Origin: Anaerolineales bacterium
Lineage (GTDB): Bacteria; Chloroflexota; Anaerolineae; Anaerolineales; Villigracilaceae
NCBI GenBank assembly: GCA_016934715.1
Contig: JAFGSI010000036.1
Span: 1 to 62,972, forward strand
Direction: 5' to 3'
Length of the DNA stretch: 62,972 bases
Shown here piece by piece: positions 1-62,972 of the stretch (its first letter is position 1; each line of letters starts with the position of its first letter). Made by a program: the position numbers and the translations under genes. Below the pieces are notes generated by a model. The model was not told where the DNA came from. It searched no databases and worked only from the letters and a program-made list of their open reading frames with translations.

Positions 1-11
1 CTGCCGGATCA

Positions 12-43
12 TCGTTGTGAGGGTCTATGGCTCCTCACAACGA
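12..43. repeat. Perfect 11-bp inverted repeat (hairpin)
   Basis: Positions 12-22 (TCGTTGTGAGG) are the exact reverse complement of 33-43, with a 10-nt loop at 23-32. The stem lies in an AT-richer stretch (about 1-245) unlike the rest of the window, and is followed by a short A run. It could be a terminator of a gene to the left or a structure at the end of a lost element. No flanking gene is visible, so its role cannot be settled. Confidence 0.6.
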
Positions 44-244
44 AAACCACTCCCGCGAGGGGAACGGGGGGGGTAATATAACTGATCTTATCGGTATTAT
101 GAACCAGAGAGGTCTATATTATTACATGGGAAGAGGCGATAAGCGAGGATGCGATAAGGAAATAGGGGCTCGCCGGGAAGGGGTCTTTGCTTGCCCTGTA
201 AGGGGCCGAGCTAATTGGTGGGGAAAGTCTGAAATAAATTGTAG
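44..244. other. Noncoding AT-richer left-edge segment
   Basis: I see no credible gene here. The open frame starting at 27 has no recognisable motif and an odd composition. The segment contains the octamer GCGATAAG twice close together (about 136-160) and AT-rich patches such as GGTAATATAA. It ends at the point where the PHP-like remnant begins, and a stop codon at 242-244 blocks any upstream extension of that remnant. Confidence 0.4.
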
Positions 245-579
245 TACTACGTGATCGGCTCGCTGCACTTCGGCGGCCAGAACTGCTGTTCCACGAGCTC
301 TACTACCGGGCTCACACCGCCGACGAAGTATACGGCGATTACTTCGCCGAACTCGAAAGAATGGTCCAGGCTGCCGACTTCGATATCATCGGCCACCTGT
401 ACATCCCGATCCGGACGGCCGGGCCGATCCTGGGATACGAGCCGTCCCAATCGGACGCCCACCAGATCGACCAGATCGGTCTCCACATGGGAAAGGCTCT
501 CAAAACCTTCCAAGCTGCCGGGATCAAGCACCTAACCTGCTTCGAAGGGCGCCAGGCATATCCCATCCCGATCCCCTAG
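245..579 (+). pseudogene. Broken PHP-family (histidinol-phosphatase-like) gene remnant
   Basis: The frame at 245-271 reads YYVIGSLHF, the typical central strand of PHP-domain phosphatases. Homology then moves to a second frame, which reads LYYRAHTADEVYGDYFAELE, then FDIIGHL, then a terminal block SDAH...ALKTFQAAGIKHLTCFE ending at 579. The family normally has several dozen residues between the DIIGHL and SDAH blocks, and these are missing. A stop codon at 242-244 cuts off the amino end. The three lesions (lost 5' part, a frameshift near 272-295, an internal deletion) make this a decayed gene. PHP phosphatases use clustered His and Asp residues to bind three metals and most of that set is absent. 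The assignment rests on motif memory, not a search. Confidence 0.65.
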
Positions 580-587
580 ATCTGTGG

Positions 588-593
588 TTTAAT
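588..593 (+). promoter_or_regulatory. -10 box for a predicted leaderless yqeB transcript
   Basis: TTTAAT lies 6 nt before the ATG at 600 and no Shine-Dalgarno sequence is present between them, so transcription would start at or next to the start codon. No convincing -35 box is visible. Confidence 0.45.
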
Positions 594-599
594 ATCTCC

Positions 600-1406
600 A
601 TGCCCTCTATCGTTCTGATCCGAGGCGGTGGCGACCTGGCTAGCGGCGTTGCCGTGCGCCTGATCCGGTCCGGCCTGCAGGTCGCCATGACCGAGATCGC
701 CCAACCGCTGGCCGTTCGCCGGACAGTTGCCTTTGCCGAGGCGATCTATGCAGGCGAGGTGACTATCGAGGACCTTACCGGCGTGCGGGTCGCTGACCCG
801 ACCGACAGCCTGTCGATCCTGGCTGTCTTCGGTCGTCAGCAGGTGCCGGTGCTGGTCGACCCGGAGTGTGTTTCCGCCCAGGCACTGCGCCCGGCGGTGA
901 TCGTCGACGGCCGCATGACCAAGCGCCCCCCTGAACCGATCGGGTACATGCCGGCTATGTACATCGGCCTGGGGCCGGGGTTCGTCGCCGGTGAGAACTG
1001 CCAGGCTGTGATCGAGACTCGCCGCGGTCACACGCTTGGACGCGTCTGCTGGGCCGGCAGTCCAGACCTCGACACCGGTCAGCCTGATGGAGACCCGGCC
1101 CGGGTCCTGCGCGCCCCTTGCGACGGGATCCTGGTCGCCCTTGCCAGGATCGGCCAGCACATCGAATCCGGTCAGGTGATCGCCGAGGTCGAAGGAGAAG
1201 CCCTGGCGGCACCCTTCAATGGTGTGCTGCGCGGCCTGCTCCATCCAGGCCTGAGCGTGACCCGCGGTCTGAAGGTTGGCGACCTGGACCCGCGCGACGA
1301 CCCGCGCCTCTGCAGCCTGGTCTCAGACAAAGCCCTGGCGATTGGCGGCGGTGTACTCGAAACGATCCTTTCCCGGCCTGAACTGCGCACCCAGCTATGG
1401 GGATAG
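600..1406 (+). CDS. yqeB: Selenium-dependent molybdenum hydroxylase maturation protein, YqeB (EF2563) family
   Basis: A 268-residue protein that starts with a Rossmann-like segment holding GGGDLASG (residues 9-16), the hallmark of the YqeB/EF2563 family. These proteins sit in clusters for selenium-dependent molybdenum hydroxylases such as xanthine dehydrogenase-like enzymes. The biochemical step is unknown; a role in activating the molybdenum cofactor in the cytoplasm is assumed. Later blocks include GPGFVAG and a C-terminal glycine-rich IGGGVLETIL. The next gene begins 13 nt downstream and encodes the usual partner YqeC, which supports the call. No structural hydroxylase genes lie in this window, so the target enzyme must be encoded elsewhere or to the left. 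Confidence 0.85.
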   Translation: MPSIVLIRGGGDLASGVAVRLIRSGLQVAMTEIAQPLAVRRTVAFAEAIYAGEVTIEDLTGVRVADPTDSLSILAVFGRQQVPVLVDPECVSAQALRPAVIVDGRMTKRPPEPIGYMPAMYIGLGPGFVAGENCQAVIETRRGHTLGRVCWAGSPDLDTGQPDGDPARVLRAPCDGILVALARIGQHIESGQVIAEVEGEALAAPFNGVLRGLLHPGLSVTRGLKVGDLDPRDDPRLCSLVSDKALAIGGGVLETILSRPELRTQLWG

Positions 1407-1419
1407 CGCTTCTCGATCC

Positions 1420-2754
1420 ATGAACTTATCCCAGGCCTTGCGCCTCCCCTCTGCTCCCTGCCTCGCCCTGGTCGGCGCTGGCGGCAAGACGACCGCCCTG
1501 TTCATGCTGGCCCGTCAACTCGCCCCCGCAATCGTCACCACAACGACTCATCTGGGCGCCTGGCAGGTCCACCTGGCGGACCGCCATCTAATCCTTTCAT
1601 CACCGGCTGACCTGGCCGCTCTGGAAAAGGATGCGCTCCAGGGTGTGACCCTGGTGACCGGCCCACTGGAGGGTCAAAGGGCTCATGGGGTCGACGAATC
1701 TATCGCATCATGGCTACACGCATTCTGCGAGAGGCGCTGCCTGCCCTTGCTGGTCGAAGCAGACGGCTCCCGGGCAAAGCCGCTCAAGGCTCCCGCAGAT
1801 CACGAACCAGCCATTCCGCCCTTCGTCGAGACGGTCGTGGTGGTGGCGGGGTTGTCGGCGCTGGGAGGTGCGCTCGCGCAGGAAAACGTTCAGCGGGTCG
1901 AACAATTCAGACGAGTCAGCGATTCTAGCGATCAACAGAGGATCACGCCTGAACTGGTCGCGAAAGTACTGACCAGCGAACAGGGCGGATTGAAGAACAT
2001 CCCGATCGGGGCGCGGCGAGTGGCACTGCTCAACCAGGCCGACACACCTGCCCTGCAGGCGCAGGGAAAGCAGCTGGCGGAAGCAATCCTGCCAGCGTAT
2101 GATGCCGTGGTGATTGCTGCATTACAACCCGCAGGTCAACCAACCATCAATTCGCTCGTGCACGCGACCATCGAGCCGGTCGCCGGGATCCTCCTGGCGG
2201 GAGGGGAAGCCAGCCGTTTCGGCCAACCCAAGCAGTTGCTCGATTTCCATGGCCAGCCGTTCGTACGCGCCGCCGCCCGGGCCGCAATCACCGCCGGACT
2301 CTCGCCGGTGATTGCCGTCAGTGGGGCCCACGCCCAGGCGGTCGAAGCCGCCGTTGAGGGGCTCCCATTGACGACGATCCACAACTCCGACTGGCAAAGC
2401 GGACAGGCCACCTCCATTCGTACCGGGGTAGGGGCCCTGTCCTCCAGGGTCGGCGCGGTCATCTTCCTGCTGGCCGATCAACCCCAGGTGACACCGGCCG
2501 TGCTGCGTGCTCTGACCGAGAGTCATTCCGCCACGCTGGCCCCGATCATCGCCCCGCTGGTGCTGGAACAGCGCGCCAACCCGGTCCTGTTCGACCGGGT
2601 CACCTTCCCCGATCTGCGAGCTCTCTGCGGGGACACCGGCGGAAGAGCGCTCTTCACCCACTTTCCGGTCAACTACCTGCCCTGGCATGATGCGAGTCTG
2701 CTGACTGACGTCGACACCCCTGACGACTACCGGAGGCTGCTCGATGAGTGCTAG
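1420..2754 (+). CDS. yqeC: YqeC-MocA fusion: hydroxylase accessory protein joined to a molybdenum cofactor cytidylyltransferase-like domain
   Basis: The ATG at 1420 gives 444 residues; the frame opens earlier, but that part only shadows yqeB. Residues 19-25 (GAGGKTT) form a P-loop like that of YqeC, and VEADGS near residue 114 with the following KPLKAP is also YqeC-like. From about residue 254 a nucleotidyltransferase begins with GILLAGGEASRFGQPKQLL, the CTP-binding signature of MocA/MobA enzymes, and carries LLADQPQV further on. MocA attaches CMP to molybdopterin to make the dinucleotide cofactor. The protein therefore joins two maturation steps in one chain. It overlaps the next gene by 11 bp, and that gene encodes another MocA-like enzyme, so the two transferase domains may have divided roles. 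Confidence 0.85.
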   Translation: MNLSQALRLPSAPCLALVGAGGKTTALFMLARQLAPAIVTTTTHLGAWQVHLADRHLILSSPADLAALEKDALQGVTLVTGPLEGQRAHGVDESIASWLHAFCERRCLPLLVEADGSRAKPLKAPADHEPAIPPFVETVVVVAGLSALGGALAQENVQRVEQFRRVSDSSDQQRITPELVAKVLTSEQGGLKNIPIGARRVALLNQADTPALQAQGKQLAEAILPAYDAVVIAALQPAGQPTINSLVHATIEPVAGILLAGGEASRFGQPKQLLDFHGQPFVRAAARAAITAGLSPVIAVSGAHAQAVEAAVEGLPLTTIHNSDWQSGQATSIRTGVGALSSRVGAVIFLLADQPQVTPAVLRALTESHSATLAPIIAPLVLEQRANPVLFDRVTFPDLRALCGDTGGRALFTHFPVNYLPWHDASLLTDVDTPDDYRRLLDEC

Positions 2755-3355
2755 GATTGCCGCCGTGATCCTGGCCGCCGGCCAGTCGCGCCGCATGGGC
2801 TGCCCCAAACTGCTCCTGCCCTGGGGACAGACGACTGTCTTGGGACAGGTCATCACCGCGTTTGCGACAGGACTGGCAGCGGATTTCGAGATCGTTGTCG
2901 TGACCGGCGCCGATCGCGAGCAAATCGAGGCCCTGGTTGGCCGAATGACCGCGATCCCCGTCCGGGCAGTCCACAATCTCAACCATCGCGAGCGCGGGAT
3001 GCTGGGCTCAATTCAGGCCGGGATCCGGGCACTCGCTCCGGGCGTGGAGGCCGCACTGATCGGCCTCGGTGACCAGCCCCAGGTCCGGGAAGAGACCGTG
3101 CAAGACGTCTGTGCGGTCTACCGAACGACCCATGCCGACCTGATCGTGCCCTCCTTCCAGAACCGGCGCGGCCATCCCTGGCTGGTGTCCCGCCCATTGT
3201 GGGACGAGATTCTCCAACTGCCCGCCACAACCACGCCACGGCAGTTCCTATCGGCGCAGGCCGGGACACTCCACTACGTGGACGTCCCCGACGACAGCAT
3301 TCTGCGCGATCTGGACACGCCCGAGGCCTACGAAAACCAGCGCCCGCGGGTATAA
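2744..3355 (+). CDS. mocA: Molybdenum cofactor cytidylyltransferase-like protein (MocA family)
   Basis: A stand-alone 203-residue nucleotidyltransferase. Residues 8-24 (VILAAGQSRRMGCPKLL) form the glycine-rich nucleotide-binding loop with the catalytic Lys, and GLGDQPQV provides the metal-binding Asp region. The family transfers a nucleotide, usually CMP, to molybdopterin. It overlaps the end of the yqeC fusion by 11 bp, so the genes are probably translated together. Having one free and one fused copy side by side is unusual. A link to a related cofactor or to a nucleotide-sugar pathway cannot be excluded, but the GQSRRMG loop and the context favour molybdenum. A TATAAT overlaps its stop codon and may drive the next gene. 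Confidence 0.85.
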   Translation: MSARIAAVILAAGQSRRMGCPKLLLPWGQTTVLGQVITAFATGLAADFEIVVVTGADREQIEALVGRMTAIPVRAVHNLNHRERGMLGSIQAGIRALAPGVEAALIGLGDQPQVREETVQDVCAVYRTTHADLIVPSFQNRRGHPWLVSRPLWDEILQLPATTTPRQFLSAQAGTLHYVDVPDDSILRDLDTPEAYENQRPRV

Positions 3356-3356
3356 T
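3351..3356 (+). promoter_or_regulatory. TATAAT -10 box overlapping the mocA stop codon
   Basis: A perfect TATAAT covers the TAA stop of the upstream gene, 61 nt before the response regulator start at 3418. No good -35 match is present at 17 nt. It suggests that the response regulator and following genes form a separate transcription unit. Confidence 0.4.
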
Positions 3357-3417
3357 CCCCTTGTCCGTTCGCCAACCTTGTGCTATGTTGCCCAGCAGTA
3401 AAAGGAATTATTTATCG

Positions 3418-3804
3418 ATGAAACCGGCAGAGCAAACGATTATCGTGGTCGAAGATGAACAGGACGCTGCAGAGATGTTCTCCGAAATGATGCGCGTCAG
3501 CGGCTATCGAGTCCTGACCGCCACCAGCAGCACACCGGCGATGGACATGATCGCCAGTGAACGACCGGCAGCCGTCATCCTGGACATCATGATGCCGGAT
3601 GTCTCCGGCCTGGAGGTCCTGCGCTTTATGCGCGCAGACCCGCAGTTGGCCAGGATCCCGGTTGTGGTTGTCTCGGCCAAGAGCTTGCCTGTGGACATCA
3701 AATCCGGCCTGGACGCCGGAGCGGCCATCTACTTGACCAAGCCGGTTGGTTTCCTGGATCTGAAAGAGGCGATCGAAAGAGTCCTCGGGGGGCAGAGTGC
3801 CTGA
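3418..3804 (+). CDS. Single-domain response regulator
   Basis: The ATG at 3418 follows AAAGGA and gives 128 residues, which is one CheY-like receiver domain. The acidic pair is in VVEDEQD, the phospho-acceptor is Asp56 in ILDIMMPD, and the conserved Lys108 sits in LTKP. No output domain follows, so it must act through protein contact or as a phosphate sink. No histidine kinase lies next to it; the nearest in the window is at 53284. It ends 8 bp inside thpR. A similar single-domain regulator is encoded at 36128. Confidence 0.88.
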   Translation: MKPAEQTIIVVEDEQDAAEMFSEMMRVSGYRVLTATSSTPAMDMIASERPAAVILDIMMPDVSGLEVLRFMRADPQLARIPVVVVSAKSLPVDIKSGLDAGAAIYLTKPVGFLDLKEAIERVLGGQSA

Positions 3805-4393
3805 ACCAAACGACCAGGTGCGCGCCTTCATTGCCATCGAACTGCCTGCCAATCTCCAGCAGGCAATCGCCAGTGCAACTGCCGGGCTGCAGGAAGCATT
3901 GCCCCGCCCGCTCGTTCGCTGGGTGGCAACCCAGAACGTTCACCTGACCATAAAATTCCTGGGCGATGTCGCTCCGGGAAATCTGGAGCGGCTGGCCGAA
4001 GCCCTGGGCGACGAGGCCGCGGCCCATCACCCGTTTGAGGCCTCTGTGGGCAAGCTCGGCGCGTTCCCGAATCCGCGCCGGCCGCGCGTGATCTGGGTCG
4101 GTCTGGAGGCCCCGGCATCCTTGCTGTCCCTGCAGCGCGGCGTGGAGGCCGTCTGCGCCCGGATGGGATTCCCGGCCGAAGCGCAGCGCTTCCACCCCCA
4201 CCTGACCCTCGGCCGGTTGACCAAGCTGGTCACCGCCCCGGATCTGGAACGGGTCCAGACAGCCCTGGGCAAGACCGAGGTCGGCCTCCTGGGAAAACTC
4301 AATGTAAATTCGATCCAGATCTTCAAGAGTGATTTGAAACCTGGCGGCCCGATCTACTCCCGGCTGCATGTCCTGCCGCTGACAACTTCATGA
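3797..4393 (+). CDS. thpR: RNA 2',3'-cyclic phosphodiesterase (LigT/ThpR)
   Basis: A 198-residue 2H phosphoesterase starting at GTG 3797, inside the end of the preceding gene. The two catalytic H-x-T motifs are HLTIKF (His49) and HPHLTLGR (His135), with the spacing expected for the family. The enzyme hydrolyses 2',3'-cyclic phosphate ends to 2'-phosphates and can join certain tRNA halves in vitro. The short overlap with the response regulator and the close start of rsfS suggest a single operon with RNA- and ribosome-related members. Length is normal. Confidence 0.88.
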   Translation: MPEPNDQVRAFIAIELPANLQQAIASATAGLQEALPRPLVRWVATQNVHLTIKFLGDVAPGNLERLAEALGDEAAAHHPFEASVGKLGAFPNPRRPRVIWVGLEAPASLLSLQRGVEAVCARMGFPAEAQRFHPHLTLGRLTKLVTAPDLERVQTALGKTEVGLLGKLNVNSIQIFKSDLKPGGPIYSRLHVLPLTTS

Positions 4394-4401
4394 GGTGATC
4401 C

Positions 4402-4746
4402 CTGAACGCTATTGACCTTGCCCATACCATCGTCAACGCCCTGGAAGACAAGAAGGGGGAGGATATCCTCCTGCTCGATATCCAGGAACTGACCAGTTTT
4501 ACCGACTATTTCGTCATCTGTACCGGCACCAGCAACCGCATGCTCCAGGCCATGGCCGACGGTCTGATCGAAAAGACCCGCGCCGAGCATAAGAAAAAAG
4601 GCCGCCTGGAAGGCCAACCCGACACCGGCTGGATCGTGGTCGACTACGGCGATGTGGTCGTTCACCTGTTCGACCCGGAGATGCGGGGCTTCTACCGCCT
4701 GGAAGAACTGTGGAGAGAAGGGAAAATCCTTCTGCGCCTGCAATGA
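4402..4746 (+). CDS. rsfS: Ribosomal silencing factor RsfS, apparent CTG start
   Basis: The homologous frame covers residues from LNAIDLAHTIVNALEDKKGE through LDIQELTSFTDYFVICTGTS to the end at 4746 (114 residues with the start), which is the full RsfS length. RsfS binds ribosomal protein uL14 and blocks subunit joining when nutrients run low. A TGA at 4396-4398 closes the frame upstream, and the first in-frame ATG (4540) would remove the conserved half. The only sensible start is CTG at 4402, preceded by a good TGAGGTGA ribosome-binding site. It overlaps the next gene by an ATGA quartet. An ATT start at 4411 is less likely because it is farther from that site. Confidence 0.85.
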   Translation: MNAIDLAHTIVNALEDKKGEDILLLDIQELTSFTDYFVICTGTSNRMLQAMADGLIEKTRAEHKKKGRLEGQPDTGWIVVDYGDVVVHLFDPEMRGFYRLEELWREGKILLRLQ

Positions 4747-5015
4747 CAGACGATACGATTCGCCGGCTCTCCGGGGCCAATATGGACATCGACCTGGCCA
4801 CGCCGCCCGGGCAGATCGCCTGGCAGCAGGACCGCTGCCCGTGGAACGAGGCCGAAGGGAGCGATGTCCATCGTTGTGCGGTCAAGGACGTATCCATCTG
4901 CCCTTATTTCTGCGGGGTGGAATTCATGGATACACTCCTGTGCAGTTACCCCCACAAGAATCCCTCTCAGGATGGGATGTCGAACGGACCGACAAGATCG
5001 GGCGGGGCCACCTGA
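4743..5015 (+). CDS. Small cysteine-rich protein of unknown function, coupled to rsfS
   Basis: A 90-residue protein whose ATG overlaps the rsfS stop (ATGA), so the two are very probably translated together. It holds five Cys in its middle: CPW, then HRC, then ICPYFCGVEF and LLCSYP. This pattern suggests metal binding or disulfides. There is no signal peptide and no membrane segment. The carboxyl tail is hydrophilic and runs straight into the terminator hairpin. I do not recognise a characterised family, though the tight coupling and regular Cys spacing argue for a real gene. Confidence 0.65.
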   Translation: MTDDTIRRLSGANMDIDLATPPGQIAWQQDRCPWNEAEGSDVHRCAVKDVSICPYFCGVEFMDTLLCSYPHKNPSQDGMSNGPTRSGGAT

Positions 5016-5030
5016 CCCGCCCGATCTTGT
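4992..5030. terminator. Bidirectional terminator between the rsfS operon and ndk
   Basis: Positions 4992-5006 (ACAAGATCGGGCGGG) pair perfectly with 5016-5030 around a 9-nt loop, giving a 15-bp GC-rich stem. It lies between two converging genes (stop codons at 5015 and 5038) and overlaps the end of the Cys-rich gene. No long T run follows on either strand, but the stem strength and position fit termination from both sides. Confidence 0.75.
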
Positions 5031-5037
5031 CCAATAT

Positions 5038-5490
5038 CTACCCCTCGAAAATCCATCGATCCACGTCGCGTCCCCAATTGACAAGTTCTTCAGCCTTGAA
5101 CCACAAAGCGACCTCCTTCGCTCCGTTCTCGCCCGAGTCAGAGGCGTGAGTCAGGTTGCGCCCAACCTCCAGGGCGTAATCGTGGCGGATCGAGCCGGGT
5201 GCTGCCTCGGTCGGGCGAGTGGCGCCCATTGTCTGACGGATGGCAGCGATCGCGTTGGGGCCCTCCCAGGCCATCGCCATGACCGGTGCGGAGGTGATGT
5301 ACTTGATCAGGCCGTCGTAGAAAGGCTTGCCTTTGTGAATGGCGTAGTGAGTCTCGGCCAGTTCCTGGGACACCTGGACGAACCTGGCAGCGACCAGCCG
5401 CAGACCGCGGCGTTCAAGGCGAGAAATCACCTCCCCAATCAGCCCACGCTGGACGCCATCGGGTTTTACGAGCACGAGGGAACGTTCCAT
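5038..5490 (-). CDS. ndk: Nucleoside diphosphate kinase
   Basis: A 150-residue enzyme that moves the terminal phosphate from ATP to other nucleoside diphosphates. The start reads MERSLVLVKPDGVQRGL, which contains the conserved Lys. The phospho-histidine is in NLTHASDS, where most relatives have NxxHGSDS; Gly to Ala next to the active His is a mild variation. The end reads WFKAEELVNW, as usual. It is a monocistronic-looking gene between two hairpins, 5516-5542 upstream and 4992-5030 downstream. Confidence 0.95.
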   Translation of the reverse strand: MERSLVLVKPDGVQRGLIGEVISRLERRGLRLVAARFVQVSQELAETHYAIHKGKPFYDGLIKYITSAPVMAMAWEGPNAIAAIRQTMGATRPTEAAPGSIRHDYALEVGRNLTHASDSGENGAKEVALWFKAEELVNWGRDVDRWIFEG

Positions 5491-5515
5491 GATTTTCTCC
5501 AGTGATTGAAAGAAT

Positions 5516-5542
5516 GACCTCGGGACGGGTCGTCCCGAGGTC
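5516..5542 (-). terminator. Hairpin terminator after the Trp-motif TPR gene
   Basis: Positions 5516-5526 (GACCTCGGGAC) and 5532-5542 form a perfect 11-bp stem with a 5-nt loop. It lies 25 nt past the minus-strand stop at 5567 and is followed in that direction by ATTCTTTC. It probably ends the long TPR transcript before ndk. Confidence 0.65.
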
Positions 5543-5566
5543 CGATTTTACCACGGCCCTCCGGGC

Positions 5567-8533
5567 CTAGCGCAACAGCTCCTCCGCCTTGGTGTAAGAG
5601 TCGAGGGCTTCCTGCAAGCGGTTGGCCCGCATGTAGGCGTCTCCGAGGGTCTGCCAGACAATCACATCAACCGGGAAGCGGTAGATCGCTTCGCGCAGGT
5701 CATAGATGACTTCATCCAGCAGGCGGCCTCTCTTGATCAGCCTGGCATACTCTTCCATCGCCAGGGCAAGATCACCGCGCTCAAGTGTCGTTTGCGCCCC
5801 GGCCAGGGTGTCCGATTCCTTATCCTGTTGGGGGACCCGGGCAAGTTCACCAACCGCTCGGGATGGAGGCGGCGCTGGAGCAGTGTCGGGTGCTGGTGGT
5901 CCAGGTTGTGCCGAGGTTGGTGCAGACCTAACTCCTTCAGATGCAGCGGCCGGAACCCATTCGCTGGCTTCCGTCGGAGTTGCACCAGGCTCCACCGGAG
6001 CAGTCTCATCCAGCATCCAGGAGGGTAATTCCTCTTCGTCCGCTTTGCCCTGTGGAATGGCTGCCGCGGGCTCAGCGATGGGCGGCTTGCGCACGGTCTC
6101 CGTCTGCCGCCCGGGGGGAAGTCCCGGTTCCCCGGCTGTCAACTCAGTTGGCAGCGCGGCATCCTCCACTTTGGGGGCCCCCTCCGCTGCTGGCAGATTG
6201 GCCGCCATGTCCTGGCGCAGCCATTCGGGCAGGCTTTCGGCCTCTGCCGGGGGTGCCGTCCCGGCCTCATCGGTCGGCCGCTCCAGGCCGCGCAGCCATT
6301 CGGGCAGTTCTTCCTCGGCAGCCGGAGTTACGTCCTCCTGCCCAAGATCAGGCAGGATAGAAGCCGATTCGACCGTTTGCGCGGTCGGCGCAGGCTCCCG
6401 CTCATCGGCCACGGCCAGTTTTTCCAGCCAGGAGGTCAGCGAGACGTCTTCCGCGACTGCGGGTGCCTCGACCTCTGGCAGATCGGGAAACGCCTCTTCG
6501 AGTGACGGCCCGGGCGCGGCCTCGACCGGAGGCGGCCCCGCTGGCCCAGGTTGGTCCTCGGCCTCGGCTGCCAGGCGCTGGACCGATTCGGGGGTCCCGT
6601 CGCCGCGATCTTCCGGTTTGGTCAGCAGTTCCTCTGCCTTGGCCCCCTGCTTGGCCGCCAGGCCCTCCAGCCAGGCCATGGTATCGTCCTCGATCCCCAG
6701 CGGCTGGGCAGGGCCGGTCGGCCCCAGAGGTACATCCTCGTCAAGCAGATCGGCTGCTTGAGCAGCAGGTACAGGCAACGGCTCTTCCGGTTGGGCGGAG
6801 GGCGACAGACCAGGGGCCATCGCCCCTGACAGACGCTGGACCGATTCGGGGGTCTCGTCGCCGCGATCTTCCGGTTTGGTCAGCAATTCTTCAGGCTTGG
6901 CCCCCTGCTTGGCCGCCAGGCTTTCCAGCCAGGCCATGGCGTCATCTTCGATCCCCAGAGGCCTGGAAGGACCGGTTGGCCCCAGCGGGGCAGCATCATC
7001 CATCATGGAATCGTCTTGTCGGGGGGATCGCTGAGAATCGTCCAAAACAGGTTCCTCCTTCGGCCACGCCGCCTGCGCGGCAGGTTGCGCTGGACCCGGG
7101 TCTGCGGAGCCGATCTGCTGCAGCCAATCCGGCAATTCCTCCGCCGGAGCCGCCTCCGGGGCGGGCTGGTCTGCCGCGGGCAGACCCAGAGAACCCAGCA
7201 GGTTCGACAGGCCTTCGTCGGGAACGGTCACAGCGCGTTCAGGAGCAGATGCAGCGACCTCGGTCTGCGGCTGCCCGGTTCCGGTCGCCTCCCCGGCAGG
7301 CTCGTCGAGCGAGCCCAGCCAATCAGGCAGGCCTTCACCCAACGGCGTGGATTCATCTGATTCGGAGACCTGCGGGGTGCCCGGAGAAGGTGTGGCCCCT
7401 TCATCCAGGGCCGCGGCCGGAGCCATGGCCTTCAACCAGTCGGGGATCTCCGCCTGAGCAATCGGGCCTTCGGCTGCCGATTCCGGCTCGTCAAAGGCGA
7501 CCGGGGTCTCCTCAGCTGCCCCCGCCGAGGGCTGCCAACCAGCCGAGCGCATCCAGTCCGGAATCTCGCCTTCTGCGGCCGGCGCCGCCGCTTCAGAGAC
7601 AGCGGCCTCCGACTGGGAGAGCTCGGGGGTGGATCCCGGCTCGCCGGCAGCCTGGCCGGTCATCCAGTCGGGAGGCGCATTTTCCTGATGCGCATCTTCC
7701 AGCTTGATGCCCAGCGAGGCCGCCCAGTCAGACTGGGGCCCGGCCGCCGGCAAGGCAGATGGATTGTACTCCAGGCGTTCAAGGTTGATCGCTGCGTCGG
7801 CGACCTGATCACTCTCAAAGACCGATCCGGTGACGAATGATGAGTACGGATCGAGCATGCGCAGGCGCTGGCGGTAAACCTGGGTGTTCTCAGCGCGCGC
7901 CGTCCCCGGCAGGACTTCCACCAGGATACGCAGGGCGTCCATGCAATAGGAATACCGGTTTAGCAGGTGATTGGCCAGTTCGGCCGCCTCGACCTTTTGC
8001 CCACTTCTGAAATAGGCACGCGCCAGCATGACTTCCAGGTCGGGACGCTGAGGTTCCTCGGCCAGGACAGCCCGGATCTCGGCGACTGATTGGTTGAACA
8101 ATTCGCCTTGCGAATACATGTTGGCCAACGCATCGCGGCTCAGGCGGATCTTGGGCGGCTCAACGCCGTCCCGGCGGCCGTACAGGCGGCGCAATTCCCC
8201 CTGGATGGCCGGGTTGGACGGCTGGACCGCAAAAGCCCGCTCCATGTGCCAGATGGCCTCGTCCAGCTTGCCCTCGTCATCGCGAATGATGCTCATCCCG
8301 ACGTGGGCAACGAAATCATCCGGGACAGCCATCAGGACTCGCCGGAAGATATCAGTCGCATCGCCATAACGACGGGCTTCCAGGAAGGCCTTCCCCAGAA
8401 GTCGATACGTCTCAACGTGCATCGAGAATGTCTTCAGGATATTCATGCATTGGGCAATGGCCTCATCCACTTGCCCACCTTCGATCATGCTCTCGATTTC
8501 ACGGTTGTATACACGCAGGGACACTTTAGCCAT
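5567..8533 (-). CDS. Large TPR protein with a Trp-motif-rich disordered middle
   Basis: The ATG at 8533 (MAKVSLRVYN) follows AGGAG and gives 988 residues; an earlier in-frame ATG at 8581 lies upstream of the likely transcription start. The first ~270 residues are TPR-like helices (for example MNILKTFSMHVETYRLLGKA and ATDIFRRVLMAVPDDF). The middle, roughly 280-860, is rich in Pro, Ala, Glu and Gly, with about eleven short motifs of the type ELPDWL, EIPDWM, LPEWLRGL or MAWLESL. The end returns to TPR helices (DVIVWQTLGDAYMRANRLQE). No signal peptide or membrane span is visible. Motif repetition suggests a cytoplasmic scaffold in which each Trp motif docks onto a TPR groove of the same or another protein. 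The function is unknown. Confidence 0.85.
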   Translation of the reverse strand: MAKVSLRVYNREIESMIEGGQVDEAIAQCMNILKTFSMHVETYRLLGKAFLEARRYGDATDIFRRVLMAVPDDFVAHVGMSIIRDDEGKLDEAIWHMERAFAVQPSNPAIQGELRRLYGRRDGVEPPKIRLSRDALANMYSQGELFNQSVAEIRAVLAEEPQRPDLEVMLARAYFRSGQKVEAAELANHLLNRYSYCMDALRILVEVLPGTARAENTQVYRQRLRMLDPYSSFVTGSVFESDQVADAAINLERLEYNPSALPAAGPQSDWAASLGIKLEDAHQENAPPDWMTGQAAGEPGSTPELSQSEAAVSEAAAPAAEGEIPDWMRSAGWQPSAGAAEETPVAFDEPESAAEGPIAQAEIPDWLKAMAPAAALDEGATPSPGTPQVSESDESTPLGEGLPDWLGSLDEPAGEATGTGQPQTEVAASAPERAVTVPDEGLSNLLGSLGLPAADQPAPEAAPAEELPDWLQQIGSADPGPAQPAAQAAWPKEEPVLDDSQRSPRQDDSMMDDAAPLGPTGPSRPLGIEDDAMAWLESLAAKQGAKPEELLTKPEDRGDETPESVQRLSGAMAPGLSPSAQPEEPLPVPAAQAADLLDEDVPLGPTGPAQPLGIEDDTMAWLEGLAAKQGAKAEELLTKPEDRGDGTPESVQRLAAEAEDQPGPAGPPPVEAAPGPSLEEAFPDLPEVEAPAVAEDVSLTSWLEKLAVADEREPAPTAQTVESASILPDLGQEDVTPAAEEELPEWLRGLERPTDEAGTAPPAEAESLPEWLRQDMAANLPAAEGAPKVEDAALPTELTAGEPGLPPGRQTETVRKPPIAEPAAAIPQGKADEEELPSWMLDETAPVEPGATPTEASEWVPAAASEGVRSAPTSAQPGPPAPDTAPAPPPSRAVGELARVPQQDKESDTLAGAQTTLERGDLALAMEEYARLIKRGRLLDEVIYDLREAIYRFPVDVIVWQTLGDAYMRANRLQEALDSYTKAEELLR
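6576..6985. repeat. Two in-register 152-bp direct repeats inside the TPR gene
   Basis: Copy one (6576-6727) and copy two (6834-6985) are nearly identical DNA 258 bp apart, an exact codon multiple. They encode IEDDxMAWLExLAAKQGAK, then EELLTKPEDRGD and TPESVQRL. Their high identity points to recent duplication within the gene and a possible site of copy-number change. Confidence 0.8.
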
Positions 8534-8552
8534 GGCGCTGACTCCTGCTCCT

Positions 8553-8581
8553 ATTATGCACGAAACCGCCAGATTATGCAA
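8553..8581 (-). promoter_or_regulatory. Promoter of the Trp-motif TPR gene
   Basis: On the minus strand TTGCAT (8581-8576), a 17-nt spacer and CATAAT (8558-8553) match a sigma70-type promoter. An identical TGCATAAT also occurs 20 bp upstream (8580-8573), overlapping the -35. Transcription would begin near 8546, leaving a short leader with AGGAG before the ATG at 8533. Confidence 0.6.
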
Positions 8582-8603
8582 TTCTATTTGGTGTTTTTTA
8601 GCA

Positions 8604-8630
8604 TAAAAATCGGGCAGCCAGGGTCCGATT
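8604..8630 (-). terminator. Intrinsic terminator of the pyrimidine phosphorylase gene
   Basis: On the minus strand AATCGG (8630-8625) pairs with CCGATT (8613-8608), followed directly by a T run (8609-8605) then ATG. The stem is short, but the T run and the position just after the stop at 8635 fit an intrinsic terminator. Confidence 0.5.
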
Positions 8631-8634
8631 CAGC

Positions 8635-9930
8635 TCATTCGTAGAAGAGTGGAAGCGCACGCACCACATCGTCGCTCCATTCAAAAGCCTCTTGCAGAGC
8701 ACCCCGGACCTTGGCCTGTCGTGTGCCGCGATTGGCATGGATCGTGATGAGCGGCTGGCCGGCCTGGATGCGGTCTCCGACCCGAGCGTGGACGAGGAAA
8801 CCAACGGTATGGTCGATCGGATCGCCCTTGCGCAGGCGGCCGGCACCGAGGGCCACAGCCGCTTCACCGATCACCCGAGCGTCGACACCCGACAGATACC
8901 CGGCACGCTCGGCGGCCAGCACCTCGACGAATTCTGCCTGTGGCAATTTCTGCGGCTCATGGACGAAGGCCACATCGCCGCCCTGGGCCTCTACGAGGAG
9001 GCAGAACTTCTCGAAGGCGGCACCGGAGGCAATCGCCTGCACAGCCATCCGACGGGCAGACTCCAGGTCCCGGGCGCAACGGCCGAGTACCAGCATGTGG
9101 GCGGCAACATGCAGGCAGTGCTCACCCAGGTCGGCCGGACCGCCTCCCTGCAGAGTGACGATCGCTTCTCTGACCTCCAGGGCATTGCCGACCGCGTTGC
9201 CCAGCGGCTGATTCATATCTGAGAGCAGTGTCACCACGCGACGGCCAGCCAGTTCCCCGATCGAGATCATCTGGCGGGCCAGTGCGCGGGCCTGATCAAG
9301 GTCCTTCATGAAAGCCCCCCGGCCAACCTTGACGTCCAACACGATCGCCTGAGCCCCGGCGGCGATCTTCTTGCTCATGATCGACGAGGCGATCAGCGGG
9401 ATGGACTGGACCGTCCCGGTCACGTCACGCAGGGCGTACAGCAGGCCATCGGCCGGAGCCAGGTTCTTCGACTGGCCGGTGAGCACAAGGCCGATCTCCT
9501 GCAGCTGGCGTTCGAACTCCTCGGTGGTCAAATCGACCCGGTAGCCGGGTATCGATTCCAGTTTGTCGAGCGTTCCACCGCTGAAGCCCAATCCGCGCCC
9601 CGACATCTTCCCAACCGGCAAACCGCAAGCCGCTACCACCGGCAGGACAACCAGGCTGGTCTTGTCCCCCACCCCGCCGGTTGAATGCTTGTCGACCGCG
9701 ATCTCCACCAGGCCGGAGAGATCAAGAACATCACCCGAGTGAGCCATCGCCAGGGTCAGGTCGGTCGTCTCCTGAGGAGTCATGCCATTGAGCAGGACTG
9801 CCATCGCCCAGGCCGAGACCTGGTAATCAGGAATCGAACCATCGGTAAGACCCTTGACAAAGAATTCGATCTCTGCGCGGCTCAACTCCTGCCGGTCGCG
9901 TTTCTTGATGATGATGTCCACCGCACGCAT
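8635..9930 (-). CDS. pdp: Pyrimidine-nucleoside (thymidine) phosphorylase
   Basis: A 431-residue enzyme that cleaves thymidine or uridine with phosphate to free base and (deoxy)ribose 1-phosphate. The start reads MRAVDIIIKKRDRQELS and the core has VDKHSTGGVGDKTSL, the phosphate- and base-binding motif, then KMSGRGLGFSGGTLDKLE. ATG at 9930 is preferred over GTG at 9936 because AGGAG lies 5 nt before it. The sequence is closer to the pyrimidine-nucleoside type (Pdp) than to enterobacterial DeoA, but motifs alone do not settle substrate range. It stands alone between a promoter and a terminator. The upp gene at 36579 belongs to the same salvage pathway. Confidence 0.93.
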   Translation of the reverse strand: MRAVDIIIKKRDRQELSRAEIEFFVKGLTDGSIPDYQVSAWAMAVLLNGMTPQETTDLTLAMAHSGDVLDLSGLVEIAVDKHSTGGVGDKTSLVVLPVVAACGLPVGKMSGRGLGFSGGTLDKLESIPGYRVDLTTEEFERQLQEIGLVLTGQSKNLAPADGLLYALRDVTGTVQSIPLIASSIMSKKIAAGAQAIVLDVKVGRGAFMKDLDQARALARQMISIGELAGRRVVTLLSDMNQPLGNAVGNALEVREAIVTLQGGGPADLGEHCLHVAAHMLVLGRCARDLESARRMAVQAIASGAAFEKFCLLVEAQGGDVAFVHEPQKLPQAEFVEVLAAERAGYLSGVDARVIGEAAVALGAGRLRKGDPIDHTVGFLVHARVGDRIQAGQPLITIHANRGTRQAKVRGALQEAFEWSDDVVRALPLFYE

Positions 9931-9959
9931 GAGCACTCCTATTGAGAAGTCACAATCCC

Positions 9960-9989
9960 ATTGTATACCATTTTAAGGTTGTCAGACAA
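9960..9989 (-). promoter_or_regulatory. Promoter of the pyrimidine phosphorylase gene
   Basis: On the minus strand TTGTCT (9989-9984), an 18-nt spacer and TACAAT (9965-9960) form a plausible sigma70-type promoter. The start at 9930 then has a leader of about 20 nt holding AGGAG. Confidence 0.5.
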
Positions 9990-10086
9990 GCGTAGATCCA
10001 ACCGCCCATTGATTCGACGGACCAAGCAGGACGCCTTCCAGCTGTCTTCGTCAGGCGGAAGACCGGACCGGAAAGAAGATTGCTGC

Positions 10087-10092
10087 TATACT
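10087..10092 (+). promoter_or_regulatory. -10 box for a predicted leaderless phosphotransferase gene
   Basis: TATACT lies 7 nt before the ATG at 10100 with no ribosome-binding site between them, so the mRNA probably starts at the ATG. No clear -35 box is visible. Confidence 0.5.
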
Positions 10093-10099
10093 TGCCGGC

Positions 10100-11017
10100 A
10101 TGGACGATCTGCTTGACATCATCCCCCTGACCGACCTGGCATTACTGGGCATCCGGCCATCCGAAGTTCTGCAAACCGAGGTCCTGCGCCGCAAGGCCAG
10201 CCATCTGGTCGTCCGCATCCGGCTGGAGCGCGGCTGGTTCGTGCTGAAATGGTTCGTGGAGGAGAATCCACTCGAGCCACAAGTATACACGCTGCTGGAA
10301 AGCCACGGTGTCCCGACCCTGCCCCTGCACGCGCAAAGTATGCGCGCCCTGCTGCTCGAAGATCTGGAACACAGCACCCGTTGGAGGATGGCCACAGCGG
10401 AGGACATGGGCCATCGTGAAACCGGCCTGGCCCTGGCAGACTGGTACCTGCGGCTCCACCATGCCGGGAGGGAAGCCTTTCGCTACCAGGATACCATGCC
10501 GATAGCCCTGCGTCCCTGGATCGAAGACCTGACCGCTGAAAGCCTGGAGCGGGCTGGAAACCACCTGGGACTGAACAAGATCGACTCCTGGCGGGAGAGC
10601 CTCGAGGCCATTGAAAAACTCAAGAAGAGGGCCCGCCTCTGCCCGCAGACCTTCAACTACGAGGATTTCGCCCAAGAGAACCTGGCCCTGAGCTGCAGCG
10701 AGGCCCCCCGATCGCGAGCGCTCGTCTTCGACTATGATTGCTTCACCATCGGCGCCGCCTACAGCGACTGGCGCAACGTGACCAGTTCGCTGGAGGGTGA
10801 GGCCCGGGAGGCCTTCATCCAGGCCTACGGGCCGATCAGCCAGATCGAGCGGCTGCTGGACACCCCGCTTTCCACCTTCTTCGGTCTGCTGGCCGCCTCC
10901 CACCGCGAGACCCTGCCTTCCTGGGCCTTACCGTTGAGGAAAAGCGTAGAGAACGGCAGCCTGCTGCAATCCGTACAGAGTGCCCTGGAGGGAACAGAAG
11001 ATCGCCCAGTATATTGA
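10100..11017 (+). CDS. Kinase-fold phosphotransferase (aminoglycoside phosphotransferase/choline kinase-like)
   Basis: A 305-residue protein with the layout of small-molecule kinases of the APH fold. VLKWF near residue 50 resembles the ATP-binding Lys strand, LLLEDLE the hinge, FNYEDFAQENLAL the catalytic loop (usually HGDxxxxN; here the usual His-Gly is Tyr-Glu, but Asp and Asn remain) and VFDYDC the metal-binding Asp. The substrate cannot be told; it may be a sugar, choline-like head group or other alcohol rather than an antibiotic. It is monocistronic and converges on the hydrolase gene that ends at 11084. Confidence 0.7.
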   Translation: MDDLLDIIPLTDLALLGIRPSEVLQTEVLRRKASHLVVRIRLERGWFVLKWFVEENPLEPQVYTLLESHGVPTLPLHAQSMRALLLEDLEHSTRWRMATAEDMGHRETGLALADWYLRLHHAGREAFRYQDTMPIALRPWIEDLTAESLERAGNHLGLNKIDSWRESLEAIEKLKKRARLCPQTFNYEDFAQENLALSCSEAPRSRALVFDYDCFTIGAAYSDWRNVTSSLEGEAREAFIQAYGPISQIERLLDTPLSTFFGLLAASHRETLPSWALPLRKSVENGSLLQSVQSALEGTEDRPVY

Positions 11018-11083
11018 CTTCCAGCAGTCATTGTGGGGCGCGGCACCCGATGGTCATGCAGCCGGTCTGCTGCCCAGCCAGGA

Positions 11084-11980
11084 TCAATCCATCCCAAACT
11101 GCTCCAGGAAGCGCCCCACCTGCAGGTCATAGGCCTGCGGGTCCGACCAGAACGAGGTCCCGTGCCCGGCCCCGGGTGCGATGTACAGCATTTTCGGTCC
11201 GCGGTAGGCAGCATACATCTCCTGCGCCATGGATGTTGGGATGTAGTCATCAAACTCCCCGTGAATGAACAGGATCGGCTGCCGGCTGGTTTCTATTTCC
11301 TTGCGCGGCGAGGCCTGGCCGAAGTAGAACCCGGCCCGCAGACGGGATATCAGGCTGGCAAGCCCCAGCAGGGGCATCGCCGGCAGGTGGAACTTCCGCC
11401 ACAGGCGATCCTTCAGCAGGGAGTTCAGGTCAGAGAAGGCGCAGTCGGAGATGATGAAGGCCAGATCGGGCAATATTGGGGCGGCCTGCAGTGCAGTCGC
11501 GGCGCCGTAGGACTCGCCGAAAACGCCGACCCGGCCGCCGTGCCGGCAGGCCCAGTCCACCCAGGCCTTGAGGTCGTATTTGTCGTAAACACCATAGGTC
11601 TTGTAACGGCCGCCCGACCGGCCATGGGCGCGATGATCGTAGAGCAACACGTTCCAGCCGCGCCGCCGGAACAGGTCGATGTATTTGACCGAACCATACA
11701 GGCTGAAGGTCACCCCGTGAGAAAGGACAACCGTACCCTTCGCCGAGGCGACCGGGATGAAGATTCCGAACAGCTCATAGCCAAAGGGCGAGGCGATCCG
11801 GACCTCCTGACGGGGCAGCGCCTCCCAGGTCGCTTCGACCAGCTTGCCACTCTCGACCTCGCGGCGGTAGGTCTGCTCGACCGGGACAGAGGCGACTTCG
11901 ATCACCCGGCTGGACCAAAACCAGCCAGCGGCACAACCCAGAGCGGCAAGAGTGAAAACAACGGCAATCGCGATGTACAT
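11084..11980 (-). CDS. Membrane-anchored alpha/beta hydrolase
   Basis: A 298-residue protein with one N-terminal membrane segment (about residues 3-22, VFTLAALGCAAGWFW). The fold shows VLSHGVTFS (oxyanion region), LLYDHRAHGRS, the nucleophile elbow GESYGA, an acid candidate in HGEFDDYIP and the catalytic His in GAGHGTSF. This order fits serine hydrolases of the BAAT or peptidase S9-like type acting at the membrane face. Its substrate is unknown. The gene starts 1 bp after the stop of the S51-like gene, so it is probably the last member of the udg - S51-like - hydrolase operon. Confidence 0.8.
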   Translation of the reverse strand: MYIAIAVVFTLAALGCAAGWFWSSRVIEVASVPVEQTYRREVESGKLVEATWEALPRQEVRIASPFGYELFGIFIPVASAKGTVVLSHGVTFSLYGSVKYIDLFRRRGWNVLLYDHRAHGRSGGRYKTYGVYDKYDLKAWVDWACRHGGRVGVFGESYGAATALQAAPILPDLAFIISDCAFSDLNSLLKDRLWRKFHLPAMPLLGLASLISRLRAGFYFGQASPRKEIETSRQPILFIHGEFDDYIPTSMAQEMYAAYRGPKMLYIAPGAGHGTSFWSDPQAYDLQVGRFLEQFGMD

Positions 11981-11981
11981 A

Positions 11982-13025
11982 TCAGACCTTGATCAGTTTC
12001 TGCCCTTCGGGCGTATCCAGGACCTGCCAGCCCAGGGCGGCAATCTGGTCCCGCAGATTATCGGAGGCTGCCCAGTCTTTACGGGCGCGAGCAAGCTCTC
12101 GCTGTTCAGCCAGTTCCAAGACCTCTTCCGCCGGTGCCTCGGGAACCGCAAGCGGCGGGGCGCTCGTGACCATCTCCCAGGCCGCTGCCAGGATATTCTC
12201 GGCCGGATCCTGTGGGCAATAGACCGTCCCCAGTTCCGCCAGGGGGAACGTTCGTCCGGAGGGGTAGATCTCGGGATCACACTCGCGCAACAGGGTCACC
12301 GAACTGACCCCGCTGACAGAGCACGTCCCGGCGGACAGGTCAATGATCAACCCGGTATGTTCGTCCAGTCCGATGACCGTGTGGTCCTTCGGGGTCAGGG
12401 CGCACCATTGGGTGAAACGTTCCATGCCCATGAAGCAGCGGCTGGTGTCCACGTCGGCACCGCCGTCCGTGTTGTTCCAGTGCGGGATGAAGGAAAGCGG
12501 CAGGTGAAAATCGACGAAAAGATCGAGCCCCTCCGGGGCAGTGACCTCTTCCCCGACCTTGTAGATCTCGTAGACCGGCACGACTCGCGTCCCGACGGCA
12601 ATGGTTGCGGCAGAGGCAAAGACCAGGGCCGCACCCAGACGGTGGCGGGCACGGACCAGGCCCCAGGCCAGGCTGCCCCGCAACTGGCGCACGGCATAGG
12701 TCGGGCTGCCAGGCCCCATGAAGATCAAGTCGGCGTGAAGCAGCGGCTGGAGCAGGGCAGGATGGTCCGGACTGAATTCGGTCCCGCGCTTGCGGGCCGG
12801 GACCACGTCCACGACCGGCCGGTAGTTCTGCAGGCGGGTCGCAAGATATTCGGCCACCCGCCCGGCCACCTGGGCCGAGTTGAGCTCGAAACCGGCCGGT
12901 GTTTCGAGAACGGCGATCCGCAGCGGGGAAGGCAGCTTCTGGGCAAGGGTTTCGAAGATCCGCCCGCCGGCCAGGGATGTCTCGCCGGAACCGAGCATGG
13001 CGATCGGGCCAAAAGTAGTATGCAT
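11982..13025 (-). CDS. Peptidase-S51/cyanophycinase-like protein with a cysteinyl-tRNA-synthetase-type tail
   Basis: A 347-residue protein in two parts. Residues 1-265 resemble class I glutamine-amidotransferase-like S51 proteins: LGSGETSLAGG at the start, FMGPGSPTYAVRQL, a nucleophile-type segment ASAATIAVG and GLDEHTGLIIDL. Residues near 300-347 (LARARKDWAASDNLRDQIAA, then LGWQVLDTPEGQKL) match the helical end of cysteinyl-tRNA synthetase. No HIGH or KMSKS synthetase motif is present, so it is not a tRNA synthetase even though automatic pipelines may name it one. It could be an amidotransferase-like hydrolase with an RNA- or nucleotide-related tail. It lies 4 nt after the uracil-DNA glycosylase gene. 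Confidence 0.7.
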   Translation of the reverse strand: MHTTFGPIAMLGSGETSLAGGRIFETLAQKLPSPLRIAVLETPAGFELNSAQVAGRVAEYLATRLQNYRPVVDVVPARKRGTEFSPDHPALLQPLLHADLIFMGPGSPTYAVRQLRGSLAWGLVRARHRLGAALVFASAATIAVGTRVVPVYEIYKVGEEVTAPEGLDLFVDFHLPLSFIPHWNNTDGGADVDTSRCFMGMERFTQWCALTPKDHTVIGLDEHTGLIIDLSAGTCSVSGVSSVTLLRECDPEIYPSGRTFPLAELGTVYCPQDPAENILAAAWEMVTSAPPLAVPEAPAEEVLELAEQRELARARKDWAASDNLRDQIAALGWQVLDTPEGQKLIKV

Positions 13026-13029
13026 GGAG

Positions 13030-13695
13030 TTACCTCTTTCCCAATAGCATGTTCGCCATCCGCCAGACCTGGTCGAACATCGCGGCGGTCAGGCGTCCGG
13101 TCTGGGTATTCTGGCGGCTGGGATGGTACGAGCAGACCAGGAAATTGTCCTGCGGCAACTCATGAACGGCCGCGTGGGCAAAGGAGAGGCCCTTCGGGGG
13201 CACGCCGAGCACCCGCAGGAGGTTGTCGAAGGCGATCCGGCCCAGGGCCACGAAGACCCGCGGGTGGATGAGTTCGATCTCCCGGCCCAGGTAGGGCAGG
13301 CAGTTGTCGATCTCTGCCGAAGTCGGCTTGTTCGCCGGCGGGGCGCAGCGGCAGACCGGAGCCGTGTAGAGATCGCTCAGGATCAGGCCGTCATCCCGGG
13401 CGACCGAGTCAGGTTGGGAGGCAAAGCCGGCGCGGTGCAGGGCCGGGTAGAGGAAATCGCCTGAAGCGTCCCCGGTGAACTGGCGTCCGGTCCGATTGGA
13501 GCCGTGCGCGCCCGGGGCCAGGCCAACGACAAAGACCCGGGCCTGCGAATCGCCGAATCCGGGAACCGGCTTGCCCCAGTAATCCCAATCACGGTAGGCC
13601 CGGCGCTTCTCCCGGGCGACCTCTTCCCGCCACGCCACCAGGCGCGGGCAGCGCCGGCAGGCGATGATTTCGGTGTTCAGTTCGTCGAGAGTCAT
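13030..13695 (-). CDS. udgB: Uracil-DNA glycosylase, family 5 (UdgB-like)
   Basis: The ATG at 13695 gives 221 residues (the longer frame to 13734 has no ribosome-binding site). Two early Cys (CRRC) and a later Cys pair (VCRC) can bind the iron-sulfur cluster of the thermostable uracil-DNA glycosylases. The uracil pocket motif is GLAPGAHGSNRTGRQFTGD, in which the first motif has Ala-Pro-Gly-Ala rather than GEAPG; this and the C-terminal SYHPSRQN indicate family 5 (UdgB) rather than family 4. It removes uracil and related deaminated bases from DNA. The neighbours look unrelated. Confidence 0.88.
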   Translation of the reverse strand: MTLDELNTEIIACRRCPRLVAWREEVAREKRRAYRDWDYWGKPVPGFGDSQARVFVVGLAPGAHGSNRTGRQFTGDASGDFLYPALHRAGFASQPDSVARDDGLILSDLYTAPVCRCAPPANKPTSAEIDNCLPYLGREIELIHPRVFVALGRIAFDNLLRVLGVPPKGLSFAHAAVHELPQDNFLVCSYHPSRQNTQTGRLTAAMFDQVWRMANMLLGKR

Positions 13696-13719
13696 GACAG
13701 GGATTCTACCGCATCCCAC

Positions 13720-13747
13720 TTGAAATTCCCCCAATATGCGCTAAACT
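13720..13747 (+). promoter_or_regulatory. Promoter of the patatin-like gene
   Basis: TTGAAA (13720-13725), a 16-nt spacer and TAAACT (13742-13747) resemble a sigma70-type promoter. The ATG at 13768 follows with AAGGAG in the leader. Confidence 0.5.
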
Positions 13748-13767
13748 ATGGGGATAAGGAGCTTCGC

Positions 13768-14712
13768 ATGAAACCTTTCCGAAAAAACGTTGCCATTGCT
13801 ATCGACGGCGGCGGCATCCGCGGGGCGATCGTAACCCGGGCACTGTCCATCCTTGAGGAACACCTCGGCCTGCCAATCCACACGGTTACCCGTCTGGCGG
13901 CCGGGACGTCTACCGGGGCGATCATTTCGGCGGGGATCGGTGCCGGCCTATCGGCCATGCAGATCCACGCCCTGTACCTCGAGCTTGGCAAGGAGATCTT
14001 CAAGCGCACCTGGCGGACCGCCCTGTGGCCGCTGACCCGCTATCGCTATCCGCAAGAACCTCTCGCCGCGGCCCTGCGAGCCCATCTCGGCGAGAGCACC
14101 ATGGAAGATCTTTGGAACCGGCCCGAGCCGATGGATGTGGTCATCACCGCCTTCGATATCCTCGAGAATCGCTCGCGCTTCATCAAGCCCTTCAAGCAAG
14201 AATATCGCGATCTTCCCGTGGCTGACGCGGTCCTGGCCTCCAGTTCGGTGCCCACCTACTTTCCGGTCGTTGCCGGGCGCTATGTAGATGGAGGGGTCGG
14301 CTCGTATGCCAATCCCTGCTACCTGGCGGCCTACGAAATCCTGCACTGCCTGAAATGGGACCTGAGTGATACGACCCTGATCAGCCTGGGCACCGGACGC
14401 GACCCGCAATCGATCAAACCCGGTCAGCCGGAGCGATTTTTCGCCTGGAACTGGCTCGCCCCAATGTTCAATGCCTTCCTGAGTTCAGCCGACGACCAGC
14501 AGGTCCACCTGGTGGAGACCTTCTTTGAAAAACTGGACTTCCGCCGTTTCCAGGTAGAACTGGAAGAAAAGATCGAGATGGACGCCCCCCGGTCGGTACC
14601 CAAGCTGGTCCGTTACGGAAACCGGATGGGCGAAATGATCCTGAACGACGAATACGACCCGGCGATGGGCGTCAAACCGGAGCAGATCCTCCGGTCCCGC
14701 CTAGGAGCATAG
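13768..14712 (+). CDS. Patatin-like phospholipase/acyl hydrolase
   Basis: A 314-residue patatin protein. The oxyanion loop is DGGGIRG (near residue 14), the nucleophile elbow is GTSTG, and the catalytic Asp is in YVDGGVGSYANP, so the Ser-Asp dyad is complete. It resembles the CBASS-effector/patatin group in general layout but stands alone here, with no cyclase or nucleotide-sensor gene nearby, so a lipid turnover role is the safer reading. The ATG at 13768 follows AAGGAG; the frame extends farther upstream through the opposite-strand glycosylase, which is a shadow. No signal peptide. It converges on the AlaX gene with a 15-nt gap. Confidence 0.88.
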   Translation: MKPFRKNVAIAIDGGGIRGAIVTRALSILEEHLGLPIHTVTRLAAGTSTGAIISAGIGAGLSAMQIHALYLELGKEIFKRTWRTALWPLTRYRYPQEPLAAALRAHLGESTMEDLWNRPEPMDVVITAFDILENRSRFIKPFKQEYRDLPVADAVLASSSVPTYFPVVAGRYVDGGVGSYANPCYLAAYEILHCLKWDLSDTTLISLGTGRDPQSIKPGQPERFFAWNWLAPMFNAFLSSADDQQVHLVETFFEKLDFRRFQVELEEKIEMDAPRSVPKLVRYGNRMGEMILNDEYDPAMGVKPEQILRSRLGA

Positions 14713-14727
14713 GATTCCCGACCCGGA

Positions 14728-15936
14728 TCAAGACCCAGACAAGAGCCAGCCGGAAGTCTTTGAAAAGATACCGGCCAGGCTCTTTTCATTAACATGTCCA
14801 CCGCCCTGGGCCAGGGAGGCATCCCCACCGCCCCGGCCGCCGAACGGATCCATGTGGCGGGTCAGCAGCATGCGCGCATCCAGGCCGGTGTCCGGGGCGC
14901 AGGCCACGACCAGGGAGAGCTTCTTCCCATCGTAGGCAGCCAGGATGGCGACCAGCCCATCGACCCGGTTCAACCGGGCCCCCAGGAGACGCAATTCGGC
15001 CGGCGCCCGTCCCGGGAACAGGCGGGTCACCAGCCGGACCCCGGCGACGGCCCCGGCCTCCCCGGCCAACTGCCCCGCTTCGGCATCCAGCCCTGCCCGA
15101 CGCAGGGATTCGAGTTGGGCATGGGCCTGCTCGGCGTCCGCAAGCAGGCGCTCGAGCGACCCGGCGAGGTCGTCCGGGCTGGCCTTCAACAGGCTGGCCG
15201 CCTGGTGGGCAGCCCGCCGGTAAAGGCGAAAGACATCCAGCGTCTGCAGCCCGGCGGTAAAATGGATCCGCAGTTTCTGGTTGACGCGCTCACTGCGCAG
15301 GATCACCAGCGGCCCAACCATGCCGGTGCGCGGACAATGGGTCCCCCCGCAGGCCGAGTAGTCGAAGGTCTCCACCTCAATGACCCGGATCGTGCCTCTG
15401 ACCTTGGGCGCCCGCCGGAAGGGGACGGAGGCGGTTTCAGTCTCCGCGACGAAGAAACTCTTCACCGGGCGGTTCTCCAGGATGACCCGATTGGCGAAGG
15501 CCTCGACCTGCTGCAACTGCCCGGGGGATGGTTCGGGTGCCTCCAGGTCGATCGTCGAGGGATTATCCGCATTGATGTTGGCTGAGACAGTGACCCAGCC
15601 CAGGGCCTGTTCGAAGGCCGCGCTGAGGATGTGCTGGGCAGTGTGATGCTGCATATTGCGCAGGCGGCGTTCCCGGTCGATGGAAGCCGGATAAACCCCC
15701 GGGGGGAGCGCCCGGTCGAGAACATGGACGATCCGGCCACCATCCTCCCTGAACACATCGAGCACGCGGGCCTCGCCGATCATCCCGGTATCATGTTCCT
15801 GCCCGCCGCCAGTGGGATAGAAATAGGTCTCGAGAAGGACCGCGCCGGTCCTGCCGTGCGGGTGCGGCAACGTCTCCGTCACGCGGGCGGAGAATGCCAG
15901 GCAGAGAGGATCCTCAAAGTACCGGTGTTCGGTCAT
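14728..15936 (-). CDS. alaX: Alanyl-tRNA editing protein, AlaX long form with DHHA1 domain
   Basis: A 402-residue protein matching the editing half of alanyl-tRNA synthetase. YPTGGGQ near residue 42 and HHTAQH near 97 supply part of the zinc site, completed by CGGTHC near 198. The C-terminal half ends in a DHHA1-type glycine-rich block with GGRGGG and AQGGG. Such proteins hydrolyse Ser or Gly wrongly attached to tRNA-Ala. No aminoacylation domain is present, so this is a stand-alone editor. The ATG overlaps the queA stop (ATGA), indicating coupled translation of two tRNA-quality genes. Confidence 0.9.
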   Translation of the reverse strand: MTEHRYFEDPLCLAFSARVTETLPHPHGRTGAVLLETYFYPTGGGQEHDTGMIGEARVLDVFREDGGRIVHVLDRALPPGVYPASIDRERRLRNMQHHTAQHILSAAFEQALGWVTVSANINADNPSTIDLEAPEPSPGQLQQVEAFANRVILENRPVKSFFVAETETASVPFRRAPKVRGTIRVIEVETFDYSACGGTHCPRTGMVGPLVILRSERVNQKLRIHFTAGLQTLDVFRLYRRAAHQAASLLKASPDDLAGSLERLLADAEQAHAQLESLRRAGLDAEAGQLAGEAGAVAGVRLVTRLFPGRAPAELRLLGARLNRVDGLVAILAAYDGKKLSLVVACAPDTGLDARMLLTRHMDPFGGRGGGDASLAQGGGHVNEKSLAGIFSKTSGWLLSGS

Positions 15937-16958
15937 AAGATCAGCATCGCATCGCCGAAGGAATAGAATCGGTAGCCTTCCTGCATGGCCACTTTATAGG
16001 CGGCCAATACCCGTTCCCGCCCGGCGAAGGCACTGACCAGCATGATCAGGGTCGATTTCGGCAGGTGGAAATTGGTGATCAGGGCATCGACGAGTCTGAA
16101 TTCATAGCCGGGCAAAATGTAGAGCGCTGTAGGGCCGCTGAAAGGCTGGACAACCAGGCCGTGACCATCCAGGGTCGTGGCTGCCGCGCTCTCGAGGGTG
16201 CGCACCGAGGTGGTCCCCACGGCGATGATCCGCCCGCCTCCAGAGCGCGCCCGGTTGATGGCCTCGGCCGTCGCGAGCGGCAGGTCGCACCATTCGGTGT
16301 GGATGCGGTGCGCAGCTGGATCAGCCTCGGTGACCGGGGCGAAGGTGTCCAGCCCAACATGCAGGGTAACGTAGGCCAACCCGACGCCCCGGGCCTGCAG
16401 TGCCTCCAGCAGGCGGGATGTGAAATGCAGACCGGCGGTTGGGGCGGCAGCCGACCCCGGGTCGTGGGCATAGACGGTCTGATAGCGCTCGGGGTCGCCC
16501 AGCTTCTCATGGATGTAGGGCGGCAGCGGGGGATGGCCGACCCTTTGAAGGAAGGGCTCGATCGGCTCGGCAAACCGGACCTGGCGCCGGGCGCCGTCGA
16601 GGGCATCCACGATCTCAGCAGAAGGCCCATCCTCGACCATGATCCTCCTGCCGGTCACCAGCCCCTTGCCTCCAACCAGGCATTCCCAGGTCAGCAGGTC
16701 CTGGCGACGCAGAAGCAGGATCTCAACCCGTCCCCCGGTCAGCTTGCGGGCGTAGATCCGGGCCGGAATGACGCGGGTCTGATTCAAGACCAGCAGATCA
16801 CCCGGGTTGAGGTAGCTTTCGATGTCGCAGAAACGATGGTGTTCCAAAGCCCCGGTCTCGCGATGCAAAACCAGCAGACGCGAGGCATCCCGCGGCTCGA
16901 GGGGAGTCTGGGCGATGCATTCGGGAGGCAGGTCGTAGTCGAAATCGGAGGTCTTCAG
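15933..16958 (-). CDS. queA: S-adenosylmethionine:tRNA ribosyltransferase-isomerase QueA, apparent CTG start
   Basis: QueA transfers and rearranges the ribose of S-adenosylmethionine onto preQ1 in tRNA to make epoxyqueuosine. The frame reads LKTSDFDYDLPPECIAQTPL near its start, VLNQTRVIPARI, then AAPTAGLHFT and ITNFHLPKSTL, all QueA hallmarks. The first in-frame ATG (16868) would drop the conserved first 30 residues. A CTG at 16958 restores the normal 341-residue length and is preceded by AGGTG at a suitable distance; no ATG, GTG or TTG lies nearby in frame. It begins 7 nt after the stop of the D-aminopeptidase gene. A second CTG start in this window (rsfS) makes the reading more credible. 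Confidence 0.88.
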   Translation of the reverse strand: MKTSDFDYDLPPECIAQTPLEPRDASRLLVLHRETGALEHHRFCDIESYLNPGDLLVLNQTRVIPARIYARKLTGGRVEILLLRRQDLLTWECLVGGKGLVTGRRIMVEDGPSAEIVDALDGARRQVRFAEPIEPFLQRVGHPPLPPYIHEKLGDPERYQTVYAHDPGSAAAPTAGLHFTSRLLEALQARGVGLAYVTLHVGLDTFAPVTEADPAAHRIHTEWCDLPLATAEAINRARSGGGRIIAVGTTSVRTLESAAATTLDGHGLVVQPFSGPTALYILPGYEFRLVDALITNFHLPKSTLIMLVSAFAGRERVLAAYKVAMQEGYRFYSFGDAMLIL

Positions 16959-16965
16959 AAGGCAC

Positions 16966-17790
16966 CTATTCGCTGTTTGCCAGAATATCGTAGGCCCGGA
17001 AGACCTTGAAGGTGTCGAGCATATCCCGGGCGGTATATTCGATCCGCCGTCCGTCCCGGACCTTCGTTCCGGGGATCAATTCGGCCAGGCCGACCTTTCC
17101 CGGGCGCATGAAGCGGAGGGATATCCGAACCGGGGTCTTGGGCCGATAAGGCGCAGGGGGGTTCCCTGCTTTCAGGCGGATCACCGCCCGGACGGCAGCC
17201 TCATAGATCATCCCCCGGGCTGTCTCCAGCGGCAGGCATTCCGCCGACTGACGGCCGAGGGCGCGCTTGACCGCCACCGTTTCGAGCTGGCCAAGTAAAT
17301 CGCGCGCTTCGGCGCAAGCAGTATCATCGGCGCTGATCATGATCACCGGGGCGTCAAAATGGCCACACACCCCGGCACTCAACCCGATCTCACCGACCGG
17401 CACCTCGTTCAATTGGAGGTCAGCAGTGGCTCCTGACCAGGTGTGACACAGCAGGCCATTGCGCGTTCCAATCCGGGAATGATAGCCAATGAAGATCACC
17501 GCCGCGACCTCGTCCTGGATCCCCTCGACGATCGCCAGCGGCTTGTCCACCCCGACGTTCAGGCAGACGCGCGGGTCCAGTTCCTCAAGCAGCAGGTTGC
17601 GACCGTAGGAATGCCCGTCAGCGACGAGGACCTCGTCCGCTCCGCCGTCGAAGGCGCCGCGGATGGCGGCGTTGACGTCTCCAGTCATGAGAGCCTGGCA
17701 GCGTTCGTACTCGCCGCTGCCAGGCTCGGTCTGTTCCCAGGCGACCACCCCGGAGATGCCTTCCATATCACAGGAGATGAGAATTTTCAT
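16966..17790 (-). CDS. dppA: D-aminopeptidase-like zinc peptidase (M55, DppA family)
   Basis: A 274-residue M55 peptidase. The metal-binding residues lie in ISCDMEGISGV, DGHSYGRN and GYHSRIGT, and the substrate pocket in HTWSGA. DppA cleaves D-amino-acid dipeptides such as D-Ala-D-Ala in the cytoplasm and helps recycle cell-wall peptides. The ATG at 17790 follows AAGGAG; an earlier upstream extension lacks family similarity. It is the first gene of a run with queA and alaX, though their functions differ. No dipeptide transporter is next to it. Confidence 0.88.
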   Translation of the reverse strand: MKILISCDMEGISGVVAWEQTEPGSGEYERCQALMTGDVNAAIRGAFDGGADEVLVADGHSYGRNLLLEELDPRVCLNVGVDKPLAIVEGIQDEVAAVIFIGYHSRIGTRNGLLCHTWSGATADLQLNEVPVGEIGLSAGVCGHFDAPVIMISADDTACAEARDLLGQLETVAVKRALGRQSAECLPLETARGMIYEAAVRAVIRLKAGNPPAPYRPKTPVRISLRFMRPGKVGLAELIPGTKVRDGRRIEYTARDMLDTFKVFRAYDILANSE

Positions 17791-17857
17791 AGCTGCTCCT
17801 TCGCAACCTCTTCTCGGGCCAGGCGATGATCCCCTGATCCTGCCGCAGCACGCTGCC

Positions 17858-18679
17858 CTATCCCTGGCGCTGGCGAGCAATCTCATAGAGCAGGATCGAC
17901 GCGGCACAAGCCACGTTCAACGAACTGGCGGAGCCATCCATCGGGATCGCCACCATCACGTCGGCCAGTTCCTGGTAGGCATCGCTCAGCCCATTGGCCT
18001 CATTGCCCACCAGCAGGACGGTCGGGGGCCGGAAATCAAACGCCCGGATCGGGACCGCCGCCCGGGCACTGGTCCCGACGACCTGCAGACCGTCAAAGCG
18101 CTCCTTCAAAGCGTAGAGCCAGGGACGCAATTCCCGGTGCGACGGCAGGCGCAGCGCCGGGACAGTGAAGAATGAGCCGATTGCGGCCCGGATGGTCTCG
18201 GGATCATACAGATCGGCGGCGTGCCCGCTGATGACCACGCCATCGACGCCCAGGGCGTCGCACGAGCGCAGGAGCGTGCCGAGATTTCCCGGGCTGGCAG
18301 GTCGGTCGAGGACCACGACCAGCAGCCTCTCTCCGACCGGAATACGGGCCAGATCATCCGGGGGCATCCCGACCAGGGCGATCAGCTCAGAGGTGTTGTC
18401 CTTGTCACTCAGTTTCTCCATCAGGCGGAGGGGCAGCTCGAAAAGTCTTTCGGCGTCGGCACTGGCGAGGATTCCCTCGGCCCAGTCCGACAGGCGCTTC
18501 TCGCGCGAGAAAACCAGCCCGTGGACCGCCCAGCCCAGCTCGACAGCCTGCGAGATCGCCCGCACGCCCTCGACAAAGAATACGCCTGCCCGATGGCGCT
18601 TGGTCCGGTTGCGGCGCAGGGTTTCGAGGTGTTGAAAATCGCTGTTTTCGGTGTGGATTCTAACGACTGCGGGTTTCAC
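17858..18679 (-). CDS. SpoU/TrmH-family RNA 2'-O-ribose methyltransferase
   Basis: A 273-residue knot-fold methyltransferase starting at GTG 18679. The N-terminal part resembles the substrate-binding domain (RTKRHRAGVFFVEGVRAI). The SPOUT motifs are ASPGNLGTLLRS, VLLVGNEANGLS and MDGSASSLNVACAASILLYE, which build the knot that binds S-adenosylmethionine. The target RNA (23S rRNA or tRNA) cannot be named from sequence. The start lies 44 nt after the ruvB stop, so both may be on one transcript. Confidence 0.88.
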   Translation of the reverse strand: MKPAVVRIHTENSDFQHLETLRRNRTKRHRAGVFFVEGVRAISQAVELGWAVHGLVFSREKRLSDWAEGILASADAERLFELPLRLMEKLSDKDNTSELIALVGMPPDDLARIPVGERLLVVVLDRPASPGNLGTLLRSCDALGVDGVVISGHAADLYDPETIRAAIGSFFTVPALRLPSHRELRPWLYALKERFDGLQVVGTSARAAVPIRAFDFRPPTVLLVGNEANGLSDAYQELADVMVAIPMDGSASSLNVACAASILLYEIARQRQG

Positions 18680-18723
18680 GTCACATCCAGAAACGAAAGG
18701 CTCGCTCGATCGCGCAAACCGGA

Positions 18724-19749
18724 TTACAGCAGGCGCGGCTGCGTAGACTCGTTGTACTCCACTCCCAGATGTTCATACGCCGCCTTCGTCGCCACCCGCC
18801 CCTGCGGGGTGCGGTCGAGGAAGCCGAGCTGCAGAAGGTAGGGCTCGACCACATCCATAATCGTGTCGGGCTCCTCGCTGATGGCAGCGGCAATCGTGTT
18901 CAACCCGACCGGGCCACCGTTGTACTTGGAGATGACCGCTTTCAGGACCCGCCGGTCAACGTCGTCCAGGCCGAGCGGATCGACCTGCAGCAGGTCGAGG
19001 GCCTCGTCGGCCACCGCCCGGGTAACCGTTCCATCGGCGCGCACCTGTGCGTAGTCACGCACACGCCGTAGCAAACGCAGTGCGACCCGCGGCGTTCCGC
19101 GCGCCCGGCAGGCGATCTCCTCCACCCCGCCGCCATCCGCCTCCACTTTGAGCATCCCTGCCGCCCGCCGAACGATGGCCTGCATCGCTTCCAGGTCATA
19201 ATAATCCAGGCGATAGACGGCCCCGAAACGGGCTCGCAGGGGGGCTGTCATCAGCGCCAGCCGCGTCGTCGCCCCTACGACGGTGAAGCGCGGCAGCTTC
19301 AGGCGGATCGAGCGGGCCGAGGGGCCCTTGCCGATGACGATGTCAAGGGCGAAATCTTCCATCGCCGGATAGAGCACTTCCTCGACGACCTTGCCAAGGC
19401 GGTGCACCTCGTCGATGAAGAGCACGTCGCCGGCCCGCAGGTTGGTCAGGATGGCGGCCAAATCGCCTGCCCGCTCGATCGCCGGACCGGAGGTGACCTT
19501 GATATTGACCCCCATCGCATTGGCCACCACATGGGCCAGGGTGGTCTTGCCCAAGCCGGGAGGCCCGTAAAACAGAACGTGATCAAGGGCTTCCTGGCGC
19601 TGGCGGGCGGCAGTGATCAGGATGGCCAGGTTCTCCTTGACGTTCTCCTGACCAATCAGGTCTGCCAGGGACTGCGGGCGCAGGGTCTGGTCGAGGCGGT
19701 CGTCGGGTTTCGGTTCAGGGTCGAGGACGCGTTTGGAGTGGTTGGTCAT
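18724..19749 (-). CDS. ruvB: Holliday junction branch-migration ATPase RuvB
   Basis: A 341-residue AAA+ ATPase that drives branch migration together with RuvA. The N-terminal block [20 protein letters not shown], Walker [13 protein letters not shown], Walker [10 protein letters not shown], sensor [20 protein letters not shown] and the winged-helix end ([20 protein letters not shown]) are all present. Length is normal. ruvA and ruvC are not in the window. The start has no ribosome-binding site and lies 7 nt after a perfect TATAAT, so a leaderless mRNA is predicted. Confidence 0.97.
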
Positions 19750-19756
19750 GGGATTG

Positions 19757-19762
19757 ATTATA
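19757..19762 (-). promoter_or_regulatory. -10 box for leaderless ruvB
   Basis: On the minus strand TATAAT lies exactly 7 nt before the ruvB ATG. The region where a spacer would sit is the T-rich tail of the terminator at 19766-19801. No Shine-Dalgarno sequence is present. Confidence 0.6.
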
Positions 19763-19765
19763 CTT

Positions 19766-19801
19766 TGAAAAAAGAACGGGGCAGGATGCTCTCCCGCCCC
19801 G
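19766..19801 (-). terminator. Intrinsic terminator of the ABC exporter operon
   Basis: On the minus strand CGGGGCGGGA (19801-19792) pairs with TCCTGCCCCG (19786-19777) around a 5-nt loop, with one G-U pair, followed by TTCTTTTTTC. It lies 9 nt past the stop of the adaptor gene and is a textbook intrinsic terminator. Confidence 0.8.
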
Positions 19802-19809
19802 CCCGGGTG

Positions 19810-20967
19810 CTATTCATCGAGGGGAAACTCAATTTCGACCGTCATCCCCCAACGCAGCTGCGGGTCGGCATCGGTGAGGCGAATGCGGACCCTGTAGAGC
19901 ACGTCGCCGCCCTGAACTTGGAACGACTGGCCAATGCGCTCAACGACCCCGTGCATCTCGACCTGCGGCAACGCGTCGGCGACCACCGTGACCGTCTGCC
20001 CCTCGGCAATCCGCACGACTTCCAGTTCGGTCAGGTCGCTGGTCTCGACATACCAGGTATCCAGGTCGGCGATCAGAACCGCCCAGGTCTCCGGCCCGAC
20101 GTACTCATTGACCGAGAGGTTGATCTCCGTGACGGTGCCTGCAAAGGGGGCGGTCAGCTCGTAGTTGGCCAGGGCATTTTCAGCCGCCGCCACCTGGGCC
20201 CCGGCATTCGCCAGGCGGGCCGCGAGCAGGGCCAGCTGCTCGGGGTCCGGACCGTCGCGGGTCGCTTCGTAGGCGCGCTGCGCTTCGGCCTCGGCCGCCA
20301 GGGCCAGGTCGAGGTTCGCCCGCACCGCATCGCGCTGCCGGGCAACCGCCTCCAGCTGGCGCATGGCCGCATTGAAATCCTCCTGGGCCCGCTCGAGATC
20401 GTCCTCTGCCCGCTGGCGGCTGGCATTGTCAGGATCCAGGTCAGCATAACGGTCGAAGGTATCCTGGGCATCATCCAGGTCCTGCTGGCGGTCGCGGGCT
20501 TCCGCCTCGGCATCGGCGAGACGGTCGTCGATCCCATCCAGGTCGAGAGCCTCCCAGCGTTGTTCCGCGGCGGCACGCGCCGCCTGGGCGTCCATGAAGG
20601 CCTGCCAGGCAACCGCCCGGGCCAGGGTAGCGGTGCGGGTGAAGGCCTCTTGATCCTGGCGGGCCTGTTCGAGGGCCAGCTGAGCGGCAGCCAGGGAGGC
20701 TTCAGCCTGCTGGCGGTCGGCCAGGCGGATCAGGAGTTGGCCCTGGCGCACCCGCTGACCTTCCACGACCAGGACCTGCTCCACTCGCCCACGGGCCGGG
20801 AAGGCCAGGTAGAGCGCATCGGCCGGGACGACATGCCCTTCAGAGATGACCGGCAGTGGACCGACCAGCGGGGCCGCACCGGCAGAGGGTTCGGCCTGCC
20901 CACTGCAACCAGCGAGCAGTGCGGCCGCCATACCCAGCAAGAGGGGAATTCTCTTCAGAATGTTCAT
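19810..20967 (-). CDS. HlyD/RND-type membrane-fusion adaptor lipoprotein
   Basis: A 385-residue adaptor. The first 21 residues form a lipoprotein signal (LLLGMAAALLAGC) with Cys21 as the lipid-anchored residue. A barrel-sandwich or lipoyl half (VLVVEGQRVRQGQLLIRL) is followed by a long Ala/Glu/Arg-rich coiled coil (about residues 85-245), then the second half (NYELTAPFAGTVTEINL) and a beta-barrel. Such adaptors couple MacB-like ABC transporters to substrates outside the membrane. It lies 13 nt after the permease gene and closes the operon. A monoderm-style envelope would make it a lipoprotein on the outer face of the cell membrane. Confidence 0.88.
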   Translation of the reverse strand: MNILKRIPLLLGMAAALLAGCSGQAEPSAGAAPLVGPLPVISEGHVVPADALYLAFPARGRVEQVLVVEGQRVRQGQLLIRLADRQQAEASLAAAQLALEQARQDQEAFTRTATLARAVAWQAFMDAQAARAAAEQRWEALDLDGIDDRLADAEAEARDRQQDLDDAQDTFDRYADLDPDNASRQRAEDDLERAQEDFNAAMRQLEAVARQRDAVRANLDLALAAEAEAQRAYEATRDGPDPEQLALLAARLANAGAQVAAAENALANYELTAPFAGTVTEINLSVNEYVGPETWAVLIADLDTWYVETSDLTELEVVRIAEGQTVTVVADALPQVEMHGVVERIGQSFQVQGGDVLYRVRIRLTDADPQLRWGMTVEIEFPLDE

Positions 20968-20980
20968 GGGATTTTCTCCT

Positions 20981-23422
20981 TTATTCGTAAGCCAGTACCT
21001 CGCGGATCGTCAGGCGGGCCGCATTCCGGGCCGGGACGATGCTCGCCACTGCCGACAGAACCAGCACCAACCCCAGCCAGATGAAATACCCGGTCGGCGT
21101 GAAGACCAGGGCGATCGGCGTCTCGAACACCGCCAGGCTGACGATGGAGGAGAGCAGCAAGGAAAATGGGAGGGACAGGATCACGCCCAGGACCCACGAG
21201 ATCATCCCGATCACCATCCCTTCCGCGATGACCGTGCGCATGATCGCCCGGTCGTCGGCGCCGATGGCGCGCATCACCCCGATCTCGCGCGTCCGCTCAA
21301 GTACATTCATGCTCATCGTCCCGGTCAGGCCCATCGATCCGACCGAGGCAGTCAGCAGGGCCATGATCAGCAGGAAAGTGACCAGGATATCGAGGCTCTC
21401 CGAGGCCTTATCCAAAGTGGCCAGCCCGGCCTGCGCCTGGCGAACGTGGAAGCCGTTCTGGCGGAAGCAGGAGTCCAGGCGTTCGCCCATCATGACCTGG
21501 TAGGCACGCTCGTGCTGGGTGGTTACGATCCGAAAAGAATAAGAACGGTTGGACAGGTTCGACACAGCAGCAATATATTCGTAGGGCACATAGGCCAGGA
21601 TCCCTTCCCGGCCGACGAATTTAAAGATGCCAACGACTTCCCAATCCTCCTCGTGCCCGTTGATCTTCAGGCGCAGGAGGTCACCCGGTTGCAGGTCAGG
21701 GAAGATCGCCAGGATCGCCTCGCTGATTGCCAGCCGGCGCTCGTCCCCCGGCTGGATCCAGCGCCCCGCCACCAGGATAGGCGAGACCAGCACGCTGTCG
21801 GCCGGCGGGGCCAGGATGTCGATGTTTTCGACCACCATCCCGTCAGGATCGAGAACGTCCGCACTCAGGAACAACCAGCCCTCGACATCGACCACCCCCT
21901 CGACCTGTGTGGCCAGTTGCTCCACCTCGCTCAGGCGGTAGGGACGGTCAAAATCCAGGCTGACATCAGCCAGGAAGTAGCGCCCGATGGCACTGATGTA
22001 ATCATCGAGCGTGATCTGAACATTGAACACGGCGATGAAGATCGCTCCTCCCATGGTCAGGGTGAAGAGGGTCAGGACCAGGCGCCCGCGCCGGCGGAAA
22101 GTATTACGCAGGGAGATCAGCAGCGGACGGGGGATCTGGATCCCGCGCCGGGCCAGTGCGGCTGTGACCCGGGTCTGAAATCGTTCCCAACCCGTCTCGC
22201 GCTTCACCCTGCCGCGAGATCCGGAGCCGGCCTCCGCCTCGCGGGCCAGGTCCCCGCTGATGGCCTTCAGCACCGTGACCCGCGACCCGCTGACGACTGG
22301 CACCAGCCCGGACACCAGCGGGACCAGCAGCCCGATGGCGATCTGGACAGCAAAGGCGAGTGGAACGATCCGGTATCCCTGCAAGGTAAAGCCCAACTGC
22401 TCGGCGATGTAGGCCGAAAGGGCATAGGCGCCCTGCCCGCCCAGCGGGACTGCGAGCAACAACGACAGGACGCCGAAAGCCATGATCAGCACCAGGTACA
22501 TGACGAAGACCTGCCGGTTGCGCCCACCCACCAACTTCATCACCCCGATGTGGCGCAGGTGCTGGTTCAGCAGGGCATTGAGCGTATTGGCGATCAGCGA
22601 ACTGGACAGAAAGACGATCAGGACTCCCAATGCCAACAGGATGCCCAAGATAGCGTTGACCGTCGAAGCCAGGGGATGCTCGTGGGTCAGCGATATACTC
22701 GTCCGCACAACCATGTAGCCGGATCTCTCGATGCGTTCCCTCAGGTCGTCGGCGACCGTGCGGATGTGGAGCACATCATCCTGCCCTTCGGCCATGGAGG
22801 CATAGATGCGGTTGAATGTCTGCGCCTGGCCCAGGCGCGGCAGGGTGCTCAGCGTGATGTACCCGCAGGGTGGGGCCAGAAAGTCGTCGACTCCTGTAAG
22901 CGAGTCCTGTACGATCCCGACCACGGTCAGGGTCTTGAGCGAGCCGCCGGGAAGCTGGAAGACCAGTTCGTCCCCGACCTGCACGCGCAACGCTTCCACG
23001 GCTTCCTGCTCGAGAAGGATCTCATTTCGTCCGGGGGCGCTCACGCCGGCAACCGGGGTGAGCAGGTTCAGCACATTGGTCGCGAAGTCGTCGACGGCAA
23101 CGATGTCGAGTGTCACCCACTGGTCTTCCTGGGTCGAACGCACGCGCATGTTGAAGACCCGCCGCCCTTCGGCATCGCCGACCTCGTGCAGGTTGCGGAT
23201 CGCGGCGAGCAGGTCGTCGTCGAAATCCGACATACGGATCTCGACATTGGCCGGCTGGTTGGCAGCGTAGGAGGCGCTCATATCGTTCGAGATGATCACG
23301 TAAGCGCCGGAGATCACCCCGATCGAGAACACCCCAATGGCAATCGACAGCACCACCAGCAGGGTGCGGCCCTTGTGCTCGAAGAGGTCCAGGAAGACCT
23401 TGCGCCAGCGCGGCCGCATCAC
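20981..23422 (-). CDS. FtsX/MacB-type ABC transporter permease (double FtsX domain)
   Basis: An 813-residue permease. A membrane segment near residues 15-40 is followed by a large extracytoplasmic MacB-type region, FtsX segments around 270-400, a second membrane segment near 460, another extracytoplasmic block and final FtsX helices near 690-805. Two FtsX units in one chain suggest that the single protein makes the whole channel. Family members export peptides or antibiotics or release lipoproteins by mechanical movement rather than a classical pore. The start overlaps the upstream ATPase gene by 4 bp. Two different ATPase genes sit upstream. Confidence 0.9.
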
Positions 23423-24600
23423 CGCGGACCTCCGCTGCGCTTCTTCCCGACCAGGCGGACCCCGCGCCGGTCGACCGCCCGATGCTCCTCCAGCCGCCGC
23501 TGGACGATGGTCCCCAGCGCCTCAGCGGTGATCGGCGACTCCGCGATCACCCGCAGAAAATCGTCGCGCGGCAGAACCAGGAGTTCGACCGGTCCGTCAA
23601 CGGAGGCGCGTACATTGGCGATCGAACGGCCACCGTGCAGCAGTTCGATCTCGCCGAAGAAATCGCCGGCACCCAGGCGGGCAATGACGGTGTCATCCCG
23701 CAGGCGTCCCTGCAGGACGACCTCGACCTCCCCCCTGGCGATCATGTACAGGGAATCCACCTGCTGCTGGCGGGAGATGATCGTCTGGCCAGGCGGATAG
23801 GTGCGCCGTTCCGCCAGACGGCTGAATTCGAGCATGTGTCGATGGCGCAGCAACGGCAGGGCGCGCACGATCGTCTCGTCGATCAACTGGCCGTCGAAGA
23901 TGATCACCGTGCGCGAGGCCCGGGCAGTCACAGATGGATCGTGGGTGACCATCATGATCGTCTTCCCAGAATCGACCAGCTGATGGAACAATGCGATGAT
24001 CGCGTCGGCAGAGTGCGAGTCGAGATTGCCAGTCGGCTCATCCGCAACGATCAGAGGCGGGTCGGTGGCCAGGGCCCGGGCGATGGCAGCACTCTGCTGC
24101 TGGCCGGTCGAGACCGCCAGCGGCAATTTTTCGGCCAGGCCTTCCAGCCCGACCAGGCTCAGCAGTTCCAGCGCCCGCTGGGTACGTTCATCAAAATCGT
24201 ACATGTTCGCGAAATCCATCGGCAGCATGACATTCTCGAGTAGACTCAACATCGGCATCAACTGGAAGAACTGAAAGACGATCCCCAGGTTGCAGCCGCG
24301 CCAGCGCGAACGCTGGCTTTCGCTCATGTTGTGATAGATGTCGGTCCCGCCAACGATCACCTGTCCGCTGGTCGGATGGTCGATGCCGGTGATCATGTTG
24401 AGCAGGGTCGACTTGCCGCTGCCTGACTTGCCGACCACTGCCACGAACTCCCCTGGACGGATCTGCAGGTCAATTCCCTTGAGGACCACAAATTCCCCGG
24501 CGGCATTCTTGAAGGTCTTGACCACCCCGCGCAGGTCAATGATGTTCTCCAGCGAGGCGTCGGTGCGAGTCGGGCAGGGATGGACAGAGGGGACTGTCAT
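23419..24600 (-). CDS. ABC ATPase with variant signature fused to a cyclic-nucleotide-binding domain
   Basis: A 393-residue protein. Residues ~20-245 are a MacB/LolD-type ATPase with Walker [11 protein letters not shown]-loop FQFFQ, Walker [14 protein letters not shown] and the H-loop MMVTHD. The signature, normally LSGGQ, reads [15 protein letters not shown]; the partner gene has [15 protein letters not shown]. Residues ~260-375 are a CRP-type cNMP-binding domain with the phosphate cassette [18 protein letters not shown] kept. cNMP binding could therefore tune the transporter. It overlaps both neighbours by 4 bp (23419-23422 and 24597-24600). The altered signature suggests weak or no ATP hydrolysis at one of the two sites. 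Confidence 0.87.
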
Positions 24601-25421
24601 TGCCTCTTTCCTCCAAACAAACTGAACCGGCGACGGGTCGGGTCGGCCGCCGCCCCGACAGCATGCTCGGAGGTGGGCGGCGCGACCAGGGAACCGTCGG
24701 CGAGGTGCAGGGTCCGGGTGAAGCGCGGCACCAGGCTGTTGTCATGGGTCACCATGACGATCGTCTTGCCTTGTTTCTCGACCAGCTGCTGGAAGAGCTC
24801 AAAGATGTGGTCGGCGGTGACCGAATCGAGGCTGCCGGTTGGCTCGTCGGCAATAATCAACAGGGGGTCATTGGCCAGGGCTCGGGCGATGGCCACGCGC
24901 TGCTGCTGCCCACCAGAGATGAAGGCCGGGGGTTTGTTGGCGTGTTCTTCGAGCTCGACCATCTGCAGCAATTCCAGGGCCCGTGCGCGACTGGCGCGTG
25001 CCTGGTAGCGCCCGCTCAAGTCCATCGGCAGCATAATATTCTCGACCAGGGTCAACATCGGCAGCAGCTGGAAGGACTGGTGGACCACCCCAATCGTTCG
25101 CCCGCGCCACAGGGCCAAGTCATCCTCGGAAAGGTGATGGACCGAGATTTGCTCCCCCTCTGTGCGCACGCGGACCTCGCCAGAGGTCAGGCGATCGACC
25201 CCCGAGATCATGTTGAGCAGGGTCGACTTCCCGGCCCCGGACTTGCCGACGATGCCCAGGAACTCACCGCGCGACACCATGGCTGTGATCCCCTTGAGCG
25301 CGGAAAAATCCCCCGCCTCGGAGTGGTAAACCTTCACCACTTCGTGCAGTTCGATCAAGACCTGTGGAGCAAGGAGAGCATCCTGTGATTCGACCATGAC
25401 AACATTCGCGTCCATTATCAT
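24597..25421 (-). CDS. ABC transporter ATP-binding protein (MacB/LolD type)
   Basis: A 274-residue ATPase with Walker [10 protein letters not shown], signature ISGGQQQR, Walker [14 protein letters not shown] and H-loop VMVTHD, all standard. It lies at the head of the operon and overlaps the second ATPase gene. With that gene it probably forms a heterodimer on the double-FtsX permease. Two ATGs (25421 and 25415) follow AGGAG; the first, at a 4-nt distance, is given here, but the second is equally possible. A C-terminal basic tail ([12 protein letters not shown]) is extra compared with the family core. Confidence 0.9.
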
Positions 25422-25481
25422 TTTACTCCTTATGGTCAGGTAGTGAAATAATTCTCATAGGCTATTAAGCATGCGGTCTGG

Positions 25482-25510
25482 TTGCACAAAATCGGATTCT
25501 TTTGTATGCT
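25482..25510 (+). promoter_or_regulatory. Promoter of the VOC protein gene
   Basis: TTGCAC (25482-25487), a 17-nt spacer and TATGCT (25505-25510) make a good sigma70-type promoter, about 42 nt before the ATG at 25552. The ABC operon starts on the other strand at 25421, so the 130-bp gap is a divergent control region. Confidence 0.6.
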
Positions 25511-25551
25511 TACATAGAACTTTGAAGAAAAAACCAATCACGGAGTATCGG

Positions 25552-25953
25552 ATGGAACCACGGATCAGCATCATCACCCTGGGCGTTGCCGACCTTGAAC
25601 GGTCGATCGCTTTTTACCGGGACGGCCTGGGCCTGCCCACCACATACACGGAGGGCGAAGGGATTGCCTTCTTCCAGCTTAAAGGCACCTGGTTGGCGCT
25701 CTACCCATCCAACGCCCTGGCCGAGGACGCCTGCCTGCCACCCGAGCGGACCCGCTTCGGCGGCTTCACCCTGGCCTACAACGTTGCCAGCAAGGAACAG
25801 GCCGATCGGGCCCTGACCCAGGCACTCCAGGCCGGTGCGACCCTGCTCAAGCCGGCCGCCGAGGCCTTCTGGGGCGGCTACTCAGGCTACTTTGCCGACC
25901 CGGACGGACATCCCTGGGAAGTGGCCTGGAATCCACTCTTTCCTCTCGAGTAA
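25552..25953 (+). CDS. VOC (glyoxalase/dioxygenase) superfamily protein
   Basis: The ATG at 25552 follows CGGAG and gives 133 residues of paired beta-alpha-beta units. SIITLGVADLERSIAFYRD is the typical first unit and GYFADPDGHPWEVAWN the typical last strand, whose Glu is a metal ligand in many members. Substrates range from methylglyoxal adducts to antibiotics such as fosfomycin or bleomycin, and nothing here narrows this down. It is divergent from the ABC operon; shared control is possible but unproven. Confidence 0.85.
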   Translation: MEPRISIITLGVADLERSIAFYRDGLGLPTTYTEGEGIAFFQLKGTWLALYPSNALAEDACLPPERTRFGGFTLAYNVASKEQADRALTQALQAGATLLKPAAEAFWGGYSGYFADPDGHPWEVAWNPLFPLE

Positions 25954-25971
25954 GAGCCGATCAATCTGTCA

Positions 25972-25997
25972 GGAACTGGAGTTCCACCGGTTAGAAT
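25972..25997 (+). promoter_or_regulatory. Palindromic operator candidate with -10 box before the GH1 gene
   Basis: GGAACT (25972-25977) and AGTTCC (25980-25985) form an inverted repeat with a 2-nt centre. TAGAAT at 25992-25997 can serve as a -10 box, which puts the palindrome between -35 and -10, a usual site for a repressor. No regulator gene is adjacent. Confidence 0.4.
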
Positions 25998-26037
25998 TTC
26001 CCCATTCAAAACCAAGCAAATCCACTCGAGGCATACA

Positions 26038-27405
26038 ATGCAAAAAATCCGTTTTCCGCAAGGATTCACCTGGGGGGTGGCGGCCTCCGCCTATCAAATC
26101 GAGGGCGCCTGGAACGAGGATGGCAAGGGTCCCTGCATTTGGGATACCTTCTGCCATATGCCCGGCAAGATCGTCAACGGCGAGACCGGGGACGTGGCCA
26201 TCGACCATTACCACCGCTACAAGGAAGATGTGGCCCTGATCGCCGGGATGGACCTGCCGGCTTACCGATTCTCGATCGCCTGGAGTCGGGTCATGCCGGA
26301 GGGCAGCGGCACGGTCAACCAGAAGGGCCTGGACTTCTACGACCGGCTGGTCGACGAACTGCTCAAGCGCAAGATCGAACCCTACGCCTGCCTGTACCAT
26401 TTCGACCTGCCGCAGGCCCTCCAGGACCGCGGCGGCTGGCCCGAGCGCCAGACGGCCCAGGCCTTCGCCGACTACGCCCGAATCGTGTCCGAGCGCCTGT
26501 CCGACCGCGTCCGGACGATCATCACACACAATGAACCGTGGGTCACGGCCGCAGCCGGCTATTTCTCCGGCGAGCATGCCCCCGGGATCAAGGACCCGGT
26601 GGCGACTTTCAAAGCCATGCACCACCTGCTGCTCTCGCACGGGCTGGCCGCCGAAGCCATTCGAGCCTCCGCCAAGAAACCGGTCAAGGTCGGCATCGTT
26701 CTGAATCTCAACCCGATCCATCCGTTGACGGATTCGAAGAGGGATCGTGACGCTGCCAGGCGCATGGACACCGTTCTCAATCGATCCATCCTCGAGCCAC
26801 TCCTTCTGGGTACCACCCCGGTTCAGGAATTCGCCATCGGTAAAATGCTCTCGTCCAGCCTGATCAAACCCGGTGACATGGAGAAGATCCGTACTCTGGA
26901 TTTCCTGGGCGTGAATTACTACTGCCGAACAGTGGCCAAATTCGATCCCAAGTTCCCGGTCGTCGCTGCCGCTCAGGTGCACCCGGAGGGCAATGAATAC
27001 TCCGGGATGTGGGAAATCTACCCCGAGGGACTGTACGAGATCCTGATGCGGGTCTGGAACGACTACCTGCGCAAGGTTCCCCAGGCCCCGATCCTGATGG
27101 TCACCGAGAACGGCGTCCCGGTGCCGGATGGGCTGGACTTCGATGGGCGGGTGCGCGACGAGCGCCGCATCCGTTACCTGCGTAATCACCTCTACCAGGT
27201 CTGGCGCGCCATCCAGGACGGGGCCCTGGTCCAGGGGTACTTCCACTGGTCCTTCATGGATAATTTCGAATGGGCTCTCGGCTACGGCCAGCGGTTCGGG
27301 CTGGTCTACGTCGACTTCCAAACCATGAAGCGCACGGTCAAGGACAGCGGCCGCTGGTTCGCCGAGGCCGTCAGGGACAACGGTTTCGCGCTCGAAGGAG
27401 GCTGA
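26038..27405 (+). CDS. bglA: GH1 beta-glucosidase/beta-glycosidase
   Basis: A 455-residue glycoside hydrolase family 1 enzyme. The start reads FPQGFTWGVAASAYQIEGAW, which is diagnostic. The acid/base Glu166 lies in THNEPW and the nucleophile Glu357 in VTENG; the end has WSFMDNFEWALGYGQRFGLV, also classic. It hydrolyses beta-linked glucose, galactose or fucose from small sugars in the cytoplasm (no signal peptide). It is followed 3 nt later by a carbon-nitrogen hydrolase. Substrate is undetermined. Confidence 0.95.
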   Translation: MQKIRFPQGFTWGVAASAYQIEGAWNEDGKGPCIWDTFCHMPGKIVNGETGDVAIDHYHRYKEDVALIAGMDLPAYRFSIAWSRVMPEGSGTVNQKGLDFYDRLVDELLKRKIEPYACLYHFDLPQALQDRGGWPERQTAQAFADYARIVSERLSDRVRTIITHNEPWVTAAAGYFSGEHAPGIKDPVATFKAMHHLLLSHGLAAEAIRASAKKPVKVGIVLNLNPIHPLTDSKRDRDAARRMDTVLNRSILEPLLLGTTPVQEFAIGKMLSSSLIKPGDMEKIRTLDFLGVNYYCRTVAKFDPKFPVVAAAQVHPEGNEYSGMWEIYPEGLYEILMRVWNDYLRKVPQAPILMVTENGVPVPDGLDFDGRVRDERRIRYLRNHLYQVWRAIQDGALVQGYFHWSFMDNFEWALGYGQRFGLVYVDFQTMKRTVKDSGRWFAEAVRDNGFALEGG

Positions 27406-27408
27406 GTT

Positions 27409-28437
27409 GTGTCTCGCACGTTGAAAGTCGCTGCCATCCAGATGGATGCCACCCCCGCCCCGACGGCAGAACGCCTCGCCCGGGCCGGGGGCCTCGTCAC
27501 CAGGGCTGCTGGGGCCGGAGCCCAGTTGGTCGTCCTGACCGAGGTCTTCAATACCGGCTACCAGTACACCGACGACAACTACCTTCGGGCCGAACCGGCT
27601 GACGGCCCGACCATGGCCTGGATGAAGCAAACCGCCCACAGCAACGCCATCCACCTGGCCGGGACCTTCCTGCTGCGCGAGGGAGAGGACATCTTCAACG
27701 CGATGTTCCTGATCGCTCCCGACGGGCGCACATGGCGCTACGATAAACGTTATCCCGCCATGTGGGAGCGAGCCTACTTCCGGGCCGGGCGGGGCCTCAC
27801 CATGCCAGACACCGACCTGGGCAGGTTCGGCCTGATGATCTGCTGGGACGGCGTTCACACGGACCTGTGGGCCGGGTACGCCGGCCAGGTCGACATGATC
27901 GTGATCTGCTCCTGCCCGCCGGCCTTCCAGCAAGCCCGCACGAGCCTGCCGGACGGTACCACCGAAAATACCGGCAGGATCCTCATCCCTTCCCACTTCC
28001 GCCCGGCCTTCGACGCCATCTTCGGGGGCCTCTTCCGCCGCCAGGCAGCCTATCTTCAGGTGCCGCTGGTGAATACGACCCCCGCAGGGCAGTTCTCTTC
28101 CCCCCTGCCGCTGCCGCGCCTGAGCACATTCGGCTCCGGGATCTTCGCCCCCCGCCTCTGGCGTCATCTCAAGGATGCCCGCGCACTGCACCAGGAATGC
28201 CCGTTTTACCAGGATACCTACATCGCCGACCAGGACGGGCAGATGCTGGCCCAGGTCCCGTCGGGGGAGGAAGGCTTCGCCCTGGCAGAAGTGACCCTGG
28301 CCGATCGCCCGCCCAACCCCATCGGGCGGCAGCCTAAATTCGGCCTGCCCGTTGTCCTATACGGGGTCGATTGGCTGCTCAATCTCCTCCTGGTGCCAAC
28401 CTACCGCCGCAAAGTCCGCCAAAGTCACCATCCATAA
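27409..28437 (+). CDS. Carbon-nitrogen hydrolase (nitrilase superfamily)
   Basis: A 342-residue protein starting at GTG 27409, 3 nt after the GH1 stop. The catalytic triad is Glu45 (VLTEVFN), Lys113 (YDKRYP) and Cys145 (ICWDG), in the proper order. Members hydrolyse amides or nitriles or transfer acyl groups. The length exceeds the usual 270-300 residues, with a C-terminal tail carrying a hydrophobic stretch (VVLYGVDWLLNLLLVPTY) that could touch the membrane. Its pairing with a glycosidase and a flippase suggests work on an amide-bearing glycan or on lipid-linked material, which is inference only. Confidence 0.85.
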   Translation: MSRTLKVAAIQMDATPAPTAERLARAGGLVTRAAGAGAQLVVLTEVFNTGYQYTDDNYLRAEPADGPTMAWMKQTAHSNAIHLAGTFLLREGEDIFNAMFLIAPDGRTWRYDKRYPAMWERAYFRAGRGLTMPDTDLGRFGLMICWDGVHTDLWAGYAGQVDMIVICSCPPAFQQARTSLPDGTTENTGRILIPSHFRPAFDAIFGGLFRRQAAYLQVPLVNTTPAGQFSSPLPLPRLSTFGSGIFAPRLWRHLKDARALHQECPFYQDTYIADQDGQMLAQVPSGEEGFALAEVTLADRPPNPIGRQPKFGLPVVLYGVDWLLNLLLVPTYRRKVRQSHHP

Positions 28438-28445
28438 GAGGCCGC

Positions 28446-31001
28446 ATGCGTAAAATCGTCCTGCCTGTGCTCGTGATCGTCCTGCTCTTCGTCCTCGTCA
28501 CGCCCGCTGCCGCGCAGGACACCCTGCGCGTCTATTATGCCGGCCCGCCGGGAGGGGTGCAGACGGCCCTCGATCTGGCTGGCTACGACCTGGTAGACGA
28601 GCCGGCTGCGGCCGATGTGCTCGTCCTGAACGGCGTCATCCCAGACCCGGAATTAATCGCGGCACAACGCGAACGCGGCGCGGGGCTGATCCTGGTGCTC
28701 GGCCCGGACCTGACGGCGGAAGCCGTCGAAAGGGCGACCGGCATCCCGGTCACGTTCGAAGCGCGTGATGACGCCGTCAGCCTGGTCGAACTCCCCCTGG
28801 AGGACCCGCTCGTCCGGGAGGTGATCTGGAACGGGGCTCCGCAGGTGCGCAACCGCTTCGAAGTCCTCACCCCGTTATCCTCGCTCCAGCCGCTGGTCGC
28901 CACCTACGAGGACGATGGATGGGTGCTGTGGTCCGGAGCGGGCGGGCAGGTCTTCGTATTCAACGCCTTCCTGACCACCGGGATCGATCCACAAACCGGG
29001 GCTGAGATCACCTACAACCACCAGATCCAGGAGTGGGCCTACTTCAACTACCTGATCTACCACCTGGTCGAACGCGCCGCCGGGCGGATGCCGCTCTCCT
29101 TCGCCGATTACCCGGCCTCACCGGTCCCACACGCCTTCGAGCGGAACCTGATCTTCGGGCTGCTGGTGCTGACCCTGGCCACTGCGGCCGCCGCTTTCCT
29201 CCTGGTCCGCCGCTACAGCCTGAAGCACCCTGAGGCGCTCGACGAGATCGTCGCCGACCGGGCGAAGTTCGAGGCACGGGAAGGGGGGACGGAATGGGAG
29301 CAGGTCGGCTTCCACCGCCCGCTCTCTGGTTTCCTGGTGGCCCTGATGCTTGGGCTGGTCATGTTCATCCCGTTGATCATCTATCAGAACCTGGTCCTGC
29401 CGGTCTACATCCTGCCATCTGCCCAGGCGCTGGGCATCTGGAACCGGGTGGTGCAGTTCTTCGCCCTGGCCTGGCAGTTCTTCGACCTGGGCACCAGCGA
29501 AGCGTACATCAAATTCCTGGCGGAGTACCGGGTCCACGATCCGAAGCGGGGCATCAAGTACGGGCAGATGTTCATCTGGTGGCAGGCGCTTTCGGGAGCT
29601 GTCCAGGTTGCCCTGGTCGTGGCGGTCGCCAGCACCCTGGCTCCCAATTCGGCTTACGCTCTTTACGCCTGGAGCGTCATCATCCATGCCCTGATCCAGC
29701 TGCCCGGCTTCTTCCAGATCTTCCGGCATTCATTCAATGGCCTGCAGCGGTTGGACTACTCACGCTTGCTGGACATCATGCTGACGATCATCCCGATGGT
29801 CGTCCAGCCGCTCTTCGTCGGGATCATGTTCGCCTGGGGCCGGTCCCACCCGGTCTTCGGATCGGCGATGGGCGGACTGCTTGGCCTGGGGATTGCCGCC
29901 TACGCCGCTGAACTGCTGACCTTCCTGCTCGGCCTGGGGCTCTATCGTCGCATCGGCTTCAACGTACGCATCCTGTTCCTGGCCCATTTCGACTGGGACA
30001 CGATCAAGACCGGCTTCCGTTTCGGAATCTTCGGCATGCTCGGCTCGCTGGCCTGGGCTGCCGGGCAGGCAGCCGAGATCGCCATCACCCAGGCCCGCCT
30101 GATCAATTATGCCGAGATCTGGGGCAACTGGGGCCTGGCCCAGAACTTCGTCTTTGCCTTCCAGGTCATCGCCACACTCTTTGACGGAGCCATGGCTTCC
30201 ATCTCGGAGGCCATCTCAACCGGCAGGCGCATCCTGGCGCAGTATTATTCAGCAATGATGTACAAGTACGGTGGGACGATCTCAGCCTTCCTGGGAGCGG
30301 TCCTGCTGGCGGTTGCCGACCGTTTCATCCTGGGCGCCTCCGGCCCGGATTTCGCCCGCGGGGCGCTGTACGTCATCCCGCTGGCAATCTGGGGCGCGAT
30401 CCAGTACCCTTCATGGGTCGGGGACCAGGTCCAGCTTGGCTCGAACCGGCCGCAGTTGAAGTCCCTGCTGGTGTTCGGAGAGCAGGTCATCCGCATCGTC
30501 CTGGCGCTGGTCCTGGTGGGGCGCTTCCAGATCCTGGGCCTGATCATCGCCTACTTCATCGGCCTGCTGACCAAGGACATCGTCGCCTACTTTGTCAATC
30601 ACCGGCTCTGCTACCCCCAGCGCTTCTACTTCTGGCAGTCCCTGGCCGCTCCCCTGCTGGCCGGTGCGACCCACTGGACGCTCCTGCGCTGGCTGACCGG
30701 CTATCTCTGGCAGGCCGACCAGATCTCGAGCGTGCTGATCTTCTTCATCGGTGTCCTGCCGTCCTTCCCGGTCTTCATGTTCCTGTACGGCTTGTTCGGC
30801 GGCTGGGATGATGCCACCCTGGCGGAGCTTAAGCTGGCCGCCGACCTGACCGGCTTCGTCCGCCCGCTGGCCTGGGTGGCCTGGGCCTCGTCAGCGCTCG
30901 GGGCGCGCCTCAGCCCTCTGCATGGTCGGTTCCCGATCAACAATCGCCCTCCTGCAATGGAAGAAGCCCTGACTCTGACGCAAGAAAAGGTCAGGTTATA
31001 G
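28446..31001 (+). CDS. Secreted-domain/MOP-type flippase fusion protein
   Basis: The ATG at 28446 follows GAGG and gives 851 residues. A signal peptide (VLPVLVIVLLFVLVTPAAAQ) leads into about 215 residues of alpha/beta sequence outside the membrane (VYYAGPPGGVQTALDLAGYD, DVLVLNGVIPD, LILVLGPDL), with a ThuA or amidotransferase-like pattern of strands. A membrane helix near 233-252 is followed by a charged linker and, from about residue 290, roughly twelve to fourteen hydrophobic segments like those of polysaccharide flippases (Wzx/MATE/MVF). The architecture suggests a flippase that senses or modifies its cargo outside. Substrate and energy source are unknown. It follows the carbon-nitrogen hydrolase by 8 nt. 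Confidence 0.78.
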   Translation: MRKIVLPVLVIVLLFVLVTPAAAQDTLRVYYAGPPGGVQTALDLAGYDLVDEPAAADVLVLNGVIPDPELIAAQRERGAGLILVLGPDLTAEAVERATGIPVTFEARDDAVSLVELPLEDPLVREVIWNGAPQVRNRFEVLTPLSSLQPLVATYEDDGWVLWSGAGGQVFVFNAFLTTGIDPQTGAEITYNHQIQEWAYFNYLIYHLVERAAGRMPLSFADYPASPVPHAFERNLIFGLLVLTLATAAAAFLLVRRYSLKHPEALDEIVADRAKFEAREGGTEWEQVGFHRPLSGFLVALMLGLVMFIPLIIYQNLVLPVYILPSAQALGIWNRVVQFFALAWQFFDLGTSEAYIKFLAEYRVHDPKRGIKYGQMFIWWQALSGAVQVALVVAVASTLAPNSAYALYAWSVIIHALIQLPGFFQIFRHSFNGLQRLDYSRLLDIMLTIIPMVVQPLFVGIMFAWGRSHPVFGSAMGGLLGLGIAAYAAELLTFLLGLGLYRRIGFNVRILFLAHFDWDTIKTGFRFGIFGMLGSLAWAAGQAAEIAITQARLINYAEIWGNWGLAQNFVFAFQVIATLFDGAMASISEAISTGRRILAQYYSAMMYKYGGTISAFLGAVLLAVADRFILGASGPDFARGALYVIPLAIWGAIQYPSWVGDQVQLGSNRPQLKSLLVFGEQVIRIVLALVLVGRFQILGLIIAYFIGLLTKDIVAYFVNHRLCYPQRFYFWQSLAAPLLAGATHWTLLRWLTGYLWQADQISSVLIFFIGVLPSFPVFMFLYGLFGGWDDATLAELKLAADLTGFVRPLAWVAWASSALGARLSPLHGRFPINNRPPAMEEALTLTQEKVRL

Positions 31002-31566
31002 GCAAAGTTCATCGCCATGCCGGCGTGAAGAAACGAATCGAGAAACCAACGACAGGAGCTTTATTGAGGATCTTCGCGGCCATCTTGCTTTTCATCGCGG
31101 CGTTCCCGGGGTTCTTCTCTGTTTTCTCATACATCCTGCCACCCTTCGTCTTCTGCGCAGAAGACCCGGTAGAACCCTATCTGGCCAATCCGATCCATCA
31201 TCAATGCTTGTGAAAGGTGCCTCCGGGGTCAGAAGCCGTCACCCTATGGCCTGACTCCTACCCAATCGCTGGCAATCTTCTTCATTAACCTTGTCCCCGT
31301 GCAGTCGATTGAAATCGCCAAAGGGCAAGAGCAGGGAAATCCGGCAGAATTGAAGACTTAATCTCGACGATGGTTGGATTACGCTCAAGTCATTCGGACT
31401 GGCAGCGTTCCCTGGACGGATCTTGCTTCCCCGGGAATCCTCCTCAGCCGGTTTTGTTTTGCCTGAAGCACTCCTGGGATGATGGCGCGACCGGAAGAGG
31501 AGGTCAAACTCTCGCATTAATATTATGATATAGTCTTAGTGGAAACATGCCGCAGGCAGTGCTGGA
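31002..31566. other. Intergenic stretch with one doubtful small ORF and a possible -10 box
   Basis: Most of this 565-bp stretch shows no convincing gene. It contains the short open frame at 31025-31213 listed separately and an AT-rich patch near 31517-31534 with TATAGT at 31529-31534, which could be a -10 box for the decayed ATPase that follows. Composition is lower in GC than the flanks. The stretch opens a region of about 1.2 kb without an intact gene. Confidence 0.5.
31025..31213 (+). CDS. Possible small one-span membrane peptide
   Basis: A 62-residue frame starting at GTG, with a basic start (MKKRIEKP) and one hydrophobic segment (LLRIFAAILLFIAAFPGFF). No ribosome-binding site is clear. 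The composition looks like a membrane peptide rather than noise, but it lies in a decaying region and has no recognised relatives. It may equally be a random frame. Confidence 0.3.
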   Translation: MKKRIEKPTTGALLRIFAAILLFIAAFPGFFSVFSYILPPFVFCAEDPVEPYLANPIHHQCL

Positions 31567-32267
31567 GTGGAAGGCGAGCAGATTTCGATGCGAGGTCCCA
31601 TGAACAAAGACTGCCTCAACCCCTATCGCGCCGGCGCACCAGTCACTGAGACCAGGATGTTCTTCGGGAGGGAGGACCTCTTCGAGCGGGTCAGGAACAG
31701 CACTGCCGGGCAGGTTGCCGGGCTCATCCTGGTCCTTCACGGCCAGAGGCGGGTCGGGAAACCCTCCCTCCTGAAACAACCTGGCAAGCGGGTGCCCGAG
31801 CACTTCGCGGTTGCCCTCTTCAACCTGCAGTGGCGCGCCCAACCCACCCTGGACCGCTTTGGGTGGCGGAGGGCCCGCAAGACGGCCCGGGCCCTCAGGC
31901 AGGAGCACGCTTGCGACCCCAGCGCCAAGAACCTGGCCCGCATCTGTGCCCTTGTACCCAGGGCCTGGCCACCCTCGGCAAACGCGGTATGGTCTACGAG
32001 ACCGAGGCCATTTTCAGTCTGTTCTCGAGATCGGACAGGCGTTGGGTGCTGCGAAAGATCACCGCTTCACCAGAGAAGAAGAGGGCTTCCCAGTCCGCCG
32101 CCCACTGGCGGGCGACGGACGGCCGGGAAACCCAAAGTGAGACCCGTGGCATCCTGCCAAATTGCACGAAGAAATACTGGCCCGAGCCGGCCGTGGTTGC
32201 CAAGGAACTCTCTTTCGAGTTCGCCGCACAGGTGCCATGCAACTCACCAGCATCCTGACCTGACTTC
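31567..32267 (+). pseudogene. Decayed NTPase (AAA-type) remnant
   Basis: The frame from 31567 reads LNPYRAGAPV, MFFGREDLFERVR, then LVLHGQRRVGKPSLLKQPGK and ALFNLQ. This matches the start of a family of large ATPases common in filamentous bacteria, where the P-loop is normally GQRRTGKTS. Here the T of GKT is P, so nucleotide binding is probably lost. Similarity stops near 31835. Farther on, disconnected snippets in other frames (QGLATLGKRGMVYE near 31960; VLEIGQALGAA near 32020) look like TPR pieces, as if a long ATPase-TPR protein had been deleted down to fragments. The frame stays open to 32271 only because GC-rich DNA lacks stop codons. Confidence 0.6.
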
Positions 32268-33137
32268 ATGACTGCTTCTCACCTGACCCTTCGACTGAGC
32301 GATGGCCGCATCCTGGCCTGCGCTGAATATGGAGCCCTCCAAGGAAGGCCGGTCATTTTCTTTCACGGCCTCCCCGGTTCACGTGTCTTCCGTCCGCCCG
32401 ACAGGATCACAGCCCAGCAGAACGTCCGCCTGATCTGCTGTGACCGGCCCGGCTTTGGACTCTCGACCTTCCAACCCGACCGTCGCATCCTCGACTGGCC
32501 AGCAGACATAGCCCAACTTGCCGATTTTCTCAATTTGGATCGTTTTGCCGTCTGCGGCCACTCCGGCGGTGGACCCTACCTGCTGGCCTGCGCCCATGCC
32601 CTTCCAGACCGGGTGACTGCCTTGGCCAGCCTGTGTGGAGTCGGCCCGCTGGATGCCCGTGGAGCGATCGCGGGAATGGAACCGGTCAATCAAATGGGCT
32701 TTCGCCTCGGTCGCTGCATCCCCTGGCCGCTGTGGTGGCTGCTCAACTGGGCCTTCTACCGCCGGGGCCACCGGGACCCACTGGCGATCATGGAGCGCGG
32801 CCAGAAGAGCCGCCCACCCGCCGACCAGCTTCTGTGGGACCAGCCCGAGGTCCGTGAGGTCTGCCTGCGGAGCACTTCCGAAGGGCTGCGCCAGGGGACC
32901 CGCGGCCAGGCCTGGGAGGCACGCCTGCTTTGCCGCCCCTGGGGCTTCGACCTCACCGAGATCAGGACCTCCGTCCAGCTCTGGTATGGCGAGGCCGACA
33001 ACCTGGTTCCACCCGGCATGGGCCGCCACCTTGCCGCCTGCATCCCCGGCGCGCGACTCACCCTCCTGCCCGATGAAGGGCACCTGCTGCTGTTCAAACA
33101 CTGGGGAGCCATCCTCAGCCAACTCACGAGAGGATAA
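32268..33137 (+). CDS. Alpha/beta hydrolase
   Basis: A 289-residue alpha/beta hydrolase. VIFFHGLPGSR supplies the oxyanion HG motif, GHSGGGPY the nucleophile elbow, GEADNLVPP the acid and LLPDEGHLLLF the catalytic His. The layout is close to haloperoxidase/proline iminopeptidase-like esterases. No signal peptide is seen. It starts at ATG 32268 without a clear ribosome-binding site just after the decayed ATPase region, and ends 2 nt before the GH38 gene, with which it is probably co-translated. A role in de-esterifying glycans is possible but not shown. Confidence 0.85.
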   Translation: MTASHLTLRLSDGRILACAEYGALQGRPVIFFHGLPGSRVFRPPDRITAQQNVRLICCDRPGFGLSTFQPDRRILDWPADIAQLADFLNLDRFAVCGHSGGGPYLLACAHALPDRVTALASLCGVGPLDARGAIAGMEPVNQMGFRLGRCIPWPLWWLLNWAFYRRGHRDPLAIMERGQKSRPPADQLLWDQPEVREVCLRSTSEGLRQGTRGQAWEARLLCRPWGFDLTEIRTSVQLWYGEADNLVPPGMGRHLAACIPGARLTLLPDEGHLLLFKHWGAILSQLTRG

Positions 33138-33139
33138 CT

Positions 33140-36046
33140 ATGCGCACACTTCACCTTGTCTCTCACACCCACTGGGACCGCGAATGGTACCTGCCCTTTC
33201 AGCAGTTCCGTCTCAAGCTGGTCCATCTGATCGACGGCCTGCTCGAGATCCTCGAAGCGGACTCCCGCTTCCAGTTCTTCATGCTCGACGGGCAAACGAT
33301 CGTTCTGGACGATTACCTGCAGATGCGCCCCGAGCGTGAAGACGCTCTGCGCCAATTGGTGCGTGTTGGGCGGCTGATCATCGGGCCCTGGCATATCCTG
33401 CCCGACGAATTCCTGGTCAGCCCGGAAGCCACGATCCGCAACCTGCTGGAAGGTGAACGGACCTGCCGCCGCTTCGGCCCTAAAATGCGGGTCGGATATA
33501 TCCCGGATCCCTTCGGGCACATCGGCCAGATGCCGCAGATCCTGAACGGTTTCGGCATCGTCACCGCCGCTTTCCGGCGCGGCCTGTCCGACGAACCGGT
33601 CGAATTGTGGTGGCAGGCCCCCAACGGAGCACGGGTTTTCACCGCTTACCTGCGCGATGGCTACGACAATGCCGCCAGCCTGCCGGTCCAGGACCACGCC
33701 CAGTTCATCGCCGAAGTCGGCCGGCTGCGCGAGAACCTGGCCCCGCATGCCGCCGCCCCGCACCTGCTGCTGATGCATGGCACAGACCACATGGAACCGC
33801 CGCCCGGAACCAGCGCCGCCATCTCCGCCTGCGAGGGCCAGCTCGACGGAGATGTACTGGTCCACTCCACCCTGGCCAACTACCTGACTGCCGTTCAAGG
33901 TGCCCTGCTGCAGGCCCAGATCCCGACTGTCGTCGGTGAACTGCGCGATCCAAAGAAGCACCATCTGCTGCCAGGCGTGCTCTCGACCCGCATGTGGATC
34001 AAACAGCGCAACCACGCCTGCGAGAATTTGCTCGAGAAGTGGGTCGAACCTTTCAGTACATTTGCCACGCTCGTCACCGAGGGCGGCGGCCCGCGGGCAG
34101 AAGGCGGATTGCGCCGGCCGGAGGGAGTCATCCGCCAGGCCTGGCGTCTGCTGATGGAGAACCACCCCCATGACTCGATCTGCGGCTGCTCAATCGACCA
34201 GGTGCATGAAGAGATGAAAGTCCGCTTCGACCAGGTCGACCAGATCGGCGAGGAACTCACCCGCCAGAGCCTGACGACCCTGGCCGAAAATGTGAATACT
34301 GCCGGTCGGGCCGGGGGGGCTGCACTGGTCGTCTTCAACCCGTGCGGGCACACCCGCACCGACCTCGTCGAGGCCACCACCCAGCTACCCGCCAAGGTGG
34401 GCAGCTTCGACCTGGTCGATGAAGACGGGACCCCGCTCCCCTGCCAAACCCGCGGCCTGGGATCACGGGAGATCATCAACCTAAGCATGACGCCCAAGGT
34501 GCTCCGGGCCAGCATGGCCTCGATCCACGACGGGCGTGTCGCCGGGCTGGTTTTCCAGGACCTGCACATCCGCCGCGAAGGCGATATCGTCTATGTCGAT
34601 GCGGTCCTGGCCGAGCAGGGCGAACCCAATCGGATCGCCTGGCAGGCAGCAGTCGAGCAGGTCGAGGCCCAGGCGACAGACCCTTCGATCAAGCAATATC
34701 AGATCAGAGGCGTTTCCGCCGCCGCCACCCGGATCGTATTCACGGCTCCCGAGGTGCCCGGCCTGGGCCTGCGGACATTCTGGTTACGGCCGCACCCGGC
34801 CCAGGACACGGCCCCGCAGCGCACCAGCCCCTTGATCCGAGCCCTGCTGCCCCTGGTCCGCTTCCCGTTGATCGAAAAACTGGCCTCCCGCAAGCCAAAG
34901 GACAAACCTCCCTATGTCATCGAGAACGAATTCCTGCGAGCTGAGGCCCATAAAGACGGCACCCTGACGCTCCACGACAAGCGCAACGGGGCAACCTGCC
35001 GCGGATTGAACCGCTTTGTCGACGGCGGCGACTGCGGCGACGAATACAACTATTCCCCGCCAGCCCACGACCAACTGCTACCGGCCAGCTTCTCCGGGGT
35101 GCGTATCCAGCGCGGCCCGGTCCAGCAGACGCTGGAGGTGACCTTGCAGCTTGAGATTCCCACGGGACTGGCGCCCGATCGACAGCGTCGCGCTGCCCGG
35201 ACAGTGACCCTGCCGATCGTCACCCGTGCAACGCTGCACAGCGGTGTCGCACGGCTGGATCTAGAAACCACGATCGACAACCAGGCACGCGATCACCGCC
35301 TGCGGGTCCATTTCCCGGCTCCGTTCGCGGTCCAGGAGGCTGACCACGACGGCCATTTCGAAGTCGTACGCCGTAAAGTCGGCGTTCCGGAGTCCGATGA
35401 GACCTGGATCGAGCAACCTCGCCCCGAGGTTCCGCAAAGAGCCTTCACCTCGATCAGCGACGGTACACGCGGGCTGATGATCGCCAACCGCGGCCTGCCC
35501 GAGGTCGAGGTTCGGCAGCAGCCCGACGGGAATTCCGAGATCGCCATCACCCTGCTGCGCTGCGTCGACTGGCTGTCACGCGATGACTTCGTCACCCGTA
35601 AGGCTCACGCTGGTCCGAGCCTCGAGACACCTGGAGGCCAGATGCCGGGCAGCTGGACCTTTGCGTATGCGGTCATCCCCCACGCCGGAACCTGGCGGGA
35701 GACTTTCGAACAGGCCTATGCCTTCGACCTCCCGCTGCGGGCAATGGCCACCGGGATCCACTCCGGGTTGCTGGCCCCCCGGATGGCCTTCGTCGAGAGC
35801 AGTCCACGCACCTTCGTCGTCAGCGCCGTCAAGCACACCGAGGACGGGCGCGGCTGGCTGGTGCGCGGCTACAACATTGGAGGGGAAGATATCTACGCCA
35901 CCCTCAAGCCCTGGCGGCGCCTCCGCAGCCCTGAACGCTGTATGCTGAGCGAGGAGCGGATCGAACTTCTGGGCCTGGAGGCCAACGACAGCGTGGCCTT
36001 CAAGGTCAAGCCGCACGAAATTGCCACGGTAGCCTTCACCGAGTAA
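33140..36046 (+). CDS. GH38 alpha-mannosidase
   Basis: A 968-residue glycoside hydrolase family 38 enzyme. The zinc-binding motif SHTHWDREW (His9, His11, Asp13) opens the protein; the nucleophile is Asp123 in IPDPFGHIGQ; further metal or substrate residues lie in LLMHGTDHMEP and NHPHDSICGCSIDQVH. The middle and C-terminal parts are the beta-rich domains of the family. It removes alpha-linked mannose from glycans; no signal peptide is present, so it probably works on imported sugars in the cytoplasm. It follows an alpha/beta hydrolase by 2 nt. A GH1 gene lies upstream, giving a glycan-use neighbourhood. Confidence 0.94.
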   Translation: MRTLHLVSHTHWDREWYLPFQQFRLKLVHLIDGLLEILEADSRFQFFMLDGQTIVLDDYLQMRPEREDALRQLVRVGRLIIGPWHILPDEFLVSPEATIRNLLEGERTCRRFGPKMRVGYIPDPFGHIGQMPQILNGFGIVTAAFRRGLSDEPVELWWQAPNGARVFTAYLRDGYDNAASLPVQDHAQFIAEVGRLRENLAPHAAAPHLLLMHGTDHMEPPPGTSAAISACEGQLDGDVLVHSTLANYLTAVQGALLQAQIPTVVGELRDPKKHHLLPGVLSTRMWIKQRNHACENLLEKWVEPFSTFATLVTEGGGPRAEGGLRRPEGVIRQAWRLLMENHPHDSICGCSIDQVHEEMKVRFDQVDQIGEELTRQSLTTLAENVNTAGRAGGAALVVFNPCGHTRTDLVEATTQLPAKVGSFDLVDEDGTPLPCQTRGLGSREIINLSMTPKVLRASMASIHDGRVAGLVFQDLHIRREGDIVYVDAVLAEQGEPNRIAWQAAVEQVEAQATDPSIKQYQIRGVSAAATRIVFTAPEVPGLGLRTFWLRPHPAQDTAPQRTSPLIRALLPLVRFPLIEKLASRKPKDKPPYVIENEFLRAEAHKDGTLTLHDKRNGATCRGLNRFVDGGDCGDEYNYSPPAHDQLLPASFSGVRIQRGPVQQTLEVTLQLEIPTGLAPDRQRRAARTVTLPIVTRATLHSGVARLDLETTIDNQARDHRLRVHFPAPFAVQEADHDGHFEVVRRKVGVPESDETWIEQPRPEVPQRAFTSISDGTRGLMIANRGLPEVEVRQQPDGNSEIAITLLRCVDWLSRDDFVTRKAHAGPSLETPGGQMPGSWTFAYAVIPHAGTWRETFEQAYAFDLPLRAMATGIHSGLLAPRMAFVESSPRTFVVSAVKHTEDGRGWLVRGYNIGGEDIYATLKPWRRLRSPERCMLSEERIELLGLEANDSVAFKVKPHEIATVAFTE

Positions 36047-36078
36047 GCAGATCGTTGCGGTTGTCAAGCCCCATCAAA

Positions 36079-36104
36079 AACTGGCAGCCCGGAGGCTGCC
36101 AGTT
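36079..36104. terminator. Shared terminator between GH38 and the minus-strand response regulator
   Basis: Positions 36079-36089 (AACTGGCAGCC) pair perfectly with 36094-36104 around a 4-nt loop. On the minus strand it is followed by a T run from the A run at 36076-36080. It lies between converging genes ending at 36046 and 36128. Confidence 0.8.
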
Positions 36105-36127
36105 CTTACGAGTCACAAGATTAAACC

Positions 36128-36493
36128 TCATCCGACAAGAGAACGGATCCGGTCGCGCAGATCCTCCATATCGAATGGCTTGGAGATCATGTCATTGGCC
36201 CCGGAATTCAATGCCTGGCGGCGATCGCTCTCCTCGGCTGTGGCAGATAACATGATGATGGGAACGGTCGCATTGATCGGGGGTTCACGCAGGCGCCTAC
36301 AGACAGTGAAACCATCAATGTCCGGCATGTTGACGTCCAGGACCACCAGATCGGGTTGGAACTGAATGAAACCCTGCAGGGCTTCCTGTCCACAGCAGGC
36401 GGTGGTGACGCGATAGCCCTCCATCTCCATGATCTTGGCCACCAGCGTCAGGTTGACTTCATTATCATCGACGACGAATATATGTAATCCCAT
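36128..36493 (-). CDS. Single-domain response regulator
   Basis: The ATG at 36493 gives 121 residues, a lone receiver domain. The acidic pair is VVDDNE, the phospho-acceptor is Asp53 in VLDVNMPD and Lys105 is in SKPF. An earlier in-frame extension up to 36649 covers a promoter region and is not coding. No kinase is adjacent. The gene points away from upp, with a 85-nt shared control region. Confidence 0.85.
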   Translation of the reverse strand: MGLHIFVVDDNEVNLTLVAKIMEMEGYRVTTACCGQEALQGFIQFQPDLVVLDVNMPDIDGFTVCRRLREPPINATVPIIMLSATAEESDRRQALNSGANDMISKPFDMEDLRDRIRSLVG

Positions 36494-36546
36494 TCCAAGT
36501 CTAGAATACTCTATTAATGACCGAATCGTCAAGCCATCCGGCAAGG

Positions 36547-36552
36547 TATAAT
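36547..36552 (+). promoter_or_regulatory. -10 box of upp
   Basis: A perfect TATAAT lies 26 nt before the upp ATG at 36579, and GGAGGG follows in the leader. A clear -35 box is not seen. Confidence 0.5.
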
Positions 36553-36578
36553 AGGGAAAATTTAACGCTGGAGGGCTT

Positions 36579-37205
36579 ATGTCGACCATTTTCGCTTCCA
36601 CCCATCCACTCGTAGCCCACAAATTGAGTCGTCTGCGCGACAAGAACACCGACCCGAAGAAGTTCCGTGAACTGGTGCGCGAGATCGCCGGGCTGCTGGC
36701 TTACGAAGCCACTGCCGACCTGCTCACCATCCCCAAGGTGGTCCAGACACCTCTAACCAGCATGAACGGAAAAGAACTTCAGGAGAAGATCGGCCTGGTC
36801 CCGATTCTGCGCGCCGGGTTAGGCATGGTCGAGGGGATCTGGGAGTTGATCCCCACCGCCGAGGTCTGGCACATCGGCCTTTACCGCGACGAGCAGACCC
36901 TCCAGCCGGTGCAGTATTACAACAAGCTGCCGATCGAGCCGACCGTCTCGGTTTGCCTGGTCCTGGACCCGATGCTGGCCACCGGCGGGTCGGCGGTCGC
37001 CACGGTCGACATCCTCAAGCGCTGGGGGGTCAAGAAAATCAAGTTCGTCGGACTGATCGGCGCCCCGGAGGGGATCGGCGCCCTGCAGGCTGCCCACCCG
37101 AATGTCCCCATCTATTTGGCCGCAGTGGACGATCGTCTCAACGAGAAGGGTTACATCCTCCCCGGGCTGGGCGACGCTGGCGACCGGCAGTTCGGGACCG
37201 GCTAA
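36579..37205 (+). CDS. upp: Uracil phosphoribosyltransferase
   Basis: A 208-residue salvage enzyme that joins uracil with phosphoribosyl pyrophosphate to give UMP. The start ([20 protein letters not shown]) and the PRPP loop [10 protein letters not shown] are diagnostic; the uracil-binding end reads [16 protein letters not shown]. Length is normal. The ribosome-binding site is GGAGGG. It complements the pyrimidine phosphorylase at 8635, which releases the uracil. It begins a run of plus-strand genes to 41516. Confidence 0.97.
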
Positions 37206-37241
37206 AGAAATCAACCGCGCCCGGGAAGGAGCAAGAACGGA

Positions 37242-37796
37242 ATGCTCTGGAGAATCATTGTCTTTGCGATCGTAACTGCATGGCTGGCCTCCATCTCGCG
37301 GACTGCACTGCGGGATCCGGACGCGCACGGGTTCTTCCGCTTCTTCGCCTGGGAGGCGATCCTGGCCCTGTTTCTTCTCAACATTGATTATTGGCTGCTG
37401 AACCCGCTGGCCTGGTACCAGATCATCGCCTGGGTACTGCTGACCGCCTGCATCGTCCCGGTCGTGTGGGGCACGATCCTGCTGAAGCAGACCGGGAAAC
37501 CGGGCGAACTGCGGGAGGGCGACCCCAACCTGCTGGCCTTCGAAAAGACCACTCGCCTGGTCACGACCGGCATCTTCCAGTATATCCGCCACCCGCTCTA
37601 TAGTTCGCTGCTCCTGCTGGCCTGGGGCATCTTCTTCAAGCAGCCAGGCATCTGGGGGGCTATCCTGGTCACCGCCGCGACGCTTTTCCTGGTCCTGACC
37701 GCCCGGGCGGACGAAGCCGAGTGCATCCGTTTCTTCGGTCCACAGTATGAAGAGTACATGCTTACCACCCGCCGGTTCCTGCCGTTCCTTTTCTAG
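37242..37796 (+). CDS. Integral-membrane methyltransferase (isoprenylcysteine/phospholipid methyltransferase family)
   Basis: A 184-residue membrane protein with about five hydrophobic segments. The C-terminal half holds the family hallmark TGIFQYIRHPLYSSLLLLAW, where R-HP-Y binds S-adenosylmethionine, and then DEAECIRFFGPQYEEYM. Such enzymes methylate small lipids or other hydrophobic substrates, not necessarily prenyl-cysteine in bacteria. The ATG follows AAGGAG. The next gene is 8 nt away. Confidence 0.85.
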   Translation: MLWRIIVFAIVTAWLASISRTALRDPDAHGFFRFFAWEAILALFLLNIDYWLLNPLAWYQIIAWVLLTACIVPVVWGTILLKQTGKPGELREGDPNLLAFEKTTRLVTTGIFQYIRHPLYSSLLLLAWGIFFKQPGIWGAILVTAATLFLVLTARADEAECIRFFGPQYEEYMLTTRRFLPFLF

Positions 37797-37804
37797 GAGG
37801 ACTG

Positions 37805-38131
37805 ATGCAAGTAATCGCCGACCTGACCGTCGTTCCGCTTGGAGTGGGCATCTCGCTTTCAGAGTACATCGCCGTCTGCGAGCAGGTGCTGTCTGACTGC
37901 GGCCTGCATTGCCAGCTGCACGCCAACGGCACTAACATCGAGGGTGAATGGGAGGCCGTCTTCGACGCCATCCGCCGCTGCCACGAGTCCCTGCACGCCA
38001 TGGGTGTGCCGCGCATCCATACTGAGATCAAGGTGGGCACACGCACCGACCGGGACCAGACAATGTCCGACAAGATCGCCAGCGTAAAGACCAGGCAGAA
38101 TGCTCCTGGTTTGGGACGCCGGCCTAGATGA
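37805..38131 (+). CDS. MTH1187-type thiamine-binding protein
   Basis: A 108-residue protein with an AGGAGG ribosome-binding site. The beta-alpha-beta order and VIADLTVVPLGVGISLSEYI, CQLHANGTNIEGEWE and IHTEIKVGTRTD match the MTH1187/YkoF-like family, which binds thiamine or its breakdown products (hydroxymethylpyrimidine). Family members are small oligomers in the cytoplasm. The last ~12 residues run past the conserved core and overlap no motif. It is followed by the DUF5680 gene at 38151. Confidence 0.82.
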   Translation: MQVIADLTVVPLGVGISLSEYIAVCEQVLSDCGLHCQLHANGTNIEGEWEAVFDAIRRCHESLHAMGVPRIHTEIKVGTRTDRDQTMSDKIASVKTRQNAPGLGRRPR

Positions 38132-38150
38132 CCGAAAGAGAGGTTCCAAA

Positions 38151-38627
38151 ATGAGCAGTGACAACAGGATTCCGGCCCTGGAGGCCTTCATCGTACGCGC
38201 CAAGGCTGCCACCTACGTCGGGGACGGGGCTCCCGCCCCGGCCTGCCGCCCCGGTTCGCACGACCTGCGCTTTACCGACGGCGAATGGTCGTACCTGGAT
38301 AGCTACTTTGGCGGGCGCGACTTCATCGGCGAGGAGGTCGTCTTCCACAACGGACGCCCGGTCTGGGCGATGAACTATTATGGCTACATCCTCGATCCCG
38401 AATTGATCACGCCCTCCCAGACCGGTCAGGTCATCAAGGCCAGCCTGTCGCAGATGTACATCGAGGGTCGCTTCCTGGGCGGGTTCGAATACCTCCACGC
38501 AGGTTTTGTCTACACAGATGGAAACGAAGGCGACGTGACCCGCTTCCACGGCCGGGAGACCATCCGGAAGAACAGCGAACTTGCCTACGAACTGGTCTAC
38601 CACGGGGGCCTGATCAAGGATGCGTAA
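38151..38627 (+). CDS. DUF5680 family protein
   Basis: The ATG at 38151 follows GAGAGG and gives 158 residues. HDLRFTDGEWSYLDSYFGGR, FIGEEVVFHNGRPVWAMNYY and FEYLHAGFVYTDGNEGDVTR match the DUF5680 family, whose function is unknown. The protein is soluble, with many aromatic residues in beta strands. It overlaps the YjjG gene by 8 bp, so the two are translationally linked. Confidence 0.82.
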   Translation: MSSDNRIPALEAFIVRAKAATYVGDGAPAPACRPGSHDLRFTDGEWSYLDSYFGGRDFIGEEVVFHNGRPVWAMNYYGYILDPELITPSQTGQVIKASLSQMYIEGRFLGGFEYLHAGFVYTDGNEGDVTRFHGRETIRKNSELAYELVYHGGLIKDA

Positions 38628-39339
38628 GGACCGGCCCATCTCTTCCCATCAGGATGGGTTGCAATACGATTGGCTGCTCTTTGACGCCGACAGCACCCTC
38701 TTCGACTACCAGGCCGGGGCGAGGTGCGCCCTGGAGGCGACTTTCCGGGAGAAGGATCAGCCCTTTGGGCTTGCTACCCTGGCCCGCTTCCACCGCATCA
38801 ATGACCATTTCTGGAAAAAATTCGAACAGGGCCTGGTGGACATGGAGGGCTTGAAAACGCAGCGCTTCACCGCCCTGCTGAACGAACTCGGCCTGCCAGG
38901 CGACCCGTGCACCTGGAACGAACGCTACATGGATCATCTCTCCGAGCAGGCCATCCTCATCGATGGGGCCGAAGAGCTGGTCAGGACCCTGAGCCGGTCA
39001 TACCGGATGGCGATCCTGACCAACGGCGTATCGCGCGTCCAGCGCGGCCGGTTGGGGCGTTCGTCGATCGAGGCCTGTTTCGATGCGCTGGTCATCTCGG
39101 AGGAGGTCGGGGCCACCAAGCCCAACCGGGCCTACTTTGAGGCCGCATTCCGGATGATCGGGAACCCGCCCAGAGAGAGGGCCCTGATGATCGGCGACAG
39201 CCTGTCCTCGGACGTACGCGGCGCCGTCGACTTCGGGGTCGCTATCTGCTGGTACAACCCGCAGGGCGTGCCGCCCGATCCGGACCTGACGGTTACCTAC
39301 GAGATCCGCACCCTATCCGAATTGCATTCCATTCTATAG
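38620..39339 (+). CDS. yjjG: HAD-family pyrimidine nucleotidase, YjjG-like
   Basis: A 239-residue HAD phosphatase. Motif I is DADSTLFDY, where the normal DxDxT/V/L pattern holds (Asp-Ala-Asp), motif II lies in AILTNG, and motif III and IV in KPNRAYFEAAF and MIGDSLSSDV. YjjG-type enzymes dephosphorylate non-canonical pyrimidine nucleotides and protect DNA from wrong bases. It overlaps the DUF5680 gene. Other HAD phosphatases with related cores cannot be excluded, but TLFDY and the cap support YjjG. Confidence 0.85.
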   Translation: MRKDRPISSHQDGLQYDWLLFDADSTLFDYQAGARCALEATFREKDQPFGLATLARFHRINDHFWKKFEQGLVDMEGLKTQRFTALLNELGLPGDPCTWNERYMDHLSEQAILIDGAEELVRTLSRSYRMAILTNGVSRVQRGRLGRSSIEACFDALVISEEVGATKPNRAYFEAAFRMIGNPPRERALMIGDSLSSDVRGAVDFGVAICWYNPQGVPPDPDLTVTYEIRTLSELHSIL

Positions 39340-39401
39340 ACCCGTCCAGCCTTGCTGGGTCGGGATCCCAAAAGATCCGGAAATACGTTCAGGAGAAACC
39401 C

Positions 39402-41516
39402 ATGGAGAAGATCTTCTACCCGGGAAGCGTGGCCGTCATCGGGGTCTCGGAGAAACCGACCAACCTGGGCCGCAACATCGTCGGTAACCTGGTCGAGTAC
39501 GGCTTCGGCGGCATCGTCTACGCCGTCGGCCCGGGGGGTGGCGTGATCGAGACCCGCCGCATCTACCATGCAGTCACCGACATTCCCGACCCTGTTGACC
39601 TGGCTGTCATCCTGACCCCGGCTCCGACCGTGCCGGGCATCCTGGAGGCATGCGGGCAGAAAGGAATCCGCCGGGTGATCATCGAGACCGCCGGATTCCG
39701 CGAGTACGACGAGAGCGGGCGCAAGATCGAGCAGCAAATCGATCAGGTGGCCGAAAAATATGGCATCCGCTTTGTCGGTCCAAACTGCATCGGGGTGATC
39801 AACATGGAAAACGGCCTGTGTGTGCCCTTCCCGCGCCTGCAAAAATCCGTCCGCCCGGGCAAGGTCTCGATGCTGGCCCAGTCAGGCGGGGTGGGGATGA
39901 GCGTCCTGAATTTGATGACCAACGAGGGTCTGGGGCTGAACAAGTTCGCCTCGCTGGGCAATATGCAGAACGTCAACGCCGAGGACCTGCTCGAGTACCT
40001 GATCGACGACGAGGGCACAGAATTGATCTTCCTGTACCTGGAGAGCATCCGCGACGGCCGGCGCCTGATGGAGATCGCCCGTCGTTCGACCAAACCGATC
40101 CTGGCCTTCAAATCCAACACCAGTTCGCTGGGGCAGCGGATCGCCATGTCCCACACCGCCTCACTGGCCAGCAACGACAGAGTCGTCGAGGCCGCCTTCC
40201 ACCAGGCGGGCATCCTGCGGGTCCACGATGCCACCACCCTGGGCAACAGCCTGAAGGTGCTGGCGATGCCGCCCATGAAGGGGAAGAACCTGGCTGTCAT
40301 CTCCCGCTCGGGAGGACACGCCGTCATCGCTGCCGACGCCTGCGAACTCACGGGATTCAACCTGGCCCCCTTCCCGGAGAGCTTCCTGCGCGAGATCGAG
40401 AAACATTTCCGGGCCTCAGTCATTCGCCTGACCAACCCGCTCGACCTGGGCGACCTTTTCGACCTGGACGTCTACGCCCAGATCGTCGAGCAGACCCTTC
40501 AGCTGGACAGCGTGGACGGGGTCATCTTCCTGCAGACCGCCCTCTCGCCCGCCGAGAACCTTGCCAGTCGCGAGCTGCTCGAACGGATCATGAAGATGGT
40601 CGAGGCGACCGGCAAGCCCGTAACCTATTACATCTCGGCCTCGGCCCAGGAGGTCGCCCACCTCAAACAGACCTACTCCTTCCCGATCTTCACCCAGGTG
40701 GTCGAGACAATCCGGGCCCTGGAGATGAGTCACGCCTATGCCCGGTCGCAAGAGGCGCGAATGCAGGACGCCATCCCAGAGTTCAAGGTCGACCGCCCGT
40801 CTGCCGAGGCCCGGATCGGGACGGCGAAGCACGAGAGGCGCGACCTGCTGCTTTCGGAATCGCTTGAGATCCTGGAATATTACGGCATCCCGACCGTGCG
40901 CAGTGTCGCCGCTGCGACGGTCGAGGAGGCCCGCCAGGCAGCCGAGAAGCTCGGCTACCCGGTGGCGATCAAGATCATCGCCGAACAGATCTCGCACAAG
41001 TCGGACGTGGGCGGGGTCCAGTTGAACCTGCGCAACGGTTCCGCCGTGGCGGAGGCCTACGAGGACATGCTGACCCGCATCCACCAGGCTTATCCGGATG
41101 CCAGACTCGACGGCGTCCTGGTCCAGCCGATGATCACCGGTGGGCAGGAGTTGATCCTCGGGGGCCGGCAGGACCCGCAGTTCGGCCCGGTAGTGATGGT
41201 CGGCCTGGGTGGGATCTTCGTCGAGATCTTCGAGGAAGTGGTCGTGCGCGTGGCACCGATCTCGGATAGCGTGGCGCGCGAGATGGTCGCGAGCCTGCGC
41301 GGGGTCCAGATCCTGAAAGGTGCTCGCGGCCACCGTGCCTCGGATATCGAGGCCCTGGTCGAAGCCCTGCTGCGCCTATCGCAGCTGCTGGTTGATTTCC
41401 CCGAGATCAAGGAGCTCGATATCAACCCGCTGCGTGTCTTCCCTGAGCAGGACGGCTGCGCTGCGCTGGACGCCCGGATGATCTTGAAGGGAATGGAACC
41501 CGGCGAAAGCCGGTAG
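39402..41516 (+). CDS. ADP-forming acyl-CoA (acetyl-CoA) synthetase, single chain
   Basis: A 704-residue protein that makes ATP from ADP while releasing a free acid from acyl-CoA. Residues ~1-460 resemble the alpha subunit (SVAVIGVSEKPTNLGRNIVG, MLAQSGGVGMSV, and the conserved active His in MSHTASLASND). Residues ~480-704 are the ATP-grasp beta subunit (EYYGIPTVRS, KIIAEQISHKSDVGGV, VMVGLGGIFVEI, EIKELDINPL). The fused order matches the ACD family of fermentative bacteria and archaea. The substrate, acetate or a branched acid, is not fixed by sequence. AGGAG precedes the ATG. Confidence 0.93.
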   Translation: MEKIFYPGSVAVIGVSEKPTNLGRNIVGNLVEYGFGGIVYAVGPGGGVIETRRIYHAVTDIPDPVDLAVILTPAPTVPGILEACGQKGIRRVIIETAGFREYDESGRKIEQQIDQVAEKYGIRFVGPNCIGVINMENGLCVPFPRLQKSVRPGKVSMLAQSGGVGMSVLNLMTNEGLGLNKFASLGNMQNVNAEDLLEYLIDDEGTELIFLYLESIRDGRRLMEIARRSTKPILAFKSNTSSLGQRIAMSHTASLASNDRVVEAAFHQAGILRVHDATTLGNSLKVLAMPPMKGKNLAVISRSGGHAVIAADACELTGFNLAPFPESFLREIEKHFRASVIRLTNPLDLGDLFDLDVYAQIVEQTLQLDSVDGVIFLQTALSPAENLASRELLERIMKMVEATGKPVTYYISASAQEVAHLKQTYSFPIFTQVVETIRALEMSHAYARSQEARMQDAIPEFKVDRPSAEARIGTAKHERRDLLLSESLEILEYYGIPTVRSVAAATVEEARQAAEKLGYPVAIKIIAEQISHKSDVGGVQLNLRNGSAVAEAYEDMLTRIHQAYPDARLDGVLVQPMITGGQELILGGRQDPQFGPVVMVGLGGIFVEIFEEVVVRVAPISDSVAREMVASLRGVQILKGARGHRASDIEALVEALLRLSQLLVDFPEIKELDINPLRVFPEQDGCAALDARMILKGMEPGESR

Positions 41517-41872
41517 CTTCGGGGAGCGACGGAAAGACGCCTAAAACTCTCTTCGCAACGAGAAATCTGGCAACATTCCTGATTTTTGCACAACGAAAGT
41601 CCCATTGCATGTTTTGAGTAGTATCCAGATATTGTCAAAAAGCACATATTTCGGCCCGCTTGCGCCAGATTCGGCTGCCGGTTTGTGCGCCAGAAAAACG
41701 GTAGAAGGACATTACATTTTCATAAATCAGGTGCCTCTTGATAAAAAAGCACGAGTTCTTGCAGAAGAGTCAGAAAAAGCAATCTGTGCTATACTCAATC
41801 TGATAGTCTGTGCCCAGGTGCCTGCTGCCTTACTTCATCGGTTTCAGGCCGCGTCCTTGGAAGGAATCCAAG
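41517..41872. other. AT-richer gap with a possible promoter
   Basis: No credible gene fills these 356 bp; a frame at 41605 lacks any motif. Composition is clearly richer in A+T than its flanks. TATACT at 41790-41795 lies about 78 nt upstream of the small zinc-ribbon gene and could be its -10 box. No hairpin terminator is obvious after the synthetase. Confidence 0.45.
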
Positions 41873-42106
41873 ATGGAAAATTACATCACCTGTCCCAGCT
41901 GCAAGAAGACCATTGCCAATCATGAATTGATCGAGGCCGCGGCAAAGAAAGAAAATCTCGGGTCGAGTTTCCTGGTCTGCGATTGCGGTGAAAGAATCAC
42001 CTTCTGGGCCATCACGGCCCAACTGAGAGGTCAGAAAACACTCGGTGCGAAGATCAAGGATTGGTTGAGCGGAGCCTCCAAGAAGAGAACCCAGGATCAG
42101 AAATAG
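41873..42106 (+). CDS. Small zinc-ribbon protein
   Basis: The ATG at 41873 follows AAGGA and gives 77 residues. CPSCKKT (near residue 7) and VCDCGERITF (near residue 35) form a C-x2-C and C-x-C pair typical of a zinc ribbon. The C-terminal third is basic (KIKDWLSGASKKRTQDQK), which could contact nucleic acid. No similarity to a named family is evident. It is isolated, with a promoter-like gap before it. Confidence 0.65.
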   Translation: MENYITCPSCKKTIANHELIEAAAKKENLGSSFLVCDCGERITFWAITAQLRGQKTLGAKIKDWLSGASKKRTQDQK

Positions 42107-42202
42107 ACCTCCCCCGATCAGATCCATATCCATCAAGGACCGATCACCCAACAACACATCCTCAAACACCTGTAGCCACCCAGCCCGGCCCGAATCACTC
42201 TG

Positions 42203-43552
42203 TCAGCGTACCCGCGTCCAGCGGGGCGCGGAGTGCGGGGCGGGTTTTTTTCCGTAGAACAGGTCGTCCATCCACCTGGCCAGGCGGCGGAAGAAGCCCG
42301 AACGAGCGATCCCGTAGCGGATCAGGTCGTGGAATGGACCGGTCGGGTGAGCATATGGGCAGACGGACAGGCAGCGGGCACAGTCGGTCCCGATGATATT
42401 CCAGTAGTGAAAACAGGCGTCCGAATCGATCCGCCAACGCAAGGCCCCATCGATTTCCTCCCGCTGCCCGTCGGGAATGGCATCCGCCGGGCAGCACTCG
42501 GCACACTTCCTGCAGATCGTACAGAAATCGAGCAGCGCGGGATCGGGCCTGCGCCCATCCGGGACAAGCGCCGCCTCGGTGGTCACGACCGCGATCCGAA
42601 CCCGCGGCCCGTGGCGGGGTGTCATCAGCAGGCCCATCCGGCCGAGTTCGCCCAGGCCGGCATCGCGTCCGACCAGCGGGGCGATGACCCGGTAGTGGCC
42701 GTCAATGTGCGCCCGGGCCGGATGACCGAGGGCCCGCAGCGCCGCAGCCAGCTGCACGGCGATCCGGGCCGCCTCGACATACTGGCGGGCCGACTCCATC
42801 ACCGTCGCCGCCCCAGGAGCCGCGGCGACCATGGCGTGCTCCATCTCGACCGTCAGGGCGATGGCGTAGCGGTATTCGCCTTCGATCGGTTGACCCCATG
42901 TCCCCTTCCCGCGTCCGACATGCGAATAGACATGATAAGGCTGTGTCTCGGCCACCCCGACCTCCAGGGCGCCGTAGTAGCGGGCCAGGTCCTTGCTGTA
43001 GGCGGTCATCTGTTCCGGGTCGAGCGTGGACTGCTTTTCCGCCACCGGGCCGTCAACCGCCGGGTGCAGAGCTTCGGTCAGGAAAAATGAGGCCTCCGGC
43101 GAAGCGAACAGATCCGGGTCGGCGAAGCGTGCATCCGGTGCCAGCAGGCCGGGCAGAGCCCGGAAGGCATCGTCCCTGGCCCGGTTCTCGGGGCGCATCC
43201 GGTAGTAGGCTTCGAACTCCGGGCTGCCCTGCCTGAGGCGGTCCCGGGCAAACATCGTGTCGCGCTCGTCAAAGCGGGTTTTGGGCACCTCATCCCCGGG
43301 GTCCATACGGCCAAGCGGCAGGAAGTACAATCCCAAGAAAACCACGGCAACCAGGAAGAAGACCGACAACAACGCCGCCTGGAAGGGTTCGGGGAGGGTC
43401 AGGGCGCCGAAGAAAGGCAGGCTGCCCAGGACAGCGACCAGCGCCACCCTGCTCGCCCGGCGTTCCCCCTCCAGAACCAGCGTCCGCCAGAAGGCCAGGA
43501 ACATGCCGGCGATCAGCAAAGCAATGCAGAAAAGCAGGCACTCGGTGGACAT
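42203..43552 (-). CDS. Membrane-anchored reductive-dehalogenase-like iron-sulfur protein
   Basis: A 449-residue protein with three N-terminal membrane helices (about residues 4-22, 34-53, 58-80) and a soluble half. AGLGELGRMGLLMTP with HGPRVRIAVVTTEAAL matches the core of corrinoid reductive dehalogenases. Two iron-sulfur motifs follow: CTICRKCAECCP from Cys344 and, after C-x10, CARCLSVCPYAHP at about Cys391. These motifs predict two [4Fe-4S] clusters beside a B12 site. No Tat signal exists; the membrane helices replace the Tat leader and the separate RdhB anchor. A QueG-like epoxyqueuosine reductase is less likely because of the membrane part. It follows the HELSH protein by 6 nt. Confidence 0.78.
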   Translation of the reverse strand: MSTECLLFCIALLIAGMFLAFWRTLVLEGERRASRVALVAVLGSLPFFGALTLPEPFQAALLSVFFLVAVVFLGLYFLPLGRMDPGDEVPKTRFDERDTMFARDRLRQGSPEFEAYYRMRPENRARDDAFRALPGLLAPDARFADPDLFASPEASFFLTEALHPAVDGPVAEKQSTLDPEQMTAYSKDLARYYGALEVGVAETQPYHVYSHVGRGKGTWGQPIEGEYRYAIALTVEMEHAMVAAAPGAATVMESARQYVEAARIAVQLAAALRALGHPARAHIDGHYRVIAPLVGRDAGLGELGRMGLLMTPRHGPRVRIAVVTTEAALVPDGRRPDPALLDFCTICRKCAECCPADAIPDGQREEIDGALRWRIDSDACFHYWNIIGTDCARCLSVCPYAHPTGPFHDLIRYGIARSGFFRRLARWMDDLFYGKKPAPHSAPRWTRVR

Positions 43553-43558
43553 GTGGCC

Positions 43559-44320
43559 TCATTCCCCCACATCCAGGCCGGTCAGGCCGGTCAGGATACG
43601 GTGCAGCAGGGCGAACGGCAGAAGCAGCAACAGGTGGAACCCGGCGCTCAGGCCAAAGATGACCGCCAGGGCCTCAAGGAAGGTGTTGATCGGCGGCGCC
43701 AGGTTGGCCAGCATCCACGGGCCCGCGCCGGCCAGCACCGCCAGGACCAACAGCACCCCGACCCCGATTCCAATCGGAGACCAGGCGTGGCGGTCGGAGG
43801 CCGAGGGCAGCATTGTGCTGCTGACCGTGAAGGTCAGGTAGAACCAGATCCAGAAATTGGGCAGCGTCGGCAAAATGCCGAATCCTCTCCAGAACAATTC
43901 CCAATAGCCGGCCCGGATAAAATCCCACAGCGTCGACAAGTGCAGGTGGACCGTGGCAACGTAGGCCACAAACAGGGACCCGCTGATCAAAGGGGCGATC
44001 CCAACCAGGGCGTCGCGCCACACGCCGCCCGAGACCATCTCGACGTACCCCAGCACCAGCCGGCCTTCCGGGGTGGCCTGTGGAATCAATGAAAATCCAC
44101 GCGTCTTCATGCCAAGCAGTTTCGCCATGACAAAGTGACTGAGTTCGTGCAGCACCACCCCTGGGAAGAAGAGCAGGGCAAACATGACCTGGGTCATACC
44201 GGGACGGCGGGTCAGGAGCAGGAAGGTGATCTGGATCTCGCGGTGCAGCAGCCGCTGCAGGAAGATCAGCGGCACAAGCATCAGCACCAGCCAGAAGAGA
44301 CCATCAAAGGCTGCCAGCAT
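43559..44320 (-). CDS. Integral-membrane HExxH protein (M50-like metalloprotease candidate)
   Basis: A 253-residue membrane protein with five to six helices. VVLHELSHFVMAKLLGMKTR carries the zinc motif HELSH with the following FVMAKLLG, as in membrane-embedded M50 (site-2) proteases. A typical second motif (NxxPxxxxDG) is not evident; PLISGSL and NLAPPINTFLEA are the closest blocks, so activity is uncertain. The start at 44320 has no good ribosome-binding site and lies just past the tpiA terminator. It is the first gene of a pair with the dehalogenase-like protein, which suggests that it matures, regulates or partners that protein. Confidence 0.7.
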   Translation of the reverse strand: MLAAFDGLFWLVLMLVPLIFLQRLLHREIQITFLLLTRRPGMTQVMFALLFFPGVVLHELSHFVMAKLLGMKTRGFSLIPQATPEGRLVLGYVEMVSGGVWRDALVGIAPLISGSLFVAYVATVHLHLSTLWDFIRAGYWELFWRGFGILPTLPNFWIWFYLTFTVSSTMLPSASDRHAWSPIGIGVGVLLVLAVLAGAGPWMLANLAPPINTFLEALAVIFGLSAGFHLLLLLPFALLHRILTGLTGLDVGE

Positions 44321-44338
44321 CGGGTTGGGGGAGGAAAA

Positions 44339-44372
44339 ACGCAGACGACAAACCGGGGTCTGTCGTCTGCGT
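44339..44372 (-). terminator. Intrinsic terminator of tpiA
   Basis: Positions 44339-44350 (ACGCAGACGACA) pair perfectly with 44361-44372 over a 10-nt loop. On the minus strand a five-T run follows (44338-44334). It lies 15 nt past the tpiA stop and 14 nt before the start of the HELSH gene. Confidence 0.85.
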
Positions 44373-44386
44373 CTGCAGGTTGGGGA

Positions 44387-45145
44387 CTAGCCCGCCGCCG
44401 CCCGGGCGATGGCGGAGAACTCATCCAGTTTCAAACTTGCCCCGCCGACCAGGGCGCCATCGATGTCGGGCTGGGAAAAGAACTCGACAGCGTTGCCGGC
44501 GGTCACCGATCCGCCGTACAGCACCCGGATCGACTGAGCAGCCTCAGTGCCGTACAGGTCTGCCAGGGCCGGCCGGATGACGTCGGCCACAACGGCATTG
44601 GCATTCTCGCCCGACGAGGCCCGCCCGGTGCCGATCGCCCAGACCGGTTCATAGGCGACAACGATCTTGGAAACGAACTCGGCTGGTTGGCCTTGCAGGC
44701 CTTCACGCACCTGGCGCCCAACGACCTCGGCCGTCAGACCAGCTTCGTACTGATCGAGGGTTTCGCCAACACACACGATCGGGATCAGGCCGGCGATTCG
44801 GGCGGCATCGAGCCTCCTGTTGACCGACTCGTCGGTCTCGCCGAAGTAAGCCCGGCGCTCAGAGTGCCCAATGATGACATATTGGCAGAACTCAGCCACC
44901 ATTCCAGGTGCGACCTCGCCGGTGTAAGCGCCCTTCTCTTCCCAGAACAGGTTCTGAGCACCCAGGCCAATCTCGCTGCCCTGCAAGAGGGCCGAAACCG
45001 GGAACAACGCCATGTACGGCGGGCAGAGCACTTTTTCCACACCCTGCACTTCCCGCAGGGACTTGACCATCTCTGAGACCAGTGTGCGCGCCTCGGCGAC
45101 AGTTTTATTCATTTTCCAGTTGCCAGCAACGAAAGGTGTTCGCAT
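44387..45145 (-). CDS. tpiA: Triosephosphate isomerase
   Basis: A 252-residue glycolytic enzyme that interconverts dihydroxyacetone phosphate and glyceraldehyde 3-phosphate. Lys in GNWKMN, the catalytic His in IGHSERR and the Glu in AYEPVWAIGTG are present, and the phosphate loop GALVGGASL closes the protein. Length is normal. It is the last gene of the glycolytic run and 9 nt after a Ser/Thr kinase gene. Confidence 0.97.
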   Translation of the reverse strand: MRTPFVAGNWKMNKTVAEARTLVSEMVKSLREVQGVEKVLCPPYMALFPVSALLQGSEIGLGAQNLFWEEKGAYTGEVAPGMVAEFCQYVIIGHSERRAYFGETDESVNRRLDAARIAGLIPIVCVGETLDQYEAGLTAEVVGRQVREGLQGQPAEFVSKIVVAYEPVWAIGTGRASSGENANAVVADVIRPALADLYGTEAAQSIRVLYGGSVTAGNAVEFFSQPDIDGALVGGASLKLDEFSAIARAAAG

Positions 45146-45154
45146 GATATTTTC

Positions 45155-46966
45155 CTAGGGGAGAAGTGTGAGAATGTATTCCGCTTCGAGGCGCATCCAC
45201 TCATCCAGACCTGGATTTCCCATCAGGGCATCGATCGCCCGACGGGCTTCGCCTGGCTGCTGCGGCTCCGCCATGGCATGGAATTCAGCCTGCAGCAGGA
45301 GCGTTTCGGGCATCCCCGGCTTGACAGTGTTCAACTCTTCCAGCAAGGTCCAGGCCTGCTCGTGGTCGCCAGAATAGAACAGATAGCGTGTTTGGGCAAC
45401 GTAAGCCATGGCCTCGTCGACATAGGCGATATCATCGGCCTCGAAATAGTCGGGAGACACAGGATCCTTGGCGGCCTTGTAGATCACCTCATGAAGCAAG
45501 GTGCGCATATCAGGAGGAATGTCTTCTTCATCGTCGATCATCAGGGTGCCCGCATCGACACACATCCGGGCGGCCATCAGCCATTCCTGGCGTTCGGCCA
45601 GCTGCCTGCAGGCATCCCAGAAAAAGGCCGGGTCTTCGCTGACCTCCTGGGCACTCGACAAGGCCTGGTGGGCCTCCTCGGTCCTGTCCAGATCCAGGTT
45701 TGCATGGGCAAGCTGCAAATACGCGTTGGGATCGTCAGGGTTCGCCTCGATCCGCTCGAGAGCCTGTTCCACAGCTTCCGGAGGCACATCCCTGTCGGGC
45801 AATTCGGCTGTCGCCAGTACGGCCGGGCTGTTGTCCCGTGCTTCGACCAGCAGATCTGCACTGTCGCGCAAACGATTGCCGCGGAAGGCCAGGAAGGTGA
45901 AAGTGCAGCACAGGAAGGCTATGACCGCGATCGCTATCCACATCCAGGGGATCCTGCGTTTCGGCCGGACAACGGTGGCATCCGCCGCCGCGACCGGGAT
46001 CGGGGTCGAATCCACCGCCAGCTGGCCGACCGGGGTCGGGGTCGGGGTCGGAGCCCGCATGCTCTCGGGCGGGATGGTCGCCGCTTCAGGGGAGGCGGCC
46101 ACGGGGAAGGTTGCGGTTTTGGCCGGATCCGGAGGCGTCGAACCTGCCCAGGCCTGCTGAAAGGCTTCCACCATCACCGCAACATCTGGGTAACGATCGG
46201 CCCGTTCCTTGGCAAGCGCCTTGAGCAGCACCCGTTCGATGTCAGGGGCGACGGTCAGATTGACCGCCCTCGGCATCGGCAAGGGAGTATAAATATGATC
46301 GTGGATGATCGAGAACGGCGTGTCGGCACTGAAGGGAACCTTACCGACCACAAGTTCGTAGAGCATGACACCGAACGAGTAGATATCTGTGCCTTCGTCG
46401 AGGTCCTTCTTGCCCATCGCCTGTTCGGGCGAGATATACTGCGGGGTACCGACGATCATGTCGGAGGTCAGGGTAGACTCGCCCGCCTGGGCGATGCGCG
46501 CCAGGCCGAAATCTGCCAGGTAAATATCGCCAGTTGCGGAGATCAGGACGTTGGATGGCTTGATGTCGCGATGAAGAATGCCGTGCTTGTGGGCATACGC
46601 CAGCGCCTTGCCGACCGCCGCGACCATCGCGACGACTTCAGGTGACGTAAGTGGGCCGCGCCCCAGGCGCGCCTTGAGGGTCTCGCCCTCGATGAACTTC
46701 ATCACCAGGTAGGGACGTCCTTCGTGCTCGGCGTAGTCATAGATCGGGACGATATTGGGATGGTCGAGCCTGGCCACCAGCTTGGCTTCGCGCTGAAAGC
46801 GCGCCAGGAAGTTGGGATCTTCCATGAAAGCCGGGTGGAGCACCTTGAGGGCCACATAGCGATCGAGGGCTGCATGATAGGCCTTGAAGACCGTCGCCAT
46901 GCCGCCATGGCCAAGTTGCTCCACGATGCGATACGGGCCGACCGTCTCTCCGACGGTGAATGACAT
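45155..46966 (-). CDS. Transmembrane Ser/Thr protein kinase with TPR-like tail, inside the glycolytic operon
   Basis: A 603-residue Hanks-type kinase. The glycine loop is LGHGGMATVF, the ATP Lys is Lys41 (VALKVL), the catalytic loop is HRDIKPSN and the magnesium loop LADFGLAR, so the kinase looks active. Residues ~1-270 form the kinase, then a Pro/Thr-rich linker (TPTPTPVG), a membrane span (WMWIAIAVIAFLCC near 345) and an outer part of about 240 residues with TPR-like helices (YLQLAHANLDLDRTEEAHQA). The TPRs probably read an extracellular or envelope signal. The gene lies between pgk and tpiA on the same strand, 9 nt from tpiA. Confidence 0.9.
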   Translation of the reverse strand: MSFTVGETVGPYRIVEQLGHGGMATVFKAYHAALDRYVALKVLHPAFMEDPNFLARFQREAKLVARLDHPNIVPIYDYAEHEGRPYLVMKFIEGETLKARLGRGPLTSPEVVAMVAAVGKALAYAHKHGILHRDIKPSNVLISATGDIYLADFGLARIAQAGESTLTSDMIVGTPQYISPEQAMGKKDLDEGTDIYSFGVMLYELVVGKVPFSADTPFSIIHDHIYTPLPMPRAVNLTVAPDIERVLLKALAKERADRYPDVAVMVEAFQQAWAGSTPPDPAKTATFPVAASPEAATIPPESMRAPTPTPTPVGQLAVDSTPIPVAAADATVVRPKRRIPWMWIAIAVIAFLCCTFTFLAFRGNRLRDSADLLVEARDNSPAVLATAELPDRDVPPEAVEQALERIEANPDDPNAYLQLAHANLDLDRTEEAHQALSSAQEVSEDPAFFWDACRQLAERQEWLMAARMCVDAGTLMIDDEEDIPPDMRTLLHEVIYKAAKDPVSPDYFEADDIAYVDEAMAYVAQTRYLFYSGDHEQAWTLLEELNTVKPGMPETLLLQAEFHAMAEPQQPGEARRAIDALMGNPGLDEWMRLEAEYILTLLP

Positions 46967-46998
46967 TGGCGTCCCTTCCTTTCAACCCCTTTCCCCGC

Positions 46999-47029
46999 CC
47001 CCTTCCCATTTCCACGAGGGGGGAAGGGG
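46999..47029 (-). other. Intercistronic GC hairpin between pgk and the kinase gene
   Basis: CCCCTTCCC (46999-47007) pairs with GGGAAGGGG (47021-47029) over a 13-nt loop. No T run follows on the minus strand. It could slow or partly terminate transcription before the kinase gene or stabilise an mRNA end. Confidence 0.45.
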
Positions 47030-47056
47030 AGCAGGCGAAGGGAAGAGGGATTATGC

Positions 47057-48232
47057 TTACTTATCGTTCAAAGCTGCCACGCCAGGTAGCTCCTTGCCTT
47101 CCAGGAACTCGAGCGAGGCCCCGCCGCCGGTGGAGACATGGGTCATCTGCTTGGCAACGCCGGCCTTCTTCACTGCGCTGGCACTGTCGCCGCCACCGAT
47201 GACCGTCGTCGCATCGGACTCGGCCAGCAACCGGGCAAGTGCGAAGGTCCCCTCAGCAAACTTTGGCATTTCGAAGACACCCACCGGGCCATTCCAGACG
47301 ACCAGCCTGGCCCCGCTGAGGGCCTGCCTGTACAGCGCCAGCGTCTTGGGACCGACGTCGAGCATCCGCCAGCCGGCCGGTATCTGGTCTACATCCACCA
47401 CCTGTGAATCGGCTTCGGCCTCGAACTTATCGGCGATGACGGCATCCACGGGCAGGATGAGCTTGTCAGCCTGCCGGGAAAGGATTTCCCTGGCCGTTTC
47501 GAGAGAAGCTTCCTCGACCAGGCTGTCCTGCATGTCAACCCCCCTGGCAGCCAGGAAGGTATTGGCCATACCCCCGCCGACGATCAGGCGATCGCACCTC
47601 GCAAGCAGATTTTCGACCAGCAGGATCTTGTCGCTGATCTTGGCGCCGCCCAGAATGGCAATGTATGGATGCTCCGGGTTGGCAGTGGCGCGCCCCAGGT
47701 ATTCGAGCTCTTTTTCCATCAGGAAACCAGAGACAGCCGGCAGGTAACGGGCTACACCCTCGGTCGAGGAGTGGGCCCGGTGGGCCGAGCCAAAGGCATC
47801 GTTGACGTAGATGTCGCCCAGGGCAGCCATCTGCCTGGCCAGGTCAGGATCATTCTTCTCCTCGCCAGCATGGAAGCGGGTATTCTCGAGCATCAGCACA
47901 TCGCCCGGCTTGAGGGCCGCGGCCAGTTTCTCGACCTCGGGTCCGATGCAATCCGGCGCCATCTGGACCGGCCGGTCCAGATGGCCGGACAGGACCTCGG
48001 AGGCCGCCTTCAAGCTGAAGACAGGATCCGGCCCACCCTTGGGGCGGCCGAGGTGACTCATCAAGATCAGGGAGGCGCCCTGCTCGAGAACGTACTGGAT
48101 GGTTGGCAAGGCCGCCTTGATGCGCTTGTCGTCGGTTACTTTTCCGGTCTCGTCCATCGGGACGTTGAAGTCCACGCGCATCAGGACGCGCTTGCCCTGC
48201 AGATCAATGTCGCGAACGGTTTTCTTGTTCAT
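47057..48232 (-). CDS. pgk: Phosphoglycerate kinase
   Basis: A 391-residue glycolytic enzyme that makes ATP from 1,3-bisphosphoglycerate. The start ([14 protein letters not shown]) binds 3-phosphoglycerate, SHLGRPKG follows, and the nucleotide site is near [15 protein letters not shown] and GGGDSASAV. Length is normal. A hairpin with a TTCG loop lies between gap and pgk. It is followed by the kinase gene after about 90 nt. Confidence 0.97.
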
Positions 48233-48245
48233 GGTTGCACCGAGA

Positions 48246-48273
48246 CCCTGTGAAGGCCGAAGCCTTCACAGGG
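48246..48273 (-). other. gap-pgk intercistronic hairpin with a TTCG tetraloop
   Basis: Positions 48246-48257 (CCCTGTGAAGGC) and 48262-48273 form a perfect 12-bp stem. Read on the minus strand, the loop is C-TTCG-G, an unusually stable tetraloop. No T run follows, and the ribosome-binding region of pgk is just downstream. It probably protects or processes mRNA between the two genes rather than ending it. Confidence 0.7.
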
Positions 48274-48286
48274 TTGGGTTCGAAGA

Positions 48287-49345
<1,059 letters not shown>

Positions 49346-49369
49346 TACAAACCTCCTGAAAGAATGATG

Positions 49370-50722
49370 TCAACGCGGTTGCGTTGCAGAGTCTTTGTCC
49401 AGCGGACCCGTTCGTTCATAGAACAGGTCCATCACGACCTGGGCAAGTTTGGCAGAGTCGTGCCGCCAGGGATGCGCACGGTCAATGAGGTCTGCAGCAT
49501 AAACCCGCCCATCCTCGACCAGGCCATCGTCCAACTGCACCCATTGTACACCAACTCCAAGATTTCCCTCATAACACGAGTTGCACACCAGGATATCCAC
49601 AACGTCAGGTCCGATCGCATCCTCGAGCGCCCGGACGTGATCACTGCAGGTATACTCGCTCGTCTCGCCGGTCTGGGTGGCGATGTTGCAGACGTAGATC
49701 TTTACCGCCCGGCTGGCACGGATGGCAGCCAGCAGGTCCTGAACCAGGACGTTGGGCAGAATGCTGGTATACAGGCTCCCGGGTCCAATGATGATCACGT
49801 CGGCAGCCAGGATGGCCTGGACGACCGGCGGAAAGGCCGGGGCGTTGTTCGGTTCCAGCCAGACCCGCCGCACACGCCCGGATGTCTTCGGAATGGCGCT
49901 CTCGCCTTCGATCCGGACCTCGGCCTGGGCTTGTGGCAGATGGACGTCGGCTACCAGCCTGACATTGTGCAGGGTCGCCGGGAGCACGCGTCCGTGTACA
50001 GAGAGGACCCGGCCCGATTCGGCCACCGCCTCCTCGAAGCTCCCGGTGATATCCACGAGCGCCGAGATGAACAGGTTGCCGAAAGAGTGTCCGCCCAGGC
50101 CAGTATCCTGTCCAAAGCGGTACTGGAACAGCTGGGTCAACAGGGTTTCGTCATCCGACAGCGCTGCCAGGCAGTTGCGAATGTCACCGGGCGGCAGGAT
50201 CCCCAGGCTGCGGCGGAGTTCTCCGGAGGAGCCTCCGTCATCTGCCACCGAGACGACTGCCGTCAGGTTGCGGGTATGGGCCTTCAGACCACGCAGTACT
50301 GTGGCCAGCCCGTGCCCGCCGCCGATGGTGACGATACGCGGCCCGCGCTCACGCCGCCGGTAATCGCTCACCTGGTCGACCAGCCGCTGGCCCGGGCGCA
50401 GGAAGGGGATCAAAAGCGACCGACTCATCCCCCACAGCCCGGCCAGGATCAACCCCACCCCCAGACCGCCAAAGATGAGCACTCGTAACGGCCGGGTCAG
50501 GAAGCGCAGTGACAGGAAGGAGAGCAACGGCAGCCACCAGGTCTCGGGGGCAGTCCGATAGATGTCCAACAGGAATATCGCCAGGCCAATCCCGATCAGG
50601 GTGATCCCCGCCAGGAAAACGGCCACCCAGCGCTTGATCCCCAATCCCGGGACAAACCAGCGCAAAGAACGGAGCAATCCGTGCCAGAGACGTGCCCACC
50701 AGGTTTGACGCCCTTTTAACAT
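49370..50722 (-). CDS. yvcK: YvcK/CofD-like gluconeogenesis factor with N-terminal membrane segments
   Basis: A 450-residue protein. Two or three hydrophobic N-terminal segments (for example WVAVFLAGITLIGIGLAIFL and VLIFGGLGVGLILAGLW) precede the YvcK core from about residue 125: VTIGGGHGLATVLRGLK, VSVADDGGSSGELR, GDIRNCLAAL and FGNLFISAL. YvcK proteins bind UDP-sugars and affect carbon flow and cell shape. The membrane anchor adds to the usual ~320 residues. It leads the glycolytic run. The promoter (TTGACT-17-TATCAT) puts the start at +1, so the mRNA is probably leaderless. Confidence 0.9.
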   Translation of the reverse strand: MLKGRQTWWARLWHGLLRSLRWFVPGLGIKRWVAVFLAGITLIGIGLAIFLLDIYRTAPETWWLPLLSFLSLRFLTRPLRVLIFGGLGVGLILAGLWGMSRSLLIPFLRPGQRLVDQVSDYRRRERGPRIVTIGGGHGLATVLRGLKAHTRNLTAVVSVADDGGSSGELRRSLGILPPGDIRNCLAALSDDETLLTQLFQYRFGQDTGLGGHSFGNLFISALVDITGSFEEAVAESGRVLSVHGRVLPATLHNVRLVADVHLPQAQAEVRIEGESAIPKTSGRVRRVWLEPNNAPAFPPVVQAILAADVIIIGPGSLYTSILPNVLVQDLLAAIRASRAVKIYVCNIATQTGETSEYTCSDHVRALEDAIGPDVVDILVCNSCYEGNLGVGVQWVQLDDGLVEDGRVYAADLIDRAHPWRHDSAKLAQVVMDLFYERTGPLDKDSATQPR

Positions 50723-50729
50723 CTGAACG

Positions 50730-50758
50730 ATGATAGCAGTGTTTATTTAAATAGTCAA
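50730..50758 (-). promoter_or_regulatory. Strong promoter of yvcK, leaderless arrangement
   Basis: On the minus strand TTGACT (50758-50753), 17 nt and TATCAT (50735-50730) form the best sigma70-type match in the window. The yvcK ATG begins 7 nt later with no ribosome-binding site, so the transcript should start at the ATG. Confidence 0.75.
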
Positions 50759-50823
50759 CGGCAAAATGGATGCGGCTGTGAATCTCCGGCCCAATGGCCG
50801 CAGGTCAGAAAAAGTGCCTATGT

Positions 50824-50829
50824 TATAAT
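50824..50829 (+). promoter_or_regulatory. -10 box for leaderless ROK kinase gene
   Basis: A perfect TATAAT lies 6 nt before the ATG at 50836, again without a ribosome-binding site. It faces the yvcK promoter on the other strand about 70 nt away. Confidence 0.6.
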
Positions 50830-50835
50830 CGCCGC

Positions 50836-51771
50836 ATGGGTAAAATTATCGCAGTAGACATCGGCGGCACCCAGATGCGGGGCGCCCTATTCAACCCGGA
50901 CAACACGGATCCCATCAAGCACAAACGCATCACCACCCATGACCCCAACGAGACGCCGTTCGAGCGCCTGGTGACTGTGATCAGATCTGTCTGGCCGGAC
51001 GAACCCGTGTCCGCCATCTCGGTCGCCGCGCCCGGCCCGCTCGACCCACAGGCGGGCATCATCCTCTCCACACCCAACATTCCCGGTTGGGAAAATTATC
51101 CGCTGGTCGAGAAACTGATCGCCCAATTCAACCTCCCCACCTATTTGGGCAACGACGCCAACCTGGCAGCCCTGGGGGAATGGCACTTCGGCGCCGGACG
51201 GGGGCATCACGACGTGCTCTATCTGACGGTCAGCACCGGGATCGGCGGCGGCGTGATCAGCAATGACCGGCTCCTGCTCGGAGCGCGCGGCCTGGCTGCC
51301 GAGCTCGGGCACATCACCGTCATGAGCAATGGCCCCCTGTGCTCCTGCGGTCAGCGCGGCCACCTGGAGGCGATCGCCTCTGGCCCATCCATCGCCCAGT
51401 ACGTTGCCGAACAACGGGCAGCCGGCCGTAAGTCCAGCCTCAAAGCCGGCAACCTGACCGCCCGCCAGGTCGCCGAGGCAGCCCAGCAGGGCGACGCCCT
51501 GGCAGGCGAGGCCTTCATCCGCGCGGGTGAATACCTCGGCCAGGCAATCGCTGATTTCCTGCACATGTTCGACCCATCGATCGTGATCCTCGGCGGGGGC
51601 GTTACGCAGAGCGGAAGGTTGTTCCTCGACACCATGAAAGATTCCGTTCGCCGCCATGTCATGGACCCGAATTTCCTGACCGGGTTGGTCTTCTCCACCG
51701 CCCAGCTGGGCGATAACGCCGGTCTGCTCGGCGCACTCGTCCAGGCGCAACTAAAACTGGAAGGCAAATGA
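50836..51771 (+). CDS. ROK-family sugar kinase (glucokinase-like)
   Basis: The ATG at 50836 gives 311 residues. The phosphate loop DIGGTQMRGAL opens the protein, and NDANLAALGEWHFGAG and STGIGGG are ROK hallmarks. The zinc motif CxCGxxGCxE reads CSCGQRGHLE, so its third Cys is His; zinc may still bind through Cys2-His2. The likely reaction is phosphorylation of glucose or N-acetylmannosamine-like sugar; it is not a DNA-binding ROK repressor, as no helix-turn-helix precedes the fold. Divergent from the glycolytic operon. Confidence 0.9.
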   Translation: MGKIIAVDIGGTQMRGALFNPDNTDPIKHKRITTHDPNETPFERLVTVIRSVWPDEPVSAISVAAPGPLDPQAGIILSTPNIPGWENYPLVEKLIAQFNLPTYLGNDANLAALGEWHFGAGRGHHDVLYLTVSTGIGGGVISNDRLLLGARGLAAELGHITVMSNGPLCSCGQRGHLEAIASGPSIAQYVAEQRAAGRKSSLKAGNLTARQVAEAAQQGDALAGEAFIRAGEYLGQAIADFLHMFDPSIVILGGGVTQSGRLFLDTMKDSVRRHVMDPNFLTGLVFSTAQLGDNAGLLGALVQAQLKLEGK

Positions 51772-51805
51772 CCAATCCCATTCGAAACAAGGAGATTATT
51801 ACCCC

Positions 51806-53125
51806 ATGGAACCCTTGAAACTTCCAGGACCGAAAGCCAGGGCGTTGATCAAGCGCGATTCATCCGTCATCTCGCCCTCCTACCCACGCGGGGTCCCGCT
51901 GGTGATGGACTACGGGAAAGGCTGCGAAATCTGGGACGTAGACGGCAATCGCTTCCTCGATTTCGCCGCCGGGATCGCCGTCAACTCGACCGGGCACAGC
52001 CACCCCAAGGTGGTCAAGGCCATTCAGGAGCAGGTTGAAAAATTCATCCATATTTCATCGGATTTCTACCACCAGAAGTGGATCGAGCTGGGCGAAAAAT
52101 TGGACGAGATCGCACCCTGTGCCGAGGCCGTCGTCTCGTTCATGACGAATTCGGGCACCGAAGCCGTTGAAACGGCCATCAAGCTGGCCCGCTTCCACAC
52201 CCAGTGCGCCAACTTCATCGGGTTCACCGGCGCCTTCCACGGGCGCACGATGGGGGCGGTCACCTTCACCGCCAGCAAACCAACCTACCATCGGGGTTTC
52301 TACCCGTTGATGAATGGCGTCGTGCACGCCCCGTTCCCCAATCCGTACCGACCGGTGCTCGAACGCAAACGCGGTGAAGATTATGGCGAGACAGTCGTCC
52401 GCTACATCGAGGAGGAGATCCTCGGCCACATCCTCCCGGGAGACGAAGTGGCCGGCATCCTGGTCGAGACCATCCAGGGCGAGGGCGGCTACCTGATCCC
52501 ACCGGAAGGGTTCTTTCCGGCCCTGCGCAGGTTGTGCGACCATTACGACATCCTGCTGATCGCCGACGAGGTCCAATCCGGAATGGGCCGCACCGGCAAG
52601 TGGTGGGCGATCGAACATTTCGGGGTCGAACCCGACATCATCACCGTGGCCAAGGGCGTCGCCTCCGGCATGCCGCTGGGAGTCTGCATGGCCCGCCGAT
52701 CGGTGATGACCTGGCCGCGCGGCGCCCACGGCAACACCTACGGCGGCAATCCCATCGCCTGCGCCGCTGCCCTGGCGACCATCGATCTGATCGAAAACGA
52801 GTACATGAAGAATGCCGAGGTGGTCGGCCAGTATACCAACGAGGCATTGCAGGAAATTGCCGCCCGCCACCCGAGCATCGGCGATGTGCGCGGCCTGGGA
52901 TTGATGATCGGCGTCGAATTCGTCAAGGATCGCCAGGGCAAGGAACCGGCTGAGGAACTGCGCGACCGGGTCGTCGACCTGGCCTTCGAGCGCGGCCTGA
53001 TCCTGCTTGGCTGCGGCAAGAGCGTCATCCGCTTCGCCCCACCACTGTGCATTACCAAGTCTGAGATCGACGACGGGCTCAAGGTTTTCGAAGAAGCCCT
53101 GCAGCTGGCCGAAAAAGAGAGCTAA
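51806..53125 (+). CDS. Class III aminotransferase (4-aminobutyrate/acetylornithine type)
   Basis: A 439-residue PLP enzyme. SGTEAVETAIKLAR and GAFHGRTMG bind the phosphate, LIADEVQSGMGRTG holds the cofactor Asp, and the PLP Lys is Lys283 in TVAKGVASG. GNTYGGNPIACAAALA closes the active site. The sequence fits GabT-like enzymes (4-aminobutyrate to succinate semialdehyde) more than ArgD, but motifs do not decide. No arginine-synthesis genes are near. AAGGAG lies upstream of the ATG. It follows the ROK kinase by 34 nt. Confidence 0.9.
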   Translation: MEPLKLPGPKARALIKRDSSVISPSYPRGVPLVMDYGKGCEIWDVDGNRFLDFAAGIAVNSTGHSHPKVVKAIQEQVEKFIHISSDFYHQKWIELGEKLDEIAPCAEAVVSFMTNSGTEAVETAIKLARFHTQCANFIGFTGAFHGRTMGAVTFTASKPTYHRGFYPLMNGVVHAPFPNPYRPVLERKRGEDYGETVVRYIEEEILGHILPGDEVAGILVETIQGEGGYLIPPEGFFPALRRLCDHYDILLIADEVQSGMGRTGKWWAIEHFGVEPDIITVAKGVASGMPLGVCMARRSVMTWPRGAHGNTYGGNPIACAAALATIDLIENEYMKNAEVVGQYTNEALQEIAARHPSIGDVRGLGLMIGVEFVKDRQGKEPAEELRDRVVDLAFERGLILLGCGKSVIRFAPPLCITKSEIDDGLKVFEEALQLAEKES

Positions 53126-53143
53126 AAAAAGCTGGATGCCGGG

Positions 53144-53174
53144 AGGCGGGCGCGGGAACATCCCGCGCCCGCCT
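53144..53174 (+). terminator. GC-rich terminator hairpin after the aminotransferase
   Basis: Positions 53144-53157 (AGGCGGGCGCGGGA) pair perfectly with 53161-53174 across a 3-nt loop, a 14-bp stem. No T run follows on the plus strand. An A run (53124-53130) precedes it, giving a T run if read from the other side. Confidence 0.6.
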
Positions 53175-53283
53175 GCGCGTTAATACAGTTCCTGCGAGCG
53201 TGTAACAGGATTCTTATGCGCACCCGACTCCGTCGTGATACAATCAACCCAGAATTCATCGCTCGAAGAACCATCGGATCACC

Positions 53284-54819
53284 ATGCTCCCTGATTTCCG
53301 CGTTCGCCAGCGCGATTACCTGCTCGAAATTGCCCGCCTGATCACCCAGGAGCTCGATCTGGATAAGCTCCTGGCGCGCATTCTGCGCGTCTCGACGGAA
53401 ATGCTCGCCGGCCAGGCCGGCATCATTGCCCTCAAGGAACAGAGCGGCTGGCAGGTCGGTGCCGCCCAGGGCATCCCGGCGGCATTCATGCGCTACCTGG
53501 AGCCTCTGCTCGCCGAGGAAAAAGCCGCCGAACTGAACATCGCCGAACTCAACCGGATGCTCAAGGAACTGACGTATACGGCCAGCATGGGCCTGTTGAA
53601 CGGCGTGGGCATCTCGCTCAGCGCCCGCGGGCAGGTGATCGGGGTCATCTTCGTCTTCCGCTCCTACCCGGACCTCTTCTCGGCCAATGACAAACTCCTG
53701 CTGCAAGCCTTCGCCGATCAGGCCGCCATTGCAGTCCAAAACGCCCAACTCTACGGGCAGGTCAGTTACGAGAAGCAGCGCCTGGACGCCCTGCTGGATT
53801 CGGCTGCCGACGGGATCCTGATCCTCAACGCCGACCACACCATCGAACGCTGCAACATCGCCTTCGAGAAACTGTACGGCCGGCCGCGCGAAGAGATTCA
53901 GGGCAACGCCCACGCCGAGGTCATCACCTGGACCCGGCGTCCCGAGGGCCTGACCCTTGAAGAGGCCGAATCGGGGGGCTGGCCGCTGACAACCAACGCC
54001 TACCTCTACGTGGAGGGCGACCTGGAGCGAGGCGAGCCGCCCGCCCTGCCTGTCGGGGTGACTTATGCCCCGCTGCTGACACCCGAAGGAGCGCTCAGCA
54101 ACATCTTCGTCACCGTGCGGGACATCACAAAATTCCGCACGGCGGAGGAGATCAAGAACACCTTTGTCTCGATCGTCAGCCACGAACTCAAGACCCCGGT
54201 CGCCCTGATCAAGGGCTATGTCAGCACCCTGCGGCGGGAGGATGCCAAGTGGGACAAGCAGGTCGTCCAGGACAGCCTGACGGTGATCGAGGAAGAAGCC
54301 GACCGCCTGACCGCCATGATCGAAGACCTGCTGGATGCCTCCCGCCTGCAGGCTGGCGGACTAACGCCCAAGCTGACCGACGTATCCCTGCCAGCCCTGG
54401 CCGGACGCCTGGCCGAACATTTCCAGACCCAGAGCCGGAAACACACCATCATCGTCGATTTTCCCGCCAAATTCCCCATCATCCTGGCCGACGAAGAACG
54501 GGTCGGGCAGGTGATTACCAACCTGCTCTCCAATGCGATCAAATACGCACCGGCTGGTGAGATCCGCATCAGCGGGCAAAGTCGCCCGGAACAGGTCATC
54601 GTTACGGTCAGCGACCAGGGTCCGGGCATCGATCCAGCCGACATCCCGCACATCTTCGACCGCTTCTATCGGGCCGATCAAGCGGTCCGCAGGACCAAGG
54701 GGGCCGGGCTCGGATTGTACCTGGCGAAGGCGATCGTCGAGGCTCATGGCGGGCGCATCTGGGTGAACCCCAAGCCGGGCGCCGGGGCCCGCATTTGCTT
54801 CTCGCTGCCGCGCCCCTAA
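53284..54819 (+). CDS. Soluble GAF-PAS sensor histidine kinase
   Basis: A 511-residue kinase without membrane segments. Residues ~20-160 are a GAF domain (DLDKLLARILRVSTEML), ~165-290 a PAS domain (LDALLDSAADGILILNADHT), then a HisKA helix with the phospho-acceptor His300 in VSHELKTPVALIKGY and a HATPase domain with NLLSNAIKYAP, VSDQGPGIDP and GAGLGLYLAKAIVEAHGG. It senses a cytoplasmic ligand or redox signal. There is no partner regulator next to it, though two single-domain receivers lie at 3418 and 36128. A TACAAT box (53239-53244) lies upstream. Confidence 0.92.
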   Translation: MLPDFRVRQRDYLLEIARLITQELDLDKLLARILRVSTEMLAGQAGIIALKEQSGWQVGAAQGIPAAFMRYLEPLLAEEKAAELNIAELNRMLKELTYTASMGLLNGVGISLSARGQVIGVIFVFRSYPDLFSANDKLLLQAFADQAAIAVQNAQLYGQVSYEKQRLDALLDSAADGILILNADHTIERCNIAFEKLYGRPREEIQGNAHAEVITWTRRPEGLTLEEAESGGWPLTTNAYLYVEGDLERGEPPALPVGVTYAPLLTPEGALSNIFVTVRDITKFRTAEEIKNTFVSIVSHELKTPVALIKGYVSTLRREDAKWDKQVVQDSLTVIEEEADRLTAMIEDLLDASRLQAGGLTPKLTDVSLPALAGRLAEHFQTQSRKHTIIVDFPAKFPIILADEERVGQVITNLLSNAIKYAPAGEIRISGQSRPEQVIVTVSDQGPGIDPADIPHIFDRFYRADQAVRRTKGAGLGLYLAKAIVEAHGGRIWVNPKPGAGARICFSLPRP

Positions 54820-54911
54820 TCTGAAAACTTGCAGTACAATAGGCCGGTTACCCGCAGCCCTTCAACCAGGACCGGATATCAGGAATCCATATGTAGAAAG
54901 CGAACATCTTC

Positions 54912-56282
54912 ATGCCACCTCAAAGAACCCAAATCACTTGCCCGCAATGCCGCCAGCCAGTCCCGGCCATCGTGGAGCAACTTTTCGATGTCACCTCCGA
55001 TCCGGGCGCCAAGCAGCGCCTGCTGGGCGGGGTTTCGAATTTCGCCGCCTGCCGCAATTGCGGATTCAATGGACCCCTGGCGACCCCGATTGTCTACCAT
55101 GATGCAGACAAAGAACTGCTGCTGACCTACTTCCCGGGTGAATTGAATATGCCGGTCACCGAACAGGAAAAACTGATCGGCCCAATGATCACCAAGGTGA
55201 CCAACAGCCTGCCGGCCGAAAAACGCAAGGGGTACCTGCTGCGGCCGCAGAATTTCCTGACCTACGACAGCCTGGTCGAACGGGTCCTCGGCGCCGACGG
55301 CATCACACCCGAGATGATCAAAGCGCAACAGCAGAAAGTCGGCCTGGTCGAACGCCTGATGGCAGCCGACACACCTGAGGTACGGGCCGAGATCATCAAG
55401 GCCGAAAGCGCCCTGCTCGACGAGGAATTCTTCGCCATCTTCAGCCGTCTGATGGAGAGCGCTGCTGCCAGCGGGCAAGAAAAGCTGACCCAGCAGATGG
55501 AGGCTATCCAGCAACAGCTCATGACCGAGACCGAATTCGGTCGCGCCCTTGGCGGACAGATCGCCGAAATGCAGGAAGCCGTCAAGACCCTGCAGGCTGT
55601 TGGGAAAGAACTGGATCGCGAGAAACTTCTCGAGATTATCATCGCCGCCCCCTCTGATGAACGGCTCAACGCCCTGGCCAGCCTGACCCGCCCGGGCCTG
55701 GATTATTCTTTCTTCCAGATGCTCTCCGAGCGCATCGAAGCAATGGATGGCGAAGAACGCCAGAAGCTGGAAACCCTGCGCGACAAGCTTCTCGAGACCA
55801 CCAACCGGATCGACAAACGAATAGAAGCAGAGTATCGCCAGGCCAGCCAGTTGCTCGAAACCATCCTCGCCGCTGAAGACACCGAGCAAGCCACCATGAC
55901 CCACCTGGGTGAGATCGACGAAGCTTTTATCCAGGTCCTCAACCAGGCCGACCAAGAGGCCAGCAAGAAGAATGACGAGGCCTTCAAGGGAAAGTTGCAG
56001 GCCATTGCCCGCGTGCTCCAGAGAGCGTCCGCGCCGCCTCCGGAATTGGCCCTGCTCGAAGAGTTGCTCGAAGCGAAAGACGATGCCGAACTGACCGCGC
56101 GCATGGCCGCACGCGCAGATGCGATCACGCCGGAATTCGCCTCCTTCGTCAGCAGCCTCCTGGCTCGCAACCAGGAACAGGCCGGCGAAGTGCCGGATGG
56201 CGAAAACGCCGAGGTGTTCAAACGTTTGGAGGCGGTCAATCGAGCTGTGCTGAAATTCTCGATGCAGAAGAACCTGGGATAA
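54912..56282 (+). CDS. CpXC-domain protein with long helical tail
   Basis: A 456-residue protein. The first ~100 residues hold CPQCRQ and ACRNCGFNG, the paired C-x2-C zinc knuckles of the CpXC domain, with FFPGEL-like TYFPGELN between. The remaining ~350 residues are charged helices (EKLTQQMEAIQQQL, RIDKRIEAEYRQASQLLETI) likely to form coiled coils. CpXC proteins are found near regulators and their role is unknown. The gene follows a sensor kinase by 92 nt with its own TACAAT box (54835-54840) and is ended by the hairpin at 56289. Confidence 0.82.
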   Translation: MPPQRTQITCPQCRQPVPAIVEQLFDVTSDPGAKQRLLGGVSNFAACRNCGFNGPLATPIVYHDADKELLLTYFPGELNMPVTEQEKLIGPMITKVTNSLPAEKRKGYLLRPQNFLTYDSLVERVLGADGITPEMIKAQQQKVGLVERLMAADTPEVRAEIIKAESALLDEEFFAIFSRLMESAAASGQEKLTQQMEAIQQQLMTETEFGRALGGQIAEMQEAVKTLQAVGKELDREKLLEIIIAAPSDERLNALASLTRPGLDYSFFQMLSERIEAMDGEERQKLETLRDKLLETTNRIDKRIEAEYRQASQLLETILAAEDTEQATMTHLGEIDEAFIQVLNQADQEASKKNDEAFKGKLQAIARVLQRASAPPPELALLEELLEAKDDAELTARMAARADAITPEFASFVSSLLARNQEQAGEVPDGENAEVFKRLEAVNRAVLKFSMQKNLG

Positions 56283-56288
56283 GCATTG

Positions 56289-56316
56289 CTCCCGCAGGTT
56301 GACCTGCGGGAGTTTT
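56289..56316 (+). terminator. Intrinsic terminator of the CpXC gene
   Basis: CTCCCGCAGG (56289-56298) pairs with CCTGCGGGAG (56303-56312) around TTGA and is followed by TTTTCT. It lies 7 nt past the stop codon. Confidence 0.85.
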
Positions 56317-56396
56317 CTACGGATCTTGATTGAAACGGCAAGGAAATGAACAGCAAACGAAGATCTGGGACCAGCGAATACCGCGGCCCCTGGATG

Positions 56397-57053
56397 TCAA
56401 TCGGCGGGCGGGTTATCCAGCCGGAGCCCGTGCCCGCGCACGGTGACAATGTAAGCATGGCTGGGATCGATGGCGGCGATCCGGTCGCGCAGGCGTCGTA
56501 ACAGGGCATCCAGCGCCTGGTCCGAGACGCCGGCCGACTGCTCGTCTCCCCAGGCTTCGGCGATCAACTGCTGGCGGTCGATGACCTGTCCCTGCTGATC
56601 GACCAGGGTCTGCAGTACACGGAATTGTAGCGCCGAGAGCGGCGGATCGATCTGCTGCTGACTGACCCACACCCGCCGGGCGCGCAGATCAAGGCGCAAG
56701 CGGCCAGGCCGAGCGTCCGATTCGGTCAGCGGCATGGTTGCATCGGAAGTCAGGAAGAGAAAAGACTGCGCCACGGCGATCTGGACCATGTCGCCATCCT
56801 GCAAAGTCACCTGCCCGGTCACGACGGTCCCATTGCAGTGCGTGCCGTTCTTGCTGCCCAGATCTTCCAGCACGATCCCGTTGGGGGAGGGCATCAAGCG
56901 GGCATGGAAGCGTGAAACCTGACGGTCCGAGACGACCACGTCACAGGTCGCCTCCCGCCCAATCATTAAAGGCTTGCTCAAGGTCCAGCGTTGACCCTTG
57001 AGGGGCCCGGTCTGCCCGATCAGGAGAGGATACTCTTCAGAATTGGTGTCCAT
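56397..57053 (-). CDS. FHA-domain winged-helix transcriptional regulator
   Basis: The ATG at 57053 follows GGAG and gives 218 residues. An N-terminal FHA domain has IGRE (Gly32-Arg33), VSRFHA (Ser47, His50) and SKNGT (Asn69), the residues that bind phosphothreonine. From ~125 a winged-helix DNA-binding domain of the OmpR type follows (LSALQFRVLQTLVDQQGQV, DALLRRLRDRI, VTVRGHGLRL). Order is FHA then DNA-binding, the reverse of actinobacterial EmbR. It is divergently arranged with a Ser/Thr kinase, so it is probably switched by phosphorylation. Its promoter lies under a palindrome at 57072-57092. Confidence 0.88.
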   Translation of the reverse strand: MDTNSEEYPLLIGQTGPLKGQRWTLSKPLMIGREATCDVVVSDRQVSRFHARLMPSPNGIVLEDLGSKNGTHCNGTVVTGQVTLQDGDMVQIAVAQSFLFLTSDATMPLTESDARPGRLRLDLRARRVWVSQQQIDPPLSALQFRVLQTLVDQQGQVIDRQQLIAEAWGDEQSAGVSDQALDALLRRLRDRIAAIDPSHAYIVTVRGHGLRLDNPPAD

Positions 57054-57071
57054 ACGCTCCGCCTGCCAAAT

Positions 57072-57092
57072 CTCTTGCATTATACAAGAGAA
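57072..57092. promoter_or_regulatory. Palindromic operator over the FHA-regulator promoter
   Basis: TCTCTTG (57072-57078) and CAAGAGA (57086-57092) form a perfect inverted repeat with a 7-nt centre. The centre (57080-57085) reads TATAAT on the minus strand, so a protein bound here would cover the -10 box of the FHA gene. The divergent kinase -10 box (57102-57107) is only 10 nt away. Confidence 0.55.
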
Positions 57093-57101
57093 AAGACGCG
57101 T

Positions 57102-57107
57102 ATAATA
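57102..57107 (+). promoter_or_regulatory. -10 box of the divergent Ser/Thr kinase gene
   Basis: A perfect TATAAT is found about 100 nt upstream of the kinase start at 57210. It is next to the palindrome at 57072-57092. The leader (57114-57209) shows no other clear element beyond AAGGATG at the ribosome-binding site. Confidence 0.5.
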
Positions 57108-57209
57108 TAGTAAATTGGTAAGATTAAGTCGCTCCGGTTGATCAACGCCGAATACCCGCCGGTTGTGACCAGATCGCCAACGAGATCGATCATAGAGTAA
57201 GGATGAAAT

Positions 57210-58211
57210 ATGCCTGCCGCGCTCAAAACCGGAGAGGTGCTGCGTGGGCGTTATCGCATCCGTGAACGCATCGGCCAAGGTGGCATGGGGAGCATCTACC
57301 TGGCCGACGACCTGCGGCTGGAAGGACGCCGCTGTGCGCTCAAGGAAGTCGAATACGACCGCGCTCTCCCCACCAAGATCCTGAAGGAAGCCCGCCACCA
57401 GTTCCTGCGCGAGGCCACGGTCCTGGCGCGCCTGGATCACCCCAATCTGCCCAAGGTCTCAGATTATTTCTCGATCGGTCAATGCGACTACCTGGTGATG
57501 GACTACATTCCCGGTAAGGACCTGCGCACGATGATGCTGGATGCCCGCCAGCGCAATACCTGCCTGGCCGAGGCAGACGTGCTCGGCTGGGCCAACCAGT
57601 TGGCCGACGCCCTGACCTACCTGCACAAACAGGACCCGCCCCTGGTGCACCGTGATATCAAACCATCCAACCTGAAGATCACCCCCAATGGTCTGCTCAA
57701 ACTGGTGGACTTCGGCCTGGTCAAGGCCCTGGCCCCCGATGAAATGACCGTGACCGTCATCCAGGGCCGCGGGACCGCCCTGTATACTCCACTCGAACAG
57801 TACGGCGGCGATGGCTTGCACACCGATGTGCGCAGCGATATCTATGCACTGGGAGCCACACTGTACCACTTGCTGACCAGCTCTCCTCCGGTGGATGCCC
57901 GCCAGCGCTTCCTGCGACCCGAGATGATGCCGTCGCCGCGCCGCCTCAACCCGGCGCTCAGCTCTCGCACCGAACGGGCGATCCTGTGGGCCATGGAATT
58001 GCATCCCGACCAAAGACCCGATTCAATAGAAAGCCTGCGCGAGGTGCTGATCGGAACGCGCGAACCTTTGCCGCGGATCACCCGGTTGACCCCGAGCCCA
58101 TACGCGCAGTCCGGCTGGCAGGTTCCCCCTATAGGCACCCCCGAGAGCGTCCTGCTCTGGAGTTCCGCCGGCCTGTTGGTCCTCAGTCTTGTCGCTTTAC
58201 TGATCCGCTGA
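57210..58211 (+). CDS. Tail-anchored Ser/Thr protein kinase
   Basis: A 333-residue Hanks-type kinase. IGQGGMGSIYLADD is the glycine loop, Lys45 (CALKEVE) binds ATP, VHRDIKPSN is the catalytic loop and LVDFGLVKAL the magnesium loop. A single membrane segment closes the protein (LLWSSAGLLVLSLVALL, near 314-332), so the kinase faces the cytoplasm with no sensor outside. It faces the FHA regulator gene, its probable substrate or partner. The end overlaps the converging GH3-like gene by 29 bp. Confidence 0.9.
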   Translation: MPAALKTGEVLRGRYRIRERIGQGGMGSIYLADDLRLEGRRCALKEVEYDRALPTKILKEARHQFLREATVLARLDHPNLPKVSDYFSIGQCDYLVMDYIPGKDLRTMMLDARQRNTCLAEADVLGWANQLADALTYLHKQDPPLVHRDIKPSNLKITPNGLLKLVDFGLVKALAPDEMTVTVIQGRGTALYTPLEQYGGDGLHTDVRSDIYALGATLYHLLTSSPPVDARQRFLRPEMMPSPRRLNPALSSRTERAILWAMELHPDQRPDSIESLREVLIGTREPLPRITRLTPSPYAQSGWQVPPIGTPESVLLWSSAGLLVLSLVALLIR

Positions 58212-60972
58212 TCGCCCGCCACCAGATCCAGCACGCGGCGACTCCTACAAGTCCGCCCGCAAAGACAACTCCCAGAATTCCCCCGATTTCACCACGCACG
58301 ACCCAGGCCGCCCCACCTGGCAGGCCGAGGGCAAGATAATTGTACGCCGCCAGCCCGCCGAGGGCGCAGCAGAAGGCCCAGCGCAGGCCCCAGCGCGGCG
58401 AGGTCAGGCGCGCCACCAACCAGTACACCAGCAGCCCCAAACCGGCAAGAACAGCGACCATCCCGACCCAGTCGATCAGTCCGGGTCGGCCTTCTGCATA
58501 GGGGGCATTGGCATCCAGCCCAGGCGGGATGCCATCCGCCTGGGTGGGCACGGATGTCTCGAGTGTCGCCGTAGGGGCAACCGCGATCACATCCACGCCT
58601 TCGCTCGATACATCCAGCTGCAATACGACTGAGGTTAACGCCGGCTCACTGCGGGCCCGGATCTCCAGCAGGCCCGGCCGGTCGATGCTGAAAGACGCCC
58701 GGGCGACACCCTGAGCGGTCTCAGCCACCGCGGTCTGGAGCACGACGCTCTCCCCGCTCACGGACAATTCGAAGCGGACGCCCGTCCCATCCGGGACCGG
58801 GTTGCCATTGTGATCGAGAATCGTCCCGGTCTGGACCGAGATCGCATCCCCAACCCGGAAGGCATGGGTCGGCGTCGGCAGGGATGTCGCTGCAGGCGTG
58901 GTTTCCAGCGCGGCTGGCAGTTCCAGGGTAAGCTGGATGACCTGCTCGGGGTTTGGCGCCGTTGCGGACAGTAGATCATAGCCGATACCCGGTACGGAAA
59001 CCGGAGGGCTTCCCAACGGGGAAAGTTCCTGGAAGAGCAGCCGGGCGGCCGTATCCACGAACGGCTCCGACTTGCTGTACAGGGCGTAATAAGCTGTCAG
59101 CTTGGAGATGTCGGTGGCATCGAGGATATAGGGGACATTGAAGGCGAATACGACCACCCGCTTATTGCGCAGCAGGTCTTGACGCTCGGAGAGGAACCGA
59201 CGCAGCAGGGCCGACTGCCTCTGGCCGGGGCCTGCGTCCAGCATGCTGATCACGATCCAGTTCGCCGAACGCAGGTCACCTTCCAGGTTGTTCCCACTGT
59301 CTCCGTCAAGGAGCCTGGACAGATCATCAAAAGAATACGAATACAATCGGTTGGCAGACACCAGGTCGCCTGCCGCCGGGCCATAGAGGCGCAGGATGGC
59401 GCTCTGCAGAGCGCCCTGCGCCAGCATCGGCATTGGCAGACAGGTGCTGCACTGCTGGGCAGTACGCGTGTCTGTCAGGAACACGATCCGTTCCCGCTCT
59501 CCGGGAGGCGTTGGCAGATCAGCGACCAGGTCAAACCGGTTCGGGCTGATCAAGGTGGCCGACTCCCCCGCTACCCGCCGGGTGACATCCGACGACTGCC
59601 CGACGATCTCCAGGCCGGCCTGAGAGGGGGTCACGCTCGCGATCGTGAAGTAGCTGTACAGGCGGTATTTGGCTGCCAGGATGCGGACGACCGCCTCATC
59701 GACACGCTGGGCGAAGGTGGGGTCTTCGCGGTACTTCTGGATGAAGAAATCCAGGATCCGCAGCACTGTGGTGTAATTGTCCGGAGCGTCATTGGAGATG
59801 ATATTGCCCAAATAGAGCAGGTCATTACCGGCCAGGAAGGCATCCCGAGCAACCAGGCGGGCCGAGAACGACTGTCCGCCGGGGTCATAGAAACGGCGGA
59901 CAGTCTGGCTGCCGAGATCATCACTGACCACCAGGCCGCCACCCGCCCGCCAGCTCGCGAAGGCCGGCAGCGCCATGATCTGCGCCAGCGCCTCGGCGTC
60001 AAAACTGACCGGCCGGGTCGTGGCACGGATGTTGCCCTGGAAACCCTGATAGCGGATGTGTGAAACCAGCAGGCCGTCCACAGTCTCCCCGGGAGTTTCC
60101 GCTTCGCCGGTGACGGTGAAGAACGGCGCCAGTTCCATTTGTTTCAACTGTTCGAGTGACTTGCGAACTGTGGCAACCTCCTCGCCAACCGGCCGGTCGG
60201 CGCTGCCGCGCCCGGGAAAGTGTGTGGCGATGACGAGCAGTTCCCCGTTGCCGCCTGCATGCAGACCGGAGACGTACGAACTCCCAAGTTCGCCTACCCA
60301 GTAAGGATCACCGCCAAAGACATTGGCACCCAGGTCACTGCCCTGGGACGCTTCCGGAGATTCGAGCACGTCGAGGGACGGGCCAAAGACCAGGTTGAAG
60401 CCGATGGCGGCCAGTTCCTGTCCGGAGACAGTCCCGACCTGTTCGGCCAAGGCCGGATCCCAGGTCGCCCCGATCGACATCTGGCTCGGCAGTGGAGTGA
60501 GGCCGCTGAGGATCTGGCTGCTCGGCGCTCCATCACCCATCTGGGTGATCCCTACAAAGAGGGGGACATAATTGGCGCGACTCGCTTCCCCGACATTCGC
60601 TCCCGGAATGACCGACTGGGCCGACTGGTACTCGGCTGATTGCAGCTGGCTGACCAGCTGATACGCCCCTGAGACCGAATCGGGCGCAGGCAGGAAATTG
60701 TCATTCTCCGCCAGCAGGATCACGCCGCCGACATGGTGGCGGACGATCAAATCATAGATCGGTGAATCTTCGTCGACGCTGGTACCGCTGAACGACACCA
60801 AGAACAGCTGGCCGATGCGCTCCTCAGGAGTCATCCCGGCCAGCATGGCCCGGGCCCGGGCCTGCGGGTCGGCCTGCAGGTCCGGGGCGGCCCGCGCCGG
60901 TATCACCGGCGCGATCGACGACAGCGCCAGGGCCAGCAGGATCAGGACCGTCAGGAAGCGTTCACCCTTCAT
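58183..60972 (-). CDS. GH3-like surface protein with degenerate catalytic loop and C-terminal membrane helices
   Basis: A 929-residue protein with a signal peptide (LTVLILLALALSSIAPVIPA) and a GH3 N-acetylglucosaminidase-like fold: MTPEERIGQLFLVSF, GVILLAEN, GFNLVFGPSLDVLES and VVSDDLGSQTVRRF, where the nucleophile Asp remains. The usual KHFPGHGD-DSH loop reads THFPGRGSADRP, so Lys is lost and the general-acid His of the DSH dyad is absent. After a large middle, an Ig-like part (~660-790) leads to three or four C-terminal helices (LIDWVGMVAVLAGLGLLVYW). The protein is therefore anchored at the C terminus and may bind rather than cut cell-wall glycan. It shares an ATGA overlap with the upstream dehydratase. 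Confidence 0.82.
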   Translation of the reverse strand: MKGERFLTVLILLALALSSIAPVIPARAAPDLQADPQARARAMLAGMTPEERIGQLFLVSFSGTSVDEDSPIYDLIVRHHVGGVILLAENDNFLPAPDSVSGAYQLVSQLQSAEYQSAQSVIPGANVGEASRANYVPLFVGITQMGDGAPSSQILSGLTPLPSQMSIGATWDPALAEQVGTVSGQELAAIGFNLVFGPSLDVLESPEASQGSDLGANVFGGDPYWVGELGSSYVSGLHAGGNGELLVIATHFPGRGSADRPVGEEVATVRKSLEQLKQMELAPFFTVTGEAETPGETVDGLLVSHIRYQGFQGNIRATTRPVSFDAEALAQIMALPAFASWRAGGGLVVSDDLGSQTVRRFYDPGGQSFSARLVARDAFLAGNDLLYLGNIISNDAPDNYTTVLRILDFFIQKYREDPTFAQRVDEAVVRILAAKYRLYSYFTIASVTPSQAGLEIVGQSSDVTRRVAGESATLISPNRFDLVADLPTPPGERERIVFLTDTRTAQQCSTCLPMPMLAQGALQSAILRLYGPAAGDLVSANRLYSYSFDDLSRLLDGDSGNNLEGDLRSANWIVISMLDAGPGQRQSALLRRFLSERQDLLRNKRVVVFAFNVPYILDATDISKLTAYYALYSKSEPFVDTAARLLFQELSPLGSPPVSVPGIGYDLLSATAPNPEQVIQLTLELPAALETTPAATSLPTPTHAFRVGDAISVQTGTILDHNGNPVPDGTGVRFELSVSGESVVLQTAVAETAQGVARASFSIDRPGLLEIRARSEPALTSVVLQLDVSSEGVDVIAVAPTATLETSVPTQADGIPPGLDANAPYAEGRPGLIDWVGMVAVLAGLGLLVYWLVARLTSPRWGLRWAFCCALGGLAAYNYLALGLPGGAAWVVRGEIGGILGVVFAGGLVGVAACWIWWRAISGSVKRQD

Positions 60973-61919
60973 GTGCTACTCGAATAACGTTTGCAGATCT
61001 CGGCATGCGCCTCGGGCTGGATATTTCCGCCAGAGATCACCGCAACGGCCGGCGCATTGACCTTGCCGGTCAATATCGCCGCCAGGCAGACCGCTGCCGA
61101 GCCCTCGATACGCTCATTATACCGGAACCAGGCCTGGGCCACAGCCTGCCCGATCTCCTCCTCCGAGACCAGGAGGATCTCGTCGGCGTACTTCTGCACC
61201 AGCGGGATGGTCAAGGCCCCTGCTTCGACCGGCCCGGACAGCCCATCAGCCAGAGTCACCAGGTCCTGGACCCCGGCCTGGGTTCCCCGGCTGAAAAGGC
61301 TGTGCATGAAGGCCGAGGCTTCGGCCTGGACGCCGACCAACCGCGGCCGGGGCCGGACCCGCTCCAAAGCTGCCCCGATCCCCGCCAACAGTCCCCCTCC
61401 ACCTACCGGCACCAGCCAGGTCATCTCGACTTCCGGCTGCAGGTCCTGAACGATCTCCAGCCCAACCGTCCCCTGCCCGGCTATTACCAGGCCGTCGTTG
61501 TAGGCAGAGACCCAGGTCGGGGCGTGTTCTTCCACATAGCGGATCGCCGCCTGCTCGGCCTCAGCGTACCCCCCATCTACAGACCGGACCTCGGCACCGA
61601 GTGCGCGCATCGCCTCAACCTTGGCCGGAACAGCGTGTTCAGAGGCGAAAACCAGCACAGATGCTCCGACCAGCTTCCCGGCCAAGGCCACGCCCTGGCC
61701 GTGATTGCCGGCCGAGGCCGTTACCAGGCCGCGCTGTTGTTCCCATGGCTCGAGACTGAGTACCTTGTTCAGAGCCCCTCGCGCCTTGAAGGAACCGGTA
61801 ATCTGCCTGCTCTCCCATTTCAGGTAGAGATTCAATTCGGCGTCGTTGGTGATCAACGTACGCCGAATGTGGGGAGCGATCCGCAGAGCTGCCTGGTCGA
61901 GCCATTCAGCTGGGATCAC
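60969..61919 (-). CDS. PLP-dependent threonine/serine dehydratase
   Basis: A 316-residue fold-type II PLP enzyme. The PLP Lys is in ITGSFKARGA, the Asn loop in TASAGNHGQGVA and the phosphate-binding glycine loop in VPVGGGGLLAG. SGGNIQ near the end is typical. It probably deaminates threonine or serine (or racemises serine) in the cytoplasm. No regulatory ACT domain is attached, which favours the catabolic form. The ends overlap both neighbours by 4 bp, making a tight operon. Confidence 0.88.
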   Translation of the reverse strand: MIPAEWLDQAALRIAPHIRRTLITNDAELNLYLKWESRQITGSFKARGALNKVLSLEPWEQQRGLVTASAGNHGQGVALAGKLVGASVLVFASEHAVPAKVEAMRALGAEVRSVDGGYAEAEQAAIRYVEEHAPTWVSAYNDGLVIAGQGTVGLEIVQDLQPEVEMTWLVPVGGGGLLAGIGAALERVRPRPRLVGVQAEASAFMHSLFSRGTQAGVQDLVTLADGLSGPVEAGALTIPLVQKYADEILLVSEEEIGQAVAQAWFRYNERIEGSAAVCLAAILTGKVNAPAVAVISGGNIQPEAHAEICKRYSSST

Positions 61920-62668
61920 GGATTCCTCCCCAGCATTCGCCCAAGCAGGAGTGGATCATCGGTGAAAATACCATCCACGCCCAGCCCGATCATGCGCTTC
62001 ATGTCGGCTTCGGCGTTGACCGTCCAGACGTGCACCCGCCGGCCGGCAGCATGGACGCGCTGCACCAGGCGTTGGTCCACATCGCCCAGCGGTGGATGCA
62101 GGGCCTGGTAGATATCGCTGCGGAAACCGAAAGAACGCCCCCACCAGCCCATCCATTCCGGCCAGATCAGCAGGCCGCACGGGGTGTCTGGAAGCAGTTT
62201 CCTGACCTTGATCAGGTTATGGGGGAAGAAGGACGAAAACAACACCCGGCCCTGCAGACCAAACTTCCTGATCTGCTCAACGACCTTTGAAACCAGGTCA
62301 TCGAACGGCGTGGCATAGTTGGTCAACTCGATGTTCAGGATCGTTTTTTGGCCGACCGCTTCCAGGGTCTCGCTCAAAGTCGGGACGCGCTGGCCGCGAA
62401 ACTGCTCCCCGAAGCGCACCCCGGCATCCAGCTCGCGTACCGCCGCCAGGGACAGCTGGCGCAGCTCGCCGCGGCCGTCCGTCGTACGGTCCACCGTCCG
62501 ATCATGCAGGATGACCACCTGCCCATCGCCGGTCAGCTTGACGTCGCATTCGATCGCCTGGGCGCCCTGCTCCACGGCCAGCTGGAAAGCTGCCAGGGTG
62601 TTTTCGGGGGCATGCGCGGAAGCGCCGCGGTGACCAATAACCAGGGGGGTCGGGAGATCTGGCCACAT
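61916..62668 (-). CDS. ugpQ: Glycerophosphodiester phosphodiesterase
   Basis: The ATG at 62668 gives 250 residues and follows GGAG within the stop region of the upstream gene. VIGHRGASAHAPENTLAAF holds the catalytic His and Arg-Gly, AIECDVKLTGDGQVVILHD the metal Glu and Asp and the second His, and VWTVN and GVDGIFTDDP the C-terminal pocket. It releases glycerol 3-phosphate from deacylated phospholipids. No signal peptide, so it is cytoplasmic. It lies between the partial AAA ATPase and the dehydratase. Confidence 0.93.
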   Translation of the reverse strand: MWPDLPTPLVIGHRGASAHAPENTLAAFQLAVEQGAQAIECDVKLTGDGQVVILHDRTVDRTTDGRGELRQLSLAAVRELDAGVRFGEQFRGQRVPTLSETLEAVGQKTILNIELTNYATPFDDLVSKVVEQIRKFGLQGRVLFSSFFPHNLIKVRKLLPDTPCGLLIWPEWMGWWGRSFGFRSDIYQALHPPLGDVDQRLVQRVHAAGRRVHVWTVNAEADMKRMIGLGVDGIFTDDPLLLGRMLGRNP

Positions 62669-62669
62669 C

Positions 62670-62972
62670 TCAGAGCTCCACGAAATAGGCACTGGCGGCC
62701 CGGTCGATCATTTCCTTGCTCATCACCGGTTCGACAGTCAGGTAGTGCGAGATGTCGATGATCTGGTCGCAGATGTCGCGCGGGTGTGAGGCCCGCAGCT
62801 TGCGGTTACGCTTGATATAGTATTCCTGCAACAGGTAGGCCAGGGCCTGATCGTTGTACTCCACGCCCTTCTGCTCGGCGACGCGCCGGAAGATCTCGCG
62901 ATACTCCTGGTAGGTCGGGTCTCCGATCTCGATCTTGTGTCGCAGGCGGCGCAGGAAGGCCTCATCGACCAG
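62670..62972 (-). CDS. AAA-type ATPase, C-terminal part (runs off the right edge)
   Basis: The frame is open to the window edge and gives the last 100 residues. LVDEAFLRRLRHKIEIGDPT is like the sensor-2 proximal region of AAA ATPases, where an Arg-rich loop follows Walker B, and the rest (YQEYREIFRRVAEQKG, then helices to SAYFVEL) forms a helical lid. Walker motifs lie outside the window. It could be part of a MoxR- or CbbQ-like chaperone ATPase; this is inferred from the lid alone. Its TGA is followed 1 nt later by the ATG of the glycerophosphodiesterase gene. Confidence 0.55.
   Translation of the reverse strand: MVDEAFLRRLRHKIEIGDPTYQEYREIFRRVAEQKGVEYNDQALAYLLQEYYIKRNRKLRASHPRDICDQIIDISHYLTVEPVMSKEMIDRAASAYFVEL

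Follow-up and report, generated by a model that had tools for sequence, protein, structure and literature searches.

Respiratory reductive dehalogenases (RDases) carry a Tat signal and are paired with a separate RdhB protein. One described representative is the PceA2B2 complex of D. hafniense, which is reported to be a menaquinol:organohalide oxidoreductase and whose membrane part has an ExE motif (E61 and E63) between the transmembrane helices TMH2 and TMH3, on the outer side (PMC10624902). The same source describes NpRdhA as NADPH-linked. A different architecture, first sighted in 2018 (Jochum 2018, PMC6129605), was described as that of 'hybrid putative RDases' with N-terminal transmembrane helices (Atashgahi 2019, PMC6797604); by our count the table given there holds 69 hybrids, of which three belong to Chloroflexi. 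The likeness of the helices to RdhB and the presence of the ExE motif have also been published (PMC6797604, PMC10624902). TMHMM predictions in the 2019 study called many members exoplasmic, and the topology of the group was mixed (PMC6797604). The hybrids are mentioned or cited in PMC10624902, PMC12090745, PMC9303371 and PMC12908670, in passages that show no function for them.

We analyzed a stretch of 62,972 nucleotides (the window) from the genome of an Anaerolineales bacterium (4.09 Mb, 88 contigs, 97.8% complete). The original prediction was of a reductive-dehalogenase-like protein built onto three membrane helices. Its reading frame lies exactly at 42203-43552 on the minus strand, and the dehalogenase core named there, AGLGELGRMGLLMTP, corresponds to residues 298-312 (Table 1). 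The gene is the last of seven co-directed genes (42203-50722, minus strand), which are in order yvcK-like (49370-50722), gapA, pgk, a Ser/Thr kinase gene, tpiA, an M50-like gene and the hybrid gene. The M50-like neighbor is context and has no shown link to the hybrid. On the downstream side, a 77-aa ORF and then an acyl-CoA-synthetase-type gene lie on the opposite strand. The 77-aa ORF (window 41873-42106, plus strand) has zinc-ribbon-like cysteines (CPSC...CDC) and ends about 100 bp from the 3' end of the hybrid gene. No rdhB was found among the window ORFs on either side of the gene, and terminator-like sites around it were not in excess (6 compared with 7.3 in shuffles).

Table 1. Features of the hybrid gene and its nearest neighbor, in window coordinates.
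Feature	Position	Strand	Basis
Hybrid putative RDase gene, 449 aa, ATG start	42203..43552	-	ORF list, RDH HMM, fold
Membrane helix 1, residues 3-27, matches RdhB TMH2	43472..43546	-	model, hydropathy, hhalign
ExExRA motif EGERRA, residues 28-33, loop between helices 1 and 2	43454..43471	-	alignment
Membrane helix 2, residues 31-52, matches RdhB TMH3	43397..43462	-	hydropathy, model, hhalign
Membrane helix 3, residues 55-76, outside the RdhB match	43325..43390	-	hydropathy, model; hhalign match ends at residue 50
RDase-type catalytic domain, residues 85-449	42206..43300	-	VIA-align range to 8q4h
Y258, aligned with SmPceA Y246 (proton transfer)	42779..42781	-	alignment; Y in 80/81 and 16/16
D284, at the SmPceA N272 position	42701..42703	-	alignment; 16/16 pattern-free hybrids
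R319, aligned with SmPceA R305 / DhPceA R396	42596..42598	-	alignment
[4Fe-4S] motif 1, residues 344-355, C344-x2-C347-x2-C350-x3-C354-P	42488..42523	-	sequence, alignment
[4Fe-4S] motif 2, residues 380-399, C380...C391-x2-C394-x3-C398-P	42356..42415	-	sequence, alignment
C-terminal helices, residues 402-433, with H402, H408, R412, D429, Y433	42254..42349	-	alignment to DhPceA
Weakly M50-peptidase-like gene, 253 aa, co-directed	43559..44320	-	ends 6 bp upstream of hybrid

Two exact peptide patterns yielded 215 homologous loci, of which the best 80 serve for comparison here. Because the loci were found in this way, invariance within residues 252-259 and 279-286 is partly due to selection; conservation was recounted on 16 full-length hybrids found without the patterns, which include the window protein and others that are also in alignment A2. 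For the homologues, start codons were set by a script. L054, whose chosen start left it without helices, and L003 and L005 (copies of L039 and L075) were left out before alignment A2, and L128 and L129 contained no RdhA ORF at 1e-6.

The window protein matches the NCBIfam RDH model TIGR02486 with an E value of 2.7e-37 (129.3 bits, below the curated cut-off of 160.35). Given this match and homologues with 42-57% identity across the whole length (alignment A2), its resemblance to RDases is more than chance. A PDB search with a profile of four members retrieved NpRdhA (7.1e-47), SmPceA (4.6e-43), DhPceA (1.7e-36) and QueG (3.9e-4), and the RDH HMM matched all 81 aligned hybrids (best E 1e-52). 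An AlphaFold2 model built from 81 homologues (pLDDT 95.7, pTM 0.92) replaced an earlier one from four sequences (pLDDT 53.4). The original prediction had proposed comparing the fold with PceA, NpRdhA and QueG, and in VIA-align the model was much closer to the RDases: Z scores were 33.6 for DhPceA (8q4h; 348 residues, 2.7 A), 33.5 for NpRdhA (4ras) and 32.7 for SmPceA, compared with 15.3 for QueG.

In a quick IQ-TREE analysis of 139 rows, one branch separates the 81 hybrids from all other rows (SH-aLRT 84) and another separates 24 QueG-like rows (SH-aLRT 81); these 24 are low-scoring matches of which only L002 was typed. Hybrids that were met again (L136, L141 and L142) and copies (L006-L008) were left out beforehand. 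When the tree is rooted on the QueG-like rows, soluble and Tat-type RDases form one group (95), and the hybrids stand beside it, not inside. Measured from 15 random hybrids, soluble group a lies at a median tree path of 2.21 and soluble group b at 3.27, whereas Tat-type RdhA lie at 3.71 and the QueG-like rows at 4.41. The order of the groups is provisional because the search was short and several branches are long.

These results bear on the possibility that the protein is of QueG type, or another corrinoid protein unrelated to RDases. The QueG model TIGR00276 does match it (1.8e-6; 27.2 bits against a curated cut-off of 200), as it matches all 81 aligned hybrids, with E values down to 2.8e-12, and QueG shares the common core fold. 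Against this stand the Z score of less than half that for DhPceA, the separate position of the QueG-like rows in the tree, and the host genome itself, where the only match besides the one full-length hybrid is a separate QueG-like gene (under the QueG cut-off). The QueG-like rows also have no aligned counterpart of Y258 and have other letters at positions 284, 319 and 412, and QueG is without the ExE hairpin. We therefore consider this explanation very improbable. A plain ferredoxin or QueG-type identity was rejected on HMM scores, fold Z and tree. The catalytic half thus groups with RdhA in the HMM scores, the sequence search of the PDB, the fold comparison and the tree, as originally predicted; it clusters with neither QueG-type nor ferredoxin proteins, and its pocket residues are not missing outright.

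Soluble relatives form the other point of comparison. NpRdhA is like the hybrid in fold, in being cytoplasmic and in having no Tat signal, but is without membrane helices and has no His/Arg at positions 408 and 412. The soluble Tat-less RDase-like cousins L132-L134 and L139 share 35-39% identity and the same middle domain, and neither they nor L176-L184 have membrane helices. This soluble group is commoner than the hybrids among the weaker matches of the class genomes. Within the middle domain common to hybrids, L132 and L134 have a FDERD..FAR motif.

Both predicted [4Fe-4S] motifs are present in the catalytic half (CxxCxxCxxxCP and CxxCxxxCP), and all eight cysteines are kept in 81/81 aligned hybrids. 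In the alignment with SmPceA, residues Y246, N272, R305, W376 and Y382 correspond to Y258, D284, R319, W384 and D390, and the latter five are kept in 16/16 pattern-free hybrids. Y246 and R305 are described as important in SmPceA (PMC10624902). The nine soluble cousins L176-L184 have Y, Leu/Met, R and W at the first four of these positions, then Ala (eight) or Asp (one) at 390; Asp at 390 also occurs in three more distant rows (L185, L186 and L188). N272, W376 and Y382 are active-site positions of SmPceA as well. The hybrids have Asp where the SmPceA active site has Asn (N272) and Tyr (Y382), and these acidic residues suggest a substrate more polar than a chloroethene.

The original prediction of a cobalamin pocket stands in part. 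The RDase fold and the catalytic residues Y258 and R319 are kept, but several corrin contacts are not. Six polar contacts are given for DhPceA, namely N68, H395, K399, N454, H461 and S479 (PMC10624902). Four of them (H395, K399, H461 and S479) align with V318, V322, R374 and A392 in the window protein and are not kept; N454 belongs to an insertion, and the alignment does not reach N68. The predicted pocket therefore rests on the fold and the catalytic residues. With regard to corrinoid supply, the host genome has a cobalamin riboswitch (61.3 bits, G000:C40:16704-16845; L155 ~6705-6846) directly upstream of a BtuF-like gene, which is grouped with a BtuC-like gene and a haem/corrinoid-type ATPase gene, all three being matches under their cut-offs. 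CobS and the CobA/CobO/BtuR family (Pfam PF02654 and PF02572) were not found in the host genome. The host probably imports B12.

The N-terminus has three hydrophobic segments by hydropathy (residues 3-21, 36-54 and 60-78), which the model renders as helices 3-27, 31-52 (with a break at 44) and 55-76. No Tat motif was found in the window protein, either by pattern or by eye. With three segments, no Tat and no rdhB neighbor, the helices do take the place of a Tat leader and a separate RdhB, as had been proposed from the sequence. In the loop between the first two helices, E28 and A33 are kept in 81/81 aligned hybrids and E30 in 72/81, and 67/81 have the full ExEx[RK]A motif. When a profile built from the 84 N-terminal residues of the hybrids was compared with RdhB using hhalign, residues 4-50 matched RdhB residues 29-75, which span TMH2, the ExE loop and TMH3 (probability 92, score 35.8, E 6.7e-7 for a single comparison). 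When the 14 loop columns were shuffled 20 times, the score was at most 16.4. By this profile match, helix 1, the loop and helix 2 are homologous to TMH2-ExE-TMH3 of RdhB, and helix 3 is additional. This register was not found in our literature search of openly licensed PMC papers. Three loci with Tat-type rdhA genes encode an adjacent RdhB-like protein of 72-75 aa (L113 5457-5681, minus strand; L115 5055-5273, plus strand; L117 229-456, minus strand); these proteins have only two hydrophobic segments flanking a loop of the E[LF]EPRAA type, as if RdhB had been cut down to the ExE hairpin.

The charges around the helices are informative about the side of the membrane. Across the 81 hybrids, lysines and arginines average 3.28 within the ExE loop and 3.07 over the 18 columns that follow helix 3, compared with 0.02 for the N-terminal tail and 0.57 for loop 2. 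In 80/81 hybrids the ExE loop has more of them than the tail and loop 2 combined, and in one the numbers are equal. The 16 pattern-free full-length hybrids have 2-6 in the ExE loop and 0-2 in loop 2, the ExE loop being larger in 16/16 (N-terminal tails uncounted). In contrast, 12 RdhB-like proteins, nine of which were picked by a pattern favoring acidic pairs and nine of which have ExE, show 0-2 in the ExE loop and 1-4 in the flanking stretches. Positively charged loops face the cytoplasm (the positive-inside rule), so the hybrids would be oriented inwards, the reverse of RdhB. Since the chain crosses the membrane an odd number of times, the ExE loop and the catalytic domain share one side, and the charge bias thus suggests that both are cytoplasmic, opposite to PceAB. 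This reading conflicts with the exoplasmic TMHMM calls in Atashgahi 2019 (PMC6797604), and both are predictions.

The same evidence has to be weighed against a respiratory RDase with its catalytic domain outside, that is an RdhB-RdhA fusion in the PceAB orientation with an unspecified export route. The hairpin is homologous to that of RdhB, whose loop lies on the P-side, many members have exoplasmic TMHMM calls, and fused RDases are expected to resemble PceA2B2 (PMC10624902). However, the charge bias is reversed in all but one of the aligned hybrids and there is no Tat motif. For Tat to guide the third helix, a [K/R]R pair should lie close to the preceding loop, and such a pair occurs near loop 2 in only 2/81 hybrids. 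An outward-facing enzyme is therefore unlikely in our view.

As to the electron donor, the menaquinone-pocket residues given for DhPceA are K489, H495, R499, D515 and Y520, some of which are also kept in organisms without quinones (PMC10624902). They align with H402, H408, R412, D429 and a position near Y433. H402, H408, R412 and D429 are present in 81/81 aligned hybrids; in the pattern-free set, the last three are found in 16/16 and H402 in 15/16. Because H408 and D429 also occur in 9/9 soluble cousins (L176-L184), they give no support for a quinone. Position 412 is basic in 18/22 Tat-type RdhA and in 1/12 soluble rows (one of the 12 is gapped there), Arg in all hybrids, and Ala or Ser in 9/9 soluble cousins. 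In these alignments it is the only pocket position that follows membrane attachment. The search for a host quinone covered the MqnA family, MenD and the UbiA family. No MqnA-family gene (PF02621) was found in the host genome, the MenD model (TIGR00173) reached 56.5 bits against a cut-off of 244.2, and among six UbiA-family matches the one typed is heme o synthase. The genome being 97.8% complete, with no MqnA family and no MenD above cut-off, the host quinone is unaccounted for. CydA is present on another contig. Of the earlier suggestion that electrons come from the quinone pool, the fit of the C-terminal residues stands, but the donor claim is weakened by the lack of a detected menaquinone pathway in the host.

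This lack would be explained if the protein were an RDase on the cytoplasmic face that takes its electrons from ferredoxin or NAD(P)H partners, with helices that merely anchor it and a halogenated substrate that it degrades or detoxifies. The nearest tree rows by path are indeed soluble, Tat-less types, and the NADPH-linked NpRdhA is almost as close in fold as DhPceA. An inert anchor, however, would have no need of the ExE hairpin or of the invariant E28 and R412, and by eye no ferredoxin or reductase gene recurs among the 25 largest neighbor clusters listed. On balance we think such a soluble-donor enzyme improbable, and we keep quinol as the preferred donor.

Full-length hybrids occur in 4/61 close genomes, including that of the window, and both congeners are without one. 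Across the class they occur in 16/396 genomes, with a lowest score of 546.8 bits; non-hybrids score from 327.2 bits down. Two pieces in G635 (333.4 and 109.1 bits) resemble one gene split over contig ends, and a short piece at a contig end in G661 (155.9 bits) is unplaced. The hybrid gene is thus patchy and accessory. We clustered 643 neighboring proteins from 81 loci (80 fetched plus the window) and listed the 25 clusters with most loci, among which there is no universal gene partner. The largest (14 loci) is ABC-transporter-like by eye and lies at mixed distances. The window's M50-like gene is absent from these 25 clusters, all of which have four loci or more, and its yvcK-gapA-pgk-kinase-tpiA-M50 setting was not met among the listed clusters of the homologous loci. 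In five Chloroflexota loci (L048, L063, L068, L070 and L071; 64/80 loci have at least 1.5 kb downstream) cydA and cydB lie 64-483 bp downstream of the hybrid gene in the same orientation; in L048 the pair was identified by Pfam. L065 has 1.5 kb downstream and no cydA, while L052 and L062 end too soon to tell. Because the five hybrids are 64-73% identical and have further neighbors in common, the adjacency may be a single inherited arrangement.

Taken together, the window protein is a member of the published group of hybrid putative RDases, and its design is not new. It resembles the hybrids of Atashgahi 2019 in length, the three N-terminal helices, the ExE motif between helices 1 and 2, both FeS motifs, and the absence of Tat and rdhB. 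It is also homologous to them and separates with them in the tree, and no feature excludes it, although topology is uniform in our analysis and mixed in theirs. The best 80 of 215 confirmed relatives include Marinifilum fragile JCM 15579, M. breve JC075 and Marinimicrobia 46_43, whose names match that table (by organism name, not accession). The Tat signal and separate RdhB of respiratory RdhA are lacking, whereas the fold with catalytic Tyr and Arg is that of an RDase in the wide sense, with a predicted corrinoid and putative dehalogenation. Compared with PceA2B2 of D. hafniense, it is alike in fold, Tyr/Arg pair, H495/R499/D515 positions and ExE hairpin, but is one chain without Tat, with a third helix after the hairpin, an inverted charge pattern and His in place of K489. 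Dehalogenase activity of the hybrids is putative. New here, by computation only, are the register in which the anchor aligns with RdhB, a topology that points inwards throughout, a residue that tracks membrane attachment and a subgroup located beside cydAB.

Comparison shows that the protein folds like an RDase, keeps the two FeS motifs together with the catalytic Tyr/Arg pair, and has an N-terminal hairpin homologous to that of RdhB. Helix 3 would place the catalytic domain and the ExE loop on one side of the membrane and rebuild a PceA-PceB-like interface within one chain. From the charge bias, the catalytic face would be in the cytoplasm, and so no Tat export would be needed. Electrons would pass from a membrane quinol to the distal cluster, the proximal cluster and then the corrinoid, which would reduce the substrate on the cytoplasmic side. 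Fumarate reductase, in which quinol feeds a reduction on the cytoplasmic side, offers a parallel. If energy is conserved at all, this would happen upstream and not in the hybrid enzyme itself. We give a probability of about 0.55 to this reading as a whole, that is, a hybrid putative RDase with an in-chain RdhB-type anchor acting as a cytoplasm-facing, quinol-fed reductase with a corrinoid and two [4Fe-4S] clusters. More tentatively, and with considerable doubt, the hybrids may form a class of cytoplasm-facing, quinol-driven corrinoid reductases, inverted relative to PceAB, whose substrate is polar and may carry no halogen and which in some Chloroflexota work beside cytochrome bd; they would use B12 in a fumarate-reductase-like way and not for organohalide respiration.

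Whether hybrid RDases dehalogenate, and on which side of the membrane, was asked in 2019 (PMC6797604). Our comparisons make both questions testable through one predicted topology, the residues E28, R412, D284 and D390, and the cydAB subgroup. If the proposed reading is true, a quinol-coupled, cytoplasm-facing corrinoid enzyme would widen the known uses of B12 chemistry.
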